From an uncultured Litoreibacter sp. (GTDB taxonomy: Bacteria; Pseudomonadota; Alphaproteobacteria; Rhodobacterales; Rhodobacteraceae): a stretch of 64,000 nucleotides of DNA. Positions 1 to 64,000 of the stretch are shown here, in pieces. Each line of letters starts with the position of its first letter. The stretch's first letter is position 1. The stretch is taken from positions 2,170,001 to 2,234,000 of the forward strand of contig CANLVO010000001.1 of NCBI GenBank assembly GCA_947494645.1, given 5' to 3'. The notes under the pieces are model-generated. The model was not told the origin of the DNA. It did no database searches and worked only from the letters and a program-made list of their open reading frames with translations. A program made the translations under genes and the position numbers.

Positions 1-224
1 GAGTACATACCGTAGTCACGCGTCCTGACACCAATCTCGTCGAGTCGATCCTTAAACCCGAGGTCCCACAACTCGCGCACCGCCGTGGGTTGCAGGTTGA
101 TACCAACGCCCAGAGGTTTGATCTCGCGCACGGCTTCGAACACTTTGAATGGCACACCAATTTGATGGCACGTCAAAGCTGTTACCAACCCACCAATACC
201 GCCGCCAGAGATCAAGACCGTCAT
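1..224 (-). CDS. FAD-dependent monooxygenase, N-terminal part (cut by window edge)
   Basis: Only the first 74 or so residues are in the window; the rest lies to the left. The protein opens with a Rossmann beta strand and the dinucleotide-binding motif GGGIGG (residues 7-12). An acidic residue ends the second strand (VFEA), and the segment GVGINLQPTAVREL follows, as in group A flavin hydroxylases of the UbiH/salicylate hydroxylase type. Such enzymes use NAD(P)H and O2 to hydroxylate aromatic or related substrates. The substrate cannot be read from this fragment. It lies 24 bp downstream of the small secreted protein on the same strand and may share its transcript. Confidence 0.75.
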   Translation of the reverse strand, partial: MTVLISGGGIGGLVTALTCHQIGVPFKVFEAVREIKPLGVGINLQPTAVRELWDLGFKDRLDEIGVRTRDYGMY

Positions 225-248
225 GCTAAGGCTCGCTTCATCTGATCC

Positions 249-671
249 TCAGTTTATCTGGATTTCGCCACGGCCATAGCTCTGCGCCATGACGGAGCCA
301 TCGTCGAATTCAAGTCGGATATCGATACTTTGCAAGCTTTCCAGAGGCGCAACAACGTAAGGCAGGTGCGTCTCGACCTTCAGAGCGCTTGGGTTGGCCT
401 CATCACGGTAGCAAGGTTCGTGGTCAAGCGGCTGAAACCCTCCACCGTTATACGCAAAACTGATCTTCTCAATTCCGCAGCGGTAGACCAGCAGCGTCGT
501 GAAATAGAGATGATCCTTGCCATCATAGGGCCGGATTGCCACCCATTGTGGCCGGATCAACTCAAGGATCGGCTTAACTCCAGAGGAAGTGGAAAAGTCC
601 TGAGCGGCGCCGGGCGAGGCCCAAAAGGGCGACATGAGCGCAGGGATTAGAAACAGGCGAAGCAAGTGCAT
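249..671 (-). CDS. Small secreted protein of unknown function
   Basis: A 140-residue protein when started at the ATG at 671. That start gives a clean signal peptide (MHLLRLFLIPALM, then a cleavage-like ASPGAAQ). A GTG 26 codons upstream would bury this signal, so I prefer the shorter form, although no strong ribosome site precedes either. The mature part is beta-rich with two cysteines (RCGIEK and EPCYRD) that could form a disulfide in the periplasm. I do not recognise a family. It is divergent from the glycosyltransferase-like gene and upstream of the flavin monooxygenase. Confidence 0.5.
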   Translation of the reverse strand: MHLLRLFLIPALMSPFWASPGAAQDFSTSSGVKPILELIRPQWVAIRPYDGKDHLYFTTLLVYRCGIEKISFAYNGGGFQPLDHEPCYRDEANPSALKVETHLPYVVAPLESLQSIDIRLEFDDGSVMAQSYGRGEIQIN

Positions 672-808
672 AAGAAGACCCCAAACCAACGACTTCAAGT
701 ATGGCGATCCCCGGAACACGGGTGAAGTCTTTTTGCGCGAAGTCCGCACTTTGGGGTTCCGTCGTCCCGCAAACTATCTATTCTCTGGCAAAACGCGAGA
801 AGGCTGAG

Positions 809-1867
809 ATGGCCCCGAAAAAACAGAGCACCACAAAGGTCAAGACGCCTCGAAAACCGCCAGCGACTGCGCGGGTTTTCCGGAGTGACCAATATAATAT
901 CATTGCCGTGGTTCAGGCCGGGCGGCTCCAGTACGAAGGCATTTTGCTTGCGGCCTCCCTTAGATATACTAATCCTGATTTCAAAGGCCGTCTGCTGCTG
1001 GCCGAACCGCAAATGAATGCGCGCTGGAACGCCACTCCCGAGGTACGAAATGCCGACGTTCTCGCCTGCCTTAGCCAGTTGGGCGCAGAAATAATACCTT
1101 TTGAAAACAAAGTCTTCGGGCAAAGCTATCCTTACGGGAACAAAATCGAAGCTCTGTCCCAAATGCCCAGTGACGTGCCATTTCTATTTCTGGATACAGA
1201 TACGCTGATCACAGGCGACTTGGCGCAAGTACCATTTGACTTTAACCGGCCTTCAGCCTCGATGAAACGCGAGGGAACTTGGCCCGAAATCTCTTTATAT
1301 GGTCCGGGATATTCACAGATTTGGAAGTCACTTTACGACCGGTTCGGTTTGGAGTTTGAAAGCTCTCTTGATCTCAATCAGCCGGACGAATATTGGCAGC
1401 GCTATCTGTATTTCAATGCCGGTTTTTTCTACCACGCCAACCCAAAAGAATTTGGCGACAGGTTTCTCAAATACGCAAAAGAAATTCACGAAAACCCGCC
1501 CGAGGAATTAGTTTGCCAAACCATGACGCCTTGGCTCGACCAGGTCGCGCTGCCGCTTGCCATTCACAGTTTAGGTGGGGGCCGAAAACCAGAGGTCAGC
1601 GACTTGATGGACCACGCGGTCACTTGCCACTATCGCGTCCTGCCTTTGCTCTACGCCCGCGAAAGTGATGCCGTTGTGGAGGTACTTGAGCACGTCGCTG
1701 CGCCAAACTGGATCAAAAAAGTGCTCAAGCAGTACGACCCGATGAAACGTATCATTTACCAAGGCAAAGGCCGCAAAGCGCGAGACATGTTTGACCGTGG
1801 CAACCTGCCTCGCCGCGAACAGGCGATCCGCAATCAACTCAAGCGCGCAAAACTTTGGATGAGGTAA
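809..1867 (+). CDS. Glycosyltransferase-like protein
   Basis: A 352-residue protein starting at ATG 809, which follows GAGAAGG at good spacing. After a basic N-terminal tail (residues 1-25) comes a GT-A-like fold. It has a strand and helix IIAVVQAGRLQYEGILLAAS, a sugar-nucleotide-domain pattern, and a DxD-type metal motif LDTDT at about residues 128-132. Aromatic residues are frequent in the second half. The DxD motif and overall layout suggest a nucleotide-sugar transferase related to GT8-like enzymes, but donor and acceptor are unknown. There is no signal peptide, so it is probably cytoplasmic. It stands alone between a divergent gene and the zinc-uptake operon. Confidence 0.55.
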   Translation: MAPKKQSTTKVKTPRKPPATARVFRSDQYNIIAVVQAGRLQYEGILLAASLRYTNPDFKGRLLLAEPQMNARWNATPEVRNADVLACLSQLGAEIIPFENKVFGQSYPYGNKIEALSQMPSDVPFLFLDTDTLITGDLAQVPFDFNRPSASMKREGTWPEISLYGPGYSQIWKSLYDRFGLEFESSLDLNQPDEYWQRYLYFNAGFFYHANPKEFGDRFLKYAKEIHENPPEELVCQTMTPWLDQVALPLAIHSLGGGRKPEVSDLMDHAVTCHYRVLPLLYARESDAVVEVLEHVAAPNWIKKVLKQYDPMKRIIYQGKGRKARDMFDRGNLPRREQAIRNQLKRAKLWMR

Positions 1868-2034
1868 AAAGGCGCAGTCAGCATTCTGCTACTTCCTGCG
1901 TCACTCCATTCGAATTTGCCTGTCTGATCAGCCGAACCAGCGGCATGTCACCTAAACCACCAAAGGCCCAGCCAATTCGCTGGAACACAGAAATCTGCGT
2001 GCTAGCTTTGATTTACACCTTAAGGAGAGCCACC

Positions 2035-2637
2035 ATGAAGACTCTACACGTTCTTGTTTTTTCAGCAGTCGCAGCCACCTCCGCCGCCGCAGAAGACAAG
2101 CGGCAGCTTGGCGCACATGAGCATGGTGTTGGCCAACTTGATATTGCTTTCGAAGGCCAGCAGGTCGCTATGGAATTCCACGCACCCGGTGCGGATATCG
2201 TGGGGTTTGAATACGCTCCGGAAAGTGCCGAAGACCGCGCGAAAGTCGATGACGCTGTCGCGACACTTGCCCGCCCGATGAACTTGTTTGTGTTGCCCGC
2301 CGCAGCGGGCTGTAGCGTTGTGCAGGCGACCGCAGGTCTTGAGGCCGAAGCCGATCACGAGGACGGGCATGGCCATGATGAACACGGGCACGACGACCAT
2401 GGGCATGATGATCACGGCCATGAAGATCATGCCGACGAAACCACGCATACCGAATTCCACGCTGAGTATCTCTTGACCTGCGCTGACACGTCCGCCGTCG
2501 ACACGATCACCTTCGCATATTTCGAAACGTTCCCGAACGCTCTGGAAGTCGAGGTTCAGGTTATATCTGACGCAGGCGCCACGTCCTTCGAGGTCGAACG
2601 TGATGCCCCAACGCTTGACCTGAGAGGTCTGTTTTGA
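2035..2637 (+). CDS. zrgA: DUF2796 periplasmic His-rich zinc-binding protein (ZrgA-like)
   Basis: A 200-residue exported protein. ATG 2035 follows AAGGAG, and a signal peptide (MKTLHVLVFSAVAATSAAA) comes next. The N-terminal QLGAHEHGVGQLDIAF block and the C-terminal TFAYFETFPNALEVEVQV block are typical of DUF2796. Between them, residues about 108-139 are a metal-binding stretch of His, Asp and Glu (repeats of the GHDDHGHD type). In Vibrio cholerae this family is the first member of the ZrgABCDE zinc importer. The next four genes match that set (ABC ATPase, FtsX-like permease, two DUF3299 proteins) with gaps of at most 15 bp, so they form one operon. Zinc binding is inferred from the His content and the context. 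I found no clear Zur box upstream. Confidence 0.82.
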   Translation: MKTLHVLVFSAVAATSAAAEDKRQLGAHEHGVGQLDIAFEGQQVAMEFHAPGADIVGFEYAPESAEDRAKVDDAVATLARPMNLFVLPAAAGCSVVQATAGLEAEADHEDGHGHDEHGHDDHGHDDHGHEDHADETTHTEFHAEYLLTCADTSAVDTITFAYFETFPNALEVEVQVISDAGATSFEVERDAPTLDLRGLF

Positions 2638-2651
2638 GTTAAGCATGGGAA

Positions 2652-3353
2652 ATGCCTGACTCCGATCCGATCGTGCTGCTCAAGGATGTCCGATACCGCT
2701 GGCCGGGTCGGAAATCCTTTGGGCTGAATATTCGGCATCTCGAGCTCGCCCGCGCAGAAACCGTCTTGTTGCTGGGCGAAAGCGGGTCGGGCAAGTCAAC
2801 TCTACTGTCGTTGATTTGCGGAACTGTTGCTGCAGGTCAAGGGCAGGTCTTGCTTGCTGGTACCGATCTGGCGTCTCTCACACCGGGCCAACGCGACAGG
2901 TTCCGCGCGGAACAAATCGGGCTGATTTTCCAGCAGTTCAATTTGCTGCCCTTTGCCAGCGTGCTCGACAACATAGCGCTTCCGCTACAATTCGCGCCCA
3001 CCCGTCGAACGCGCGTCGACAATGCGGCGCAAGAGGCCCGCAGGCTGTGCATCGCATTGGGTCTGCCTGACGATTTGCTGACCGCTAGAGCCGGCACCTT
3101 GAGTGTCGGCCAGCAACAAAGGGTCGCAGCTGCGCGTGCCCTCATTGGAACACCGCCGTTAATTGTTGCCGACGAGCCGACCTCATCTTTGGATGCTGAA
3201 ACCCAAGGCAATTTTCTCGAGCTTCTCTTTGCGCAGTCTCGTGCACACGCCACCAGCCTATTGATGGTCAGCCACGACGCGCGTCTCGCGGACCAGTTTG
3301 ACCGCGTGATCCAAATGGCTGACGTGGCCCAGTCGCTGCGCGACGCCGCATGA
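2652..3353 (+). CDS. ABC transporter ATPase (ZrgB-like, LolD/MacB type)
   Basis: A 233-residue ATPase subunit. The Walker A motif GESGSGKST is at residues 42-50, the Q-loop is in FQQFNLLPF, the ABC signature is LSVGQQQR, Walker B is LIVADEP, and the switch His is in MVSHD. Its closest class is the LolD/MacB group that pairs with FtsX-like permeases. It starts 14 bp after the His-rich protein and its stop overlaps the permease start (ATGA), which implies translational coupling. Its role is to energise the neighbouring permease, probably in zinc uptake. Confidence 0.88.
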   Translation: MPDSDPIVLLKDVRYRWPGRKSFGLNIRHLELARAETVLLLGESGSGKSTLLSLICGTVAAGQGQVLLAGTDLASLTPGQRDRFRAEQIGLIFQQFNLLPFASVLDNIALPLQFAPTRRTRVDNAAQEARRLCIALGLPDDLLTARAGTLSVGQQQRVAAARALIGTPPLIVADEPTSSLDAETQGNFLELLFAQSRAHATSLLMVSHDARLADQFDRVIQMADVAQSLRDAA

Positions 3354-4600
3354 TCTTACGTCTTGCCTTCGCCTCCCTGAGCGCGCGTGCGCTGACTGTG
3401 GGTATGACCATTTTGGCCATCGCGCTGTCCGTGGCGCTTTTTCTGGGTGTCGAGAAAATCCGTACCGGGGCCAAGGCAAGCTTTGCCGACACCATCTCAG
3501 GGACTGATTTGATAGTAGGCGCGCGGTCGGGGTCTGTTCAGCTCTTGCTTTATTCGGTTTTTCGGATCGGCAACGCGACCAACAATATGACGTGGGAAAG
3601 CTACCAGGATTTGGCTGCCCGGCCCGAAGTGGACTGGATTGTGCCCATCTCCCTTGGAGACAGCCACCGACAATTCCGTGTCATGGGCACCACCACTGCG
3701 TTCTTTGAACGCTACAAATACCGCTCCGGCCAGTCACTTTCGGTCGCGGGTGGCGCGATCATGGATGATCTTTTTGATGCCGTCATCGGCGCAGACGTCG
3801 CGGCCACATTGGGCTACGAGGTCGGCGCCCCGATCGTTGTGGCCCACGGGCTGGCATCGTTCACCGAACACAAAGATCAGCCGTTCCGGGTCTCTGGTAT
3901 CCTTGAAAAAACAGGAACACCCGTAGACCGGACAGTCATCGTCAGCTTAGAGGCAATCGAAGCGATTCATGTGGATTGGAGAAATGGAGCCCAGATTCCC
4001 GGGCAATCCACCTCGGCCGATGCGATCCGGCAAATGACACTTGAGCCGCAGGCGGTAACAGCAGCGCTGATCGGGACACAAAGCCGGCTGCAGGTGTTTG
4101 GATTGCAGCGCGCCATCAACGAGTATCCGCAAGAGCCACTTCTGGCGATCCTTCCTGGGGTCGCCCTGCAAGAGCTCTGGCAGATCGTCAGCATCGCCGA
4201 GACCGCGCTTATAGGTGTCTCAGGCATGGTGGTCGTGACTGCGCTGATCGGCATGATGGCGACCATCTTTTCCAGCCTCAACGAGCGCCGCCGCGAGATG
4301 GCGATCTTTCGGGCGATGGGGGCCCGTCCTAGGGCCGTCTTGGGCCTTTTGGTGCTTGAAGCCGTTCTTATGGCTGCAATTGGCGCGGCCCTTGGCCTTG
4401 CATTGCTATATGCAGGGCTATTTATCGGGCAGCCGCTGATCGATAGCGCTTTTGGGCTTTGGCTGCCCATAGAGCCACCCACGTTGCGTGAGGTCTGGGT
4501 TTTGTTGGGCGTTGTGACAGCTGGCGCAATTGTGAGCATGGTTCCGGCGTACAGGGCTTACCGGATGTCACTTGCTGATGGTATGATGGTTCGGACCTGA
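3350..4600 (+). CDS. FtsX-like ABC permease (ZrgC-like)
   Basis: A 416-residue membrane protein with the MacB/FtsX layout. One transmembrane helix lies near residues 15-35, a large periplasmic domain follows (about 40-270), and three helices sit at the C-terminus (about 275-305, 330-360, 380-405). The cytoplasmic loop SSLNERRREMAIFRAMGA is characteristic of the family. It overlaps the ATPase gene by 4 bp. In MacB-type systems such permeases act on periplasmic or outer-membrane partners rather than as a simple inner-membrane pore. How the Zrg system moves zinc is therefore not obvious from the sequence. Confidence 0.86.
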   Translation: MILRLAFASLSARALTVGMTILAIALSVALFLGVEKIRTGAKASFADTISGTDLIVGARSGSVQLLLYSVFRIGNATNNMTWESYQDLAARPEVDWIVPISLGDSHRQFRVMGTTTAFFERYKYRSGQSLSVAGGAIMDDLFDAVIGADVAATLGYEVGAPIVVAHGLASFTEHKDQPFRVSGILEKTGTPVDRTVIVSLEAIEAIHVDWRNGAQIPGQSTSADAIRQMTLEPQAVTAALIGTQSRLQVFGLQRAINEYPQEPLLAILPGVALQELWQIVSIAETALIGVSGMVVVTALIGMMATIFSSLNERRREMAIFRAMGARPRAVLGLLVLEAVLMAAIGAALGLALLYAGLFIGQPLIDSAFGLWLPIEPPTLREVWVLLGVVTAGAIVSMVPAYRAYRMSLADGMMVRT

Positions 4601-4615
4601 GAGAACGAGGTTGAG

Positions 4616-5122
4616 ATGATGCATCTTTCGCGCCGCCAACTGATTACCACTGCCACCGCTGCTGCGCTGGTTCCCCAGGCTGCGGCTGCTCGCAAGGCGC
4701 ATGAGATCACGTGGGATGATTTGATCCCGCCGGGCGTACCCTATTCGGAGATTATCGCTGAAGGCCAGATGGACGAGCGCAACGACCTGTGGCACCCAGT
4801 GTTTGATAGCAATGCGACCAAGCTCAACCCAATTCTGGACGGCGCCTACATTAAGATGCCCGGCTTTATCATTCCGATTGACTTGTCGCCCGAGGGCGTA
4901 ACCAGCTTCGTTTTGGTACCTTATGTTGGGGCGTGCCTGCACGTGCCACCCCCACCACCAAATCAGTTGGTCTTTGTCACAACTCAAACGCCTTGGCCCA
5001 GCGACGATCTTTGGGACGCGGTTTGGGTGACCGGACAGATGCAGCACGAAATCCAGTCTACAGAAGTTGCCGACACGGGCTACGCGCTCGCGGCAGACAA
5101 AATGGAGACGTATGTATGGTGA
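4616..5122 (+). CDS. DUF3299 exported protein, first copy
   Basis: A 168-residue exported protein. The N-terminus is RRQLITTATAAAL, a Tat-like signal with twin Arg. The mature part carries the DUF3299 core: LPGF-type strand (MPGFIIPIDL), then FVLVPYVGACLHVPPPPPN and QLVFV. The Cys and His of GACLHVPPP are candidate metal or redox residues. It follows the permease by 15 bp and has a paralogue immediately downstream. DUF3299 proteins accompany DUF2796 transport loci in many bacteria; their biochemical role is not established. Confidence 0.8.
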   Translation: MMHLSRRQLITTATAAALVPQAAAARKAHEITWDDLIPPGVPYSEIIAEGQMDERNDLWHPVFDSNATKLNPILDGAYIKMPGFIIPIDLSPEGVTSFVLVPYVGACLHVPPPPPNQLVFVTTQTPWPSDDLWDAVWVTGQMQHEIQSTEVADTGYALAADKMETYVW

Positions 5123-5628
5123 GCCCCTGCCTTGACAGACGCCAGCTTCTGGCGAGCATCGCGGCCTTCTCAGCGCTTCCCCATGTGGCGCATGCTGACG
5201 ACTATATCGACCTCAATTGGTCAGACCTTCTCCCGGAAGGTCAAACAGCGCTTCCGCCTGTTCTTCAAAGTCTCATTGACCACGACCAAGCGCCATTAAA
5301 CACGCAACAACCTGCCTCAAACGGCGTGCGCAATGACTGGAACGGCCAAGTGGTGCGGCTCCCGGGCTTCGTCGTACCAATCGACTATTCTGGAACCGGC
5401 ATCACAGCATTCATTCTGGTTCCATTCGTGGGCGCCTGTGTGCATGTCCCGCCTCCGCCAGCAAACCAGCTGGTTTTTGTGACGACCGGCGAACCGTTTG
5501 AAAGCAAGGGGCTCTTTGAGGCGGTAAATGTCATCGGAATGTTCGGGGTTTCGTCCATTTCGACGCATCTTGCAGATATCGGATACGCACTTTCAGCGGA
5601 CCACATCGAGCCCTACCCGCTTGGCTGA
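5116..5628 (+). CDS. DUF3299 exported protein, second copy
   Basis: A 170-residue paralogue of the preceding gene. I place the start at ATG 5116, overlapping the upstream stop by 7 bp. This gives an export signal (RRQLLASIAAFSALPHVAHA). The core LPGFVVPIDY, FILVPFVGACVHVPPPP and NQLVFV matches the first copy closely, so the Cys-x-His-Val-Pro block is conserved in both. The two differ mainly at the N-terminus and in a linker around residues 45-70. Tandem DUF3299 genes close the zinc-uptake operon. Whether they form a heteromer is unknown. Confidence 0.8.
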   Translation: MVSPCLDRRQLLASIAAFSALPHVAHADDYIDLNWSDLLPEGQTALPPVLQSLIDHDQAPLNTQQPASNGVRNDWNGQVVRLPGFVVPIDYSGTGITAFILVPFVGACVHVPPPPANQLVFVTTGEPFESKGLFEAVNVIGMFGVSSISTHLADIGYALSADHIEPYPLG

Positions 5629-5630
5629 TC

Positions 5631-6242
5631 TTACCTGCGCTGCGGAACAAACAGCGCCCAAACTTTGAGCCTCATGAATGTGCGCAAGGCGATAATCAGA
5701 ACAGCTGCGCATAATACCGCTTTGGAGACCGTCTCCATCGTACCTTCAATCAGCATCGCGTGAACAACACTGCCCGTGATGGCCGCTGTGACAAATGTGA
5801 CATGAAGCAAGCGCCAGAGCTTTGGTCTTAACTTTAGCAATTTTCGCAACCAAGCGAGACCGCCTGCGGCAAACACCGCCCACATCGCGATCACGCCCCA
5901 CACAGAAAAAGGCGTAGGAGACGCAAACAGAAGGGCGTCCACAACGTCAGGCGGACTTGTTGCCCAAAGCGCAGCGACGTGTACCACGACGGCCAAGGCC
6001 AATCCGGCCCCAACCCAGCGGTGAGCATTCCGCCCGTGAATTCCAGGCAGGCCGGGCAAAGTACCGGCTACCAAAAGCGGCTGAACCACCAACAGAGCCA
6101 TCGCAACCACTCCCGCAATGCCTGCCAAAATGTAGATCGGATTGCGCCATGCAAGCAGCGGGCTGTTAAGCGACAACACGAGCGGCACAAGGATAACTGC
6201 CAGCAATGCGGCCCATACCAGCGCCCTGCGCACTGCCGTCAT
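5631..6242 (-). CDS. Ferric-reductase-like transmembrane protein
   Basis: A 203-residue integral membrane protein with about six hydrophobic helices. Histidines in helices (HRWVGAGLALAVVVHVAALW and HVTFVTAAITGSVVHAM) fit the bis-haem ligation of the ferric-reductase-like domain, as in MsrQ and YedZ. It lies 19 bp downstream of a Tat-exported intradiol-dioxygenase-like gene, so the two are probably cotranscribed. A role in passing electrons across the inner membrane to that partner is my inference. It ends two bases from the convergent DUF3299 gene. Confidence 0.68.
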   Translation of the reverse strand: MTAVRRALVWAALLAVILVPLVLSLNSPLLAWRNPIYILAGIAGVVAMALLVVQPLLVAGTLPGLPGIHGRNAHRWVGAGLALAVVVHVAALWATSPPDVVDALLFASPTPFSVWGVIAMWAVFAAGGLAWLRKLLKLRPKLWRLLHVTFVTAAITGSVVHAMLIEGTMETVSKAVLCAAVLIIALRTFMRLKVWALFVPQRR

Positions 6243-6261
6243 CTTTCCCGAACCATCCCTA

Positions 6262-6750
6262 TCAAACGGGCGTCAGCACAAAGTCAACGCTCAGGCTGGC
6301 GTCGCTTGAGCTGGCCATGACAGGACGCAAGAAAACTGTCTCAAACGCGTCGTCGTCGTATGCGAGGTGACCATGCGCTTGGCCAAAGGCTGGCACGATC
6401 TGCGGCATCTCAAGTCGGAATTCGCCTTTAGCATTTGTCAGGGTTGCCCCATGGCTATGCGGGTCACGTTCATGACCCTCCGTTGTATGTGCCCAGATTT
6501 GGATCCTTTGGCCCTCCAAAGGTTGCCCGTCACCTGCCCGCCGCACGGTGCCACTCATCCAGAATCCGCCACCGCCGATCCGTTCTACAATCGGCGCGCC
6601 AGGAATATAGTTGTTCGATCCGCCACGCATAGTAGGCGTGGGCGCGAGACCTTGCGCACGTGCCGGGATCAGCAATCCTGAGGTCGTAGTCAGGGCGAGC
6701 GCGCCACCTGCAGCCAGAAGGGACCGACGCGAAACTTGGCTGGTTTTCAT
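6262..6750 (-). CDS. Tat-exported intradiol-dioxygenase-like protein
   Basis: A 162-residue protein. ATG 6750 follows AGGAGG; a longer reading upstream lacks a ribosome site. It starts with a Tat signal (SRRSLLAAGGALAL). The mature part shows the beta-sandwich fold of intradiol ring-cleavage dioxygenases. QIWAHTTEGHERDPHSHG matches the usual IWQANAAGRY region and AHGHLAY matches the usual PAHIHF. The C-terminal His pair of the iron site is kept, but the first iron-ligand Tyr is replaced by His. It may therefore bind a different metal or lack classical catechol cleavage. Export by Tat suggests a folded cofactor protein in the periplasm. Confidence 0.66.
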   Translation of the reverse strand: MKTSQVSRRSLLAAGGALALTTTSGLLIPARAQGLAPTPTMRGGSNNYIPGAPIVERIGGGGFWMSGTVRRAGDGQPLEGQRIQIWAHTTEGHERDPHSHGATLTNAKGEFRLEMPQIVPAFGQAHGHLAYDDDAFETVFLRPVMASSSDASLSVDFVLTPV

Positions 6751-6975
6751 CTCTATACCTCCTGTTATTGGGCGAAGGTCTCCGCTCACGAGGGCGGAAA
6801 TACTCAAGAAAGAAGGTAAAGATTACGAGAGCATGGTCCAACCCTCTCCACAGATTTGTGACCAAGCTCTGCTCGTATCAGCAAGTATTCGCGAACGCGC
6901 TCATCGTGAAGTTGGCCCATAAGCAGCTGTAAGGAACTCATCCTGTGGGATCCATTCATTCAGACAAATCGATTG

Positions 6976-7012
6976 CTATCTACCTGTGGCAGATGCCGTG
7001 CATCATAGATAG
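6976..7012 (-). terminator. Hairpin after the puc operon
   Basis: Perfect 7-bp arms CTATCTA and TAGATAG enclose an inner hairpin (GGCA-GA-TGCC). It lies 5 bp beyond the stop of the last puc-operon gene. There is no U-tract, so it may stabilise the 3' end rather than terminate by itself. Confidence 0.45.
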
Positions 7013-7017
7013 TTCAC

Positions 7018-7680
7018 TTAGGTTGTCGTTCTGATGCCAAGCCTGCGTGACAAGGGGAGACCGCCGCCAGGGATGACGGATTTTCGACGCTCTCCCCCTG
7101 ACAACAATGGCATTGGCCAGAACATGCGCGACATATGCCGCCCACCGTGAAAGACGGAGGAGGTTCTCTTTTTCTGGCTGACGAGTTTCATTGGCCAAAA
7201 CATGCGCGAGCTTCGCCGATTGGTGAGTGGGCGCTCATCTCGGTGAGGTTTGGTCATCCGCATCCCGAAGCTGCTGGTAACCGGGCCGCTTACAGTTAGG
7301 CCAGGCACCGTCAGAAACAGAGGGTGATCCTTCATGACACTTGGCGCGTGATCTGGTTTCCAGGCTAGCTTCTGCTCTTCTGTAACCCGGCCAACATCTA
7401 CCGTGTCGTAGCGGTCCAAAATGTCGTGTGTCAGCTGTACCGCGCCAAGAGGTTTATAGGTCGCCCGCACTGCGAGCACTGCGTTGCCAGACGCAAGACC
7501 TCTTGCGTAAGCATCAACCGCAGAGGCGTGGACCTGCGCATCGGCCATCCGCGATTTAGCGTCATCGCCAGCCGCGATCACTGTGCAGTCTCGTTTAGGA
7601 ATGCCCTTGAAGATGAGCCTGTCAGCTGCCTTTTGTGCCGATGCATGATCGGGAAACAGGCGTGTGATGATTGTCGTCAT
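7018..7680 (-). CDS. YflT/general-stress-17M-like protein with repeated C-terminal tail, in the puc operon
   Basis: A 220-residue protein whose start overlaps the pucC stop (ATGA), so it is part of the puc operon. Residues 1-98 resemble the general stress protein 17M/YflT fold (ITRLFPDHASAQKAADRLIF, then SGNAVLAVRATY). The remainder is basic and of low complexity. It holds two copies of a unit beginning SRMFWPM, spaced 26 residues apart (about residues 158-164 and 184-190), each followed by a Leu-x-Ser and later a Ser-Val-x-x-Gly-Gly. The DNA shows the same repeat at 7111-7131 and 7189-7209. I infer a role tied to the antenna or to stress during light exposure. The tail function is unknown and no membrane helix is visible. 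Confidence 0.7.
   Translation of the reverse strand: MTTIITRLFPDHASAQKAADRLIFKGIPKRDCTVIAAGDDAKSRMADAQVHASAVDAYARGLASGNAVLAVRATYKPLGAVQLTHDILDRYDTVDVGRVTEEQKLAWKPDHAPSVMKDHPLFLTVPGLTVSGPVTSSFGMRMTKPHRDERPLTNRRSSRMFWPMKLVSQKKRTSSVFHGGRHMSRMFWPMPLLSGGERRKSVIPGGGLPLSRRLGIRTTT
7111..7209. repeat. 78-bp-spaced direct repeat coding the SRMFWPM units
   Basis: Two 21-bp copies at 7111-7131 and 7189-7209 differ at one base. They are separated by exactly 26 codons, so the duplication is in frame and encodes the repeated MFWPM motif of the last puc-operon gene. Confidence 0.8.
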
Positions 7681-9104
7681 AGGGCCTCCGCTTGCTGGGT
7701 ATGTGTCGTGTTGGGTGTCCGTATTTTAGCTTTGCGCACCATGGGCCAGAGTATGACAACAGCAAGCAAGAGGCTTGCTGCTTCGACCATGAATACAAAA
7801 TTATAGGGTGTTTGGACCGTATTTCCAGTTGGACCTTGCAACCCAACGATAAGGTCCCGCACGATGCCGGCCAAAGCGACGCCAATGCCAGCAGCCGTCG
7901 CCTGCGCCGCACCCCACGCGCCGAGCGCCAGCCCGATTTGGTTTTTGGGCGCAGAACGCATTGTGGCCGTCAACGTCGCATGTCCAAAAAGTCCCGCACC
8001 AAGACCAACAAGGAACGTGCCCAAAAGGAAGCTGGCAACACCACCGCCCAAAGACGCAAAGATAATTGCGCAGAAGCCGGGAATACCAATGGCCGTGCCT
8101 GTGAGCGCAAGATTGGCAGGGACGCCACGTCCGCTGAGAAGCCGCGACGCTATGCCGAACCCGATGAGGGTCCCTGTTGCGAAGAGCGCGGTCAGCTTGG
8201 TGGTCGAAGCAACGGACAGGCCCAACGCTTGACCGCCATAAGGCTCAAGCAAAACATCGGCCATGCCGAAGCCAAATGTCCCAAGACAAATGACCACCAA
8301 AAGGCGCATGATCCCTTCCGACTGGGCCAGCTGAGTAAAAGCCACACGGAATGCGGGTGGACGTGCGGTTTTCATAGCCAAAGCGCGATCGCGATTGCGC
8401 GCTTCTTGCTTCCACATAGCGACCATGTTCAGCGCCACGGTAACCACGGCGCTTCCTTGAATGACTTGGATCAGCCGCCCTGGCGTGTAGTTCTCTAGCA
8501 AAGCCCCGTAGATCAACGCGCTTGCCACCATGCCCAGCAGCAACATCACATACATAAGGCCCACAACCTTGGGTTGGTCATCCTCTTTTACGAGGTCAGT
8601 CGCCAAGGCAAGGCCGACAGTCTGCACAATATGCACACCTGCTCCAACAAGTAGGAACGACAGCGCGGCGGCGCTCAGGCCGATCCAACGCGGCGCGTCA
8701 ACGGCCTCGCCATAACCTGAAAGCACCAAAAGCGCGAATGGCATAATGGCAAAACCACCAAACTGACAAAGCGTTCCCTTCCAGATGTAAGGGATACGCC
8801 GCAGGCCAAGTGCAGAAACATGAATATCAGATTTGTAGCCGATCAGCGTTCGAAACGGAGCGAATACGAGGGGCAGCGCCAACATCACAGCTACGAGCGA
8901 CGCTGGGACGTCTAGCTCGACGATCATGACCCGATTGAGCGTTCCCACCAGCATGACTAACGCCATGCCAACGGTCACCTGAAACAGGGCAAGTCGCAGC
9001 AGGCGCGACAAAGGAACCTCCGCAGTGGCAACATCACTAAACGGCAAGTACTTCGTCCCGAGAGACGCCAGTTTCCGCGTTGCAAATGTGCGATAGTCAA
9101 ACAT
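7677..9104 (-). CDS. pucC: PucC-type major facilitator, LH2 assembly protein
   Basis: A 475-residue membrane protein of the PucC/BCH transporter family within the major facilitator superfamily, with about twelve helices. Typical PucC segments are present: RLALFQVTVGMALVMLVGTL near residue 40, GYKSDIHVSALGLRRIPYIW, and the central LATDLVKEDDQPKVVGLMY. PucC is needed for assembly of the light-harvesting 2 complex in Rhodobacter. I start at ATG 9104; a TTG five codons upstream is possible and neither has a strong ribosome site. It is downstream of pucBA, separated by an mRNA hairpin, and overlaps the next gene by 4 bp. Confidence 0.9.
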   Translation of the reverse strand: MFDYRTFATRKLASLGTKYLPFSDVATAEVPLSRLLRLALFQVTVGMALVMLVGTLNRVMIVELDVPASLVAVMLALPLVFAPFRTLIGYKSDIHVSALGLRRIPYIWKGTLCQFGGFAIMPFALLVLSGYGEAVDAPRWIGLSAAALSFLLVGAGVHIVQTVGLALATDLVKEDDQPKVVGLMYVMLLLGMVASALIYGALLENYTPGRLIQVIQGSAVVTVALNMVAMWKQEARNRDRALAMKTARPPAFRVAFTQLAQSEGIMRLLVVICLGTFGFGMADVLLEPYGGQALGLSVASTTKLTALFATGTLIGFGIASRLLSGRGVPANLALTGTAIGIPGFCAIIFASLGGGVASFLLGTFLVGLGAGLFGHATLTATMRSAPKNQIGLALGAWGAAQATAAGIGVALAGIVRDLIVGLQGPTGNTVQTPYNFVFMVEAASLLLAVVILWPMVRKAKIRTPNTTHTQQAEAL

Positions 9105-9123
9105 CAAGCCAACAACCAATGAC

Positions 9124-9138
9124 CGCCGAATTGCGGCG
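9124..9138 (-). terminator. Short hairpin upstream of pucC
   Basis: Arms CGCCG and CGGCG flank a 5-nt loop, just before the pucC start. It may add to the stronger hairpin at 9165-9199 in limiting read-through into pucC. Confidence 0.35.
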
Positions 9139-9164
9139 TAATCTGGTCTCCTGAGGATGATTTG

Positions 9165-9199
9165 GATTGGGCCCAGTGGTCAAAGACGCAGGCCCAATC
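9165..9199 (-). terminator. pucA-pucC intercistronic hairpin
   Basis: Perfect 9-bp arms GATTGGGCC and GGCCCAATC with a 17-nt loop lie 17 bp after the pucA stop. In Rhodobacter a stem-loop here lets abundant pucBA mRNA accumulate while little transcript reads into pucC; the position and stability match that role. No clear U-tract follows. Confidence 0.65.
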
Positions 9200-9216
9200 A
9201 CAAATGTGAAGATACC

Positions 9217-9555
9217 CTAGTGGGTGATCAAAGGCGGGCTTCCAGCCCCGCCTGTTGGCTGCAGCAACGCCTGAACGCTTGAGCCGTCAGGAAGAACGAC
9301 GGTCACTTCCAGACCTTCTGCGCTGGGTACCGCGTAGGACACTTGCGCCGCCTTCAGCACGGATTCATCAACAACTGCAGCCGCAGCCACCTTGTCGCCT
9401 GTGCCCATCGGCACCCCTTGCAGAAAATCAGACACCCAAGAGGTGTTTTTGACAACTTGCAGGTGAACCGCAAAAGAGCCAACAGCCACCGCACCCAGGA
9501 AGATCGGCACGCCGACCGTTGGGGACACAACGAGCCACATTTTCGCATTATTCAT
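9217..9555 (-). CDS. pucA: Light-harvesting 2 alpha chain with long C-terminal extension
   Basis: The first 50 or so residues are a standard LH2 alpha polypeptide. They read NNAKMWLVVSPTVGVPIFLG, one membrane helix, and the bacteriochlorophyll-ligand His at residue 31 (FAVHLQ), followed by NTSW. The family is normally 50-60 residues; this one is 112. The extra 60 residues are Ala/Val rich, would lie on the periplasmic side, and end in PTGGAGSPP. The start is preceded by GGGGAG. It is 12 bp downstream of pucB. Confidence 0.9.
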   Translation of the reverse strand: MNNAKMWLVVSPTVGVPIFLGAVAVGSFAVHLQVVKNTSWVSDFLQGVPMGTGDKVAAAAVVDESVLKAAQVSYAVPSAEGLEVTVVLPDGSSVQALLQPTGGAGSPPLITH

Positions 9556-9567
9556 GGTGTATCTCCC

Positions 9568-9720
9568 CTATCCGAGCCAAGGAGTCGCGATCGCGACCAA
9601 AATATGTGCGAGCAACGCGATCACGCCAAAAACGCGTGTCCCATCAATGAGATAGCTGTGCACTTCTTCAGCTTCTTCTAGTGTCAGGCCGGTCGGCCAG
9701 ACTTTTCCAGCATCCGCCAT
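9568..9720 (-). CDS. pucB: Light-harvesting 2 beta chain
   Basis: A 50-residue protein. The start is ATG 9720 after AGGAGG. It reads [19 protein letters not shown], then [20 protein letters not shown] to the end. His21 and His39 match the conserved beta-chain histidines, the second being the B850 bacteriochlorophyll ligand. The C-terminal ATPWLG is the family signature. It forms the LH2 alpha/beta heterodimer with the next gene. Confidence 0.93.
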
Positions 9721-9818
9721 GTGAGTCCTCCTTTTCCAAGTTGAGGAAACAACATACTGAAATCACGTGACAAATATCGGATGCACTTGTTCAGCCTTGC
9801 CTCCTATGCGCGACATGT

Positions 9819-9836
9819 TGTCACGCATTTTTTACA
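9819..9836. promoter_or_regulatory. PpsR/CrtJ-type site (proximal to pucB)
   Basis: TGTCACGCATTTTTTACA, an exact TGT-N12-ACA palindrome about 100 bp upstream of pucB. PpsR/CrtJ represses pigment and antenna genes under oxygen by binding such sites, usually in pairs. Confidence 0.75.
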
Positions 9837-9843
9837 TCGTCAA

Positions 9844-9861
9844 TGTAAGACTTAATTTACA
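9844..9861. promoter_or_regulatory. PpsR/CrtJ-type site (distal to pucB)
   Basis: TGTAAGACTTAATTTACA, a second exact TGT-N12-ACA site, 7 bp from the first. This spacing is the one known for cooperative PpsR/CrtJ binding at puc and bch promoters. The remainder of 9721-10073 holds no gene; it is AT-rich and is the pucB promoter region and the upstream region of the TetR gene. Confidence 0.75.
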
Positions 9862-10073
9862 CTTTCGCTTCTATCACCGCGAAATATCGTACTAAGTGCC
9901 AAAGATTCCGCTCCGGTTTTTAGCGCGAGATGCGCCTTTCCGTGATGCTGCGGCACCCTAACTGGCGCAATGCTTGCAACCCCTAATACGCTTCGCATAC
10001 TCAGCTAAGCGACCGGGCGGCACGCTCGGAAGCTAGTATCGACAACGGCAAAGCACTTTTTGGGATCGAAGGC

Positions 10074-10649
10074 ATGGCCAAGCAAAAGACAGGTGACAAG
10101 TTAGGAGATATCCGAACGGCAGCGATTGCAGAGGTCGTGGGCTCTGGTTCGACGGCCGTATCCGTTAATGCAATCGCAGACCGTGCTGGTCTCGCTGTCG
10201 GCACCCTATACAGGTACTATGAGAACAAAGATCAGCTTCTTCGCTCGGCCTATTTGGTCATCAAGCGTGAGATTCACGGCGCGATGATGGAAGATGCGGC
10301 GAAGGCGACGGGGTCAAAAGAGAAAATCAAAGCGATGTGGTTTGCGACCTTGAACTACGCGCAGTCACACCCAGAAGCGTTCCTATTTGCTGAGTTGATC
10401 GTCAACGATGCCGTTCTTACAGCCAAAGACCGAGAAGAGATTGCCCCTCTGATCAAAGACATTCGCAAGGTCATCGAGACAGCAATTGAAGATGGTACCG
10501 TTCTGGATTCGCCACCAGCAGCTATCATGACAGTCCTCTCGGCTCCGGCAATCAAACTTGGGCAAACAGCTGCACTCAGTAAAGAAGTGCCAGATCATGC
10601 CTATGCTGAGGACGTTTTCAAATTGTGCTGGCGTGCAGTTGCCGCATGA
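10074..10649 (+). CDS. TetR-family transcriptional regulator
   Basis: A 191-residue regulator. The N-terminal helix-turn-helix runs from about residues 10-55 (VNAIADRAGLAVGTLYRYYENKDQLL). The rest is an all-helical ligand-binding domain of unknown specificity. The start is ATG 10074, with a basic MAKQKTGDK leader. It is transcribed away from pucB and toward the secreted SnoaL-like gene 45 bp downstream, which may be its target. The ligand is not predictable. Confidence 0.82.
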   Translation: MAKQKTGDKLGDIRTAAIAEVVGSGSTAVSVNAIADRAGLAVGTLYRYYENKDQLLRSAYLVIKREIHGAMMEDAAKATGSKEKIKAMWFATLNYAQSHPEAFLFAELIVNDAVLTAKDREEIAPLIKDIRKVIETAIEDGTVLDSPPAAIMTVLSAPAIKLGQTAALSKEVPDHAYAEDVFKLCWRAVAA

Positions 10650-10694
10650 TTTAGAAAATGAGCAACTATTCACTTTAGAACAACGAGGTCTCCT

Positions 10695-11618
10695 ATGCGC
10701 GCTCTGCTTTGTGCTTTCTCCACAGCCATGCTTATTGTTACCGCAACGCAAGGAGCCGCCCAAATGACGGAAGACGACATTCGCGACGGATATAAGGAGC
10801 ACGCAGCACTCGCCCAATTCTATCGCTGGTATCAATTTTACGAGCGTCCGGAAGGCGGCATCAGCAATGCCCTTGATATCTTGACTGAAGACGTCACCGT
10901 AACCTCTGGCTTGGGCACAGCCAACGGCCATGACGAGTATGAGGCGCGAGTCTTGCAACTGCCAGAAACTTGGTTGAATGCACACCATGTGCAAACGGCC
11001 GAGATCTCGCATGGCGACGACGGCGCTATGACTTTGAGCGCCAAAGTAACCTATCAGAACAAAGGGCTTCTGCCCGATGGCGCTGTGCGTGAAGCGGATT
11101 TGACTTACACTGTCGCGCTTATTCCTGGGGAGGACGTCCTGCCTAAGCTGTCAAACGTTCAGATCGAGCAAAACAGCGAATCCACCGCGGAAGCATTCGA
11201 AGACGCCTATGCGGAGAACCGGATGCTTAGCTTGGTTCATTACTGGTTGGCATTGATCGAAGACCCGACCCGCAATCCAGAACCAGTTCGCGAAGTACTT
11301 GCGGACGATTTCTCGCTTAACTTTTCCAGCGGCGCGATTACGGATTTCGACGGCTTCAAGGCATGGCTGGCCGGGCCCGGGTCACAGGTGGCCGCCAGCA
11401 CCCATGTGATCGGCGACTTCTCTGTCGCGGCGGTCGACAAAGGCACCTATGAAGTCTCGATGACGTTCGACTGGGCAGGTATCACTCCGGACGGCACTGA
11501 GCTTGTCGCCAAAACCAAACATGACTGGACCGTCGAGAACGATGTGACAGAGCGCTTTGCCCGCATTAAGTCCGTCGATGTAGAGGTCTTGGAGCCATTC
11601 CGCCCGGCCGGGAACTAA
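10695..11618 (+). CDS. Secreted protein with two SnoaL/NTF2-like domains
   Basis: A 307-residue exported protein with a signal peptide (MRALLCAFSTAMLIVTATQGAAQ). Two copies of a cone-shaped NTF2-like fold follow: about residues 35-155 (HAALAQFYRWYQFYERPEGG to the LIPGEDV region) and about 170-300 (RMLSLVHYWLALIEDPTR onward). Both halves place a charged pair and aromatic residues similarly (ILTEDVTVTSG; VLADDFSLNFSSG). This fold binds small hydrophobic ligands or acts as an isomerase, but no catalytic set is certain here. It lies 45 bp after the TetR gene on the same strand. Confidence 0.6.
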   Translation: MRALLCAFSTAMLIVTATQGAAQMTEDDIRDGYKEHAALAQFYRWYQFYERPEGGISNALDILTEDVTVTSGLGTANGHDEYEARVLQLPETWLNAHHVQTAEISHGDDGAMTLSAKVTYQNKGLLPDGAVREADLTYTVALIPGEDVLPKLSNVQIEQNSESTAEAFEDAYAENRMLSLVHYWLALIEDPTRNPEPVREVLADDFSLNFSSGAITDFDGFKAWLAGPGSQVAASTHVIGDFSVAAVDKGTYEVSMTFDWAGITPDGTELVAKTKHDWTVENDVTERFARIKSVDVEVLEPFRPAGN

Positions 11619-11649
11619 CTAGGCAATAGTCTTCGAGCTTCGGTGCGGC

Positions 11650-12213
11650 CTATAGCCTTAGGGTCAAAATTCGAACAGCGCTATCGAAGAGCTCCGGCTT
11701 TTCTTCGACCCTTGCAGCCAACTGCGCGCCTTCTAACAACGGCAACGCGGCGGATGCCTCGACTGCAGGGGCACCGACGGCCTTGATGCTTCCGTCTTGC
11801 TGACCAGCAATGAAGGCGCGTTCGATCCACCCAATGATCATTATTCGGAACCGACTGATCTGCGTGACGACTTCTCTAGGAAGGCTTTCCCGACTGGTCG
11901 AGAATGATACACAAAGGCACAGGCTTTTTCCGCCATTCATGGCCATTCGATAACGATCAATAAGCGCCGTTAGACGCGCCGCACCTTGTTCGTATTTGGT
12001 GTCGATTTCCGCGCAGGCCATTTCTAAGTCGTTGTAGTAACGCTCCATCAACGCAACAGAAAGGGCGGCCTTTGTAGGGAAATGATGGTGGATGCTTGCC
12101 TTTCGGATACCTACATCAGCAGACAAATCTGCGTAGCTAAAACCATCAAAACCACGTGTCCGCGCAGCATGTTCTGCGGAATCCAAGAGGGCGGTCTTGG
12201 TATCATTCGACAT
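11650..12213 (-). CDS. TetR-family regulator closing the cupin/SDR/oxidase operon
   Basis: A 187-residue regulator with a TetR helix-turn-helix (YADLSADVGIRKASIHHHFPTKAALS, about residues 26-52). The effector domain contains two adjacent Cys (SLCLCVSFS), which might sense redox state or an electrophile. It overlaps the flavin oxidase gene by 11 bp and is last in an operon of four. A perfect inverted repeat at 14737-14756, ahead of the first gene, is the best candidate operator, which would make the operon self-regulated. Confidence 0.8.
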   Translation of the reverse strand: MSNDTKTALLDSAEHAARTRGFDGFSYADLSADVGIRKASIHHHFPTKAALSVALMERYYNDLEMACAEIDTKYEQGAARLTALIDRYRMAMNGGKSLCLCVSFSTSRESLPREVVTQISRFRIMIIGWIERAFIAGQQDGSIKAVGAPAVEASAALPLLEGAQLAARVEEKPELFDSAVRILTLRL

Positions 12214-13276
12214 ATGCTTGATCCGAATTGTTGCGCTCCAATATGCCTAATACGTTTTCCGCCGCTTCCAAAGCCCCTTCAATATAGCCGCCGAATTGTG
12301 GGGCGACCTCGGTGCCGCCAAATTGCAACTTTCCGTCCCATAACCCCGCCAACGCTTGCGGAAGTCCGTATGTCGGATGCGCATAGAGCGGAGCATGATC
12401 TGCAGCAGTTGCGGTGAAGGGGTCGAAGGCCCAGTCTTTCACAATCAGCTTTAGCGGGTTCGCGGCCCGAGCGCCAAATATGCGCTCGAGCTGGTTGAGT
12501 AGATGCTGATGCAGCTCCCCTTCATCCTCTCGCGCTTCAGGCGGAACGCCAATGAACCCAAACAAAGCGAAAGGACCGCCTTCCGCAGGGGATGCGTCGT
12601 GGATCTCGACGATCGGTCCAAGACGGCTCATTGCATCACCCGAGAGACCTGCGTCTCGCCAGAACGGTTCATCGTAGACCGCAATTGCTTTTGCTTGTCC
12701 TGCCATCCATGTTGAGACGGCCAGCATTGATGTCTTCGTCACATCAGGCAATGCGGGCAAAAAATTGATCTCCGCGGCGATCCGTGGCGGCAAACACAAG
12801 ACCGCTTGATCCGCCACGACGGTGCCGCCATTGGCAAACGAAGCGGTGATGCCCTCTTTCCCATGCTCCAGTGTAGCAACCGATGAGTTCAGGTATTTTC
12901 TGCTTTCCGGCAACTTATCGGCCAAGCCCTGCGTCAAAGCGGCGAGACCGCCTTTGAGGCGCCACGATCCCTGCATGGAAGAAAAAACGCGACCCCTTTG
13001 AATTCGACCTTGCTCATCTTCAAACATAAGTTCGCCTTGCGCAAACTGATCAAAACTTTTCAGACCGAGACGATCAATCAAGGTCGCGATGCGTGGCTGT
13101 CCAGGCCAAAACCAAGCAGGCCCCATGTCGAAGTAGCCCCCTGCGTAGTGTTCGGTCTTGATCCGCCCACCAAAGCGGTCACGAGCCTCAACCAGCAGGT
13201 AATCTTGCCTTCTCGCTTCCATCATCTCCGCCAGCGCGAGGCCAGAAAGCCCTCCTCCTACAATGAGTGTCCTCAT
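12203..13276 (-). CDS. Flavin amine-oxidase-family oxidoreductase
   Basis: A 357-residue FAD protein. The Rossmann motif is GGGLSGLALAEMMEA at residues 7-21, followed by the Glu and GG-R-I of the amine-oxidase family (LLVEARDRFGGRI). The C-terminal FAD motif is GGTEVAPQFGGYIEGALEAAENV. It is somewhat shorter than classic monoamine oxidases (about 450), lacking much of the substrate cap. It starts 3 bp after the SDR gene. The set cupin/SDR/amine-oxidase resembles genes found in singlet-oxygen (RpoE-ChrR) regulons of Rhodobacter, which is suggestive only. The substrate is unknown. Confidence 0.75.
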   Translation of the reverse strand: MRTLIVGGGLSGLALAEMMEARRQDYLLVEARDRFGGRIKTEHYAGGYFDMGPAWFWPGQPRIATLIDRLGLKSFDQFAQGELMFEDEQGRIQRGRVFSSMQGSWRLKGGLAALTQGLADKLPESRKYLNSSVATLEHGKEGITASFANGGTVVADQAVLCLPPRIAAEINFLPALPDVTKTSMLAVSTWMAGQAKAIAVYDEPFWRDAGLSGDAMSRLGPIVEIHDASPAEGGPFALFGFIGVPPEAREDEGELHQHLLNQLERIFGARAANPLKLIVKDWAFDPFTATAADHAPLYAHPTYGLPQALAGLWDGKLQFGGTEVAPQFGGYIEGALEAAENVLGILERNNSDQAYVE

Positions 13277-13279
13277 GGT

Positions 13280-13963
13280 CTAGAATCCTTCGGTCGAAGG
13301 GCGAAGATCAAGCTCTTGGGTCCAAGTCGAGCGAGATTGATGTGCTAGTTGCCAATACACCTCGGCAATATCGTCTGGTTTTAGCATCTTTGCCGGATCG
13401 AGGCTGTGTATTTCGCGGGACCGAGCTGTATCGATGATACCGTCCAAGATCACATGACAGACATGAATGCCGGCAGGTTGGTATTCACGCGCTAGCGATT
13501 GGGTCAGTCCCCGAAGCGCAAACTTTGCACTCGCAAAAGCCGAGAAATTGGCACCGCCGCGCAGGGAGGCCGTGGCCCCTGAGACAACAAATGCTCCAAC
13601 GCCATGTTCACTCATGGGTGGCAGCGTTGATTGGGCAAGCACGATCGCTGATTGAACCATCGAACGCCACGTGCGCTCGTAATCCTCGATCTTGGTCTTT
13701 TCCAATGGCGCGATGACAAGCTCTGCCGTGTTGTGAACGACAATCGAAGGCGCTCCATACTTGGCCATCAAGGAGGTGATTGATGTAGATGCCGCCTTGG
13801 TGTCTGCGAAATCAACCTCGTGAAACTCTCCAATCGTGGCCTCAGGGCGCGTCCGCCCCAAACCCACAGGTATGAAACCACCCTTCTCAAAGCGACCGAG
13901 AAGGGACTGGCCGAGGCCAGCACCCGCTCCAGCGACGAGCGCCCATTTCTCTCGGTTAAGCAT
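13280..13963 (-). CDS. Atypical short-chain dehydrogenase (catalytic Tyr replaced by Phe)
   Basis: A 227-residue SDR. The start at ATG 13963 overlaps the cupin stop by one base (TGATG), which is clear translational coupling. The N-terminal nucleotide site AGAGAGLGQS is normal. Ser128 (VVSGAT) is kept, but the YxxxK active site reads FASAK (residues 143-147), so Tyr is replaced by Phe. The usual NNAG is also changed (VHNTAE). Such Phe-type SDRs are a recurring subgroup and may bind NAD(P) without normal dehydrogenase chemistry. The role in this operon is unknown. Confidence 0.75.
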   Translation of the reverse strand: MLNREKWALVAGAGAGLGQSLLGRFEKGGFIPVGLGRTRPEATIGEFHEVDFADTKAASTSITSLMAKYGAPSIVVHNTAELVIAPLEKTKIEDYERTWRSMVQSAIVLAQSTLPPMSEHGVGAFVVSGATASLRGGANFSAFASAKFALRGLTQSLAREYQPAGIHVCHVILDGIIDTARSREIHSLDPAKMLKPDDIAEVYWQLAHQSRSTWTQELDLRPSTEGF

Positions 13964-14631
13964 CAGACAGCGGGCGCTTTTGCATGAGGTAGATGGCCAG
14001 TCTTCACCCACACCTTTGCGCCCGAAGGTCCTGCGACGAAAGACATATGCTGTCCTTCCGGCAAGCGCAGCCAAGCACCTTTACCAAGTGTTTCCCCGCT
14101 TTCGGTCACTGATCCGTTGATCACGAGCATCTCAATGCCTCCATCGTCCGCATTCGTAAGCCTGGCGCCCGCATCGAGCTGGCTGTATGTCACCGTCTCA
14201 CGCGCATCTCGATGCAACTCAGCCGTTGCTACACCATTAACCGGAGGCAAGAGCTCTTCAGCCATGCTCTTGCGAAACTGATTGCGGTCTTCCATGTCGA
14301 ACTGCCAAAGCTTCACGAAGATCGTGCAGCCCGGTTCGGATCCTGGCGTGTGAGACGTGGTTGGCGGGTTGCGAACATATGTGCCTTCAGGGAAGTCACC
14401 GTGCTCATCCTGAAACACGCCATCGAGCACAATGAACTCTTCACCGCCCGTATGGGTGTGAGCGGAAAACTTACTGTCAGGTGCATAGCGCACAATTGTC
14501 GTGGCACGCGCAACCTCGCCGCCGATGCGATCCAGCATACGTCTATCGACACCAGGCATAGGCGAGGCATTCCACTCAAGCTGATCAGAGTGAACAACAA
14601 CGCGCTGCGAGAAGTCTGCATTCAGTTCCAT
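13963..14631 (-). CDS. ChrR-like double cupin protein
   Basis: A 222-residue protein with two cupin repeats. The first has the metal-binding pattern [14 protein letters not shown] (about residues 58-71) followed by [11 protein letters not shown]. The second, about residues 140-205, is less complete. This is the fold of the C-terminal domain of the anti-sigma factor ChrR, but no N-terminal zinc-binding sigma-binding domain is present. It is therefore more likely an enzyme or sensor than an anti-sigma factor. It is the first gene of the operon, with a candidate operator about 105 bp upstream. Confidence 0.78.
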
Positions 14632-14736
14632 TAAGTAGTCCTTTCGACTTGGGTGGTGCCAAAATCATCCCTCAGTGCTGAGTTATGCCGATGCATTCGT
14701 AAGCCAAGCAATCAAATTTAACAGCATCCGAGGACT

Positions 14737-14756
14737 TCTACCTACTACATGGTAGA
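14737..14756. promoter_or_regulatory. Candidate TetR operator
   Basis: TCTACC-N8-GGTAGA, a perfect 6-bp inverted repeat in the 212-bp gap upstream of the cupin operon, close to an AT-rich stretch. It is likely bound by the TetR regulator encoded at the end of that operon. Confidence 0.5.
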
Positions 14757-14843
14757 TAAATAGCAAGGATTGATTTTTGATATGCAGTGAAGTCACAGGA
14801 AGGTGAGACCCTGAACCCTTCTTCCGCTGAGGTTTGAATCGTC

Positions 14844-15614
14844 TTAGCGACCCATCCACCCGCCATCGACCAGCATTACATGACCTTGCATATAATCGCT
14901 CGCACTTGATGCAAGAAATACAACTGGCCCCTTGAAGTCATCTGGGGTCCCCCACCGGCCGGACGGGATGCGTGAAAGGATGGAAGCCGCGCGTTCAGGA
15001 TCATTGCGCAACGCCTCTGTGTTGTCGGTATCGATGTAACCCGGCGCAATCGCGTTTACATTGACGCCCTTGCCCGCCCACTCGTTTGCAAATGCCATGG
15101 TCAATTGACCGATACCACCCTTGGACGCAGCATAGCCCGGCACGGTAATGCCACCCTGAAACGTCAGCAATGAAGCGGTAAAAATGATCTTGCCCGAACC
15201 CCGTGCAATCATTTTGGCCCCGATGTCACGGGTCAGAATGAATTGCGCGTTAAGGTTCACTTCGATGACATGATCCCACATCTCATCGGGGTGATCAGCA
15301 GCAGGGGTACGTTGGATGGTGCCCGCGTTGTTGACGAGGATGTCGATATTGGGATGTTCGGCCAGCACTTGCTCAGAAAACGACTTGAGCGCCTCACGGC
15401 TCGAGAAATCGCAGGAGTAACCACTAAACTTTCGCCCAGCTGCTTCGACGGCACTGCCAACGTCAGAACCTGCTGGATCCAGCGATGCACTGACACCGAT
15501 AATGTCTGCTCCAGCTTCAGCCAGCGCTTCCGCCATACCACGACCGATGCCGCGTTTCGCTCCGGTGACAAGTGCTGTCTTTCCAGCCAGATCAAATTTC
15601 GACAACACGCTCAT
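14844..15614 (-). CDS. SDR-family sugar (acid) dehydrogenase, KduD-like
   Basis: A 256-residue classical SDR: TGAKRGIGRGMAEAL cofactor site, NNAG (LVNNAGTIQR), Ser in TASLLTF, YxxxK as YAASK, and the C-terminal VDGGWMGR typical of KduD/2-deoxy-gluconate 3-dehydrogenase-like enzymes. These oxidise keto or deoxy sugar acids with NAD. It overlaps the upstream alcohol dehydrogenase gene by 4 bp (ATGA) and is the last gene of the eight-gene sugar operon. It may oxidise the 2-keto-3-deoxy acid made by the enolase-superfamily dehydratase, as in L-fucose oxidation routes. The exact substrate is not readable. Confidence 0.82.
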   Translation of the reverse strand: MSVLSKFDLAGKTALVTGAKRGIGRGMAEALAEAGADIIGVSASLDPAGSDVGSAVEAAGRKFSGYSCDFSSREALKSFSEQVLAEHPNIDILVNNAGTIQRTPAADHPDEMWDHVIEVNLNAQFILTRDIGAKMIARGSGKIIFTASLLTFQGGITVPGYAASKGGIGQLTMAFANEWAGKGVNVNAIAPGYIDTDNTEALRNDPERAASILSRIPSGRWGTPDDFKGPVVFLASSASDYMQGHVMLVDGGWMGR

Positions 15615-16645
15615 GATGCATCCTCCATCACGCGGATCATTGACTTCATCGCATTCGGGTTTTCGGTCAGTGACTTGAAGGCTGCTTGAATATCACCAAG
15701 CCCTTGAATGTCGGTGATGAACGCCTCGCAATCGACAACGCCCTTGGCCAAAAGGGCCATCGCAGCATCGTAATCTTCGGGCCGATACACCCGTGCGCCG
15801 ATCAAATCCAACTCGCGCCAGAAGAATTGGAACATATCGATCTGTGGCTTACTCGCGTGAATAGCCACCATCACAATGCGGCCCCGAGAAGCAGCTGCGG
15901 CTGTCATTAGATCAACCCCCGGCTGACTGCCCGAAACTTCAAAAACAACATCGGCGCCTTTGCCGCCGGTTGCCTCATGCACGGCTCTTGCGACATCAGT
16001 TTCTTTCGGGTTCATCGTCGCGAAGCCAATCTTTTCGGCAAAAGCGAGACGGTTCTCATTGATCTCGGAAATGGTGACGTTCGCCCCCGCATTCCGCGCA
16101 ACCATGGCGACCAACATGCCGATAGGCCCGCCCCCGATCACCAATACATCTTCGCCTGGCTGAACCTTGCCACGATCAACATCATGGACCGCCACGGCGA
16201 GCGGCTCGATCAACGCGGCATGGCTCAGGTCAAGGTCCTGTGGCAGCACATGTACGGTATGCGACGGCACGTTCCATTTTTGCTGAAATGCTCCGTCGCT
16301 ATCGATCCCGATAAACTTGAGGTTGTGGCAGATATGCTCATGGCCAGCGTCGCAGGCAGGACAGGCACCACAATGATCCAGCGGACGCACCACGATATGC
16401 TGGCCCGGGGTCAACCCTTCAACGCCCACACCAATGGCCGACACCACACCGGACATTTCATGACCAATTGTACGTTCAAAGCCCACCCGGCCGTCCATAT
16501 GGCCAAGATAGATATGCAGGTCGGTTCCACAGATCCCGCAATAGGCCACATCGATCTGCACCTCACCCGCGGCGGGCACCGGGATCTCGACCTGCTCAAT
16601 AGAGAAGCTTTTATCTCCGCGGTAAACGGCGGCAGAAGTTGGCAT
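15611..16645 (-). CDS. Zinc-dependent medium-chain alcohol/sorbitol-type dehydrogenase
   Basis: A 344-residue MDR enzyme. The catalytic-zinc Cys is in YCGICGTDLH, with the conserved GHEMSGVV. Four structural-zinc Cys are in CGACPACDAGHEHIC. The NAD site GGGPIGMLVA lies near residue 175. The family oxidises polyols or sugars (L-threonine/sorbitol/galactitol type). It sits 15 bp after the dehydratase and overlaps the SDR gene. In this operon it probably performs an early or late oxidation of the imported sugar. Confidence 0.84.
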   Translation of the reverse strand: MPTSAAVYRGDKSFSIEQVEIPVPAAGEVQIDVAYCGICGTDLHIYLGHMDGRVGFERTIGHEMSGVVSAIGVGVEGLTPGQHIVVRPLDHCGACPACDAGHEHICHNLKFIGIDSDGAFQQKWNVPSHTVHVLPQDLDLSHAALIEPLAVAVHDVDRGKVQPGEDVLVIGGGPIGMLVAMVARNAGANVTISEINENRLAFAEKIGFATMNPKETDVARAVHEATGGKGADVVFEVSGSQPGVDLMTAAAASRGRIVMVAIHASKPQIDMFQFFWRELDLIGARVYRPEDYDAAMALLAKGVVDCEAFITDIQGLGDIQAAFKSLTENPNAMKSMIRVMEDAS

Positions 16646-16660
16646 ATATGTCGTCCTTGA

Positions 16661-17746
16661 TCAGTTAAGTAGGTTGGCCGCGTCAAGTTTGGCCCAATCG
16701 AATTCGACCCCGATGCCGGGCGTATCAGGAGCCTGTGCCAAGCAGTTATGCACCTGAAGGGGGCGATGTGTATAGTCGTCAATCGGGAAGGAATGCACTT
16801 CAATCCAGCCCGCGTTTTGCCGCGCAGAGACGAGACTGACATGCAGCTCCTGCATCCCGTGGCTGCACACCGGCATGCCGTGTCTTTCCGATAGCTCCGC
16901 CACTTGAAGAAAACCAGTGATGCCACCGCAATTGGAGCCGTCAGGCTGGATATAGCTCAGCTTGGCGCGGTCGAATGCGTACTCAAATTCATGGATGGTG
17001 TGCAAGTTTTCTCCCATCGCCAAGGGCACGCCGGTCGCATCTGCAATTCGGCCGTAACCATCATAGTCATCGGGAATGGTAGGCTCTTCGAACCACAAGA
17101 TGTCATGCTCTGCGAAAGCACGGGCAGCGTCGATCGCCTCTTCCACACTCATGGAATAATTTGCGTCAACCATGAAAGCGACGTCGGGGCCGACAAGGTC
17201 GCGCACTGCGGCGACACGTTCGATATCATCAGGCCGCCCCACCTTGATCTTCACGCCGTTGAACCCGCGTTGAAGGTAGCCCTCCACCGATTGCAACAAC
17301 TTCGGCAGTTCAAAGCCGAGGTCAATACCACCACAATAAGCCTTGCATTCCGTCGCGGTCCCGCCAGCCATTTTCCAAAGTGGCTGCCCGCTTCGCTTGC
17401 CTCGCAGATCCCAAAGCGCAATGTCAACGGCAGATATAGCGAAAGAAGCAATGCCACCCCGCGCCACGTAGTGCACATGCCACTGCATCGCATCATAGAG
17501 CGCCTCGACATCCGCAGCGTCCTGTCCGACTAGGAACGGAGCTAAGTCATGGTCAATCATCGCCTTGATCGCGTGGCCGCCCTTGCCTCCGGTATAGCTG
17601 TAACCGGTGCCTTCACTGCCGTCTTCCAGCTTAATGGTCGCGGTGATCAGTTCGAAGAAAAGATGGTCCCCGTGCTTGGCGTCCACCAGCACCTCGGCCA
17701 ACGGCACATGAAACAAGCGTGTTTCAACGGAGGATATCACACTCAT
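16661..17746 (-). CDS. Mandelate-racemase-group sugar-acid dehydratase
   Basis: A 361-residue enolase-superfamily enzyme. ATG 17746 overlaps the permease stop (ATGA). The lid domain is at residues 1-120, with a barrel after that. The KxK base is in GVKIKVG. The three metal ligands are in [14 protein letters not shown] and MGENLH. The catalytic His is in CSHGMQE. This is the mandelate-racemase subgroup pattern, and most operon-borne members dehydrate aldonic acids such as fuconate, arabinonate or galactonate. Linkage to a sugar ABC importer and three dehydrogenases supports acid-sugar dehydration. The sugar is not identified. Confidence 0.82.
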
Positions 17747-18744
17747 GTCGCTTCCTTGCGTTGCTCTCGACCCGCCATAACACGGGCCTGAAACAAGATC
17801 ACTGCAAACAGGAAACCACCACGTATGACCATCTGCCAATAGGCGCTGAAGCTGATCGTTCCTCGGCCATTTTCGAAGTTTAAGATGTTGAATACAAGTC
17901 CTAGAAGTAACGCGCCTGCGACGGTCGCAGTGACCGACCCCAAGCCTCCCGTAAGCAAGGTGCCTCCGACCACGACAGAAGCGATCGCGGAGAGTTCCCA
18001 CCCGATGCCCTCAAGTGGCTGACCCGCTCCAAAGCCAGAGGCCAAGATGACGCCAGCGAGCCCCGCGCACCCGCCAGAGAGCAAATAAACGAAGGCGGTG
18101 GCGCGATGTACCTTTAGGCCCATCAGGGTCGACGCATCTTCCCCACCGCCGATGGCCAGAACCGTGCGTCCAAGTGAGGTTTTTTCCAACACCACCCAAA
18201 GTACGATCACGACAACCCCAACCACCACAATTGACCATGGAAGCACGTTCAGTGCCTTCTCCATTCCCATTTTGGTGAAGTTCGAACCCCAATCTACCGA
18301 AATTGTCTGCGCTCCCGAGATCACCAAAGCGCCACCTTTCGCACCAAGCATGGTGGCAAGTGTCGCGATGAAAGGCGGGATGCGCAAAACGACCACGCTG
18401 ACTGCGTTAATGGCCCCGAACCCGATTCCTGCCAACACCGCACCCGGCAATGCGACCTCGATGCCATATGGCGACAGATAGGCCGCAATAACTGAAGTGA
18501 AGGCCGCCACGGACCCTACGGACAAGTCAATGCCCCCGGTCATGATGACAAAGCACATGCCGACCGAGATTATGATGAACATTGAATTGTAATTTAAGAA
18601 GGACGTGATGTTGTACGCCCCCCCAAAGTTGTCGTAGCGCAGCAGACCGAACAGGATGAGCGCAGCCAGCGTCACCCAGACAGCCACCGATTGCGGGTTA
18701 CGGCTAAGATATTTTCGCAGGTCAAAAGTGTCGGTATCGAGCAC
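17743..18744 (-). CDS. Sugar ABC permease (RbsC family), second
   Basis: A 333-residue permease with about nine helices. I choose GTG 18744 because AAGGAG lies 7 bp upstream; an ATG further upstream would run far into the preceding gene. The segments [17 protein letters not shown] and [21 protein letters not shown] are family hallmarks. It begins 4 bp after the first permease. With its partner it forms the heterodimeric membrane channel of the importer. Confidence 0.84.
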
Positions 18745-18748
18745 CGTG

Positions 18749-19744
18749 TTACTCCTTACGCGCTTGCTGCACATAGACAGCGGCGAGAATGATGATGGCT
18801 TTTGCGATAAGGGCAACCTCGTCCTCCACCCCGTTGGCGAGCAGCGTGTACTTCACCAATTGAATGATGACCGCGCCAAGGATCGCGCCAAAAATCGGCG
18901 CACGCCCACCTTGCAGCAAGGCCCCACCAACAACCGCGGCGGCAATGGCGTCCAATTCCATCAGGTTGCCATTGCGGGCCGCATCAGAGGCAGAATTGAT
19001 GGCGACTACGATCAATCCGGCCAATCCAGAGAGCGCCCCACAGATCATGTAGACGCCAATCTTTACCCGTTTCACGGGGCCCCCTGACAGTTCCGCCGCA
19101 CGCTCATTGCCGCCTATAGCCAACACGTATCGGCCGAAGGTGGTACGTGTCATCACAAGATAGAGCACGCAGGCAATCAAGAGCGCCAGCCAGCCCTGAA
19201 ACGGGAGGCCCAACACTTTCCCAGTACCAAGGTAGCTAAAAGATGGGTTGGAAAATGTCTGCAAATTGCCGTTGGTCAGCACCTGTGCAATGCCACGACC
19301 AGAGATGAACAGGATCAGAGTGGCAATGATCGGCTGCACCTTCAGATTGGCTACCAGAATGCCGTTGAAGAGCCCGCATGCCAGCGCAGCAACAATCGGC
19401 ACCGCGATTGCTGCCGCAATGCCCAATGCCGGGTTCGCCTGCCCGAACTCCGACAAAAAGATCAGCGGTGCGAGCGCGCCCGCCAGCGCCATGATCGCCC
19501 CGACCGACAGGTCAATGCCACCCGTTGCAATAACCAGCGTCATGCCCATAGCGACAATTGCGATCGTCGCAACCTGACTGATATTTACGAAGAGCGTCTG
19601 CATTTGCAGGAAATTTGGCGTAACGATGATGTTGAACACCAGAATGACTGCCAGCGCGACAAGCCCGCCGTTTTTGCGCAGGAATGGCCCCCATGCGAAG
19701 GTGGCTGATTGCTGCGCCTTCAGCTCTGTGTCTTGCGTGGTCAT
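18749..19744 (-). CDS. Sugar ABC permease (RbsC family), first
   Basis: A 331-residue permease with the same family core: [40 protein letters not shown], and RYVLAIGGNERAAELSG, the ATPase-contact loop. It overlaps the ATPase gene stop by 4 bp. Two permease genes in tandem are the arrangement of YtfT/YjfF-type galactofuranose importers, in line with the YtfQ-like binding protein here. Confidence 0.85.
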   Translation of the reverse strand: MTTQDTELKAQQSATFAWGPFLRKNGGLVALAVILVFNIIVTPNFLQMQTLFVNISQVATIAIVAMGMTLVIATGGIDLSVGAIMALAGALAPLIFLSEFGQANPALGIAAAIAVPIVAALACGLFNGILVANLKVQPIIATLILFISGRGIAQVLTNGNLQTFSNPSFSYLGTGKVLGLPFQGWLALLIACVLYLVMTRTTFGRYVLAIGGNERAAELSGGPVKRVKIGVYMICGALSGLAGLIVVAINSASDAARNGNLMELDAIAAAVVGGALLQGGRAPIFGAILGAVIIQLVKYTLLANGVEDEVALIAKAIIILAAVYVQQARKE

Positions 19745-21267
19745 GCCGCCTGCCCTTCTGTATGCGCCAGCGCCCGCACCAATGCATCTTCAGTGATTCC
19801 GGGGTTGGTCAGCTCAGTTACGATACGTCCTTCGTTCAGCACGATAATGCGGTCGGCACCTTCAACAATCTCTTCGAACTCAGAGCTGATCAGAACCACG
19901 CCCACGCCTCTTGCGACGGCGTCGCGAATAATGCCCTGAATCTCGCGCTTCGCGCCTACGTCGACGCCACGTGTCGGTTCGTCAAGGATAAGCACATCGG
20001 GGTCTATTGCCAGCCATCTGGCCAGCAGCACCTTTTGCTGGTTTCCGCCCGACAGTTCTCGGATGGGTTGCTCCATGTTAGCGGTTTTGATGCCCAGTGC
20101 CTTGATGTAGTGATCAACCAGCTCGCGTTCACGAGCGCGGTCTATCTGTCCGCTTTTGGTAAGTTTCGGTAAAAGCGCCAGCGTCAGGTTTTCCCGCACA
20201 GACATGTCAGGGATAATCCCTTCTGCCTTTCGATCTTCAGTGAGATATCCAAAGCCAGCTGCGATGGCCGCCGCTGGAGTCTCTAAAGCGCCAGGTTGCC
20301 CCTTAATCTCGACCTTCCCCGATAGCAGCCGGTCCACACCAAAAATAGCGCGTGCAGCCTCCGTGCGCCCCGCACCCAGCAGACCACCCAATCCGATGAT
20401 TTCGCCTTTTCGAAGGGTCATGTCGAACCCGTTCAACCTAGGACCTGTGGAGACACCTTGTGCTTCAAGTAAGACGTCGCCTTTCTCCGCGCCCGACATG
20501 CCGGCGTTGAACTCAGTCATGCCAGCCTCAGCGATCTCATCCGTATCGCGCCCCAACATCGCGGCGATGAGTTCAAGTTTCGTGGTTCCAGCAATCGCGC
20601 GGCAATCCACGGTGCGCCCATCTCGCATCGTGGTCACCCGGTCGCAAATCTCGAATAGCTCGTCCAAGAAGTGAGAGACGTAAAGCACGGAAACGCCTGC
20701 TTCCCGCAAGCCTTTGACCACGCCAAACAGCACCTCCACTTCTGAGGCATCCAACGACGAGGTCGGCTCGTCCATGATCACCAGGCGGGCATCTAGAGAC
20801 ACCGCGCGGGCAATCGCGACAAGCTGTTGGATCGCGGTGGAATAACTCCCCAAAGGCGCACGCACATCAATATCGATACCAAAGCGCGAGAGTATTTCAC
20901 GGGTGCGTCTGTGCGCCTCCTTCCAGTTAATGAGGACGCCAAACCGTTTCGGCTCGTAACCCATCATCACGTTCTCTGTCACAGAGCGAAGAGATACGAG
21001 ATTTAATTCCTGGTAGATCGTGGCAATGCCAGTCGCCTGTGCCTCACGCGGACTGGTCAGAACAGTTTCCGCACCGTTGAAATTCACAACGCCACCATCG
21101 CGTCGGTAGACCCCTGTTAGAATCTTGATGAGGGTGGATTTCCCAGCACCGTTTTGGCCGATCAAGGCATGTACCTCACCCGGCGCGATCTGCAACGAAG
21201 CGCCTGACAGTGCGCTAACACCGGCAAAGGCCTTGTCGATCCCACTCATGTTCAGAAGCTCCGCCAT
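19741..21267 (-). CDS. Sugar ABC ATPase with two nucleotide domains (RbsA/YtfR type)
   Basis: A 508-residue double ATPase. The first domain has Walker A GQNGAGKST, a signature near AIQQLVAIARAV and Walker B VIMDEPTSSLD. The second has a degenerate Walker A (GLLGAGRTEAARAIFG), signature LSGGNQQKVLLARW, and Walker B LILDEPTRGVD. The degenerate second Walker A is normal in this family. It lies 72 bp after the binding-protein gene. Confidence 0.88.
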   Translation of the reverse strand: MAELLNMSGIDKAFAGVSALSGASLQIAPGEVHALIGQNGAGKSTLIKILTGVYRRDGGVVNFNGAETVLTSPREAQATGIATIYQELNLVSLRSVTENVMMGYEPKRFGVLINWKEAHRRTREILSRFGIDIDVRAPLGSYSTAIQQLVAIARAVSLDARLVIMDEPTSSLDASEVEVLFGVVKGLREAGVSVLYVSHFLDELFEICDRVTTMRDGRTVDCRAIAGTTKLELIAAMLGRDTDEIAEAGMTEFNAGMSGAEKGDVLLEAQGVSTGPRLNGFDMTLRKGEIIGLGGLLGAGRTEAARAIFGVDRLLSGKVEIKGQPGALETPAAAIAAGFGYLTEDRKAEGIIPDMSVRENLTLALLPKLTKSGQIDRARERELVDHYIKALGIKTANMEQPIRELSGGNQQKVLLARWLAIDPDVLILDEPTRGVDVGAKREIQGIIRDAVARGVGVVLISSEFEEIVEGADRIIVLNEGRIVTELTNPGITEDALVRALAHTEGQAA

Positions 21268-21339
21268 GTCTCCCCCTTGGCAAAGTGTATGTAGCTAAAG
21301 GAGGCACGGTCAAACGCCGCGCCCCCTCAGGCTAGAAGC

Positions 21340-22314
21340 TTAGTAGGCTTCGTTTATGTGTTTGGCCGCATTGTCTTGCGTAAAGATGCGGTCTTGGACC
21401 TGCACCCAGTGCTCGATTTCCTCGCCGTCTGCGTAGCGGTTCATGACCTCGCAGGCGAGCGGCCCAAAGAACGGCGAACTTTCGACCGTCACACCCATCT
21501 TGCCGTCGATGATAGCCTGAAGTGCGTCGCGGGTGCCGTCGATGGATACCACCAGAACATCGTCGCCGGGTTTGCGGCCCGCCAATTCAAGCGCCTGAAT
21601 TGCCCCAATCGCCATCTCGTCATTATGCGCGTAGACGATATTCACGTCAGGGTGCGCCTGCAGCAAAGTTTCCATCACCTGACGACCCAGATCACGGGCG
21701 AAGTCACCGGTTTGGGAAGCTACAATCTCAAAGCGGTCATCGGCTGCAATCGCATCGTCAAAGCCGCTCTTGCGGTCATTCGCAGGAGAAGAACCCGTTG
21801 TGCCTTCAAGCTGCACGATGATACCTTTATCACCCTTGAAGTTTTCGATGGTCCATTCCGCAACGCGGCGGCCCTGATCAATGAAATCAGACCCAAGGAA
21901 AGCCACGAAATCTTCACCGGGTTTTGCCGCCGCAGGATCAACAGAACGATCCACCAAGAAGGTCGGGATGCCGGCGGCACGAGCCTTTTTCACAGCCGGA
22001 ATCAGTGGTTTTTCTTCGCGGGGCGGCAGGAACAGAACATCAATGCCTTGGGCAATCATACTGTCTACATCAGCAACCTGCTTCGCGGCAGATCCCGCTG
22101 CGTCTGTCGCAATGAGATCCCAGTTGCAGCTTTCGGCTGTATCTACAAAGGATTTGGTCTCCGCAATCCGCCACGGATTGTTGGACTCCATTTGGGCAAA
22201 GCCGACCTTGTAGCGATCTTTTTTCTCCAACGGGGGCAGCGACTGCCCGAAGGCCATAGATCCTGCACCAAGACTTAGGGCCGTAGCGGCCAAAAGAAGA
22301 ATTCTCCGGTTCAT
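21340..22314 (-). CDS. Periplasmic sugar-binding protein (YtfQ-like)
   Basis: A 324-residue binding protein. ATG 22314 follows GGAGG, with a Sec signal peptide ending AFGQ. The mature part has the ribose-binding-protein fold: KVGFAQMESNNPWRIAETKS, FLPPREEKPLIPAVKKARAAGIPTFLVDRSV, and VVSIDGTRDALQAIIDGKMG. The NNPWR and DR motifs match YtfQ, which binds galactofuranose in E. coli, though related proteins take arabinose or galactose. It delivers the ligand to the downstream ATPase and permeases. Confidence 0.85.
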   Translation of the reverse strand: MNRRILLLAATALSLGAGSMAFGQSLPPLEKKDRYKVGFAQMESNNPWRIAETKSFVDTAESCNWDLIATDAAGSAAKQVADVDSMIAQGIDVLFLPPREEKPLIPAVKKARAAGIPTFLVDRSVDPAAAKPGEDFVAFLGSDFIDQGRRVAEWTIENFKGDKGIIVQLEGTTGSSPANDRKSGFDDAIAADDRFEIVASQTGDFARDLGRQVMETLLQAHPDVNIVYAHNDEMAIGAIQALELAGRKPGDDVLVVSIDGTRDALQAIIDGKMGVTVESSPFFGPLACEVMNRYADGEEIEHWVQVQDRIFTQDNAAKHINEAY

Positions 22315-22367
22315 TGTGTTTTCCTCCACTAGTGTGCGCCATGTTACTCCCGGCGCGATTGTCGGGG

Positions 22368-23837
22368 TCATCCCCAATTCAGATACGTTGTCTGCTTCTT
22401 CAGATACGCATCAAATCCGTATTGCCCGTCCTCTCCTCCGAGGCCGGAATGACCCCAACCGGTATGGAAGCCCTGAACGGCCTCCCCATTGCTGCGGTTG
22501 AGGTAAATTTCGCCAAAATTCAGTGCATAGGGCGCGTGCGCGATCCGCTTAGCGTTTTGGGTGAATAGGTAGGCCGACAAGCCAAACGCTGTGTCGTTTG
22601 CCAACTGAACCGCCTCGTCAAATCCGCTGACGCGTTTGGCGGCAACGACAGGGCCAAACACTTCCTCCTGAATGAGCGGAGAAGCATTGTCGGTGACCTC
22701 CAGAACCGTAGGCGCGACCCAATGCCCTTTCTCATAGGAACCTTCACTCAAAGTGCCACCCTTCAGCAGAACCTCAGCTCCAGCTGCAATGCCCCGGTTG
22801 ACGATCTCCTCGATTTTGGCGACCTCAACACCGCTCACCTTTGGGCCAAGATCCACTTTGCCCATTGGATCACCAATGCTTAGCGCCTTGCTGGCTTGGA
22901 CAAACCTGTCAAGAAACGCGTCGGCAATTGCGTCATGCAAATACATCCGCTCATTGCAGGTGCAGACTTGCCCGCAATTTGTGTACCGCGCCGTGACTGC
23001 CGCGCTGACAGCCGCGTCAAGATCAGCGTCCTCCATAACAATGAAGGGCGCCTTACCTCCTAGTTCTAGCCGTACAACCTTTAATTCATCTGCTGCCGCG
23101 CGGCAGATGTCGCGCCCCGCACGGGTGCTACCGGTCATGGTGATTAAGTCGGTTTCGGGATGCTCGACTAGCCGTCGGCCGACCACTTGCCCGCGCCCAG
23201 TAACCACGTTGAATACACCCTTCGGCAATCCAATCTGATGCGCCAATTCTGCGATGGCCAAACCTGACAGCGGGGTGATTTCGTGACTTAGCAAAACAAA
23301 GGTGTTTCCCGCCACAAGTGCTGGTCCGAGTTTACGCGCGGCCAGCGCCGCTGGGTAATTCCACGCAGTCAGTCCCACCACAACCCCAACCGGATGACGA
23401 CGGATGTGTATCTCTTCAGACAGGTTGTCGGATGTAACGATATCGCCCTGTATGCGGCGGGCCTGTTCTGCGGCATAGCGAAGAAAAGTAACCGCCGCGC
23501 CAATCTCTCCAATAGCCTGATCAATAGGTTTGCCCTGCTCAGAAGTCACCAAAGCAGCCAATCGTGCAGTGTCAGCTTCTATTGCGTCAGCCAGCGCGCT
23601 TACTAAGCCCGCGCGCTCGATTGCAGGACGGGCGGACCAACCCGGGAAGGCACGTTTAGCGGCATCAACCGCAGCATCTGCATCTTGTGCTACACCATCC
23701 GTGATGCGCGCAATCACTTGCTCATTCGCCGGGTTCTCGACCTCAATCAGACTCGCTTCAGACGCCTCCAACCATGCGCCATCGATATACATCTGGCTCA
23801 GGTTGGTAGGGTCGTCTGATTGGAGCTTGGCTGACAT
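22368..23837 (-). CDS. aldA: NAD-dependent aldehyde dehydrogenase, lactaldehyde/glycolaldehyde type
   Basis: A 489-residue aldehyde dehydrogenase. NAD-binding signals are GLTAWNYPAALAARKL and MTGSTRAG. The catalytic Glu is in LELGGKAPF and the catalytic Cys in NCGQVCTCNERMYL. The C-terminal LNFGEIYLNRSNGEAVQGFH and HTGWGHSGLGG block matches AldA closely. AldA oxidises lactaldehyde or glycolaldehyde, end products of fucose, rhamnose and arabinose breakdown. It is the first gene of the operon, 155 bp from the divergent lacI gene. Confidence 0.82.
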   Translation of the reverse strand: MSAKLQSDDPTNLSQMYIDGAWLEASEASLIEVENPANEQVIARITDGVAQDADAAVDAAKRAFPGWSARPAIERAGLVSALADAIEADTARLAALVTSEQGKPIDQAIGEIGAAVTFLRYAAEQARRIQGDIVTSDNLSEEIHIRRHPVGVVVGLTAWNYPAALAARKLGPALVAGNTFVLLSHEITPLSGLAIAELAHQIGLPKGVFNVVTGRGQVVGRRLVEHPETDLITMTGSTRAGRDICRAAADELKVVRLELGGKAPFIVMEDADLDAAVSAAVTARYTNCGQVCTCNERMYLHDAIADAFLDRFVQASKALSIGDPMGKVDLGPKVSGVEVAKIEEIVNRGIAAGAEVLLKGGTLSEGSYEKGHWVAPTVLEVTDNASPLIQEEVFGPVVAAKRVSGFDEAVQLANDTAFGLSAYLFTQNAKRIAHAPYALNFGEIYLNRSNGEAVQGFHTGWGHSGLGGEDGQYGFDAYLKKQTTYLNWG

Positions 23838-23952
23838 GTAACTCTCGTTTCTGAGGGCGGCACACGGTGGTGCGAGTCGCTCAATTGGATAGCTAATAGT
23901 AAATTAATGTCAATTAGTAATATTAGTAATAATTGATAATTGCCGCAGAGAA

Positions 23953-23966
23953 TGGAATCGTTTACA
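23953..23966. promoter_or_regulatory. LacI/GalR-family operator
   Basis: TGGAATCGTTTACA fits the LacI/GalR consensus TGNAANCGNTTNCA at every fixed position. It lies in the 155-bp gap between aldA and lacI, 27 bp before the lacI start, so the regulator could control both directions. An AT-rich promoter stretch (23890-23940) lies beside it. Confidence 0.78.
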
Positions 23967-23992
23967 AGAACGCATCGAAGTCGGGGGTCAGG

Positions 23993-25093
23993 ATGAAAGA
24001 CGGGACAACAGGGTCCGCGCCAAACGCAAAGACAAAAGGCCGCAACAGGGTAACAATGCGTGATATCGCCCGCGTGGCCGGGTGTTCGCAGCCGACCGTT
24101 TCCTTCGTCCTGAACAACAACGACACCGCCAAAATCTCGGAGCAAACTCGCCTGCGGGTTTTGGATGCGGCACGGGAGTTAGGATACAAAGCTCCTGCCC
24201 AGCCATCCAAATCAGTCGACAAAAATCCGGGGTACATCGACGGACCGATCGCATTTGTCATCGACACATTGGCCACCAGTCCCGAGGGGGTGCATGCCTA
24301 TGACGGAGTGTTGGAAGCGGTCAAAGCCACAGGCAATCTCGTATTGTTGGCAGAGACGCGCAACGATCCGGTACTAGAACCCAAGACGCTGCAATACTTC
24401 ATCGACCAACGGGTGTCGGCGATCATTTACGCCTGCGTTTTCACGCGACAAATCGAACTGCCGAAGATCCTGCAGGACACCGACGTGCCTGTGTTCCTAT
24501 TGAACTGCTACACCGACGATTTGTCCCGCCCGGCGGTTATTCCCGGTGAGGTAGCGGGTGGCCACACCGCCACCAACGCGTTGATCAAGGCAGGCCATAA
24601 ACGCATTGGCTTGATAACTGGAGAATTGTTTATGGAATGCGCCAGTGGCCGGCTTGCAGGGTATCGCAATGCGCTGGCTTCAGCCGACCTGCCGTTTGAA
24701 GAAGACTTGGTAGTCGAAGGCAATTGGCTGCCCAGTTCCGGCTTCGAGGGCACCAAGCAATTAATGTCTCTTCCCAACCCACCGACGGCCATCTTCTGTT
24801 CTAATGATCGAATGGCGGTGGGCTGCTACGAAGCATTGAAAGAGATGGGTCTGTCCATCCCGGAAGATATTTCAGTGATTGGGTATGATGACGATGAGAT
24901 CGCGCGCCACCTATCCCCGCCGTTGACCTCGATGAATTTGGCTGACAGGTCGATGGGTCGTTGGGTCATTGACCAGTTGTTTCACGGTTCCGCCGGAAAC
25001 GCGCGCCACCCGCTGACCAAACTTGAATGCGAGCTCATGGAACGCGGCTCAATCGCGCCCGTAAAAGGCGACCGGCGGAACTCAAACAAATGA
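23993..25093 (+). CDS. LacI-family repressor of the sugar operon
   Basis: A 366-residue regulator. I start at ATG 23993, which keeps the operator outside the gene. The helix-turn-helix reads VTMRDIARVAGCSQPTVSFV (about residues 20-39) with the hinge at about 50-65. The effector domain is of the periplasmic-binding-protein type (GHTATNALIKAGHKRIGLIT; AIFCSNDRMAVGCYEAL; VIGYDDDEIARHL). It probably represses the aldA operon until a sugar or pathway intermediate binds. Its stop overlaps the GMC oxidoreductase start. Confidence 0.86.
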   Translation: MKDGTTGSAPNAKTKGRNRVTMRDIARVAGCSQPTVSFVLNNNDTAKISEQTRLRVLDAARELGYKAPAQPSKSVDKNPGYIDGPIAFVIDTLATSPEGVHAYDGVLEAVKATGNLVLLAETRNDPVLEPKTLQYFIDQRVSAIIYACVFTRQIELPKILQDTDVPVFLLNCYTDDLSRPAVIPGEVAGGHTATNALIKAGHKRIGLITGELFMECASGRLAGYRNALASADLPFEEDLVVEGNWLPSSGFEGTKQLMSLPNPPTAIFCSNDRMAVGCYEALKEMGLSIPEDISVIGYDDDEIARHLSPPLTSMNLADRSMGRWVIDQLFHGSAGNARHPLTKLECELMERGSIAPVKGDRRNSNK

Positions 25094-26700
25094 CTTCTAC
25101 CTTCGACTATGTGGTCATAGGTGGCGGCTCATCTGGTGCCGCTTGCGCCGCTGGGCTGGTGAATGGTGGCGCTCGGGTTTTGTTGCTCGAAGCGGGGCAC
25201 GCCCATCGCCACCCACTCTTGGATATGCCACCGGGCATCTTCAAGATGATCAACGGGTCCAAATTCATGCGCTATCACCAGACCGAACCGCAGCCACATC
25301 TGGATGGTCGGGTTCATGATATCCCGCAAGGACACGTGTTGGGCGGAGGGTCTTCGGTAAACGCCCAAGTCTATATGCGGGGGCGACCATCTGATTACGA
25401 TGCTTGGAATGACATATTGCGCGGCACAAATGATGGTGTCGGCTGGGGCTGGGCAGACGTGCTGCCCTACTTTAGCGGCATGGAGAACAACAACCGTTAC
25501 GCCAACGATCTGCATGGTACCGATGGACCCGTGCAAGTATCCGACCCGGGCCATATCAACGATATGTCACGCTGGTTTGTGCAGGCTGTGCAAAAGCTCG
25601 GCGAGCCGTTCAACCCCGACTTCAACGGCCCCGCACAACGAGGCGTGGGGTTCTACCAGTTCACCAACCGGGCTGGGCGGCGCAGCTCATCAGCCTACGC
25701 TTTTCTTGCTCCGCTTGAGAACAACCCCAACCTAACTATAGAACTGCATGCGGAGGTTTCGCGGATTGCCATACAAGGCGGACGGGCCACGGCTGTGGAA
25801 TATCGCGACCCTTCAGGTGATCATGTCGTACAAGTCAGTGGCGAGGTCGTTGTGGCGGCGGGCGCGCTGGTCTCACCTAAGTTGTTGATGCAGTCCGGCG
25901 TTGGGCCGGAAGAACATCTGCGTTCGCACGAGATCTCCGTCATTTGCCCCAGCCCTGGTGTCGGACAGAACCTAATAGATCACCCAGAGGTGCCAATAAC
26001 CGCCTTTGCCAATGGACCCTACGGCTATTTCAAGCAAGGCGATGGTTGGCGTATGCTCCGCAATGGGTTGCAATTCAAACTGTTCGGCACCGGACCAGTG
26101 ACTTCAGCGGGAGTAGAGGCTGGGGCCTTTGTGAACCCCGCCACTCCAGAGTCTGATCCGACGATACAGGCGTTTTGCGTGCCGATTGTTTACCTCGACC
26201 GTGACGCCTTACAGGAGGTAGAGGACGACTATGGGCTGACCGTGACAACCGTCGTGGTGAAACCCAAATCGCGCGGAGAGGTACGGCTTCGCTCGGCGGA
26301 CCCATACGAAATGCCTAGCGTATCTCCCAACCTGCTGCGGCATGAAGACGATATGGCCGATATGATCCGCGGCCAACGGTTCTTCCGTCGTGCATTCGAG
26401 ACGGCGCCGCTAAAGGACCGTATCCGACAGATTGTGATCCCGGAGCGCGACGATGACGAGACCTTGCGTGCCCATTGCAAACGATTTGTGAAGACAAATT
26501 ATCATCCTGCCGGCACGTGCAAAATGGGCGCGGACGGCGATGAGATGGCAGTGCTTGATGCGAGGATGCGGGTACGTGGGGTCGAGAAGTTGCGCGTTTG
26601 TGACATGTCAGCGGTACCTGATATAAACGCTGGCAACACCAATGCGCCGGCGATGATGCTGGGCGCACGTTGCGCCGACCTAATCTTGGAAGAAGCCTAA
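25090..26700 (+). CDS. GMC-family FAD oxidoreductase (choline-dehydrogenase-like)
   Basis: A 536-residue flavoprotein starting at ATG 25090, overlapping lacI by 4 bp. FAD motif GGGSSGAACAAGLVNGG at residues 10-26, GMC signature GHVLGGGSSVNAQVYMRGRP, and active-site His in NYHPAGTCKMG, with Asn in GNTNAPAMM near the C-terminus. GMC enzymes oxidise alcohols or the ring carbons of sugars. Coupling to lacI suggests it acts on the sugar handled by the divergent operon, possibly its first oxidation. Its stop codon shares two bases with the convergent ABC ATPase stop. Confidence 0.82.
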   Translation: MTSTFDYVVIGGGSSGAACAAGLVNGGARVLLLEAGHAHRHPLLDMPPGIFKMINGSKFMRYHQTEPQPHLDGRVHDIPQGHVLGGGSSVNAQVYMRGRPSDYDAWNDILRGTNDGVGWGWADVLPYFSGMENNNRYANDLHGTDGPVQVSDPGHINDMSRWFVQAVQKLGEPFNPDFNGPAQRGVGFYQFTNRAGRRSSSAYAFLAPLENNPNLTIELHAEVSRIAIQGGRATAVEYRDPSGDHVVQVSGEVVVAAGALVSPKLLMQSGVGPEEHLRSHEISVICPSPGVGQNLIDHPEVPITAFANGPYGYFKQGDGWRMLRNGLQFKLFGTGPVTSAGVEAGAFVNPATPESDPTIQAFCVPIVYLDRDALQEVEDDYGLTVTTVVVKPKSRGEVRLRSADPYEMPSVSPNLLRHEDDMADMIRGQRFFRRAFETAPLKDRIRQIVIPERDDDETLRAHCKRFVKTNYHPAGTCKMGADGDEMAVLDARMRVRGVEKLRVCDMSAVPDINAGNTNAPAMMLGARCADLILEEA

Positions 26701-27680
26701 ACCTCACCCGCGAAATGGCACAACACTTCAGAGCCATTGATGTGCTTCGAAGAAGGTGCGGTCGTGCGGCATAGATCGGTCACATGCGGACAGCGAGAAG
26801 CGAATTTGCAACCCTCTCGTGCGACAGCGCCGTCGCTCAGCGACAAGCGTCTGCTGGTCTTCTTACGCGCACGCGGGTCAGGGATGGGTACAGCGCTCAA
26901 CAGCGCGCGGGTGTAGGGATGCTTGGGATCACTGAACAGCGCGTCACGATCTGCCAGCTCGACAATCTGCCCCAGATACATGACGGCGATGCGGTCGCAG
27001 ATATGTTCCACGACGGCCAAATCATGGGCGATAAAGATATAGGTGAGATCGAATTCTTCTTGCAAGTCCTGCATCAGATTAAGTGTTTGTGCCTGGATAG
27101 AAACATCCAAGGCAGAAACCGCTTCGTCCGCGATCACCACCTCGGGTTTTGTGGCCAAAGCCCTTGCAATGCCAAGACGCTGGCGCTGACCTCCGGAGAA
27201 CGCATTGGGGTAGCGCATCAGGAATTCTCTTTGCAGCCCAACCTGTTCCAATAAGCCACCGACCCGGTCTGCCAAAGCCTGCCCGCTGAGGGCTTCAGAC
27301 TTACGAAGGCATTGACCCACCAATTCCATGACGCGAAGGCGCGGGTTTAACGACGATTGCGGATCTTGAAACACCATACGCATGTCGCGCCAAATTTCGC
27401 TTAGAAGACGGCGATCCGCGCCCACCAGCTCATCTTTAGGTCTGCCCTGCCGGCTCATCTTGATGCTGCCCCCAGTTGGGTTCAGCACCCGAATGATGCA
27501 CCGCCCAAGGGTTGTTTTGCCGCTGCCCGACTCCCCTACTATTCCAAACGTCTCACCCCGTTTGACATCGAAACTGACACGATCGACTGCCTTCACGACA
27601 TCCGTGGACTTGGAAAAAAAACTGCCACCAATTGGAAAATGCATTTGCAGATCACGGATTTCGAGGATGTTATCGGCCAT
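26697..27680 (-). CDS. Oligopeptide-type ABC ATPase (DppF/OppF family)
   Basis: A 327-residue ATPase. ATG 27680 follows GGAGG and overlaps the previous gene by 11 bp. Walker A is GESGSGKTT, the signature is [15 protein letters not shown], Walker B is [14 protein letters not shown]-terminal Cys-containing OppF extension ([15 protein letters not shown]) may carry an iron-sulfur site, as in other family members. It is the last gene of the family-5 importer operon. Confidence 0.87.
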
Positions 27681-28707
27681 CCGTTGCCTCCATGTCATGT
27701 AGATGACAAGCCACCTGCGTTTCGCCCGCTTGCTGCAGCTCTGGCACCGACTTATCACAAACACCCGGCATTGCTTGGTCGCACCGTGTGCGAAACGGGC
27801 AGCCCGATGGGCGTGCCAACGGATGCGGCACCATGCCACGAATAGCAGGCAAGCGCGCGCGTCGCTCAGCCCCAATGCGCGGTACAGACTCCAAGAGTGC
27901 GCGGGTGTAGGGGTGCTGCGGGTTTTCGAAGATCGAATAGACATCGCCAGCTTCGACGACCCGGCCCATATACATTACAGCCACGTCTTCAGCGACCTCA
28001 GCCACTACTCCTAAATCATGGGTGATCAGCATCACGCCCATCTCCAACTCGTCCTTCAATTCCGCGATGAGATCAAGGATTTGCGCCTGTGTGGTGACAT
28101 CTAACGCTGTCGTTGGCTCATCCGCTATCAACAAGCGCGGCTCGCAACTCAGCGCCATAGCAATCATCGCGCGCTGACGCATACCGCCCGAAAGCTCAAA
28201 CGGATAAGCCTCCGCCCGCTCAGCCGGTTTGGGGATTCCGACTTTGTGCAGCATCTCGATGGCGATTTCTTTTGCCTCGGTCTTTGAGATTTTGCGATGC
28301 AGCAATAGTGTCTCTGAAATCTGTTGGCCAATCTTGGTGATCGGTCCGAGCGACGACATCGGCTCCTGAAAGATCATCGCGATGTCCTGTCCCCTAACCT
28401 CGCGCAACATTCGCGAACCGGGCCGCGCCTTGGCCAGATCAACACTACGCCCATTGGCAGCCCGGTATGTGATCGAGCCTTCTACAATGCGACCCGGTGA
28501 ATCCACGATCCGTAGAATCGAACGGGCCATAATGGATTTGCCGCAGCCAGACTCGCCCAAAATGCAAAGGGTCCGGTTAGCGTGCACATCCAGATTGACG
28601 CCTTCCACTGCTTTGACCACGCCGTCATCGGTAAAGAAATGCGTTCTCAGACCCCTGATCTCCACAAGCGGTGGGTTAGTCGATTTAGAAATGGTATCAA
28701 TTGGCAT
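27670..28707 (-). CDS. Oligopeptide-type ABC ATPase (DppD/OppD family)
   Basis: A 345-residue ATPase. Walker A GESGCGKS, signature [15 protein letters not shown], Walker [13 protein letters not shown], and the C-terminal [16 protein letters not shown] Cys cluster. The start at 28707 overlaps the permease stop; a GTG/ATG pair at 28725-28722 is an alternative. It pairs with the next gene to drive the DppBC-like permeases. Confidence 0.86.
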
Positions 28708-29836
28708 GTGGATCAGCGGCATCACGAAGGCCGTCCCCCAAGAAATTGAGAGCCAGAACGGCGAAGACGATCATCGACCCCGGCGCAACAAGAAGCCAAG
28801 GCGCTTCAATGATGGTGCGAATGTTCTGAGCCTCTTTCAAAAGCGTACCCCAAGACACGATGGGCGGCTGCAGTCCGATACCAAGAAAGCTGAGCGAGGT
28901 TTCAGCCAAAATCATAAGCGGCACCGCCAGCGTCAGGGATGCGATGATATGGCTGGAGAACGACGGCACCATATGCTTCCGGATCACTTCCCAGTCGCTC
29001 AATCCGTCAAGGCGCGCGGCGGTGATAAAGTCCTCATTCCGCAGCGACAAGAATTTGCCCCGCACTTCGCGGGCGAGTGACGTCCATCCGATCATCGACA
29101 CGATCAACGTTACAATGAAGTAGGTGCGCAACGGCGGCCAGCCGAGCGGAATTGCAGCGGCCAATCCCATCCAAAGTGGGATAGTCGGGATAGATCGTAG
29201 GAACTCGATGATCCGCTGGATCACATTGTCGATCCAGCCGCCGTAATATCCGGAAATACCCCCCAGGGAGACACCGATGATCAGCGAAACCGCGACGCCC
29301 ACCAGCCCAATAGACATGGATATTTGCGTGCCGATGATAATCCGGCTCAGAATGTCACGGCCCAGCCGGTCGGATCCGAAGAAGTAAACCACGTCTTCCG
29401 GATCTTTCGGACCAAAGAAATGCCGGTCGACCTTCCAGAGACCAAGCAGCTCATATTCATGGCCTCTCACGAAAAAACCGAGCGGGACGATCTCGCCTTC
29501 CCGCACTTCGTAGCTACGGCGCATTGTGGATTGATCCACTTTCATCCGCAAAGCGTCCGCATGCAGCACGAATTGCGCCCCCTGCCCAGCGTCATGGAAA
29601 AAATGGATGCCTTGCGGAGGCACAAAAATGCCCCGCCTGTTGGTTTCGTCATGGGCTTCAGGTGCGAAAAAATTTCCAAACAATGCCAATAGATAGACGA
29701 ACCCGACCAGCCAAAGGGAAACATAGGCCAGACGATGCCGCTTGAACTTACGCCACATTAACGCCCAGGGGCCAAGCAGGATTGGCGCAGCAACGGCGCT
29801 TTCTGGGCTTTCGTGAGATAGCTCAACCGTGCTCAT
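28697..29836 (-). CDS. Oligopeptide-type ABC permease (DppC/OppC family)
   Basis: A 379-residue permease, longer than DppC (about 300). One N-terminal helix is followed by an insertion of roughly 130 periplasmic residues (RRGIFVPPQGIHFFHDAG onward). The usual five-helix core starts near residue 165 (RLGRDILSRIIIGTQISMSI). The ATPase-contact loop is DFITAARLDGLSDWEVIRKH. Large-insert OppC variants occur in importers for bulky ligands such as oligosaccharides. It overlaps the DppB gene by 4 bp. Confidence 0.84.
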   Translation of the reverse strand: MSTVELSHESPESAVAAPILLGPWALMWRKFKRHRLAYVSLWLVGFVYLLALFGNFFAPEAHDETNRRGIFVPPQGIHFFHDAGQGAQFVLHADALRMKVDQSTMRRSYEVREGEIVPLGFFVRGHEYELLGLWKVDRHFFGPKDPEDVVYFFGSDRLGRDILSRIIIGTQISMSIGLVGVAVSLIIGVSLGGISGYYGGWIDNVIQRIIEFLRSIPTIPLWMGLAAAIPLGWPPLRTYFIVTLIVSMIGWTSLAREVRGKFLSLRNEDFITAARLDGLSDWEVIRKHMVPSFSSHIIASLTLAVPLMILAETSLSFLGIGLQPPIVSWGTLLKEAQNIRTIIEAPWLLVAPGSMIVFAVLALNFLGDGLRDAADPHAN

Positions 29837-30816
29837 TGGTACCGTATCCTTGGGTCAATCCACGCCAAAAGCAGATCAGAGATTAGGGTCCCAAGCACGG
29901 TCAACAGGCTAACTATCAAGATGAGCGAGCCCGCCAGATACATGTCTTGAACCAGCAAAGCGCGCAGTAACAGCGGCCCTGTGGTGGGCAAGTTCATCAC
30001 AACCGCCACGATGATTTCACCAGAGACAAGCGTTGGCAGGATCCACCCAATGGTGGAGATGAAAGGGTTCAGCGCGACCCGTACAGGATAGCGCAGCAGC
30101 AACTGAAACTCGCTCATCCCCTTGGCGCGTGCTGTGACAACGTAAGGGCGGTACAATTCATCCAGCAGGTTAGCGCGCATGATACGGATCAGCGCTGCTG
30201 CGCCCGAGGTACCCACCACCACAATCGGCATCCAGATATGTTTCAGCAGATCAACAAACTTGGCCCAGCTCCAAGGTTGGTCCAGATATTCCGGACTGAC
30301 CAAACCACCAACGCTCTGGCCAAAATACTTGAACGCGACATACATCATCACCAAGGCCAAAAGAAAATTGGGTACGGCAAGGCCGATGAAGCCCAAGAAC
30401 GTCGCCACATAGTCCCCAACTGAGTATTTCTTGACCGCAGAATAGATACCGATGGGCAGCGCGGTCATCCAAATGAAAAGCAGCGTCAGCACAGAGATAC
30501 CGAAAGTCCAACCTAGCCTGTCCCAAATGAGGTCATTCACCGGGACGTTCTTTTCGAATGAAATGCCGAAATCCCAATGGAACAGGATGCCTCGCATCCA
30601 CTTGAGATACTGTATCCACATCGGTTGGCCCAATCCGTATTGGTCGGCCAGCGCCTGCCGGGTCCCCTCATCCAACCCACCGCTATCGGCGAGCTCAGCC
30701 GCCAGCGTATCTAGATAGTCCCCTGGCGGAAGCTGAATGATCGCAAACGTCACAACCGAGACCAAGAAAACGGTCGGGATCATGTAGAGAATGCGTCTGT
30801 AAAGAAACTGTATCAT
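29833..30816 (-). CDS. Oligopeptide-type ABC permease (DppB/OppB family)
   Basis: A 327-residue permease with six helices. The N-terminus RRILYMIPTVFLVSVVTFAI and the loop RPYVVTARAKGMSEFQLLLR are family hallmarks. It lies 143 bp after the binding-protein gene, the gap holding a stable hairpin, so it is probably expressed below the binding protein. Confidence 0.85.
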   Translation of the reverse strand: MIQFLYRRILYMIPTVFLVSVVTFAIIQLPPGDYLDTLAAELADSGGLDEGTRQALADQYGLGQPMWIQYLKWMRGILFHWDFGISFEKNVPVNDLIWDRLGWTFGISVLTLLFIWMTALPIGIYSAVKKYSVGDYVATFLGFIGLAVPNFLLALVMMYVAFKYFGQSVGGLVSPEYLDQPWSWAKFVDLLKHIWMPIVVVGTSGAAALIRIMRANLLDELYRPYVVTARAKGMSEFQLLLRYPVRVALNPFISTIGWILPTLVSGEIIVAVVMNLPTTGPLLLRALLVQDMYLAGSLILIVSLLTVLGTLISDLLLAWIDPRIRYQ

Positions 30817-30873
30817 GGATCTTTCGCGGGGTGTGTGCGCGCAGCCTAGCTTGCTTACGAGCGTGCGGGTAGT

Positions 30874-30907
30874 GGAGCAGCGCTAAGGGAGGGCCCAACG
30901 CTGCTCC
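30874..30907 (-). terminator. Attenuating hairpin between binding protein and permease genes
   Basis: Perfect 9-bp arms GGAGCAGCG and CGCTGCTCC with a 16-nt loop, and no U-tract. Hairpins here commonly raise binding-protein mRNA over permease mRNA. Confidence 0.55.
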
Positions 30908-30959
30908 TGTTATTTGCGAACCGCCCGGTGGGAGTTGTACGATCCGCAATTCTGGTGCG

Positions 30960-32894
30960 CTATGGCAGGTTGGTCCCGCCCTCAAAATACACTTGCGAGG
31001 TGTAGGGAGCCGGGGTCCAAAGCTGGCCAGCAATCGGCATCGGGTCAACATAGTTGCGCACATTGTTGCGCACCACGCCGTAAGCCCCATCGCTTTGTAC
31101 CATACCTATGGTCAGAAGCTGGCTGGTGGCCTGTTCGATCAGGTCCTTCAGAGCAGACTCCTGCGCAGCAGGGTCGGCATTCGTCGTCACACCACGATAA
31201 GCCTCGAACAGCGCCTTGATGTTTGCCGGCGGCTCAATCCCCTTGGAACGGTCGACCCCCCATGCGGCCCATTTCGGAGCCCAGTATACTGCCTGCCCGC
31301 GCGGCAAGTAGCAGTCCGGATTGGTGTAGGCGTCAGCAAGGCCACCACCGCAATTCCAGATATAGGCATCATGGTCGCCAGCAGAGGCAATTTCCTGCAA
31401 ACGTGACCGGTCAGAGGCGCGCACTTGAAAATCAAGTCCCACATCCTTGGCATACTCAGCCACTAGCTCCATCACATCAGGGTATTGGAAACCGAAGACA
31501 TCTGCGACCAAGAAGACCAGCGTAAAGCGGTTTCCGTCAGGTCCCAGCCGAAAACCGTCAGCGTCCTTCTTGTCCAAGCCCATGCCGTCGAGCAAGGCGT
31601 TGGCCATGTCTGGGTCGAACTCAGTGTGCTGCGTTACCCACGTTTCGTTATAGACGGGCGAGCGCTCATGTGGAGCAGTCTGCCCCGGCTTACCTGCACC
31701 CAGATAGACCAGATCAATAATCTCTTGCCGGTCCACCGCATGGCTCACGGCTTTGCGGAATTCAAACGTGTTGACGATCTCGTTTTTGATCGGATCGGGA
31801 TTGTTCAGGTTGAACATCAGGATTGATTGGTTTGATGGAATGTCACCCACTCCGAAGAAATCGTACTTGCCCCGGTCCTTGTTGTCCGTCAGTGCAGCGA
31901 GATTTGACGGGCGGCCAATATGGCGGGCCATATAGTCAATCTCGCCGTTGAACGCTTTCAACAGGATCGTTTCTGGATCTTCCACCTGGTCCCAAGTGAT
32001 CCGGTCGACGTAAGGAAGCTGGTTACCAGCCTCGTCAACCTTCCAGAAATACGGATTACGCTCAGCCACCACCCGGTCGGACGAGCCGTAGGCGTTGGTG
32101 GTTTTCCACGGGTGAAGCGTCGGGCGATCCGGGTTTTGCCAGAACAGCGGAGTATGCATCGGACCCGCCTTCAGATTGAACAGTTGTACCCAATCAGAGG
32201 CCGCAGGTTCCGCATCAATCAGCGCCTGAATGTCGTCGTTATGTGCCTCATGAAATTGGCTGAGGTAATGCTTGGGATAAACCACCGGGTAGTAGCCAAA
32301 CCCGTAAGCCATGTTCTGAATAAACAACCCGTTGGGCGCGCTGAATTTAAACTCGACCGTGGTGTCGTCGATCTTGGAGACCTGCACCGGGCCGCCCGCG
32401 TCTACGTAGTTAGGGTGTTTGGACGGGGTCAGCCTGTCGTCCATAAAAATCTCGTGCCAAAACAAAATGTCGTCGGCTGTGAAAGGCGCGCCATCTGACC
32501 AGCGCATCCCGTCGCGCAGTTTGAACGTATAGGTGGTTGCATCATCAGAGACAGTCCAGCTTTCGGCAATATTGGGCTTAACTTCTGACCAGTCATGGCT
32601 CCAACGCACTAAGAGCTCAGTACCAATTTGGCGCAGGATATTGTGTTGATCACCCCCACCCAGAATAGCGCGGCGCAACGTGCCGCCATATTCGCCAATG
32701 CTATCCAATGTCTCCATGACCATCGGATCGGATGGCATACGTTCTGCCACCGGCGGCAGTTCACCTGCCGCGACTTTGTCGGCGAGCATAGGCGCTTCTT
32801 CGAGTGCCCATGCGCTGGTGGCCATGGCTGCCATCAATCCAACCCCCGCAACGCTCGAGCGCCACATCTTTCTTCCCAAATTTCTCGGTTTCAT
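30960..32894 (-). CDS. Periplasmic solute-binding protein, family 5
   Basis: A 644-residue binding protein. ATG 32894 follows GGAGGAGA. The signal peptide ends in ATSAWA. Family-5 hallmarks are AESWTVSDDATTYTFKLRDG, MRWSDGAPFTADDILF and FRKAVSHAVDRQEIIDLVYL. Family 5 is best known for peptides and nickel, but several rhizobial and roseobacter members bind oligosaccharides (for example AgpA). A sugar-acid dehydratase 33 bp upstream on the same transcript favours a carbohydrate ligand. This is inference from context. Confidence 0.82.
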   Translation of the reverse strand: MKPRNLGRKMWRSSVAGVGLMAAMATSAWALEEAPMLADKVAAGELPPVAERMPSDPMVMETLDSIGEYGGTLRRAILGGGDQHNILRQIGTELLVRWSHDWSEVKPNIAESWTVSDDATTYTFKLRDGMRWSDGAPFTADDILFWHEIFMDDRLTPSKHPNYVDAGGPVQVSKIDDTTVEFKFSAPNGLFIQNMAYGFGYYPVVYPKHYLSQFHEAHNDDIQALIDAEPAASDWVQLFNLKAGPMHTPLFWQNPDRPTLHPWKTTNAYGSSDRVVAERNPYFWKVDEAGNQLPYVDRITWDQVEDPETILLKAFNGEIDYMARHIGRPSNLAALTDNKDRGKYDFFGVGDIPSNQSILMFNLNNPDPIKNEIVNTFEFRKAVSHAVDRQEIIDLVYLGAGKPGQTAPHERSPVYNETWVTQHTEFDPDMANALLDGMGLDKKDADGFRLGPDGNRFTLVFLVADVFGFQYPDVMELVAEYAKDVGLDFQVRASDRSRLQEIASAGDHDAYIWNCGGGLADAYTNPDCYLPRGQAVYWAPKWAAWGVDRSKGIEPPANIKALFEAYRGVTTNADPAAQESALKDLIEQATSQLLTIGMVQSDGAYGVVRNNVRNYVDPMPIAGQLWTPAPYTSQVYFEGGTNLP

Positions 32895-32927
32895 CGATCT
32901 CTCCTCCAAGATTATTCGAATTTTCGC

Positions 32928-34133
32928 TTACCAGTTCGTCACCGACCCATCGGGCCGGGTAAGATGCGGCCCTTCCAAATGAGTGAATTCTTGTTCCGCG
33001 ATAACGTCTTCGTTCACTTCGACCCCCAGGCCGGGCGCATCGGAAACCCGGTAGACCGGCCCTTCCATTTCGACTTGCTTCGGAAAAATCCGGGGATCGT
33101 GAAACCCAAGCTTTTCAACAGGCGACTGTCTTGTTTCGGCCCAACTAAAGTTTGGAACGGCTGCGCCAAGATGAACGGTCGCGGCAGTACATACGGGCCC
33201 CAGCGGATTGTGTGGCATCAGGTCGACATAATGACGCTCGCACCAACCCGCGATCTTCATCGCCTCGGTGAAGCCCCCCACATTGCAAACATCAAGGCGC
33301 ATGAATTGCGTCAGGCCCTGCTCGATGTAAGGTGCTGCCTGCCATTTCGAGGCAAACTCCTCGCCAATAGCAAAAGGGATCTCCGTCATGTTCCGCAGCG
33401 TGTGATACGCCTCGGGGCTTTCGCAGCGGATGGGTTCTTCTAGAAAATTTAGCGTGCCCCTTGGCAAGAGGGCGCAGAAATAGGCGACCTCTGGCACGGA
33501 ATAACGATGATGCAGATCGACCCCAAGCTGCACGTCCGGCCCAATCTCTTCGCGCACCGCAATTAGTTCTTCGGCCGTTCTGGCCAATGTCTTATGTGGC
33601 TCGAACACCGTGCTATCGTCGAAGCTCCCGGGATAGGTCCGAATACAGTCCCAGCCCATATCGATCAGGGTGCGCGCGTCTTCTTTCAACTGCGGGAGGT
33701 CACGCGCCATCGTAGTCGCGAAACTCGGAACAAATTCACGCTGACGCCCCCCAAGCAATTGATAGACCGGAACTCCGAGCCGTTTTCCCAGCAGGTCGTA
33801 CAACGCAATATCGATCGCCGAAATGGCAGCGGTTAGAACCCGCCCGCCCTCAAAATACTGGCCGCGATAGCACTCTTGCCAAATCCGTCCTATCTGACGG
33901 CTATCCTGTCCAAGTAGGAAATCGGAGAAATGCTCGATTGTCGCGGCGACCGATCCTTCCCGGGACGACATCCCGGACTCGCCCCAGCCAAACAACCCAT
34001 CTTCAGTCGTTATCTTTACCAGTAGCTGATTGCGTTTCCCCACTCGCGCCCTAATCGGCCGAATTTCCGCGATCCGCGCTGCGGCTTGTGTGCTCATCCC
34101 GATCGCTTCCAGTTTTCCGTCCGCACTGGCCAT
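32928..34133 (-). CDS. Galactonate-dehydratase-like enolase-superfamily enzyme
   Basis: A 401-residue enzyme; ATG 34133 follows GGGAGGG. The barrel metal and catalytic residues fit the galactonate dehydratase (DgoD) type: Asp-x-His in GVDLHHR, Glu in FLEEPIR, Glu in AIGEEF, and His in MPHNPLGPV. A sugar acid is the likely substrate, dehydrated to a 2-keto-3-deoxy acid. It is the first gene of the importer operon and divergent from a GntR regulator, with nested inverted repeats between them. Confidence 0.82.
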   Translation of the reverse strand: MASADGKLEAIGMSTQAAARIAEIRPIRARVGKRNQLLVKITTEDGLFGWGESGMSSREGSVAATIEHFSDFLLGQDSRQIGRIWQECYRGQYFEGGRVLTAAISAIDIALYDLLGKRLGVPVYQLLGGRQREFVPSFATTMARDLPQLKEDARTLIDMGWDCIRTYPGSFDDSTVFEPHKTLARTAEELIAVREEIGPDVQLGVDLHHRYSVPEVAYFCALLPRGTLNFLEEPIRCESPEAYHTLRNMTEIPFAIGEEFASKWQAAPYIEQGLTQFMRLDVCNVGGFTEAMKIAGWCERHYVDLMPHNPLGPVCTAATVHLGAAVPNFSWAETRQSPVEKLGFHDPRIFPKQVEMEGPVYRVSDAPGLGVEVNEDVIAEQEFTHLEGPHLTRPDGSVTNW

Positions 34134-34171
34134 TGAACCCTCCCGGTTCACGAATCCACTCGAATATTTTG

Positions 34172-34221
34172 TAGCACATTTCCAATTAAATCGTCGATTA
34201 TTTTTGTGCTATAGACGATTT
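34172..34221. promoter_or_regulatory. Interlocked inverted repeats between dehydratase and gntR
   Basis: Two overlapping pairs: TAGCACA (34172-34178) with TGTGCTA (34205-34211), and AAATCGTC (34188-34195) with GACGATTT (34214-34221). Both are perfect. They sit between the divergent starts and are candidate operators for the GntR regulator. Confidence 0.5.
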
Positions 34222-34318
34222 TACCTCGCGGTGAGGCATCAACTCTCTGGATTCGAAGGAGAAATCCACTTAGTCTTTGATTACGCACCGCCCTTCGGCA
34301 GCAGAATTTCGGATCCAA

Positions 34319-34978
34319 ATGTCAAGAATTGACCACACAGACGATCAGGAAAACTCGCTCTACGAGGCCATTCTCGACGATATCTCTAGCGGTAAGTTGA
34401 AGGGCGGGCAGCGCCTGAAGGTCTCCGAGTTGGCCAAGCGTTTTGGCGTCTCTACCAGCCCCATCAGAGAGGTCCTGCGGCAGATGCACGGCGAAGGATT
34501 TGTAGAGATCAGCCCAAACCGTGGCGCAATGGTCAAAGAAGCGGACGCAAACACAATCCAGAATATTTTCGAGGTTCTTCAACTTCTAGAGCCTTATTTT
34601 GTCAGCTGGTTTGCTGACTTTTCTCAGCCCTCAATGGTTGAAGAAATGGCGGTCATTCAACAGCAGATGCATGAGACCGACAATCAAGACCAACTCGCAT
34701 TTAGGAAGCTCGATTTCGAGTTCCACTGGTCGATCTGCAAACGGCACTATAACCAGGTTGCAGCCCAATCATGGCGCAACTTACGAACTGCGCTGAATGT
34801 TCATGCAGCTGAGTTGAGGATTAGCCCTGTTCGCTACCAGGCGATCCTTGAGGACCATGACGAGCTCATCGCCGCCTTCCGCGCGAACGACGCCGCCCGC
34901 GCCGATATCGTTATTCGCAGGCACATAGATGGCTCATTTGTACAAATGTCCCAACAAATGCGTGCGTTGGGGCTGTGA
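34319..34978 (+). CDS. GntR-family regulator (FadR-type)
   Basis: A 219-residue regulator. The winged helix is at about residues 12-72 (LYEAILDDISSGKLKGGQRL; SELAKRFGVSTSPIREVLRQ). An FCD-type helical effector domain follows, with likely metal-ligand residues in LDFEFHWSICKRH, LEDHDELI and RHIDGS. I start at ATG 34319; a TTG at 34277 is possible. It is divergent from the dehydratase/importer operon and most likely controls it in response to a sugar acid. Confidence 0.82.
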   Translation: MSRIDHTDDQENSLYEAILDDISSGKLKGGQRLKVSELAKRFGVSTSPIREVLRQMHGEGFVEISPNRGAMVKEADANTIQNIFEVLQLLEPYFVSWFADFSQPSMVEEMAVIQQQMHETDNQDQLAFRKLDFEFHWSICKRHYNQVAAQSWRNLRTALNVHAAELRISPVRYQAILEDHDELIAAFRANDAARADIVIRRHIDGSFVQMSQQMRALGL

Positions 34979-35014
34979 CGTCAATCGTTCTGATCTTACT
35001 ATCGCTTCGGCGTT

Positions 35015-35228
35015 GGCAATAATCTTTAGTTTCGGGCCGGACATGAGACTTATCCAACTTACGACGACGCCAATGTGCAAAGAATGCTCGCGAATGCTGT
35101 GATCTGGGCGGCAAACCCGGATTGCGGATGTCCATGCTGCCCCCGTTACCGAGTTCGTTGATGCCCTAGAGCCGATTACCGCACGCGGGCCGAAGCTTCA
35201 CGCGCACGGCGAAGACTGGTTTCATTAA
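35015..35228 (+). pseudogene. thuA: thuA remnant (C-terminal fragment, frameshifted)
   Basis: No open gene remains here, but two reading frames encode recognisable ThuA (trehalose-utilisation family) C-terminus. The first, from 35033, reads RAGHETYPTYDDANVQRMLA and then NAVIWAANPD, preceded by an in-frame TAG at 35027 where the family has Tyr. After a frameshift near 35120-35127 the second frame reads ADVHAAPVTEFVDALEPITA and ends RGPKLHAHGEDWFH at TAA 35228. The order and spacing match the family, so this is a decayed gene whose 5' part is gone. The rest of the gap up to pirin (to 35451) holds no gene. Confidence 0.72.
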
Positions 35229-35451
35229 TTATCAGAAAAGCGTTTCTCGAAAGGGTCAGCATTGATGAGGGCTTGTTATCGACACACCCCTCCACATGGC
35301 TGGCAAATCTGAACTCGCCACTCATGCCCTTTCAACACACCACAAAACGCGCATAAACTGAGTTCGTGTACTTCGACTTCGTACTCTGGATTTCATTCCA
35401 CTGGACTTTGCCCACGCCACCAGTGGCACCGGACAACAAAGGACATCTTTC

Positions 35452-36411
35452 ATGAGCTGGAACCCAACCCAAAATCCGGAATGCCCTGGAACCGGTGAAG
35501 ACAGCATCGAGACCTTGATAATCCCACGGGCCCGCGACATCGGCGGTTTCGAAGTGCGCCGGGCATTGCCCTCTCCAGATCGTCAAATGGTTGGACCCTT
35601 TATCTTCTTTGACCAGATGGGTCCCGCTGAGTTCATCGACGAAGGCGGCATCGACGTGCGCCCACATCCCCATATCGGCCTGGGCACCGTGACGTACCTT
35701 TATGACGGCGAGTTCGAACATCGCGACAGCATTGGCACGCATCAAATGATTTACCCGGGTGAAGTGAACTGGATGATGGCCGGCAAAGGAGTGACTCACT
35801 CCGAGCGCACTAGCAATGAAACACGCGCAGGTCGAAACAAGCTCTTTGGCATTCAGACCTGGATTGCGCTTCCGGAAGACAAGGAGGAAATAGAGCCAGA
35901 CTTCGAGCACCACAAAGAGGCGGCACTGCCTGTGCTCGAAGATGTAGGGACAAAAGCGCGTCTGATCTTGGGCAATGCTTTCGGCGAGGTCAGCCCGGTC
36001 ACCATGCAGTCAGAGACGTTCTACCTCGATGTTGTACTGGAAGCGGGCAAGGCGTTCCCCCTACCCGACAACCATGAAGATCGAGGTGTGTATGTGACCG
36101 AGGGCAGCGTTGAAGTTGCGGGTGACAACTTTGAAGCGGGGCGCATGATGGTCTTTCGTATGGGGGACAGAATTTCGCTCAAGGCCGGACCACGGGGGGC
36201 GCGGCTGATGGCGCTGGGTGGGGCGACGATGAATGAAAAGCGGTACATATGGTGGAACTTTGTATCATCCTCGAAAGACCGGATCGAACAGGCCAAGGAG
36301 GATTGGAAAGCGGGTGATTGGGACAACGGACCCTTCCGCTTGCCGCCAGGGGACGACAAGGAATTCATCCCGATCTCCCCAGAACTGGACAGAACGCGGC
36401 CCAAGGGTTGA
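35452..36411 (+). CDS. Pirin-family cupin protein
   Basis: A 319-residue bicupin. The N-terminal domain has the pirin metal ligands: HPHIGLGTVTYLYDGEFEHR supplies His-x-His and His, and VTHSER follows. The pirin signature FFDQMGPAEF and the dimer-type C-terminal cupin are present. Bacterial pirins are quercetin-dioxygenase-like or bind partner enzymes. It is preceded by AAAGGA. It stands alone, so its partner is unclear. It is a little longer than many bacterial pirins (about 290) owing to a hydrophilic C-terminal tail. Confidence 0.84.
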   Translation: MSWNPTQNPECPGTGEDSIETLIIPRARDIGGFEVRRALPSPDRQMVGPFIFFDQMGPAEFIDEGGIDVRPHPHIGLGTVTYLYDGEFEHRDSIGTHQMIYPGEVNWMMAGKGVTHSERTSNETRAGRNKLFGIQTWIALPEDKEEIEPDFEHHKEAALPVLEDVGTKARLILGNAFGEVSPVTMQSETFYLDVVLEAGKAFPLPDNHEDRGVYVTEGSVEVAGDNFEAGRMMVFRMGDRISLKAGPRGARLMALGGATMNEKRYIWWNFVSSSKDRIEQAKEDWKAGDWDNGPFRLPPGDDKEFIPISPELDRTRPKG

Positions 36412-36941
36412 GTTGCATGGGTGGAGTCTCGGGCTTCTATTTCGGTGTCTTAGTGTGCAGAAGGCGCCATAGCTTCTTTCTGTATAACAAGTTAGCCTAA
36501 CGCTGCAGCTATGGGGTATCTTATCCGTCAGCTCGCCACTAACTGCTATACCGAAATCCCTACGGATCGAGCGGTTTTGGGACCAAGTCCTATCGCAGCG
36601 TAAGACTGCAGAACAATAGCGGAGACGAAGTCCGCCGTGCTCTTACATCAAGCATCTGTTTAGAATAATTTTCTTTAGCTAATTTAACACTTATACCTCA
36701 AAAAATACCACCACTTATCCAAAACGCTGCGCACTTCGATTCAAATAAGTCGTATTTGCGGCGCGTTCGACTCGAGCACGCTTAAAGCTAACAGACTATG
36801 CCGCTATTTGGGTTTCAACCATCTAGGCTCAAAGCATACATTCTACCGTCACCGTCGGGCAAACGTGTTACCGGACGCGGTCGAGGATCGGCAATGCGGA
36901 CGAAGCCGACCTTGCTTTTTGGTCGGCATTCAGTTTTCGGA
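36412..36941. other. 530-bp region without a supported gene
   Basis: Short open frames exist but none has a ribosome site, length or recognisable sequence. A hairpin (GCCGACC with GGTCGGC, 36905-36927) lies just beyond the stop of the minus-strand APCDD1-like gene and may be its terminator. The AT-rich part at 36660-36720 might be a promoter, but no gene follows it. Confidence 0.5.
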
Positions 36942-37604
36942 TCAATCTTCAACGCGGATCATAGGTTGTTGGAGGCCGACCGTCGGGCGGTTCTCGGGGT
37001 AATAGAAACCTGTTCCATCGACGTGCTTGCCACCCATGAACAGCATGTTTGGCGTATCTTCGCGAACATAGAGAAAGTCGTGATCGGTCACAAAGGCGCT
37101 GCCCTCGACAAAACGAAGAAGTGCGCAGGGTTGGCCGAGGATGTCGCGAGGCTCACCTACAACGAACTCACCTTCACCACAGGCCCCGTCCGGAAGCTGG
37201 TTCAGCTGTTCGGCCATAGGTGGTGCAAGAACAGTCAGCTCAAGCTGCCGATTGAGGAGGTAGTCCTGCGACCAAGCGCCCTCGGCTGCCGGATTTGCTT
37301 CGTGCCAGACGACCTCGCCGGCGAAGTCATAGGAGACCGCTGGAATAGCACAGGCGCTGTCGGCGTAGACGGTGATGTTTGCCTCAAAACCGCCCTCTGC
37401 GTCGTAGGTAAAGTCGCGGGTAAGATAAGATGGCGTCGGTGCAAGTTCGGGGTCTTCAGCGTTCTGTTGTGGGCGCATCTCGCAGCTGATTGAAGTCCAG
37501 GTCCCGACGATACGGTCTTGGAGGCCCTCAAGTGAAGTGTCCTGCGCGACAGCAGCGTTCGTAAGTGCGCCGAGTGCCACGAGAGAAAGGGTTGGGATTT
37601 TCAT
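36942..37604 (-). CDS. Secreted APCDD1-domain-like protein
   Basis: A 220-residue exported protein with a signal peptide (MKIPTLSLVALGALTNAAVA). The core reads RIVGTWTSISCEMRPQ, YLTRDFTYDAEGGFEANITV, and YADSACAIPAVSYDFAGEVV, with paired Cys. This is the pattern of the APCDD1 domain, first described in an animal Wnt inhibitor and also found in bacteria. Its bacterial function is unknown. It is divergent from an HxlR regulator, and a perfect inverted repeat overlaps its ribosome site. Confidence 0.62.
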   Translation of the reverse strand: MKIPTLSLVALGALTNAAVAQDTSLEGLQDRIVGTWTSISCEMRPQQNAEDPELAPTPSYLTRDFTYDAEGGFEANITVYADSACAIPAVSYDFAGEVVWHEANPAAEGAWSQDYLLNRQLELTVLAPPMAEQLNQLPDGACGEGEFVVGEPRDILGQPCALLRFVEGSAFVTDHDFLYVREDTPNMLFMGGKHVDGTGFYYPENRPTVGLQQPMIRVED

Positions 37605-37609
37605 AGTGA

Positions 37610-37632
37610 TCTCCATCTGTTGACGATGGAGA
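37610..37632. promoter_or_regulatory. Inverted repeat over the ribosome site of the APCDD1-like gene
   Basis: TCTCCATC-N7-GATGGAGA, perfect 8-bp arms. On the minus strand the second arm contains GGAGA just before ATG 37604. It could be the operator of the divergent HxlR regulator, or an mRNA hairpin hiding the ribosome site. Confidence 0.5.
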
Positions 37633-37688
37633 CACAAACTGCGCATATTTATCTATATCGCAACTAGTCAGAATAAAATGAGATAGTC

Positions 37689-38021
37689 ATGAAAAGGGAA
37701 CCATTGGCACCTGATCCTGATGTCAAAGGCTGCCCGGTGACATATTGCCTCTCGTTGATCGGCGGCAAATGGAAGCCCGTCATCCTGTTTTGCATAGCGA
37801 ACGGCGTTGATCGGTTCGGTGCGATGCAGCGTTCTGTGCCAGGCATCACAAAGCAGATGTTGACCAAGCAATTGCGCGAACTTGAAGCGGACGATCTAAT
37901 CTCTCGCAAGGTCTATGCAGAGGTGCCACCGCGCGTTGACTATTCCTTAACTGACGTCGGACGCACCGTTCTGCCAATTATCGAACAGATGGAAGTTTGG
38001 GGCAGAGGCAACATGAAATAG
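37689..38021 (+). CDS. HxlR-family regulator
   Basis: A 110-residue winged-helix protein: CPVTYCLSLIGGKWKPVILF at residues 15-34 has the conserved Cys and GGKW of HxlR. The recognition segment is PGITKQMLTKQLRELEADDL, and the wing is RVDYSLTDVGRTVLPI. The single Cys near the start is the redox or electrophile sensor in several members. It is divergent from the APCDD1-like gene, its probable target. Confidence 0.85.
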   Translation: MKREPLAPDPDVKGCPVTYCLSLIGGKWKPVILFCIANGVDRFGAMQRSVPGITKQMLTKQLRELEADDLISRKVYAEVPPRVDYSLTDVGRTVLPIIEQMEVWGRGNMK

Positions 38022-38293
38022 CAGCCATTCGCCGCTGTGCATCAATCGGTAGATCCGGGCGCTTTGCCGCCGCTAGATCGCTCGGAGCATGTTCGCCGGT
38101 CGACCAGCGCTACCCGGACGGGGACGGCCCATAAGAGGCATTGGACGCAGTCCAATTGCTGCAGTTGCAGCCTGCATTTCTGCCATTCGCTGAAAGCGCA
38201 AACAGTGAAAATATGTCTGACGTAACACACAGGGCTAATTGACCCCACACTATGCCAGACCATCATTATCCCAAGACGCAACAGTCAAGAATA

Positions 38294-39760
38294 CTACTTT
38301 GTTGCACCCGCCCCTGCCCTGCGACCGAAGACGGCCCCTGACGTCAGCCCAGAACCGCCCGGGTAGCCGTTGTAGAAGACCCCGCCGACAATCTCGCCGC
38401 ACGCAAACAATCCGGAGATTGGCGTGCCATCTTTGGCCATTACTGCGCCATCACCATTTACCTTCAACCCTCCATAGGTAAACGTAATGCCCCCTGTAAC
38501 CGGGTAGGCACGAAACGGGCCCATATCAAACGTTTGCGCCCAGTTGCTTTTCGCCAAAGGCAGCCCGTCCGTGCCCTTTCCGTCCAAAACAGTCGGATCA
38601 AAGGGAACGTCTGATTTTACAGCCGTGTTGAATTCTTCCAACGTCCGCGCCGCGGCGGCTTTGTCTACACCGTCAAGCTTGGCAACCAATGCTGGCAACG
38701 TATCCGCCTCCACGAAATGTGCGTCTTCAAACGTGTATTCGTCGTAGAGCAGATCAAACACCTTTGCGTCGAATATCTGCCACGCAAAATGCTCCGGTTG
38801 GTCCATAATCGCCGCACCGAACTGCGCATAGGTGTAGTTGCGAAAGTTGATGCCCTCATCAACAAACCGCTCGCCTTTCGCGTTCAACATCACCCCCAGG
38901 AAGTAGCAGATTTTGCGGTATTTCTTCCGCTCACCCGCAGGTAATTCGAGGTTGCCAAAGTCCTTCATATGAAGGTCCATCGGCGTCGCGTGACATCCGG
39001 CATAAAGCCCACAGTCCTGCGCGCCCAAAGCTTGCGCCATGACCAGCCCGTCACCGGTATTATGCGGCGTGCCGCGCACCTTGGCCTTGTCCCAGTTCGG
39101 TCCGATATGCTTTTTGCGGAGGCTGTCGCTCGCTTCGAACCCACCACAAGCGAGAATCACTGCGTCCGCTCCCAGTGCCTCTCCTTGGCTCGTCCTTACC
39201 CCCGTCACGGCACCGTCCTCATGGAGGAGCTCCGTCACCGCGCAGCTATATCTGATCTCGCCGCCCAGACGTTTGAACGCCGCAAGCTCTTGGTCGAAAA
39301 GCCCGACACCTTCATCGTCCGAGGCCAGTGTCAGTCCGCCCCAAAACACATGGCGGCCGTCCTTTTCGAAACTCTGGCGGGAATAGATTGGTTGGAATTT
39401 CACGTCATGAGACGCAAGCCACTTCACAGTCTCATAACTTTCCGCGACGAGCGTCACTTGCTCTTCGCTCAGCGGACGACCGTCGTTGAAGCCAAGCAGA
39501 TCAGTCCTGAATTTCTCTTGGGTGTAGCTGCCAAAATCCGTCAGAGGGAGCCTCGGGTCATCCGGGTCTTTCAGCAGCGGCATCAGCTCATCACCAGAAT
39601 TGTAGGCAAACCGCATGGCCCCGGCAGTGTACTTCGTATTGCCTCCCGACATCGCCTCGTCAGCCTTCTCCAGCATCAAAACAGACGCCCCTTGCTCAAG
39701 CGCTGCTATCCCCGCGCTCAAAGCCGCGTTGCCTGATCCCGCTATTATGACGCGTTTCAT
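38294..39760 (-). CDS. tcuA: FAD-dependent tricarballylate dehydrogenase-like protein
   Basis: A 488-residue flavoprotein of the fumarate-reductase/succinate-dehydrogenase flavin group. FAD motif GSGNAALSAGIAALE (residues 8-22), followed by LEKADEAMSGGNTKYTAGAMR, which is typical of TcuA. The C-terminal GGLKVNGDGAVMAKDGTPIS and GEIVGGVFYNGYPGGSGL close the FAD site. TcuA oxidises tricarballylate to cis-aconitate. The tricarboxylate importer genes upstream support a related polycarboxylate. There is no tcuB electron-transfer gene nearby. It overlaps the hydroxyacid dehydrogenase gene by 4 bp. Confidence 0.76.
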   Translation of the reverse strand: MKRVIIAGSGNAALSAGIAALEQGASVLMLEKADEAMSGGNTKYTAGAMRFAYNSGDELMPLLKDPDDPRLPLTDFGSYTQEKFRTDLLGFNDGRPLSEEQVTLVAESYETVKWLASHDVKFQPIYSRQSFEKDGRHVFWGGLTLASDDEGVGLFDQELAAFKRLGGEIRYSCAVTELLHEDGAVTGVRTSQGEALGADAVILACGGFEASDSLRKKHIGPNWDKAKVRGTPHNTGDGLVMAQALGAQDCGLYAGCHATPMDLHMKDFGNLELPAGERKKYRKICYFLGVMLNAKGERFVDEGINFRNYTYAQFGAAIMDQPEHFAWQIFDAKVFDLLYDEYTFEDAHFVEADTLPALVAKLDGVDKAAAARTLEEFNTAVKSDVPFDPTVLDGKGTDGLPLAKSNWAQTFDMGPFRAYPVTGGITFTYGGLKVNGDGAVMAKDGTPISGLFACGEIVGGVFYNGYPGGSGLTSGAVFGRRAGAGATK

Positions 39761-40734
39761 GTTGATTGCTTTCTAACGTCCGGGTTGATCATGTGTATGG
39801 GCGCACCATCGGCAAATGCGTTAACCTGATCGAAGATGTCGGAGAATTGCAGGTCGAACTCATCTTCCGTCACATAACCGACATGCGGCGTGGGTAAGAC
39901 ATTTGGGTGGGTCAGAAGCGGGTGCGATTTGTCCGTCAGCGGTTCTTGGTCAAACACATCGACCGCCGCGAAAATTCGATCCCGCGCGACTTCGGCCTCC
40001 AGCGCGCCTGCGACGACCAAACCCGATCGTGACGTGTTCACGAACAGCGCGCGTGGCGGCATGGCGGCCAGATCTTCTGCGGTGATGCAGCCGCGTGTCG
40101 CGGGTTTCAGACGCATATGCACGCTGACAATATCAGAGGTCTCAAAGAACGCCTGACGGGACGGGGCAACGGTTTCGCCATCTGCCTCGGCCCGGGCGCG
40201 GCCCTCGTCCGAGGACCACCACTGCACCAGCATCCCTATCGCTCTGGCATAGTCCGCGACGGCTCTTGCGATCCGTCCATAGCCGTAAAGCCCCAGCGTT
40301 CTGCCGCGCAATGTGCGGCCGACGCCTGCCTGCCACTGCCCCCTTCGGATGGAAGCCACCTGATCTGGGATTTGACGATAGCTTGCGAGGATCAGCGCCA
40401 ATGTGTGTTCCGCTGCGGCATAGGACGGCGTATCGGAATGCATGTTCGAGCACAGGAGCACCCCGTGCTCTGTACAGGCCTCGACATCAATATGGGGGTA
40501 CACGCTGCGCTGCGAAATCAGCTGCAGATTGGGCAACCGGGAGAGCAGATCAGCCCCTATCTTAGTCCGTTCGCGGAATAGAACCAGTGCCTGTGCATCT
40601 TCTACACGTTTGGCCAATAAGGCTGCGTCCGGCTCATAGTCCGTCAATACGGTGACCTCATGGGCCGCCAGTTTCTCAAAGCATGGCAACCCACGCAGGG
40701 TGTCGAACCAGTCATCGAGAATATGAACTTTCAT
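39757..40734 (-). CDS. D-2-hydroxyacid dehydrogenase
   Basis: A 325-residue NAD enzyme. The dinucleotide site is GRTLGLYGYGRIARAVADYA. The catalytic Arg is in NTSRSGLV, Glu in VFDQEPLTD, and His in PHVGYVTEDE. It resembles the phosphoglycerate/glyoxylate-reductase branch. It overlaps the 79-residue protein gene on one side and tcuA on the other, so all three are translated as a unit. A role in reducing or oxidising a hydroxy-polycarboxylate is inferred from context. Confidence 0.84.
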   Translation of the reverse strand: MKVHILDDWFDTLRGLPCFEKLAAHEVTVLTDYEPDAALLAKRVEDAQALVLFRERTKIGADLLSRLPNLQLISQRSVYPHIDVEACTEHGVLLCSNMHSDTPSYAAAEHTLALILASYRQIPDQVASIRRGQWQAGVGRTLRGRTLGLYGYGRIARAVADYARAIGMLVQWWSSDEGRARAEADGETVAPSRQAFFETSDIVSVHMRLKPATRGCITAEDLAAMPPRALFVNTSRSGLVVAGALEAEVARDRIFAAVDVFDQEPLTDKSHPLLTHPNVLPTPHVGYVTEDEFDLQFSDIFDQVNAFADGAPIHMINPDVRKQST

Positions 40735-40970
40735 CTGCTTTCGATCCCGGCAGTTGGCGTAGGCGTGCGGGGTGTCGGGACAAACACCGCCTCTTCCAAC
40801 GAGCGCAGCGCGGCGGAGATCTTTTGCCGCTCGGCCAGCAAGCTGTTGAACTGAACATCGCAGCCGGCAATCGGCGCGGGGTAGCTGGTGATTTCGCGCT
40901 GTATCAGCCGCTGCGCGATCGTCAGTTCGGCCCGCGCGGCAACCATGCAGTCTTCAAAACTCTCCGTCAT
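40731..40970 (-). CDS. Small protein of unknown function in the tcu operon
   Basis: A 79-residue hydrophilic protein. ATG 40970 lies 6 bp after AGGAG; an ATG two codons upstream has no spacing for it. The body is a predicted helical hairpin (CMVAARAELTIAQRLIQREI; FNSLLAERQKISAALRSLEE) and the tail is Pro/Thr rich (PTPRTPTPT). I do not recognise a family. Its stop overlaps the hydroxyacid dehydrogenase start by 4 bp, so coexpression is close and it may be a small partner subunit. Confidence 0.6.
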   Translation of the reverse strand: MTESFEDCMVAARAELTIAQRLIQREITSYPAPIAGCDVQFNSLLAERQKISAALRSLEEAVFVPTPRTPTPTAGIESR

Positions 40971-40988
40971 TGGCATCTCCTCATCCTA

Positions 40989-41010
40989 TTGTATACCGTA
41001 GTATACCAAT
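40989..41010. promoter_or_regulatory. Candidate operator with paired GTATAC
   Basis: TTGTATACCGTAGTATACCA contains two GTATAC palindromes 10 bp apart, in the short gap before the small tcu-operon gene. GntR-family sites often have this form. No GntR gene is adjacent; the nearest is at 34319-34978. Confidence 0.45.
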
Positions 41011-41021
41011 TCTTTGCGAAG

Positions 41022-42107
41022 TCAATTTCCTTGTAGTATCCCGGCAGGAACGAAGACCTTGCCCGCCGCAATTTTGCGTGCCGTGCGCACGAGACCGGCA
41101 GAGCGCACCTCGAACCCGGTCGTTGTATTCGCAAAATCGACGACCACGTCGATGGTGCCAGATGGATGTTCCAACACCAGATGCGCGGGCGTCTCATTCG
41201 GGATCGCCACATCTGCCACCGTGCCCGGCGTCAACACGCAGGAGGCCAGACATTGCGCCCCGGTGACGGCCATCGTGGGGTGGCATTTCCAAGGCATGAA
41301 ATAGCGCGCGGCCACGGTGCCGCCTTGCGTCGGAGGGGCAACCAGCCCGAATTTGGGTGTGACGGATTTGGACACGTCCCCCATCCCCATCAACGCGCCG
41401 GCTTTCAAACGGACGGCCTCCATGCGGGCGAAAAAGTCACGGTTCGCGTCCAGCTCCGCCGCTGTTTCATAGCCCGTCAGCCCAAAGCTCGCGGCCGTTG
41501 CGATCACCATGGGCATGGCGACATCCATGCAGGTGACCTCGATCCCGTCGATCACATCGACCAGATTGCCCGTGGGCAAAAACGCCCCCGTGACGCCGCC
41601 CACAGTTTCCATGAATTGCAACGCCACCGGCGCGGAGGTGCCAGGCACGCCGTCTATTGCGGCCTCGCCTGAGTAGCTGACCACCCCGCCCGGCGTCTGG
41701 ACAATTGCGGCCACTTTGGCCCCGGTGTTGACGGCGCGAATGTTAACTGGCGTTTCGCCGTCTTGGGCCGCGATCAACCCCATCTCAATCGCCGCTGGGC
41801 CAACACCGGACAGGATGTTGCCGCAGGTGGGTTTAAAATCGACCAAGCGGTCCTCCACGCTGACTTGTGCGAAGAAGTAGTCAATGTCGGCCCATGGGTC
41901 GTCTGAATAGGAGAGCATCGCGACCTTGGTTGTCACCGCCGCTCCGCCCCCTATGCCGTCGATATTGAGCGGGTGGCCGGAGCCTATGATCGAAAGCAGT
42001 ACCTCTGCGAGCGTGTCAAGATCCTCTGGTAAGTCCGCGCGGTTCATATAGGGCCCACGCGAGGTGCCACCGCGTATGAAGAGATATGGAATTGCGGTTT
42101 GAGACAT
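41022..42107 (-). CDS. PrpF/4-oxalomesaconate tautomerase-family isomerase
   Basis: A 361-residue protein of the PrpF family (diaminopimelate-epimerase fold). The start is MSQTAIPYLFIRGGTSRG with the family RGGTSRG. The first catalytic Cys is in PTCGNILSGVGP; a second candidate lies in GAQCLASC. PrpF isomerises aconitate, and the relative GalD tautomerises 4-oxalomesaconate in gallate breakdown. Beside a tricarboxylate importer and a tricarballylate-type dehydrogenase, aconitate-like isomerisation fits well. It begins 10 bp after the TctA gene. Confidence 0.8.
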   Translation of the reverse strand: MSQTAIPYLFIRGGTSRGPYMNRADLPEDLDTLAEVLLSIIGSGHPLNIDGIGGGAAVTTKVAMLSYSDDPWADIDYFFAQVSVEDRLVDFKPTCGNILSGVGPAAIEMGLIAAQDGETPVNIRAVNTGAKVAAIVQTPGGVVSYSGEAAIDGVPGTSAPVALQFMETVGGVTGAFLPTGNLVDVIDGIEVTCMDVAMPMVIATAASFGLTGYETAAELDANRDFFARMEAVRLKAGALMGMGDVSKSVTPKFGLVAPPTQGGTVAARYFMPWKCHPTMAVTGAQCLASCVLTPGTVADVAIPNETPAHLVLEHPSGTIDVVVDFANTTTGFEVRSAGLVRTARKIAAGKVFVPAGILQGN

Positions 42108-42117
42108 CGGCTCCTCC

Positions 42118-44145
42118 TCAGCCCAACGGCCATGGCAAATCTGCGTATTCCTGCAGCAGCCCGGGCGGGAAATCGCGGTTCAACAGTCCCGCCATAACGC
42201 ACATGAAGACGATACCGCAGGCGGTGTAGATGGCGGCGGCAAGGTTACCGAGCCCTGCACGAATTTTCAGGAAGGCGAACAGGAACAGCCCCAAAGCGAG
42301 GATGAAGCCCAACAGCGAGGTCAGGATCAGCAACCCTGCAAACCACGCCAAGGTCGGCCAAAGCCCATGCGTGGCCTCCGCATCCTCGCCGTTCTTTTCG
42401 CGGTCGGCAAAGATCGTGTCAGTCTCGGGCTTCAGCATCATTCGGACCAAAAGCACCAGACACCCCACCAAACAAACGCCAGCCACGAACATCGGGAAGG
42501 TCCGGTCACGACTGAAAGACGGGATCGAGGCCGCGTCGTAGAGCGCATACCCAATATAACCCGTCACGCAGAGCAGAAAGACCAGCGGAGCGCGCTTGCT
42601 GCCGGACGGCACGTCGCCCTCCGCCATAATGTTTTTGGCCTGCCGCAGCCCCAAGACCACGGAGATGACGGTGATGATGATCAGCACAATCACGATGGGG
42701 GAGAAGATGTAGTCCAGCCCCTCCTCTACCCCTTTCCGGAACCGCGATTGGGCGATTTGCAGAGCTTGGTTGGCATATGTCTCGGCAGGGTTGGACAGCA
42801 CGAACCCGATCAGAAAGGCAGGCCGCGACCAGTCGAAGCGGCGCATCAGGATGCCCAGGAACCCGATGCCGAAGAGTGCCACTAGATCCATCAGGTTCTG
42901 GCCCGATTGGAACGCCGCGAAGCTAATGATCATGAACAGGAAGGGCGCCAGGAGGGAGAAGCGAATGGTGGTCAGCTTGGCGATGCCGCCCGAGGCCGCG
43001 ATGCAGATCACGGTGCCCACCACATTGGCGAGCGCCAGCAGCCAGACAATGGAATAGGTAATGTCGAGGTTGTTTTTCAGCATCGCGGGCCCGACCTCGA
43101 TCTGGCCGGAACCCAAGAGCGCAATTGCGCCAATGAAAATCGCCATGGAGCCCGAACCGGGGATGCCGAATAACAGCGTCGGCACCAGCCCGCCGCCTTC
43201 CTTGGCGTTGTTCGAGCTTTCCGGTCCGATCACGCCGCGTACTTCACCCTTGCCGAAGTTGGACTTGTCCGGCGTGGTCTGCACCGCGTGGCCATAGGCG
43301 ATCCAGTCGACGACTGACCCGCCAAGGCCGGGGATCACGCCGACCACGACACCTATGATCGAACAGCGTACAGACAGCCAGATGTTAGCGAACCAGTCCT
43401 TGACCCCTTCCAGCCATCCGCCACCCAATTGCGGCTCTTGGCTGATCGCACGATCTTGACGCAGTAGCGCGATAATCTCGGGGATGGCAAAGATGCCAAG
43501 CCCAACAATGACCAGTTTCAACCCGTCGGTCAGGTAGGGGAAATCATATGACGACATGCGCAGGTCGCCTGACGAGGCTCCCTCACCAATGGTGCCAATC
43601 AACATACCAAGCCCCGCCGCGACCAGCCCCTTGATGGCAACACGTCCAGCGAGGATGCCAACCATCGAAAGCCCAAAGAGCGTGATCATCAATAGCTCTG
43701 GGGTACGGAACTCCAGCACGATAGGCCGCGCCACCAAGATGAAGAGCGTCAGAAAGCTGGCCCCGACCAAACCGCCAAAAAGCGACGATGCAAAGGCTGC
43801 CGATAGCGCACGGGCCGCTTGACCGCGTTTGGCCATGGGGAAGCCGTCGAGTACCGTCGCCTGTGACGCTGAGGACCCCGGAATGCCCATCAGTACGGAA
43901 GCAAATGTGTCTGAAGTCGGCACCACCGCGACCATCCCGATCATCAGGGCCAATCCTAAAATCGGGTCCATCCCAAACATGAAAGGCAAGAGAAGCGACA
44001 AACCGGCGATGCCACCCAGTCCCGGGAACACGCCAATACAAAGCCCCATCAATACACCAAGCACCAGGTATCCCAGCACAACAGGTTGGAGTATCAAGGC
44101 CCAGGCGTCACCCAGTGCGGGTAGAGCGGTTGCGATAATGTCCAT
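42118..44145 (-). CDS. tctA: TctA-TctB fusion, large and small membrane subunits of a tricarboxylate transporter
   Basis: A 675-residue membrane protein. Residues 1-500 are TctA, with the repeated family signature GVFPGLGGIAGLSLLLPF and GVIPGLGGSVVDWIAYGHAV, and GIPGSSASQATVLDG. After a linker (AEGDVPSGSKR) residues about 520-675 form four or so further helices with the TctB layout. The usual separate tctB gene is absent, so the two subunits are fused. It imports a polycarboxylate bound by the TctC protein. The start at 44145 follows a G-rich stretch. Confidence 0.86.
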   Translation of the reverse strand: MDIIATALPALGDAWALILQPVVLGYLVLGVLMGLCIGVFPGLGGIAGLSLLLPFMFGMDPILGLALMIGMVAVVPTSDTFASVLMGIPGSSASQATVLDGFPMAKRGQAARALSAAFASSLFGGLVGASFLTLFILVARPIVLEFRTPELLMITLFGLSMVGILAGRVAIKGLVAAGLGMLIGTIGEGASSGDLRMSSYDFPYLTDGLKLVIVGLGIFAIPEIIALLRQDRAISQEPQLGGGWLEGVKDWFANIWLSVRCSIIGVVVGVIPGLGGSVVDWIAYGHAVQTTPDKSNFGKGEVRGVIGPESSNNAKEGGGLVPTLLFGIPGSGSMAIFIGAIALLGSGQIEVGPAMLKNNLDITYSIVWLLALANVVGTVICIAASGGIAKLTTIRFSLLAPFLFMIISFAAFQSGQNLMDLVALFGIGFLGILMRRFDWSRPAFLIGFVLSNPAETYANQALQIAQSRFRKGVEEGLDYIFSPIVIVLIIITVISVVLGLRQAKNIMAEGDVPSGSKRAPLVFLLCVTGYIGYALYDAASIPSFSRDRTFPMFVAGVCLVGCLVLLVRMMLKPETDTIFADREKNGEDAEATHGLWPTLAWFAGLLILTSLLGFILALGLFLFAFLKIRAGLGNLAAAIYTACGIVFMCVMAGLLNRDFPPGLLQEYADLPWPLG

Positions 44146-44160
44146 GCCAGCGCATCCCCC

Positions 44161-44215
44161 GCTTTGCTTGCAAAAGCGCCCCGCCCACACGGGCGAGGCG
44201 CTCAGAAAGCAAAGC
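44161..44215 (-). terminator. Large two-stage hairpin between tctC and tctA
   Basis: An outer stem of perfect 9-bp arms (GCTTTGCTT and AAGCAAAGC) encloses an inner GC stem (AGCGCC-C-CGCCC, loop ACAC, GGGCG-A-GGCGCT). It starts at the tctC stop. Such elements protect binding-protein mRNA and reduce read-through to the membrane gene. Confidence 0.7.
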
Positions 44216-45322
44216 CTAGTTCAGCGAAACGCCGTACTTTTCTTGCAGCCAGTTGACCACGAAGGCCTTCGCCGCCTCAGGCACCTGCGTAGCACTTGCC
44301 AAAGCGGTTTGCGCCTTGTCGCCCGTCATCTGCGGGTACTTACCCAAACGCGCGCCGGAAATCTCTGCAAAGTCCGCGCGCGCTTTCACATCCTCAAACG
44401 CCTTGGTGTAGGTCACAATCGCATCGTTCGAAGCTCCGTTTGGCAGGAACACCATTTTCTGCGCGGGGAAGCCTGCAACGAAGAAGGCCTTCCAAGCGTC
44501 CCATTTCTCGCCCGAAGTTTCACACCCTTCGGTCGCGTCGCAGACCTCTTTGAAGGTCGGGATGTCGGGGAATGTGGGGTCCCGTACGATGTTGCCCGCG
44601 TCATCCAGCGAGCCCCAGGTCATCATTGGCACAGCGGTGCCTGCTTCAACCAATGGCGTCACACCTTTGAGATACGAGGACGAGGTCTGGTAGTCGATAT
44701 TTGCCTCGCCGCGCTCAAACATCAGACGTCCGTCGCCGCGGCCCTTGATGCCCATGACGCTTTCGACGTTCAGACCCAGCATCTCCCAGGCCAAGGTTGG
44801 CACAAGGTCCAGACGGGTTGCACCTTGGTTGCCGTAGATGAAGTCCTCACCTTGCAGGCCGGAGGCATCCATGCCGTCCATCTTTTCAGCCATTTCAGGC
44901 GGCAGGTAGGCCACGCCACCTGTGCCGGACGCCAGCACGACATTCCAGTCGGCGTAGTTGTATTTCACGCGAGGATCACCCAGCAGGAACGGGAATTGAG
45001 TGGAGCCCGAAGACCCGAAGATCAGCGTGCCGTCCTCATAGGATTGTTCCTGAAAGAAGTTTGCGCCTTTGGTGGAGCCCGCACCCGGCATGAACTTTAC
45101 AACGACCGTCGGCTGACCGGGCAATGCCTCGGACAGAAGCGGCGCGTAGAAATTCGCCCATTTGGCAGAGCCGCCGGTTTCCGAGAACGGAATGATCCAT
45201 TCGACGGTTTTGCCCGCCAGATCAATCCCGTGGCCGCCCGCATTCGCCTGCAGGCCAAAAGACGCAGCCGCAGCGGCCACAAGGCCAAGGGCTGCACGAC
45301 GTGTGGTTTTCAATTTAGACAT
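44216..45322 (-). CDS. tctC: Tricarboxylate-binding periplasmic protein
   Basis: A 368-residue binding protein. ATG 45322 follows GGAGG; the signal includes twin Arg (TTRRAALGLVAAAAASFG). The mature part has the TctC fold: TVEWIIPFSETGGSAKWANF near the start, VKFMPGAGSTKGANFF, and FVAGFPAQKMVFLPNG in the second lobe. It is longer than typical TctC (about 325), with an added loop around residues 275-300 that includes two Cys (EVCDATEGCETSG). The divergent tctDE two-component genes support this assignment. Confidence 0.83.
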   Translation of the reverse strand: MSKLKTTRRAALGLVAAAAASFGLQANAGGHGIDLAGKTVEWIIPFSETGGSAKWANFYAPLLSEALPGQPTVVVKFMPGAGSTKGANFFQEQSYEDGTLIFGSSGSTQFPFLLGDPRVKYNYADWNVVLASGTGGVAYLPPEMAEKMDGMDASGLQGEDFIYGNQGATRLDLVPTLAWEMLGLNVESVMGIKGRGDGRLMFERGEANIDYQTSSSYLKGVTPLVEAGTAVPMMTWGSLDDAGNIVRDPTFPDIPTFKEVCDATEGCETSGEKWDAWKAFFVAGFPAQKMVFLPNGASNDAIVTYTKAFEDVKARADFAEISGARLGKYPQMTGDKAQTALASATQVPEAAKAFVVNWLQEKYGVSLN

Positions 45323-45457
45323 GTTTTCCTCCCTGGAAATGTCACCCCGACCTCCCGAGACGCGGCGTACATTCGTAAGAACCGCGCGGGTGCCGCGCAG
45401 TTGATCTTCACAAACTGACCTGCGAACCTTGCGTGAAACTTGCAGCGGCGAAAAAAG

Positions 45458-46132
45458 ATGCGGATCACGTTGGTCGAAGACAATATCGGGCTTTCCAAAG
45501 GCATCGCGTATCGGCTGCAAGACGCGGGCCACGCGGTCGACGTGCTGCATGACGGCGCAGAGGCCTCGCAGTTTCTGGCAACCGACACATCAGATCTGAT
45601 CATTCTCGACATCAACCTGCCCGGCAAGGACGGGCTGGAAATCCTGCGCGAGCTGCGCACCCGCGATGACCCGCGCCCCGTCGTGCTGCTGACCGCACGC
45701 GCTGACATCAAAGATCGCGTCATCGGTTTGGATGCAGGGGCCGACGACTACTTGATAAAACCCTTCGAGATGGACGAGCTAGAGGCCCGCGTCCGCGCCC
45801 TCAGCCGCCGCAGAGCAGACAAGTCTCGACAGGTGCGCACTATCGGAGCGCTGCAATTCGACGTGGCCGCGCGGCAGCTGAAAGCAGATGAAAAGACGCT
45901 GGACATCCCCCGCCGTGAGCTGTCGATTTTCGAACGTCTCATCCTCGCTGACGGGCGTCGCATCACCAAATCAGCGCTTCTTGACCATGTCTACGGCACC
46001 GGCGCGGATGTCGAAGAACGGGTGATTGAGGTCTATGTTTCCCGCCTCAGGTCCCGCCTGAAACAGCATGGGGTTGAGATAAACTCCGCCCGTGGCCTCG
46101 GGTATCAACTTCAGCAAAAGCGCGGCACATGA
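45458..46132 (+). CDS. tctD: OmpR-type response regulator of the tct locus
   Basis: A 224-residue regulator. The receiver domain has acidic residues in VEDN, phospho-acceptor Asp51 (LIILDINLPG), and Lys in LIKPF. The winged-helix DNA-binding domain begins near residue 128 (GALQFDVAARQLKADEKTL; RRELSIFERLILADGR; VSRLRSRLKQHGVEINSARG). ATG 45458 is preferred over an upstream TTG. It is divergent from tctC, 135 bp away, and overlaps the sensor kinase gene by 4 bp. It probably activates tct genes when the substrate is present. Confidence 0.87.
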   Translation: MRITLVEDNIGLSKGIAYRLQDAGHAVDVLHDGAEASQFLATDTSDLIILDINLPGKDGLEILRELRTRDDPRPVVLLTARADIKDRVIGLDAGADDYLIKPFEMDELEARVRALSRRRADKSRQVRTIGALQFDVAARQLKADEKTLDIPRRELSIFERLILADGRRITKSALLDHVYGTGADVEERVIEVYVSRLRSRLKQHGVEINSARGLGYQLQQKRGT

Positions 46133-47496
46133 ACACGCGTTCGCTGAGGCTGCGGCTAATCCTCATCATCTTGCTGCCTTTGCTGCTGGTCGCGGGCGTG
46201 ACGGCGCTGTGGCAGGTCCAGACAACCACGAAACGTGCCGAAGACATCTTTGATCGCGGCCTGCTTTCGGCGGCGCTGGCCATCTCGCGCGACGTGGCCT
46301 TGTCGGGCGGCGATGCGCTCGGCCCCTCCACCCGGCGCTTGGTCAGCGACACCTCGGGCGGGGAGTTGTTCTACCACGTCTTCGCCCCTGACGGCGTGTT
46401 CGTCACAGGGTATGCGACCCCGCCCGCACTGGGGGCCAATCTGACCGCAGACCATGACGAGCCGTTCTATTACGACGCCGTCTATCAAGGGCAGGACGTC
46501 CGCGTGCTCCGGTTCCGTGACGCCATGACCGTGGACGGGCTAACGGGGTTGTTCACCATCACCGTCTGGCAGCGCACGCAGGTCCGCGCCTCCTTTGTGC
46601 AGGCGGTCGGTTTCCGGGCGATCACAGTCATCGCACTGATGGTCGCGTCCGTCGCCGCAATCGTCTGGTTCGGCGTTGGGTTGGGTTTGCGCCCGCTATT
46701 GGACCTGCAGGACGCTATCGCCAAACGCACCCCCAGCGAGCTTGAACCGATCCGCCGCGGCGTGCCTGTAGAAGTGAAGGGAGTCGTGTCCACGCTCAAT
46801 TCATTGCTCGAACGGGTGTCACGGCGTATCAGTTCTAAAGACGAATTCATCTCGAATGCAGCGCATCAACTTCGCAACCCAATCGCTGGCATCCTCGCTT
46901 TGGCTGAAGCCGTGGAGAATGCGCCAAACGCCGAAGCTGCAAAACGCCGTAGCAAGGAGCTGGTGACCGCGGCCAGAGACGCAACCCACCTAACCAACCA
47001 GCTTTTGTCGTTCGAGCGCGCCAATGGCGATGCAAACGACATTCGGCGTCATCCGGTCGATGTGTCAGAGTTAATCCGCGCCTGCATGAGCCGTATCAAG
47101 AAGGACGCCGCGGGCCAAAATGTTGAGATCAATGTGACCCCAATGCCCGGACCCCTTTCGGTCTTGGGCGACACACTGATGTTGCAAGAGGCCATCTTGA
47201 ACCTTCTCAACAACGCTCTTGTTCATGGCGGGCCCTACTTGTCCCAGATCGAAGTATCTGCCCGTCAAAATAGACAAACGGTTGAGATCACCATTCAAGA
47301 TAACGGGCGCGGGATCAGTCCGGACAAACTAGATCAGGCGCTTGTTCGCTTTGGTCAGGCAGATGCCGGCCCCGGCAGCGGGCTAGGCCTATCCATCGTC
47401 CAACGCGTTTTGGAAAGTCACAACGGCCGCCTGGACCTCAGACCTGCGGAAAAGGGTCTCCAGGCAGTGATACTCTTGCCTTCTGTTTTGCCGTAA
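46129..47496 (+). CDS. tctE: Sensor histidine kinase of the tct locus
   Basis: A 455-residue membrane kinase. Helices lie at about residues 8-28 and 163-185 with a periplasmic sensor domain between. The phospho-His is in NAAHQLRNPIAG, followed by the N box (LNLLNNALVHG) and G boxes (DNGRGISPDKL and GSGLGLSIVQ). It phosphorylates the response regulator that it overlaps. The periplasmic domain is the TctE size and likely senses a tricarboxylate. Confidence 0.87.
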   Translation: MNTRSLRLRLILIILLPLLLVAGVTALWQVQTTTKRAEDIFDRGLLSAALAISRDVALSGGDALGPSTRRLVSDTSGGELFYHVFAPDGVFVTGYATPPALGANLTADHDEPFYYDAVYQGQDVRVLRFRDAMTVDGLTGLFTITVWQRTQVRASFVQAVGFRAITVIALMVASVAAIVWFGVGLGLRPLLDLQDAIAKRTPSELEPIRRGVPVEVKGVVSTLNSLLERVSRRISSKDEFISNAAHQLRNPIAGILALAEAVENAPNAEAAKRRSKELVTAARDATHLTNQLLSFERANGDANDIRRHPVDVSELIRACMSRIKKDAAGQNVEINVTPMPGPLSVLGDTLMLQEAILNLLNNALVHGGPYLSQIEVSARQNRQTVEITIQDNGRGISPDKLDQALVRFGQADAGPGSGLGLSIVQRVLESHNGRLDLRPAEKGLQAVILLPSVLP

Positions 47497-47635
47497 TTGT
47501 GTTGGCGCGCTGATCACGCTCGGAAATATGGTCGGTCACTCAAAGCAGAAGGTACCGATGAAGATCAAGAACAAGATTATTCGAGTTATTGCCGCAAGTA
47601 TCGATCAGCCCCACTTGGTTGGTCCAATTTGACTG

Positions 47636-48550
47636 TTAGTGCATGATTGGCCTGGGTTCCACCGGGATGATGGTTTCGGGTGCCGGTGGGCGGTAGCCCA
47701 GAGCACTGTGTGGACGTTTGGTGTTGTAGTGTTTCCTCCACCTTTCGATCAGGATTTGTGCTCCTCGCAAGCTGTAGAAAACTTCTCCGTTGAGCAATTC
47801 ATCCCTCATTCGCGCATTGAAGCTTTCGCAGTAGCCGTTTTCCCACGTTGATCCCGGTTCGATGTATGCGGTCTTGGCCCGGACAGCTGAGATCCAGTCT
47901 CTGACAGCCTTGGCAATGAATTCTGGGCCGTTGTCTGACCGGATGTAGGCAGGCACCCCTCGCAGGATGAACAGGTCTGTCAGGGCGTCGATGACCTCGG
48001 TCGGGTTCAGTTTCCGCTTCACTCGGATTGCGAGGCATTCGCGGTTGTGTTCGTCCAAGATGTTCAGTGTTCGGAATGCCTTCCCATCATCCGTCCGGTA
48101 GTGAACGAAGTCATAGGACCAAACACGGTCGCGGTATTCTGGCCGTAGACGAATGCACGATCCGTCATTGAGCCAAAGCCGCCCTTTCTTTGGCTGCTTC
48201 ATTGGCACTTTGAGCCCCTACCGTCGCTACGGGCGTTCAACTCGCTTGTCGTTGACCAACCAGCCTGCATCTCTCAGCAGAGCCGCAATCCGATGATAGC
48301 CGTATCGACCATATAGGCGCGCCAGCTCGATCATGTCGGCCACCAGGCGATCTTCATCAGCCCGTCCAACTGGCAACCGCCTCTGCGTAGACCGATGCTG
48401 CCCCAAGACGCGACAAGCACGACGCTCCGAGATCTGGAACTGGCTCCGCACATGGTCAATGCAGGCTCGACGACGTGAAGGGCTCAGTAGTTTCCCCGCG
48501 CGGCATTCCCTGGCCGCAAAGCACCTCAACCTGCCGTGGCTTCGTGACAA
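47636..48550 (-). pseudogene. IS3-family transposase orfB, two nonsense mutations
   Basis: The DDE integrase core is intact in sequence: SYDFVHYRTDDGKAFRTLNI, then FILRGVPAYIRSDNGPEFIA and YCESFNARMRDELLNGEVFY, and KRPHSALGYRPPAP. The N-terminal half (LLSPSRRRACIDHVRSQFQI, then GRYGYHRIAALLRDAGW) is in the same frame but separated by two TAG codons at 48227-48229 and 48218-48220. These sit where the family reads Trp and Glu in RxWRREGL. The element cannot make full OrfB without suppression. Confidence 0.8.
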
Positions 48551-48590
48551 TCTCTTTCGGCTTGTGTCGCTTGTTTCCGATAACTGATCC
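48500..48590 (-). pseudogene. IS3-family transposase orfA remnant
   Basis: A short stretch reads HKPKEIVTKPRQVEVLCGQG in one frame, matching the orfA N-terminus (usually KHKPEEIVxKLRQVEVLxGQG). It is out of frame with any start codon and joins orfB sequence directly, so the middle and end of orfA are deleted. Confidence 0.6.
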
Positions 48591-48725
48591 TCCGTTTCCT
48601 AACTATAGAGGCGGACCCCTTTAGTGGGGGAGGATCAGCGTGATTTTTTCTCGTTAGAGAAACCTCTACCGCTGCTAGTATTCCATCTGTAAATCGCGGT
48701 CCCCAGTCGTGAGACCCGGCGCAGG

Positions 48726-50219
48726 TCAAGCGCGGGACTCTTGTATCTTTGGCCAGATCGCGTCCCTTGCGTCTTTCCCGACAAAGAACAACACCTCGTC
48801 GGAGGTGATACCCGGGTGTACGCGCAACACCTCTTTCACGGCCCTATTCGTCGCCGATGCGTCTTTGCGAACCAGGTAGAGCGCAACGGCGGCCAACCGG
48901 GGAAGGTAGTTGACGTCATCGCGAGAGATGGCTTGCTCAGCGCTTGATTGAGCTGCATCCAATTGGCCGCATTTCAGCTCTGCAATCGCGAGGATTGCCC
49001 CCCAAACGGCCAATCTGCTGTCGGCCGGGCTGATCTCGATGCTTTTGCGCAAGTAGGCGAGGGCAGCGTCAAAGTCTCCCCTCATCATCAGTGCGGCACC
49101 CTTTGCCGCATAGGCGTGGCCGTTCATCGGGTCCAGATCAAGCGCACGGTCAATGATAGGCTCGCCCCTCGCGAGTTGGCCAACATCGCAGAGGGCACAG
49201 CCTGTGAGACCCAAGACTGACGAATCCTGACCCTCCAGAGACAAGGCCAGCTCTGCGTTATCAATCGCGCGCTTCACGACGTTATCGTCCTGTCGTAGCA
49301 TGCCGACCCGATATCCAATGGCGTTCATGAGCGATACCATGGCGTAGGCCAGAGGGATTTCCTTGTCTTTGGCAATCGCTTGATCCAGCAAGTCATCGGC
49401 AGCGATAATGGATTTTGGATTCCAACCACGCTCCGCGATCACTTGCATAGCGCGAAGAACCAAGGCGCGCGGCTCAGTCTGGTCATGTGCCGCCAGAAAC
49501 TCCGCTGTGGCCTTCAAAATCTGCGGTTCCGCCTTGGGACCAATCTGGAAAATAAGCGTTTCAACCCCCGTCTCAGATGGCACCGATACATGCCTTGCCC
49601 ACTTCTGAAGACCATCGCTTAGATCGGACAAGCTAATATCGGCGTAGAAGCGATCTTCCATCGAAGAGAGGGCGATTTCGAGATGGTGGGTCGGCGTGGC
49701 GGGCAACCCGTTCAATCCTGGCGACGTGCTGGCAGAACGAGCGGCGGCGATGTTCAAAAAGGGTATCCGATTGAACGCAGCGCGCAAACGTCCATCCAAC
49801 GCACGGGCCATCACAGGGGAAATGGAGGCATCTAACGGCACCACATTGATCTGCAAGACAGGCGTCGCCAAACTTTGCAGCTGTGTCTCATTCCGGGACG
49901 GGCCCTGTTCACGTGTCTCCCCCACAAACTGAAAACCGCGGCCGTGAACTGTTCGGATGATCCGCTTATGTGCGTCGGTATCCCCCAGAGCTTTGCGCGC
50001 CGACTTGATCGCTGATGAAATCGTCGTGTCCGAGACGATGCGTCCCTTCCACACGGTTTCAATAAGGTCATCGCGGGTTCGCAGTGCACCGGGATGCCGC
50101 GCCATCTCGATAATCAGATCAAGGACAAGCGGCTCAACCGAAACGTGCTGGCCATCCCGGCGCAACTCAAATGCTTCGGTGTCGACACTGAATTTTCCGA
50201 ATTCCAGCTTCTCGGTCAT
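48726..50219 (-). CDS. Winged-helix (OmpR/CadC-type) regulator with TPR-like C-terminus
   Basis: A 497-residue protein; ATG 50219 follows GGAGG. Residues 1-100 are an OmpR-type winged helix without a receiver: VSVEPLVLDLIIEMARHPGA, then ALRTRDDLIETVWKGRIVSD, ISSAIKSARKALGD and RTVHGRGFQFVG. From about residue 120 a mixed domain is followed by TPR-like helices (LGLTGCALCDVGQLARGEPI; AYAAKGAALMMRGDFDAALA; LAIAELKCGQLDAAQSSAEQ). There is no transmembrane helix, unlike CadC. OmpR-type domains bind direct repeats with 11-bp spacing, and three such arrays lie upstream of neighbouring genes, including its own divergent region. Confidence 0.85.
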   Translation of the reverse strand: MTEKLEFGKFSVDTEAFELRRDGQHVSVEPLVLDLIIEMARHPGALRTRDDLIETVWKGRIVSDTTISSAIKSARKALGDTDAHKRIIRTVHGRGFQFVGETREQGPSRNETQLQSLATPVLQINVVPLDASISPVMARALDGRLRAAFNRIPFLNIAAARSASTSPGLNGLPATPTHHLEIALSSMEDRFYADISLSDLSDGLQKWARHVSVPSETGVETLIFQIGPKAEPQILKATAEFLAAHDQTEPRALVLRAMQVIAERGWNPKSIIAADDLLDQAIAKDKEIPLAYAMVSLMNAIGYRVGMLRQDDNVVKRAIDNAELALSLEGQDSSVLGLTGCALCDVGQLARGEPIIDRALDLDPMNGHAYAAKGAALMMRGDFDAALAYLRKSIEISPADSRLAVWGAILAIAELKCGQLDAAQSSAEQAISRDDVNYLPRLAAVALYLVRKDASATNRAVKEVLRVHPGITSDEVLFFVGKDARDAIWPKIQESRA

Positions 50220-50309
50220 GGCGCCCTCCACCGGGCAAGATGCACTCAACGCAGCGGTTTGGCAAATGGTCGCGCGCGAAACAAGCGCGCACGACATCCC
50301 CTCAATTTC

Positions 50310-50342
50310 CCCAAGATATCCCCCTGAATTCCTCAAGCAAGG
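50310..50342 (+). promoter_or_regulatory. 11-bp tandem repeat array (degenerate) before the methyltransferase
   Basis: Three 11-bp units: CCCAAGATATC, CCCCTGAATTC, CTCAAGCAAGG. The last matches the third unit of the two better arrays downstream (51636, 52502). It lies between the divergent winged-helix/TPR regulator and the methyltransferase, 86 bp before the latter's start. Confidence 0.55.
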
Positions 50343-50428
50343 ATCGCGCTGCTTTGCGATGACGGGTTCATCGGCAGTCACGCCGCACAACCAGAAAGCT
50401 GAATTCTCAACTCTTGAAAGGACCGAAA

Positions 50429-51247
50429 ATGACACTTCAAACTGAAATCAAACCTGACTTTGACGCCATCAAGTCCAAGCAAAATGCAGCCTGGGCTTCG
50501 GGCGACTATGCGGTCGTGGGAACGACCATTCAGGTCGTGGGCGAAACCCTTGCCGAAGCCGTCGATCTTGTTCCCGGAGCGACCGTTCTGGACGTGGCGT
50601 CAGGGAACGGCAATGCAACGCTTGCCATGGCGCGTCGCTGGCACAAAGTGACCTCGACCGACTACGTGCAATCTCTGCTCGACAAGGGGCAGGCCCGGGC
50701 TCAAGCCGAAAATCTGAACGTTGCCTTCGAGGTCGCGGATGCCGAAGCCTTGCCATTTGCTGACGCGTCGTTCGATGCGGTAGTGTCCACCTTCGGCGTC
50801 ATGTTCGCCCCGAACCAGCACAAGGCAGCATCCGAGATGCTACGGGTATGCAAGCCCGGCGGCTCGATCGGCATGGCCAACTGGACGCCGTCTGGTTTCA
50901 TCGGCCAGTTGTTCAAGACGCTTGGCGGTCACGTAGCACCCCCGCCTGGCGTCGAATCGCCCGCGCTTTGGGGTGATGTGGCGTGGCTTGAGAACGCGTT
51001 CGCTCCCGCTGCCTCCGTCAACGCCAACCTGCGTCAATTCGTGTTCCGCTACCGTGACGCCAAGCACTTCCTAGACGTCTTCCGGACGCTTTACGGTCCC
51101 GTGCACAAAGCCTTCCTGTCACTCGACGAGGCCGGGCGCGCGGCACTTGAACAGGACATTCTTGCGCTCATCGACCGGATGAACGTGGCCACTGACGGAT
51201 CGATGAAAGTCCCCAGCGACTACCTTGAGATTGTCATCACCCGATAG
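50429..51247 (+). CDS. SAM-dependent class I methyltransferase
   Basis: A 272-residue enzyme; ATG 50429 follows GAAAGGA. The AdoMet fold is clear: motif I VLDVASGNGNATLAMAR at about residues 52-68, an acidic residue at the end of strand two (VTSTDYVQSLLDKG), motif II FEVADAEALPFADASFDAVV, and motif III MLRVCKPGGSIGMANW. It resembles UbiE/Coq5-like and small-molecule methyltransferases. The substrate is unknown. It is divergent from the winged-helix/TPR regulator and has an upstream repeat array. Confidence 0.84.
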   Translation: MTLQTEIKPDFDAIKSKQNAAWASGDYAVVGTTIQVVGETLAEAVDLVPGATVLDVASGNGNATLAMARRWHKVTSTDYVQSLLDKGQARAQAENLNVAFEVADAEALPFADASFDAVVSTFGVMFAPNQHKAASEMLRVCKPGGSIGMANWTPSGFIGQLFKTLGGHVAPPPGVESPALWGDVAWLENAFAPAASVNANLRQFVFRYRDAKHFLDVFRTLYGPVHKAFLSLDEAGRAALEQDILALIDRMNVATDGSMKVPSDYLEIVITR

Positions 51248-51328
51248 CGCGAAACCACAACCGACACCGTAGCCGAACAGCCCTGCGGTGTCGGTCACTC
51301 AAACCTCACGTTCCTGAAAGGACAACAC

Positions 51329-51487
51329 ATGCTGAAGACAGTTAAAGCTACCCTGCGCGCCGAAAGGGATCGTCGCCGGAAGCATGCCGAGATGCGGAAT
51401 ATAACACGTAGCCTCGACGCCCTTGCCCTCACAGAGCTTGGCTACCCGCCACAAGAGCCAAAGCGCGGCTGGTTCTACTACCGATGA
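51329..51487 (+). CDS. Small basic protein, DUF1127/YjiS-like
   Basis: A 52-residue ORF starting at ATG 51329 after GAAAGGA. It is Arg/Lys rich: MLKTVKATLRAERDRRRKHA, then LDALALTELGYPPQEPKRGW to the end. The DALALTELGY segment is reminiscent of the YjiS/DUF1127 motif, but the match is partial. It lies 81 bp after the methyltransferase on the same strand. DUF1127 proteins of this size help RNA-based regulation in related bacteria. I am only moderately sure it is a gene. Confidence 0.5.
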   Translation: MLKTVKATLRAERDRRRKHAEMRNITRSLDALALTELGYPPQEPKRGWFYYR

Positions 51488-51635
51488 GGTCGCGCCAGGC
51501 CAAGCCCAACCCGAGGCTGCAAAGGCACGGAGACGTCTGGTGTCAACACATCAACGCTCCGAGCCTTTGTGAATGGCTTCCCGGACTCGATCGGCCCAGC
51601 AACCATATCTGAGATCAGACTGCCGTTCACCGATC

Positions 51636-51668
51636 CTCAAGAAATCCTCAAGGCCCGCTCAAGCAAGC
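51636..51668 (+). promoter_or_regulatory. Three-unit 11-bp CTCAAG repeat array before the acetyltransferase
   Basis: CTCAAGAAATC, CTCAAGGCCCG, CTCAAGCAAGC: three perfect CTCAAG cores at 11-bp phase. The array ends 57 bp before the acetyltransferase start. A TCTAAG box lies 24 bp after the start of the last unit, a plausible -10, so the array would overlap the -35 region, as Pho-type activator sites do. Confidence 0.7.
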
Positions 51669-51724
51669 AGCCGATCTCAAGTCTAAGTCTCGACCATCCG
51701 AAAACGAACACAAAAGAGAACACC

Positions 51725-52426
51725 ATGTTTGATCACCCACAAAACGTTCCACTGTCCGACGACTTGGACACTCCCATCAACGCGTCCTTCGACGGAGCAT
51801 GGTCCGAATTCACACAAACATACGGAACCGCCACAGCCTTGCGGGAAGACATCGGACATTTCGCACGGCCCTTCGGCCGGTCCCAACAGGATCACGACGA
51901 CTTCGTGACCCTGATAAAGTCGCGCACCAAACCTGCGATCCTCTTTCAGATCGAAAAGCCAGTGGTTCCGAAAGGCCTTGAAATTCTCGCTGCACGTCGA
52001 TGTGTGCAAATGGTGTCTGAGGTTCCGATACATGCAGAAACACGCATTGCTTGTCTGGATTTGGACACAAAAGACCGCGAGGACATGTTTGCACTAGCCG
52101 ATCTGACCAAGCCCGGCCCATTTGAGCGCAACACCCATCTGTTGGGAGGCTTCATCGGCCTTCGCAAACAGGGCCAGCTGGTGGCAATGGCAGGGCGACG
52201 CATGGCATTTCCAGGGTGGATCGAAATCAGCGGCGTCTGTGTGCACCCCGATTTCAGAGGCCGCAGCCTTGCCCGATTGCTTGTTGCTGAGGTGATGCAG
52301 CGGATCGCGCAGGAAGGCGCGACGCCGTTCTTGCACACCTATTCCGACAACGAGGCCGCCATCACGCTGTATCGCCGGTTGGGCTTCGAAATTCGCACCG
52401 AAGCCCATGTCATGATGGTCAGCTAG
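51725..52426 (+). CDS. GNAT-family N-acetyltransferase
   Basis: A 233-residue protein. ATG 51725 follows AGAGAACACC; the long 5' leader holds the repeat array. The C-terminal half is a GNAT fold: GFIGLRKQGQLVAMAGRRMA, then IEISGVCVHPDFRGRSLARL, where V-HPDFRGRSLA is the acetyl-CoA pyrophosphate loop, and FLHTYSDNEAAITLYRRLGF at the end. Residues 1-110 form an extra N-terminal region. The acceptor is unknown. It is between the two methyltransferase genes. Confidence 0.8.
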   Translation: MFDHPQNVPLSDDLDTPINASFDGAWSEFTQTYGTATALREDIGHFARPFGRSQQDHDDFVTLIKSRTKPAILFQIEKPVVPKGLEILAARRCVQMVSEVPIHAETRIACLDLDTKDREDMFALADLTKPGPFERNTHLLGGFIGLRKQGQLVAMAGRRMAFPGWIEISGVCVHPDFRGRSLARLLVAEVMQRIAQEGATPFLHTYSDNEAAITLYRRLGFEIRTEAHVMMVS

Positions 52427-52501
52427 CGCATCACCGCTCAGGCGCGTGGTCACGCATCGCGCGCTCCTGCCGGGCCGGACTCCCACGGGCCGCTGGCAAT
52501 C

Positions 52502-52534
52502 CTCAAGAAACCCTCAAATGACCCTCAAGCAGAC
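52502..52534 (+). promoter_or_regulatory. Three-unit 11-bp CTCAAG repeat array before the membrane methyltransferase
   Basis: CTCAAGAAACC, CTCAAATGACC, CTCAAGCAGAC: two perfect and one near-perfect core at 11-bp phase. The first unit shares 10 of 11 bases with the first unit at 51636. It ends 86 bp before the downstream start, with CATAAG 26 bp after the start of the last unit. Confidence 0.7.
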
Positions 52535-52619
52535 GCGCGGCCTGCGCGCCATAAGCGGCCCTGCAACGCGGATCACACAAATTGATCCACCACCAACCCT
52601 GTCAAAAACGGAGACTTCA

Positions 52620-53444
52620 ATGACCCATAATTCTTCACAATCAATGTCCTTCCCCGACGAAGGCAACCGCATTTCCCCAAACCCGCCACGCCCGAAACGC
52701 GTGGTGATATTTGCATATGGCATCCTCGCCTACCTGATGTTTCTGGTGGTGTTTTCCTACATGGCGGGCTTCTTGCTGAGCTTCCTCGTCCCCAAGGGGA
52801 TCAACACGGCCACACCTGACGACATGAGCCTTGGAGCAGCGCTTGCCCTCAATATGGGGCTGATTGCGCTCTTTGGTTTCTTTCACAGCCTGTTGGCCCG
52901 TGAACGCGTCAAGGCCGTGCTGTTGAAAGTGCTCCCACAGGCGGCAGAACGCAGCACCTATGTGGTGCAATCCAGCCTCTGCCTGGCTCTGGCCATGTGG
53001 CAATGGCAAGCGCTGCCCGGCACGATCTGGCAGGTAGATGGTCCGTTGGCTGTTGTCGCCTATGCGGTCTTCGGGATCGGGACTGGTATGGTTTTGTGGT
53101 CCACCTTTTTGATCGACCATTTCGAGCTGTTCGGACTGCGCCAAATCTGGAGCCACCTGCGTGGTGCTCAGATGCCCGAGCCCGAGTTCCGCACACCTGC
53201 TCTCTACCGCATCGTGCGTCACCCAATGCAGTTGGGTGTCATCATCCTGCTCTTTGCGACACCGCATATGACGTGGGGCCACATGCTCTTTGCCGGATCA
53301 ATGACGGCGTACATCTTTGTCGGGCTCTACTTCGAAGAACGCGCCCTGCTGCGCATGTTTGGCGACAGATACGCAGCCTACCAACAGGCCGTGCCCATGC
53401 TGTTCCCGTCCTTCACACGCCGCTTGAAATTGGCTTCTGCGTGA
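52620..53444 (+). CDS. mddA: Membrane S-methyltransferase of the NnrU/MddA type
   Basis: A 274-residue membrane protein with about five helices; ATG 52620 follows GGAG. The catalytic region of isoprenylcysteine-methyltransferase-like enzymes is present: EFRTPALYRIVRHPMQLGVI, where RHPMQLG binds AdoMet, and then ATPHMTWGHMLFAGSMTAYI and the FEERALLRMFGDRYAAYQQ end. This matches MddA, which methylates methanethiol to dimethyl sulfide. Other small thiols are possible. Its promoter carries the CTCAAG array shared with the acetyltransferase gene. Confidence 0.7.
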   Translation: MTHNSSQSMSFPDEGNRISPNPPRPKRVVIFAYGILAYLMFLVVFSYMAGFLLSFLVPKGINTATPDDMSLGAALALNMGLIALFGFFHSLLARERVKAVLLKVLPQAAERSTYVVQSSLCLALAMWQWQALPGTIWQVDGPLAVVAYAVFGIGTGMVLWSTFLIDHFELFGLRQIWSHLRGAQMPEPEFRTPALYRIVRHPMQLGVIILLFATPHMTWGHMLFAGSMTAYIFVGLYFEERALLRMFGDRYAAYQQAVPMLFPSFTRRLKLASA

Positions 53445-53497
53445 ACACGCTGCGGCCTCCGAACGACGCGGAGGCCGCCTCATCGGCGAGAGTTATT

Positions 53498-53595
53498 ATG
53501 CACAACAGACCCACCCTCATGGCCATCCACGGATCAGCAAGTTCCGGCAAGCAGTGGCAATCCCTGCGAGATATGGCTGAGCCCAGTTTTGCCGC
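53498..53595 (+). pseudogene. Alpha/beta-hydrolase N-terminal fragment
   Basis: ATG 53498 begins MHNRPTLMAIHGSASSGKQW, then QSLRDMAE. The strand followed by HGSASSG is the oxyanion-hole region of alpha/beta hydrolases. After about 33 codons the homology stops at 53595, where sequence of an oppositely oriented regulator begins. It is a truncated remnant. Confidence 0.5.
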
Positions 53596-53730
53596 CCGGG
53601 CGCGTTCTTCGATCAGAAACTTGAGCAAGGCAAAGCACTTCGGCTCCAGTGGCACGACGCCACTGGGACCGCGCAGTTCCACCGCGTCGGTGTCTAACCG
53701 AAGCTGTCCAAACTCAAAAATCATCGGCAA
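53595..53730 (-). pseudogene. Winged-helix regulator N-terminal fragment
   Basis: Read on the minus strand, MIFEFGQLRLDTDAVELRGP and then VVPLEPKCFALLKFLIEE match the start of an OmpR/CadC-type winged helix like that at 48726-50219. Homology ends where the hydrolase fragment begins (about 53595), so the recognition helix is missing. The rest of 53731-53874 holds nothing I recognise. Confidence 0.65.
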
Positions 53731-53874
53731 GATGATCCACTGTTGTGGTCAACCAAGCAAGGGCCAGCCCACAAGGCCAATTCTTTCGATGATGCGGCTT
53801 TGGCGCGATCTGGGCGTCAGATCGAAGCGGAACATCTCAATGCTCGTCGAAGCCGGGCTTACCCCCTCCACAAG

Positions 53875-54570
53875 TCAGCCCGCCCTGAGATCAGCCCCGG
53901 GGCGAGGAATCTGAGCCGCCGATGAGAGGGGAAACCACTGCTTGAACCGCCGGCAAATCATGCTGTCGCCCAGAACCGTAATTCGTTCGCTCGACATTGC
54001 ATCTGACAGCGACACGTCGCCCATCCAAATTCTAACAAGCTCGTGCGAGGTCGTGGAGATGTAGGCGGAGACGTCCTTGCCGGGGTCCTCATAGCACAAG
54101 TCACGGGAATTCCCGTCGCAAACAATCCACCACTTCTTGTATTCGTCCAAATCCGAGAACTGAAAGCAAAGCACCGACTCGCCCCCCGGCAGCTCATCGG
54201 TTTTGATGTTCCGTTCAACGTCGAACATCAGAAATGCCACATCCATTTCATCACTGCGCAATTCATCGCGCGCCCATCGCATACCCCACACCACAAGCGA
54301 CTCGATGACAGGGGCAAGTTCTTTGCCCGCAGGGGTCAGATGGTACTCCGACCCGCGTTGCCCGCTGATCGGGCGCTTCATGATGACCCCGTAAGCCTCC
54401 AGCTCTTTCAGGCGCGTGTTCAGGACCGTAGGCGAAATGCGCGGCATGCCCTTTTGCAATCGAGAAAACCGCGTGCTGCCCAACAAAAGCTCTCTGATGA
54501 TGAGCAAGGACCACGTGTTTCCCAGAATCTCCGCAGATTTCGCCACGGGGCAAAACTGTCCGTATTGCAT
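53875..54570 (-). CDS. HxlR-family regulator with long C-terminal domain
   Basis: A 231-residue protein. Residues 1-100 are an HxlR winged helix: GQFCPVAKSAEILGNTWSLL, then RELLLGSTRFSRLQKGMPRI, PTVLNTRLKELEAYGVIMKR, and QRGSEYHLTPAGKELAPVIE. The N-terminal Cys is kept. Residues about 110-220 form an added SCP2-like or sterol-carrier-like domain (DVAFLMFDVERNIKTDELPG; VSLSDAMSSERITVLGDSMI) that may bind a lipid effector. It is divergent from a small membrane-protein operon, with an inverted repeat at its own start. Confidence 0.8.
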   Translation of the reverse strand: MQYGQFCPVAKSAEILGNTWSLLIIRELLLGSTRFSRLQKGMPRISPTVLNTRLKELEAYGVIMKRPISGQRGSEYHLTPAGKELAPVIESLVVWGMRWARDELRSDEMDVAFLMFDVERNIKTDELPGGESVLCFQFSDLDEYKKWWIVCDGNSRDLCYEDPGKDVSAYISTTSHELVRIWMGDVSLSDAMSSERITVLGDSMICRRFKQWFPLSSAAQIPRPGADLRAG

Positions 54571-54582
54571 CGCTCCCTCCCT

Positions 54583-54612
54583 AACTACGCGAAACGTAGT
54601 TCATTACTACGT
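54583..54612. promoter_or_regulatory. HxlR operator
   Basis: AACTACG-N5-CGTAGTT is a perfect inverted repeat, followed by a third half-site ACTACGT (54606-54612). It begins 13 bp upstream of the HxlR start and lies between it and the divergent membrane gene, so it likely controls both. Confidence 0.6.
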
Positions 54613-54683
54613 GAGCAGAAGTATCGCGGCAAGCGACGCTCCGGCTACCCACCCATCATCAACGCAAACAAAGGAGAGAAGCG

Positions 54684-55097
54684 ATGATGGATTTTGTAAC
54701 AAACGCGCTGAAGATTTTCGGGATCGTTTTTCTGCGGTTTCGCCCGGTGCCGCGCATCTGGAATATCTGGCTGGTCGGCGTCAACCTCATGTGCCTGTAC
54801 TTCATTGGCCATATCGAAGCGCAAGTGGTCCTGCTGACAACTCTGGTCTCCGTGATCGTGCAAGCGATGATCTATGGCCGCATTGGGTTCACACGGGTGC
54901 TTGGCATTGGTCATCTGCTATGGATACCGATGTTTGTCTGGATCGCCACGCGTGCAGGTAGCATCGCGATACATCCGGATTTGCAGACCTGGATCATCCT
55001 GTTGGCCATCACGAACGCGGTTTCGTTTGCCATCGATCTGACCGACATCGCCCGCTTCGCCAAGGGCGAACGCGCCCCACACTATCGTTGGAGTTAA
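54684..55097 (+). CDS. Small integral membrane protein of unknown function
   Basis: A 137-residue protein with four hydrophobic helices (IWNIWLVGVNLMCLYFIGHI; VVLLTTLVSVIVQAMIY; GHLLWIPMFVWIATRA; WIILLAITNAVSFAIDLTDI). ATG 54684 follows AGGAGAGA; a second ATG is three bases on. I do not recognise a family. It is 5 bp upstream of the SemiSWEET-like gene and divergent from the HxlR gene, so it is probably under HxlR control. Confidence 0.65.
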   Translation: MMDFVTNALKIFGIVFLRFRPVPRIWNIWLVGVNLMCLYFIGHIEAQVVLLTTLVSVIVQAMIYGRIGFTRVLGIGHLLWIPMFVWIATRAGSIAIHPDLQTWIILLAITNAVSFAIDLTDIARFAKGERAPHYRWS

Positions 55098-55101
55098 GCA
55101 G

Positions 55102-55425
55102 ATGGAGCCAGCATTTATCGAAGCTCTGGGCTTCGCTGCGGGTGCAACGACCCTTGTCAGCTCAGTCCCGCAACTGATCGCCAACTTGAGAGATCAAAAC
55201 CTGGCACGCGGGCAAAGCCTGTCCCGCAACTGCCTGCAAGCATCAGGGAACGCATTGTGGCTGGTCTATGGGATCGCCGTCGGTTCCACCGCAATGACAA
55301 CCTTTGCGGGCTTGGGCTGTGTGATGGCAAGTTGTCTGGCAATGCAGACCTGTCGCGTCCAACTCAGTTGGTGCAAGACGGGTGGTGATGGACGATCAAC
55401 GGAGTTCGGCGCTTCAGTCGCTTAA
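55102..55425 (+). CDS. SemiSWEET/PQ-loop-type small transporter
   Basis: A 107-residue protein with three helices: FIEALGFAAGATTLVSSVPQ, then QASGNALWLVYGIAVGST and TTFAGLGCVMASCLAMQTC. The PQ motif (SVPQLIANLRDQN) and the GNALWLVYG segment are those of SemiSWEET transporters, which form dimers carrying sugars. Bacterial SemiSWEETs are usually 85-100 residues. It sits 5 bp after the preceding membrane gene. The cargo is unknown. Confidence 0.75.
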   Translation: MEPAFIEALGFAAGATTLVSSVPQLIANLRDQNLARGQSLSRNCLQASGNALWLVYGIAVGSTAMTTFAGLGCVMASCLAMQTCRVQLSWCKTGGDGRSTEFGASVA

Positions 55426-55897
55426 CCAACGGCCACCAACCTTTGGTAAAAGCATCGCCATGGTTGGTTAGAGTTAGAAAGCCGCCGTCTGTCACACACT
55501 GTCAGACGGCAGCATCATTCCAAGAACAGTAGATGCGATATCTCAACGCACTACAATCACTCTGGAACGACCGCCCTTCCCGCTGCCATGCAGCGAGGAG
55601 TATTCGCAGATGCGGCGAGATTTGTGCTGCGGGCGAGCCCAGCGAGAAATCCCGACGGCTGCCTTGCGCTCTCAGCTGCCTTCGGTGACAACGCAGCAAG
55701 GCCCCTGCCCTCTACTTGAACGTCTCGGGGCGGCCCATTCCGGACCTTCGTTAAGGTTGCAGGCCGCTGCGGTGCAGCCCGTTGGATCGGTCATTCGCTG
55801 CAAGCGTACAATCTGGATAGAATCAACAAATTGACCGTCTCGCATCAATACAAGAGGCGGACCAAAGGCCCACCTCCGCGAAACAAATTTGGTGGTC
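55426..55897. other. 472-bp region without a supported gene
   Basis: A hairpin with perfect 8-bp arms GCCGTCTG and CAGACGGC (55484-55510) follows the SemiSWEET gene at 58 bp and may be its terminator. The rest (55511-55897) has only short open frames with no ribosome site or recognisable sequence. Confidence 0.5.
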
Positions 55898-56398
55898 TCA
55901 AGCCAGTGCGGCGATGTTCTTGAGCCCCAGTTCGTAAGTCTTGCCGAGCATGCGGTCCATGAAGAGACCGAAGATGCGGAAGACGGGGTTGAAGCCCATG
56001 TCTGAGGTGACGGTCCATGTAACGCGGGTGCCGTTATCGGTTGCTTTTGCCTCAATCGTCTGCACGGGTTTGCCCATGGCGCCGAGATCAATGAGGTGCG
56101 TGACGCTGTTGGCCGTCACTTTGGTCACGGTCTGTGTGCCCTTGCCTTCCTTGCCTTCAAAGCGGAACCCGGAGCCGACGCCCTCTGTCGGACCAAAGGG
56201 TGTGATCTTCAGTTCTGGGTCTGTTGTGCAATATGGGTTGAAGGTCTGGAAGCCGTCAGTGCTCGCAACGCGAGCAATCACATCCACGGGGCGCATAGCA
56301 ACGTCCGCATGACGGGTCACGATGACTTTGCGGGGCAGCAGCAGAGCGATAAGGGCAATTGCGGCGATGATGGTTGTGATTGTGTAAACGATGATCAT
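55898..56398 (-). CDS. Membrane-anchored SRPBCC-fold protein, copy 1
   Basis: A 166-residue protein with an N-terminal helix (MIIVYTITTIIAAIALIALL) and a START/SRPBCC fold (VDVIARVASTDGFQTFNPYC; SGFRFEGKEGKGTQTVTKVT; NGTRVTWTVTSDMGFNPVFR). It is about 40 percent alike by eye to the copy at 58091-58603, and both end FGLFMDRMLGKTYELGL-like. A promoter that matches the sigma factor of this module (56454-56480) lies just upstream. The ligand is unknown. Confidence 0.75.
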   Translation of the reverse strand: MIIVYTITTIIAAIALIALLLPRKVIVTRHADVAMRPVDVIARVASTDGFQTFNPYCTTDPELKITPFGPTEGVGSGFRFEGKEGKGTQTVTKVTANSVTHLIDLGAMGKPVQTIEAKATDNGTRVTWTVTSDMGFNPVFRIFGLFMDRMLGKTYELGLKNIAALA

Positions 56399-56453
56399 TG
56401 GTCTGGTCCTTTTCTGTGTTAGGCGGAAGTGCTTTTCTTCCTTCTGCCCAAAT

Positions 56454-56480
56454 GACGAAGCCAGAAGCCGCCAATCGACA
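56454..56480 (-). promoter_or_regulatory. ECF42-type promoter of SRPBCC copy 1
   Basis: On the minus strand TGTCGA (56480-56475), 17 bp, then CGTC (56457-56454), followed about 55 bp later by the gene start. The bases TTGGCG after the -35 box are shared with the second promoter at 58659-58685. The consensus for ECF42 sigma factors is TGTCGA in the -35 box and CGTC in the -10. Confidence 0.72.
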
Positions 56481-56482
56481 CG

Positions 56483-57712
56483 TCACGACATTTTTTTTCG
56501 CAAGTCCGTGATTTTTTTCTCAAGCCACAGCTGGGATGGACGATCAGCGCAAAGCGAACACGCCTTTGCGTAGGCCTCTGCCGCATCTGCGGTCCGTCCA
56601 AGCGCGGCAAGGCAATGCGCGCGCACCGCATGGTATGGTTGGTAGTCCTGCAATCCGTCATATTGGATAACGTTCAGCATCTTGAGCCCTTCGGCAGGAC
56701 CTGCATCTTCGGCCACGACCGCTGCGCGGCTCACGGCCCCTCCGATGGATGGGTAGGCCTGCATCAGTCCGGCATAAAGCTGCGAGAGCGCGCGCCAGTC
56801 GGTCTTGCCGGTCACTGATCGGGCCGCATGAACCGATTGAATAGCCGCCTCAAGCTGGAACCTTCCGGGTAGGCTGTTCGAAGTGCGCTTTAGCGAGGCC
56901 AAGGTTAACAGACTAACGGAACGCTCAATTAACTGACTGTCCCAAAGATCGACATCCTGTTCCGGCACGGGAACCAGAACGCCGTCGCTCAGGCGCGCGT
57001 CCCGTCGCGCTTCGATAAAGCCAATCAATGCCGTAAGGCCAAGCGTCTCGGCATCCTCAGGGGCCAATTCAGCCAAGATGTTCGACAGAAAGAATGCTTC
57101 ATGGCTAATATCGCCATCGCCCTCTAGCCAATCGACCGAATAGGCCCCGTACACGGCTTCAAGGACGGCCTCCATACGTTCAGGGTAAGCTTCGGGTTCC
57201 GGCACGACAAAAGGAATGCCCGCGGTCTTGATCTTCTTCTTTGCGCGGACAAGTCGCTGCGCCATCGTGGCCGATTTAACCAAGTAAGCCTTCGCAATCT
57301 GTTCGGCCTCCAGCCCCAGAACGGTCTGCAACATCAGCGGCGTGCGGACCCCCTCGTCGATCGCGGGATGAGCGCAGACGAAGAGCAGCTTGAGCCGTTC
57401 ATCTAATTCTGTATCTTGGGGTTCGCTTGCCTGTGCGTCGGCCATGTCATTTGCCTTATCTGTAATGACCAAACGGGCATCACGGCGCGCCTGATCGATG
57501 CGTCTATTCTTGGCCACGGTCAAAAGCCAGGCCTCGGGTTTGTCTGGGATACCGCGCTCAGGCCAGGTCTTGAGAGCTGCCACAAAGGCATCGGCGAGCG
57601 CGTCTTCGGCGGCAATAATGTCACCGGTCCGGCTGGCCAGCATCGCAATGAGTTTGCCATAGGCGGCGCGGGCGACATCTTCCGCCCGCACCTGCGCGTC
57701 AGTCTTGCTCAC
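56483..57712 (-). CDS. ECF sigma factor with long C-terminal extension (ECF42 type)
   Basis: A 409-residue sigma factor, about twice the length of a simple ECF. Residues 1-85 are region 2 (IIAAEDALADAFVAALKTWP, then PEAWLLTVAKNRRIDQARR). Region 4 follows near 125-165 (VLGLEAEQIAKAYLVKSATM, AQRLVRAKKKI). Residues 170-409 form the helical extension of ECF42, with TPR-like pairs (GLMQAYPSIGGAVSRAAVVA; VRAHCLAALGRTADAAEAYA). In ECF42 this extension is needed for activity and the usual partner is a DGPF protein. It overlaps that partner's gene by 4 bp. There is no anti-sigma gene. Confidence 0.85.
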   Translation of the reverse strand: MSKTDAQVRAEDVARAAYGKLIAMLASRTGDIIAAEDALADAFVAALKTWPERGIPDKPEAWLLTVAKNRRIDQARRDARLVITDKANDMADAQASEPQDTELDERLKLLFVCAHPAIDEGVRTPLMLQTVLGLEAEQIAKAYLVKSATMAQRLVRAKKKIKTAGIPFVVPEPEAYPERMEAVLEAVYGAYSVDWLEGDGDISHEAFFLSNILAELAPEDAETLGLTALIGFIEARRDARLSDGVLVPVPEQDVDLWDSQLIERSVSLLTLASLKRTSNSLPGRFQLEAAIQSVHAARSVTGKTDWRALSQLYAGLMQAYPSIGGAVSRAAVVAEDAGPAEGLKMLNVIQYDGLQDYQPYHAVRAHCLAALGRTADAAEAYAKACSLCADRPSQLWLEKKITDLRKKMS

Positions 57713-58062
57713 ACACTACCCATTGCAGAGGCGCGGATTTCCAGCTTGCCGTAGTGAACGTGGGGGCATTTCTCGGCCCATTTCATCGCTTCATCAAGGT
57801 TCTCGACATCGATGGCGAAGTAGCCGCCCAACGTCTCCTTCGTCTCGGCGAAGGGCCCATCCTGCACTTGTTTCTCGCCGCCCGCCAACGTGACGGTAGT
57901 GGCGGTATCGGCGGGGTGGAGCCAATCGGTCTCGATAAAGACACCAGCCTCCTGAAGAGCCCCAATGTATTGGCCATAGATTTCCTTGGACTTGGCCCAG
58001 TCCTCTTCCGTCATGTTGGCAGCCATTGCAGGGTCGGAATAAAGAAGAAATGTGTAACGCAT
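57709..58062 (-). CDS. DGPF/YCII-family protein of the ECF42 module
   Basis: A 117-residue protein started at ATG 58062. The YCII-like fold includes MRYTFLLYSDP, and the namesake QVQDGPFAETKETLGGYFAI sits near residues 66-85, followed by DEAMKWAEKCP. DGPF proteins are the constant neighbours of ECF42 sigma factors and are thought to be targets or partners. It overlaps the sigma factor gene by 4 bp and follows the second SRPBCC gene by 28 bp. Confidence 0.85.
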   Translation of the reverse strand: MRYTFLLYSDPAMAANMTEEDWAKSKEIYGQYIGALQEAGVFIETDWLHPADTATTVTLAGGEKQVQDGPFAETKETLGGYFAIDVENLDEAMKWAEKCPHVHYGKLEIRASAMGSV

Positions 58063-58090
58063 TGTTTTGGTTTCCTTGTTGGTTTTCAGA

Positions 58091-58603
58091 CTAAGCCGCG
58101 ACGTCGGCGATGTTGGCAAGGCCAAGTTCAAAGTTCGGGCCGATCATGTCGTCCATAAAGAGCCCCATGACACGAAAGACCGGGTTCATCCCCAGATCCA
58201 TGCCCATGCTCCACGTCACCTCGGTCGCGCCATCGACCGCCACGGCAGAGATTGCCTGCGTCGGCTGGCCCAACGGCCCAAGATCAAGGTCAAAGACAAC
58301 CTGATCCGTGGTGACAGACGCCACCGTTTGCTGGCCCGCACCGTCTTTGCTTTCAAACGAAAAGCCGGACCCAACGCCAGAGGCTGGACCAAACATCTCA
58401 ACCGACAGGTTGGGGTCGAGGTCCTTGTAGGGGTTGAATGCCTGATAGCCGGTATTGGAGGCGGCCAGTTCAATCACGGACTCAGGTGCGGCATTGATAA
58501 TAGCAGTACGTTCGATGCTCACATGGCGCGGCAGCGCCAAGGCAGCGACGGCCAATGCGGCCATACCGCAAGCTGTATAGGTGGCGATTTTCTTGAAGTT
58601 CAT
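58091..58603 (-). CDS. Membrane-anchored SRPBCC-fold protein, copy 2
   Basis: A 170-residue paralogue of the protein at 55898-56398. It starts with a membrane helix (TYTACGMAALAVAALALP) and continues with VIELAASNTGYQAFNPYKDL, SGFSFESKDGAGQQTVASVT, and TEVTWSMGMDLGMNPVFRVM. It is the first gene of the DGPF/sigma factor operon, so the sigma factor likely controls its own transcript through the promoter at 58659-58685. Confidence 0.76.
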   Translation of the reverse strand: MNFKKIATYTACGMAALAVAALALPRHVSIERTAIINAAPESVIELAASNTGYQAFNPYKDLDPNLSVEMFGPASGVGSGFSFESKDGAGQQTVASVTTDQVVFDLDLGPLGQPTQAISAVAVDGATEVTWSMGMDLGMNPVFRVMGLFMDDMIGPNFELGLANIADVAA

Positions 58604-58963
58604 GGGTATGTCCTCTCGTCTATGTTTGAGAAGGGCTTTCTTGCCTCTTCACCCACACGACGGACGAGAACCGCGCCAATCGACAGCCGAATGAAAAAAA
58701 TTTGAAGAATCTTGATCGGCCCAAAGCCGACATCCGCCGAAGATATGAGATTCTGCGGTGCGGCCCGTCGAACCAGCGGTTCGCTGTGCCTGCAACGTCT
58801 TGGCACAAGCAAACTCACAGTTTGCGGACGAAGCTGCCGTTGGATTGTTTGAAGCAAACGTCCGTTCTTCTGCTTTTTGGATCTTTTGCCGCAAACAGCA
58901 ATTGGCGTTCGAGGTGTCCTTGATAGATACTTTTGTGAGTCTGACGCATGGGAGGCGACACCG
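58604..58963. other. 360-bp region between the sigma module and the Rieske gene
   Basis: The first 80 bp hold the ECF promoter at 58659-58685. The remaining bases (58690-58950) have no supported gene; a GGGAGG site just before ATG 58964 belongs to the Rieske gene. Confidence 0.5.
58659..58685 (-). promoter_or_regulatory. ECF42-type promoter of the SRPBCC copy 2/DGPF/sigma operon
   Basis: On the minus strand TGTCGA (58685-58680), 17 bp, then CGTC (58662-58659), about 55 bp before the gene start. The same spacing, boxes and TTGGCG as at 56454-56480 imply one sigma factor and an autoregulatory loop. Confidence 0.74.
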
Positions 58964-60124
58964 ATGGACAAAAATCCAATTCTGCAAGTACATGTCAAAC
59001 GGAACCATGATCATACTCTAGGCGCGCGGTACTACCTTGACCCGGCGGTCATGCACCTCGAAAAACAAGACCTGTTCCACACGACATGGCAATTCGTATG
59101 CCACGTCAGCGACATCACGGACACCGGCGATTTCTTCACCTTCACACTGCATGGCGAGGAGTATTTCCTTGTCCTCGACGGTGAGGAAACCCTGCGCGGC
59201 TATGCCAATGTTTGCCCGCACCGGGGCCATCGGTTGGTGGACGGGACCGGCAACAAACGGGTGATCACCTGCCCCTATCATGCATGGACCTTTGGCCTGA
59301 ACGGGGCGCTGCGGGGCGCGCGCGGGTTATCCCGGCGCGAAAAGGACTTCGACCAGATTGGACTGTCCTCCATTGCGGTGGATGTGCTTGCGGGGCTGGT
59401 CTTTGTGAATACCAGCAACACCACGCCTCCGCTCAGGGAATTTGCGCCTGGTCTGGAGGGCCAGATCTTTAATGCCTGCCCCGATATCCTGGACTATGTG
59501 CCGAACCGCGACGGGGCGGAGTTCGGGCATACCTACATTTGCGATGCGAATTGGAAGGTCATGATCGACAATTATCTGGAATGCTACCATTGCCAGATGG
59601 CGCATCCGGACTTCAACGAGATGATGGCGATCCCGGACAGTGCCTTCACGCTTTTCCCGACTTTCACCTACCAGAATGCCCCGACGAAGAGGAAGTCCGA
59701 CAACCTCGCCTTCCCGCTTGATCTAGACCATGATGTCTTGGTGGGCGAGTTCTGGTGGCTGTTCCCCAACATCACCTTGGGGCGGTTTCCGGGCACCCAG
59801 AACTTCTACATCTCTCGGTTCGATCCGGTCACGCCGTCGAGGACCTCTCGCTACACACTGTCGCTTAAACCAGCGGACGTTACCGATCCTGGCGCGCCGG
59901 AGCGGGACCGATTGAGATCCGTCTGGACAAGAGATGTAGTCGCGAAAGAAGATCAGGCGCTTTGCGAAAGTGTGCAACGCGGAATGTCACATCGCAGCTT
60001 CCATCAAGGATGGTACGTAAGCGATTTGAACGACCATGGCATTTCGGAACATGCGATGCGGCATTTTCACGACCTTTACGAAACGTGGATTGCAGAAACA
60101 CCGGAAGGAACTGGGTTCCCTTAA
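58964..60124 (+). CDS. Rieske oxygenase alpha subunit (CntA/ring-hydroxylating type)
   Basis: A 386-residue protein; ATG 58964 follows GGGAGG. The Rieske cluster ligands are Cys84 and His86 in CPHRGH and Cys103 and His106 in CPYHAW. The mononuclear iron segment is in NYLECYHCQMAHPDF. The layout matches Rieske oxygenases of the carnitine/glycine-betaine demethylase kind as well as aromatic hydroxylases. There is no reductase gene within the window, so electrons must come from a partner elsewhere. The substrate is unknown. Confidence 0.83.
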   Translation: MDKNPILQVHVKRNHDHTLGARYYLDPAVMHLEKQDLFHTTWQFVCHVSDITDTGDFFTFTLHGEEYFLVLDGEETLRGYANVCPHRGHRLVDGTGNKRVITCPYHAWTFGLNGALRGARGLSRREKDFDQIGLSSIAVDVLAGLVFVNTSNTTPPLREFAPGLEGQIFNACPDILDYVPNRDGAEFGHTYICDANWKVMIDNYLECYHCQMAHPDFNEMMAIPDSAFTLFPTFTYQNAPTKRKSDNLAFPLDLDHDVLVGEFWWLFPNITLGRFPGTQNFYISRFDPVTPSRTSRYTLSLKPADVTDPGAPERDRLRSVWTRDVVAKEDQALCESVQRGMSHRSFHQGWYVSDLNDHGISEHAMRHFHDLYETWIAETPEGTGFP

Positions 60125-60417
60125 CTCGCCGTTGGCTGCTTTGCAGCGCTGTGGAAGATATGGGCTCCTTGCGGACCTTGGCGGTGCCGCAGCATCCGTA
60201 GCGGCGCGCCGTGTTTGCTTATCGTGGACAGCCCATAGCGAACCTTCTGCGCAGTTTTTAGATGCAACAGATGCGGCCCACACTGCCGACATTGGCTGCG
60301 GCTGCAAATCCGTTTGGTTGGTGAATTCACAGTTGGCGAGATTAAGTCACCGTTCGATTCCTGTTGGCCATGGTCCACTTCGCGCGCTTTGCGACGGCAG
60401 CGAACAGCACCTAAGGC
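60125..60417. other. 293-bp region without a supported gene
   Basis: It separates the convergent Rieske and LuxR regulator genes. No open frame has a ribosome site or known sequence, and I see no strong terminator. Confidence 0.45.
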
Positions 60418-61035
60418 TCAGAACAGATGCCGTTCTTTAGCCAAGAGGGCCGCTTGGGTTCTGTTGGAAACACCAAGTTTAGTGAGCAAATTTTTGACGT
60501 GGAGCTTCACCGTGACCTCTTGGATGTCCAGGTTGCGGGCGATTTCCTTGTTCGACAGGCCGATGCACAGCTGCTCCAAGGTCTGCAATTCGCGTGCCGA
60601 CAACTTTGAAAATTCCCCGCCCGCCTTGGCCTCTGTCCGGGCCGTTCCAAAGTCGAACGGCATGTATTTTTCTCCGGAGAGGACAAATTTGATGGCATTG
60701 ACCAGTGACGCGGCGGTTAGCGATTTCGGAATGAACCCATCCGCGCCTTGCCCCATTGCACTGTTCGCGACGTCGCGGTTGGCCACCCCCGACATCAACG
60801 CAACCTTGCACGCCGGAAATGCGGCGCGCGCGCGGGTCAACCCTTCGAGCCCGTTCATGCCGGGCATGTTGTAGTCGAGGATCAGCAGATCAATCAAATC
60901 CAACCCGCGCATCAACTCCAACGCGTCGTTGAGGTTTGCGGCTGTCAAAACATTGAAGTCTTCGACAGTCTCCAAATAGGCGGCGATGGTGTCGCGGACC
61001 AGATCATGGTCATCGGCGAGAAGAATATTCGGCAT
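60418..61035 (-). CDS. LuxR-type response regulator
   Basis: A 205-residue regulator. The receiver domain has acidic residues in LLADDHD, phospho-acceptor Asp54 (LLILDYNMPG), and Lys in GFIPKSL. The LuxR helix-turn-helix is LSARELQTLEQLCIGLSNKE, then IARNLDIQEVTVKLHVKNLL. It is divergent from the SUOX-fold/hybrid kinase pair, and a 16-bp palindrome lies between them. Phosphorylation by that kinase is likely but not proven. Confidence 0.86.
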   Translation of the reverse strand: MPNILLADDHDLVRDTIAAYLETVEDFNVLTAANLNDALELMRGLDLIDLLILDYNMPGMNGLEGLTRARAAFPACKVALMSGVANRDVANSAMGQGADGFIPKSLTAASLVNAIKFVLSGEKYMPFDFGTARTEAKAGGEFSKLSARELQTLEQLCIGLSNKEIARNLDIQEVTVKLHVKNLLTKLGVSNRTQAALLAKERHLF

Positions 61036-61099
61036 GGCTTTATCTCTTTCGAAGTCTGACCCTTAATGCACCGGGAAAAATGATTAAAAAATGACGCAT

Positions 61100-61115
61100 C
61101 TATACTTTAGTATAG
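61100..61115. promoter_or_regulatory. Palindrome CTATAC-TTTA-GTATAG
   Basis: Perfect 6-bp arms with a 4-nt spacer, in the 157-bp gap between the divergent LuxR regulator and the SUOX-fold gene. It is a candidate binding site for the LuxR regulator, or part of a promoter. Confidence 0.55.
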
Positions 61116-61192
61116 GTGACTATGCCGATGCCCCCAACAGGCCCCGGAAAAGAGACCTAAAACGGTCCCGACTTTGCCGTAGGGATCTGATC

Positions 61193-61687
61193 ATGACGAT
61201 AACACACCACTCACAGACATTGGTTGCGGTCCTTGTCCTGCTTTGCGCTTGGGTTGCCCCCGCAAGCGGGCAGGACGTGACGGGGTTGCAGGTGACTGCA
61301 TCCTCGTCACAGCCCGACACCGTCACGCTGAGTCTTGAGGCATTGGACACCTTGGAGCAGGCCGCATTCACCACCACCACGATTTGGACCGATGGCGAGA
61401 CCCGCTTTTCGGGTGTCCCTTTGAAAGCCTTGCTGGCCCATCTCGGCGCGCAGGGCCGCAGCGTGGAGATGGTGGCGCTGAACGACTACGCCGTCACCAT
61501 GCCAATCGCGGAATTGGAAGACGGCGCGCCGATTGTTGCCACCCGCATGAATGGAGAGACGATGTCGGTGCGCGACAAGGGCCCCTATTGGGTCGTGTTC
61601 CCCTATGACAGCAACCCAAAATACAGCACCGAGACCACCTATTCGCGCAGCATCTGGCAGCTGAACCGGTTGAAGGTCATAGATTGA
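61193..61687 (+). CDS. Exported SUOX-fold (molybdopterin-domain-like) protein
   Basis: A 164-residue protein with a signal peptide (QTLVAVLVLLCAWVAPASG). The mature part has the fold of the sulfite-oxidase molybdopterin domain: GVPLKALLAHLGAQGRSVEM, then MVALNDYAVTMPIAELED, ATRMNGETMSVRDKGPYWVV and FPYD. The molybdenum-ligand Cys of true enzymes is absent, so it is more likely a ligand-binding sensor than an enzyme. It lies 43 bp upstream of a hybrid histidine kinase and probably feeds it a periplasmic signal. Confidence 0.74.
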   Translation: MTITHHSQTLVAVLVLLCAWVAPASGQDVTGLQVTASSSQPDTVTLSLEALDTLEQAAFTTTTIWTDGETRFSGVPLKALLAHLGAQGRSVEMVALNDYAVTMPIAELEDGAPIVATRMNGETMSVRDKGPYWVVFPYDSNPKYSTETTYSRSIWQLNRLKVID

Positions 61688-61730
61688 ACACAAGGGGAGC
61701 CATATGGTGACCTCAATTTGGAGGTCCCAG

Positions 61731-64000
61731 ATGAAAACAGGGCTTAGCGGATACCGGATCGCGATACTGGCAGGCTTTGGCCTGCTGGTTTTGCTGTTGG
61801 GACTCATGGTGACCAACCTGTTGTCTCAGCTGCGCGACCTGTCGACGGCGGCGGGCGACAACACGCAGTGGAGCATCTCGCAGCTCGACACCGAATTTGC
61901 CAATTTGAACGCGACCCTGTCCGACCAATTGGCCGACGGAGGGCTGAGCGATGACGACATTCAATTGCGCATCGACATTGCGCTCAGTCGGCTCAACATC
62001 ATCAATTCAGGCCGTGCGGGGGTGGTGTTTGGCGAAAGCCAAGAGGCAGAAACCCTGATCGCCCCCCTCAATGCGTTTGCGGCTGCAGCCATTGCCATCT
62101 CGGACAAGCCAGGCCCGCTGAGCTTGCAAGATTTGCGCACGCTGCGCGGCATGGTTCAGGAGGTGCGCCCGAACGTGCGTAAGATTGCGCTTTTGGGCGT
62201 CAGCCTGGGCGCGGAACGATCACAACAGCGCCGCGCCGTGTTTGCCCAGCAGCTCACCCGCACCGGGGGCATCGCTATAGCACTGCTTGTGCTAATGGCA
62301 GGGTTCATGGTGCTGCTGGACAGATTGCTGCGCCGCGCGGCGCGCCGAGATGCGGAGCTTTTGACCTCGTCGAAGTTACTTACCTCAACGGTGGCCGCAT
62401 CGCTTGATGCGATTGTGACCGCCGATAGCAGCGGCAGGATCATCGGGTTCAACGCCTCTGCTGAAGATGTCTTTGGCTGGACAGAGGATGAGATCATTGG
62501 CCTGACTATGGAGGAAACGTTCGTCCCGCACCGGATGCGGGACGCGCATCACAACGGCATGAACAGATACCTTGAGACGGGCACACCGCGGGTGGTCGAT
62601 GGTGGCCGCGTCGAATTGGCAGCGCTCCGCAAAAGCGGTGAGGAATTTCCGGTTGAGCTGAATATCACGTCCATTGAAGACGACGAGGGCACCAAGTTCA
62701 TCGCCTATATCCGCGACATCAGCGAGCGGAAGATCAACGAACAGAAGCTGATTGATGCCCGCGACCGGGCGGAACGCACGGATAAGGCAAAGTCGCAGTT
62801 TCTGACGGTGATGAGCCACGAGATGCGGACGCCGTTGAACGGCATTCTGGGCGTGCTCGACCTGCTCAAAACCACCAAACTGACCCCAAAGCAAGAGCGC
62901 TACGCGCAGATTGCGACCGCCTCCAGCGAGATATTGCTGGAACACACCAACGAGGCCCTGGACATCACGCGCATTGAAACTGGCACGTTGCAGTTGACGC
63001 CGCAAAACTTCGACTTGCCGGAGCTGGTGACCTCTTTAGTGGATGTGCTTGAGCCATTGGCTCGTGAAAAGCAGCTTGGACTTACGCTGCAGATCGAAGA
63101 CGCGATGCGTACGGGGTTTTATGCGGACAGCAACCGCGTCCGGCAAATCCTGACCAACCTGATCGGCAACGCAATCAAGTTCACTGAAGAGGGCCGCATT
63201 AGTCTGAATGTCAGCGGCATTCACGGGCCGGTTGCCTCATCGGTGACTTTTTCGATCACGGATACCGGGGCAGGGATTGCGCCCGAAAACCAAGAACAGG
63301 TCTTTGAAGACTTCGTCGCCCTTGCCCATGGCGAAGGGCGGCAAACGCGCGGGGACGGGCTCGGGCTGTCCATTTCCCGCAAGATCGCGCGGCAGATGGG
63401 GGGCGACATCAATTTGGTCAGCGAGGTCGGGGCGGGGTCGACCTTCACATTGACCGTGCCGATGCAACGCCGCGAGGCGGTGCCTCGACAAACCGTCACG
63501 CGATCCGCCACGCAGACGGAGGCCGGCAAACCCCTGTCCATGCTTGTTGTCGAAGACAACAACATCAATCGCAAAGTGCTCGGCGACATGTTGGAGGGCA
63601 TGGGCCATACTGTGGTAGAAGCTGTCGACGGGGCCGATTGCCTGGACAAGGCTGGCAACGTGGCGTTCGACCTCATCTTTATGGATATCAGCATGCCCGT
63701 CATGGACGGCATCGAAGCCACCCGCAGACTGCGCGCGGATGGGGGGCCAAATGCGCAAACCCATATCGTTGGCCTGACCGCCCATGGGCGCGAAGAATAC
63801 CGCGACGAGGCAGAACAGGCCGGCATGAACCGGTTCCATACCAAACCCATACGGCTGGACGCCTTGCACGGCATCATCGCGGAAATCTCCAAAACGTCCC
63901 ATGCACCGCTGGGTGCCGCAACACCATCAGATGCTTTGCGGGAGCTGTGCGACGCTTTGGGACAAGACAAGGTCAACGAAATAGGAGAGCGTTTCTTCGG
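61731..64000 (+). CDS. Hybrid sensor histidine kinase with PAS and receiver domains (cut by window end)
   Basis: The visible 756 residues contain a helix at about 9-30, a periplasmic or cytoplasmic sensor segment, and a second helix near 180-200. A PAS domain follows at about 215-335 (VTADSSGRIIGFNASAEDVF). The dimerisation domain has phospho-His363 (MSHEMRTPLNGILG). The ATPase domain has G boxes DTGAGIAPENQ and GDGLGLSISRK. A receiver domain has Asp652 (LIFMDISMPV). Sequence after about residue 700 may start an Hpt domain. ATG 61731 follows GGAGG; ATG 61704 is an alternative. The 3' end is outside the window. Confidence 0.87.
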   Translation, partial: MKTGLSGYRIAILAGFGLLVLLLGLMVTNLLSQLRDLSTAAGDNTQWSISQLDTEFANLNATLSDQLADGGLSDDDIQLRIDIALSRLNIINSGRAGVVFGESQEAETLIAPLNAFAAAAIAISDKPGPLSLQDLRTLRGMVQEVRPNVRKIALLGVSLGAERSQQRRAVFAQQLTRTGGIAIALLVLMAGFMVLLDRLLRRAARRDAELLTSSKLLTSTVAASLDAIVTADSSGRIIGFNASAEDVFGWTEDEIIGLTMEETFVPHRMRDAHHNGMNRYLETGTPRVVDGGRVELAALRKSGEEFPVELNITSIEDDEGTKFIAYIRDISERKINEQKLIDARDRAERTDKAKSQFLTVMSHEMRTPLNGILGVLDLLKTTKLTPKQERYAQIATASSEILLEHTNEALDITRIETGTLQLTPQNFDLPELVTSLVDVLEPLAREKQLGLTLQIEDAMRTGFYADSNRVRQILTNLIGNAIKFTEEGRISLNVSGIHGPVASSVTFSITDTGAGIAPENQEQVFEDFVALAHGEGRQTRGDGLGLSISRKIARQMGGDINLVSEVGAGSTFTLTVPMQRREAVPRQTVTRSATQTEAGKPLSMLVVEDNNINRKVLGDMLEGMGHTVVEAVDGADCLDKAGNVAFDLIFMDISMPVMDGIEATRRLRADGGPNAQTHIVGLTAHGREEYRDEAEQAGMNRFHTKPIRLDALHGIIAEISKTSHAPLGAATPSDALRELCDALGQDKVNEIGERFF

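Follow-up and report, generated by a model that had tools for sequence, protein, structure and literature searches.

The binding of OmpR-type proteins to 11-bp direct repeats is a well-known mode, and in PhoB the OmpR-type domain sits on 11-bp direct repeats (pho box unit CTGTCAT) that replace the −35 element. HilA carries TPRs, and its HilA boxes are repeats spaced by 11 bp. In the 64,000-nucleotide stretch from an uncultured Litoreibacter sp. analyzed here (the window), a regulator encoded at 48726-50219 lies next to three arrays of 11-bp repeats. It differs from PhoB in lacking a receiver domain, and the repeat unit is TCAAG-like as opposed to CTGTCAT. HilA/YgeH and CadC, like this regulator, have an N-terminal OmpR-type winged helix without a receiver, but CadC has a membrane segment that the window protein lacks, and the repeats and targets of HilA/YgeH and CadC differ from those found here. 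HilA is described as an OmpR/ToxR-family activator (PMC7232297). AfsR, a SARP, is described as binding two 11-bp direct repeats as a dimer with its subunits side by side, and the upstream repeat overlaps the −35 (PMC10936776). The OmpR-type domain and TPRs are shared between SARP/AfsR and our regulator, but AfsR uses two repeat units and the window arrays have three; the SARP repeats are given as ending 8 bp from the −10 (PMC10936776), while in the window group the last TTCAAG is separated from the −10-like hexamer by 20 bp.

When the regulator was compared with NCBIfam, the best match was CadC and the fifth was HilA/EilA. In each case only the winged helix was matched, and the scores were far below the equivalog cut-offs (62 of 400 bits for NF007540 and 43.7 of 589 bits for NF009037). 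Pfam at 0.001 gave only the winged helix and TPRs, with no match to the bacterial transcriptional activation domain of SARPs. By these tests the regulator is not in the HilA, CadC or SARP families, and a literature search of titles and the beginnings of abstracts returned no description of these arrays or of the regulon.

The regulator locus and its proposed target genes

The features of the locus, with −10-like hexamers and starts predicted by alignment to relatives, are as follows (R1 is a profile of 50 relatives' sites, discussed below).

48726-50219, − strand: regulator of the receiver-less winged-helix/TPR one-component type, 497 aa (Pfam), divergent from the 50429 gene
50310-50342, + strand: array 1, three 11-bp units, 4/18 core mismatches, at the divergent promoter (matrix 20.3 bits; genome rank 2 with R1)
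50358-50370, + strand: −10-like hexamer (GATGAC) and start (A50370) predicted downstream of array 1 (aligned to relatives' columns 57-62 and 67-70)
50429-51247, + strand: class I SAM methyltransferase, UbiE-like (Pfam Methyltransf_25, 6.3e-23; homologue behind the G184 array)
51329-51487, + strand: small basic ORF, 52 aa, possibly co-transcribed with 50429 (from sequence)
51636-51668, + strand: array 2, exact CTCAAG x3 (pattern; genome rank 3 with R1)
51684-51696, + strand: −10-like hexamer (TAAGTC) and start (A51696) predicted downstream of array 2
51725-52426, + strand: GNAT acetyltransferase, FR47-like (Pfam 3e-18)
52502-52534, + strand: array 3, CTCAAG/CTCAAA/CTCAAG, 1 mismatch (pattern; genome rank 1 with R1)
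52550-52562, + strand: −10-like hexamer (CATAAG) predicted downstream of array 3, with a weak predicted start near 52562
52620-53444, + strand: MddA-like membrane methyltransferase, methanethiol S-methyltransferase family (NCBIfam NF045656; Pfam NnrU 1e-05)

The regulator has an N-terminal Trans_reg_C domain (PF00486, 2.1e-12, 47.4 bits against a cut-off of 26.2), and the top natural solved match of the winged helix (residues 7-98) is 5ju7, the CadC DNA-binding domain. TPRs were found by Pfam in the C-terminal part. No receiver domain was matched in Pfam, with the winged helix beginning near residue 7, and no 19-residue stretch exceeded a hydropathy of 1.6 in the search for a membrane segment. 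The preliminary description of a neighbouring receiver-less winged-helix regulator with TPR-like helices therefore agrees with the domain search. The host genome has a single winged-helix match to this domain at E ≤ 1e-10.

IS3-like transposase pieces, identified by eye, are present at 47636-48550. Since these pieces adjoin the regulator, and the regulator, GNAT and MddA-like genes were absent at the limits used from G171, the sole genome of the same genus sampled, the data suggest an accessory locus. On the other side of the gene group, at 53499-53730, an alpha/beta-hydrolase-like gene (by eye, no Pfam match) beginning on the + strand runs into the beginning of another winged-helix regulator (a weak HMM match) on the − strand. 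This scar looks as if a deletion fused two converging genes.

The gene at 52620, previously noted only as a membrane methyltransferase, can be refined to MddA-like by sequence: its match to NF045656 is almost full-length (positions 2-238 of 238, E 1.6e-78) and scores 263.3 bits, just below the curated cut-off of 270. The 52-aa ORF had no match in Pfam or NCBIfam.

All three arrays lie on the + strand in exact 11-bp phase. Their units are CCCAAGATATC/CCCCTGAATTC/CTCAAGCAAGG (array 1, 50310-50342), CTCAAGAAATC/CTCAAGGCCCG/CTCAAGCAAGC (array 2, 51636-51668) and CTCAAGAAACC/CTCAAATGACC/CTCAAGCAGAC (array 3, 52502-52534). The distances to the ATG are 86, 56 and 85 bp for arrays 1, 2 and 3, close to the earlier claim of three-unit repeats in gene orientation 57-86 bp before the starts, and each ATG is preceded by a purine-rich sequence resembling a ribosome site. 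The two clear cores that had been reported, CTCAAG x3 and CTCAAG/CTCAAA/CTCAAG, are those of arrays 2 and 3, with 0 and 1 mismatch. The spacers between the units differ, which argues against simple slippage.

A search for CTCAAG-N5 x3 that allowed up to three mismatches hit the window twice, once exactly and once with 1 mismatch, against 0.07 expected. In the full-genome search that the preliminary description had proposed, only arrays 2 and 3 were found in 3.44 Mb, and a reversed control pattern gave 1 match. Array 1, with 4/18 mismatches, would not stand out by this pattern. CTCAAR x3 was found in 3/295 family genomes versus 4/295 for the reversed control and is thus not enriched, and a class scan matched 6/385 genomes, the five besides our own having repeats with near-identical spacers (two of these, L142 and L144, passed 15 bits and were dropped from the promoter-column set below). 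A scan of named genomes for the exact pattern returned at least 119 stretches from many phyla. Winged-helix HMM matches were present in 9 of the 119 listed loci (L028, L032, L055, L056, L062, L067, L082, L093 and L100), six of them in open frames of 210-328 aa, most the size of response regulators, and those of L093 and L100 in much longer frames. L067 alone of the nine resembles the group of the window regulator; L093 scored 3.8 bits and is a 916-aa protein. Because loci picked by CTCAAG are no fair control, matrix scores of these stretches were not used.

A shared putative operator in relatives of the regulator

Using the whole protein as a query, the regulator was found in 8/295 family genomes at E ≤ 1e-30, and with the winged helix alone in 37/149 genomes at 76 places (own genome included in both). 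L134 (G185), retrieved with the protein as query, carries a phased array close to the 50310 array of the window, and L067 and G229, found via CTCAAG patterns, each have a winged-helix regulator from which an exact CTCAAG x3 directly diverges. To obtain a motif that does not depend on the window, expectation maximisation was run on the DNA before the coding start in 73 regulator-upstream regions with the window excluded, three of which (L067, L139 and L093) had entered by pattern. The resulting motif, aAGgaAaTC.CaAGGaaTTCttcAGgtc.cCtTCAAGC, consists of three 11-bp direct repeats and has a likelihood score of 719 compared to 134-135 for three shuffles. In a four-fold hold-out at 12 bits it was found in 46/71 regions on the divergent strand, 1/71 on the other strand and 0/71 when shuffled. 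The repeat period is also seen in self-match across 56 sites (including the window's three and the two dropped afterwards), which reached 0.455 and 0.417 at lags 11 and 22, with downstream DNA at 0.276 and 0.250.

Relatives carrying the regulator, with which a comparison had been proposed, have 11-bp arrays of this kind at their divergent promoters, and the window arrays belong to this operator family. It also changes the description of the operator itself. CTCAAG x3 does not hold as the core; the family consensus is approximately (T/C)CAAGGAATTC units ending in TTCAAGC, and CTCAAG is a local version. Array 1, which had been regarded as the degenerate member of the three, occupies the usual array position of relatives.

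Applied to both strands of the window, the relatives' weight matrix placed its best sites at 52493 (25.4 bits), 50301 (20.3) and 51627 (15.4), followed by 12.1. In 800 two-strand runs of a Markov-1 simulation of the window, the single best site reached 20.3 bits in 3 and 25.4 in none, and no run had two sites of at least 20.3 bits or a third of at least 15.4. A smaller control of 20 one-strand runs gave one chance site of 31.2 bits. No single matrix score is proof, and the 15.4 bits of array 2, taken alone, are no more than the best chance site of a run can reach, but the set of three arrays is far outside chance.

Placement of the arrays was examined in 77 loci that had not been chosen by CTCAAG (527,373 bases, 70 winged-helix matches). 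Arrays of at least 15 bits lay upstream of a winged-helix match in 45 cases, most of them in the training set, with all 45 divergent and their centres 52-143 bp from the start of the winged-helix domain. With 45 arrays for 70 matches, many regulators have no array found. Only four further arrays reached 15 bits in these loci, namely those of G125 and G184.

In G125, a genome of another genus, three arrays were found at a distance of 1.8-3 kb from a winged-helix gene. One precedes an RTX-repeat gene, one a globin gene and one, ~84 bp ahead of the likely ATG, an MddA-like gene 70% identical to the third target of the window. The G125 units are CTGCAAG-like, so the operator sequence appears to have changed and the arrangement to have stayed. 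Its regulator (L230 5734-7344) is spread over two frames, one with the winged helix and one with the TPRs, either through sequencing error or through decay. G184 has the TPR half of a regulator, whose DNA-binding half (winged helix) was not found, and behind it come an array, an ORF of 60 aa and a homologue of the 50429 methyltransferase that is frame-split. G037 has a pair of back-to-back arrays at 3 kb from its winged-helix gene; the gene following one of them is, by eye, a methyltransferase of a different type. G010 has a regulator and a target (a tautomerase) tail to tail, with an array at the target and none found at the regulator start (L151). Among the other relatives, 8/9 MddA-like and 2/2 GNAT genes lacked an array scoring more than 8 bits in the 1.5 kb around them, and an HMM scan of ten MddA/GNAT neighbourhoods other than that of G125 found no such regulator. 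Since the GNAT relatives show no array, array 2 rests on its own sequence.

In the 3.44-Mb genome of the window, profile R1 (two of its 50 sites, L067 and L139, entered by pattern) ranked array 3 first, array 1 second and array 2 third, with E values of 3e-4, 0.012 and 0.037 and with 150 of 859 first-look candidates scored. Matches 4-8, from E 0.10 onwards, had no phased repeats. Across 149 genomes we used stricter filters (32 candidates scored per genome, E ≤ 0.01), under which only one of the three window arrays passed. This run gave 65 sites in 42 genomes, 41 of the 65 sites being divergent from a domain match and no more than 300 bp upstream. A site was present in 33/37 genomes with the regulator and 9/112 without it (Fisher p 1.7e-20), so that arrays and regulator co-occur in the family; the positive side is partly circular, as R1 was built from such genomes, but the absence from the 112 is not. 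Sites below E 1e-4 were found in 27 genomes, all bearing the regulator, and those of the nine genomes with no detected regulator fell between 1e-4 and 0.01 (best G014, 1.0e-4). Wide occurrence of such arrays without the regulator had been named as grounds for doubt. None of the 112 family genomes without it has one at E < 1e-4; outside the family, other alphaproteobacteria have exact CTCAAG x3 with unlike spacers (L038 4898, L066 2011 and L057 4547) and no winged-helix match by HMM in their 8-kb loci. A very strong array (E 1.8e-10) was also seen before a small ORF around 1500 in L250, a contig with no winged-helix place.

Predicted promoter form and the proposed activation

Among 51 relatives' sites, columns outside the 40 that were trained are fixed to a considerable degree (A58 in 46, T62 in 38, C68 in 37 and A69 in 35), and the best untrained column, at 1.38 bits, was not equalled in 1000 jittered sets. 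We infer a −10 at columns 57-62 and a start at 69, which would put the last TTCAAG at −38 to −33; from the last TTCAAG to the −10-like hexamer there are 20 bp in relatives. The window arrays have A58 in 3/3, T62 in 0/3 and A69 in 2/3. The array 1 promoter has A58 and TCAT but no T62, and that of array 3 has A58 only, with T as the start base and no TCAT.

We consider it very probable that the 48726-50219 protein is a cytoplasmic one-component activator acting on the three arrays and driving three adjacent same-strand promoters. Its N-terminal OmpR-type winged helix would bind the three 11-bp direct repeats head to tail on one face of the DNA, with the repeats at about −69 to −33 from the start and the last one (TCAAGC) covering a poor −35 region; once bound, the protein would help RNA polymerase to engage a weak −10. 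A signal may be sensed by the TPR part at the C-terminus. Under this reading the regulator would drive the methyltransferase with its small ORF, the GNAT acetyltransferase and the MddA-like methyltransferase, making it a candidate regulator for an MddA-like gene.

OmpR-type proteins can both activate and repress, and an array bound over the −35 could block polymerase, so the same protein might use these operators as a repressor or switch between both. We regard this as unlikely, because in relatives the last repeat replaces the −35 at a constant distance from a weak −10, and this is the usual form of an activator-dependent promoter. It is a good deal less likely still that another winged-helix protein is the binder. 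Candidates with an OmpR-type domain are the response regulator encoded in the two-component pair (45440-47496) and the former owner of the fragment at 53413-53730, and the fragment is directly behind the third target; however, the fragment is a remnant, arrays in relatives adjoin regulators with an N-terminal winged helix, and the host genome offers just the one match to the regulator's domain noted above.

That the arrays are functionless, as simple tandem repeats or products of chance, seems hardly credible. Repeats of this sort do exist, as all five other genomes matched in the class scan have near-identical spacers, but the spacers in the window differ, a profile taken from other genomes ranks the three arrays 1-3 in their own, and their joint scores were reached in 0/800 simulations.

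Activation by the winged-helix/TPR regulator may be one case of a wider arrangement. In both ~390-aa regulators tested, an alpha/beta-hydrolase domain replaces the TPRs. We tentatively propose, at slightly less than an even chance, a family-wide control code in which winged-helix/TPR and winged-helix/alpha/beta-hydrolase activators have a promoter form in common (three 11-bp repeats with TTCAAGC at the end, 20 bp before a weak −10), the MddA-like group of the window included. If so, the window group possibly covers the conversion of methanethiol to dimethylsulfide. The regulator group, present in 37/149 sampled family genomes with our own counted, would gain a readable operator and promoter from which targets can be called from sequence.

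The first genes behind arrays in relatives include cysteine-synthase-like genes (L158, L212, L215 and L216; L212 by profile and the rest by eye), homocysteine S-methyltransferase-like genes (L207 by profile, L208 by eye) and class I methyltransferases (L159 and L202), together with OsmC, tautomerase, cupredoxin and SDR genes. Profiles were checked for one member each of the cysteine-synthase-like, methyltransferase, homocysteine S-methyltransferase-like, OsmC, tautomerase and cupredoxin genes, and one weak cysteine-dioxygenase match, below its cut-off, occurred among the first targets. Sulfur-related enzymes recur here, but a common signal is a lead and not a result, since the cupredoxin, tautomerase, OsmC and SDR targets have no such link. 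The arrays of the ~390-aa regulators often precede tiny proteins (the one tested had no Pfam match) with a conserved RPDGSIDTxxY, as in L194 2426-2620, L183, L206 and others.
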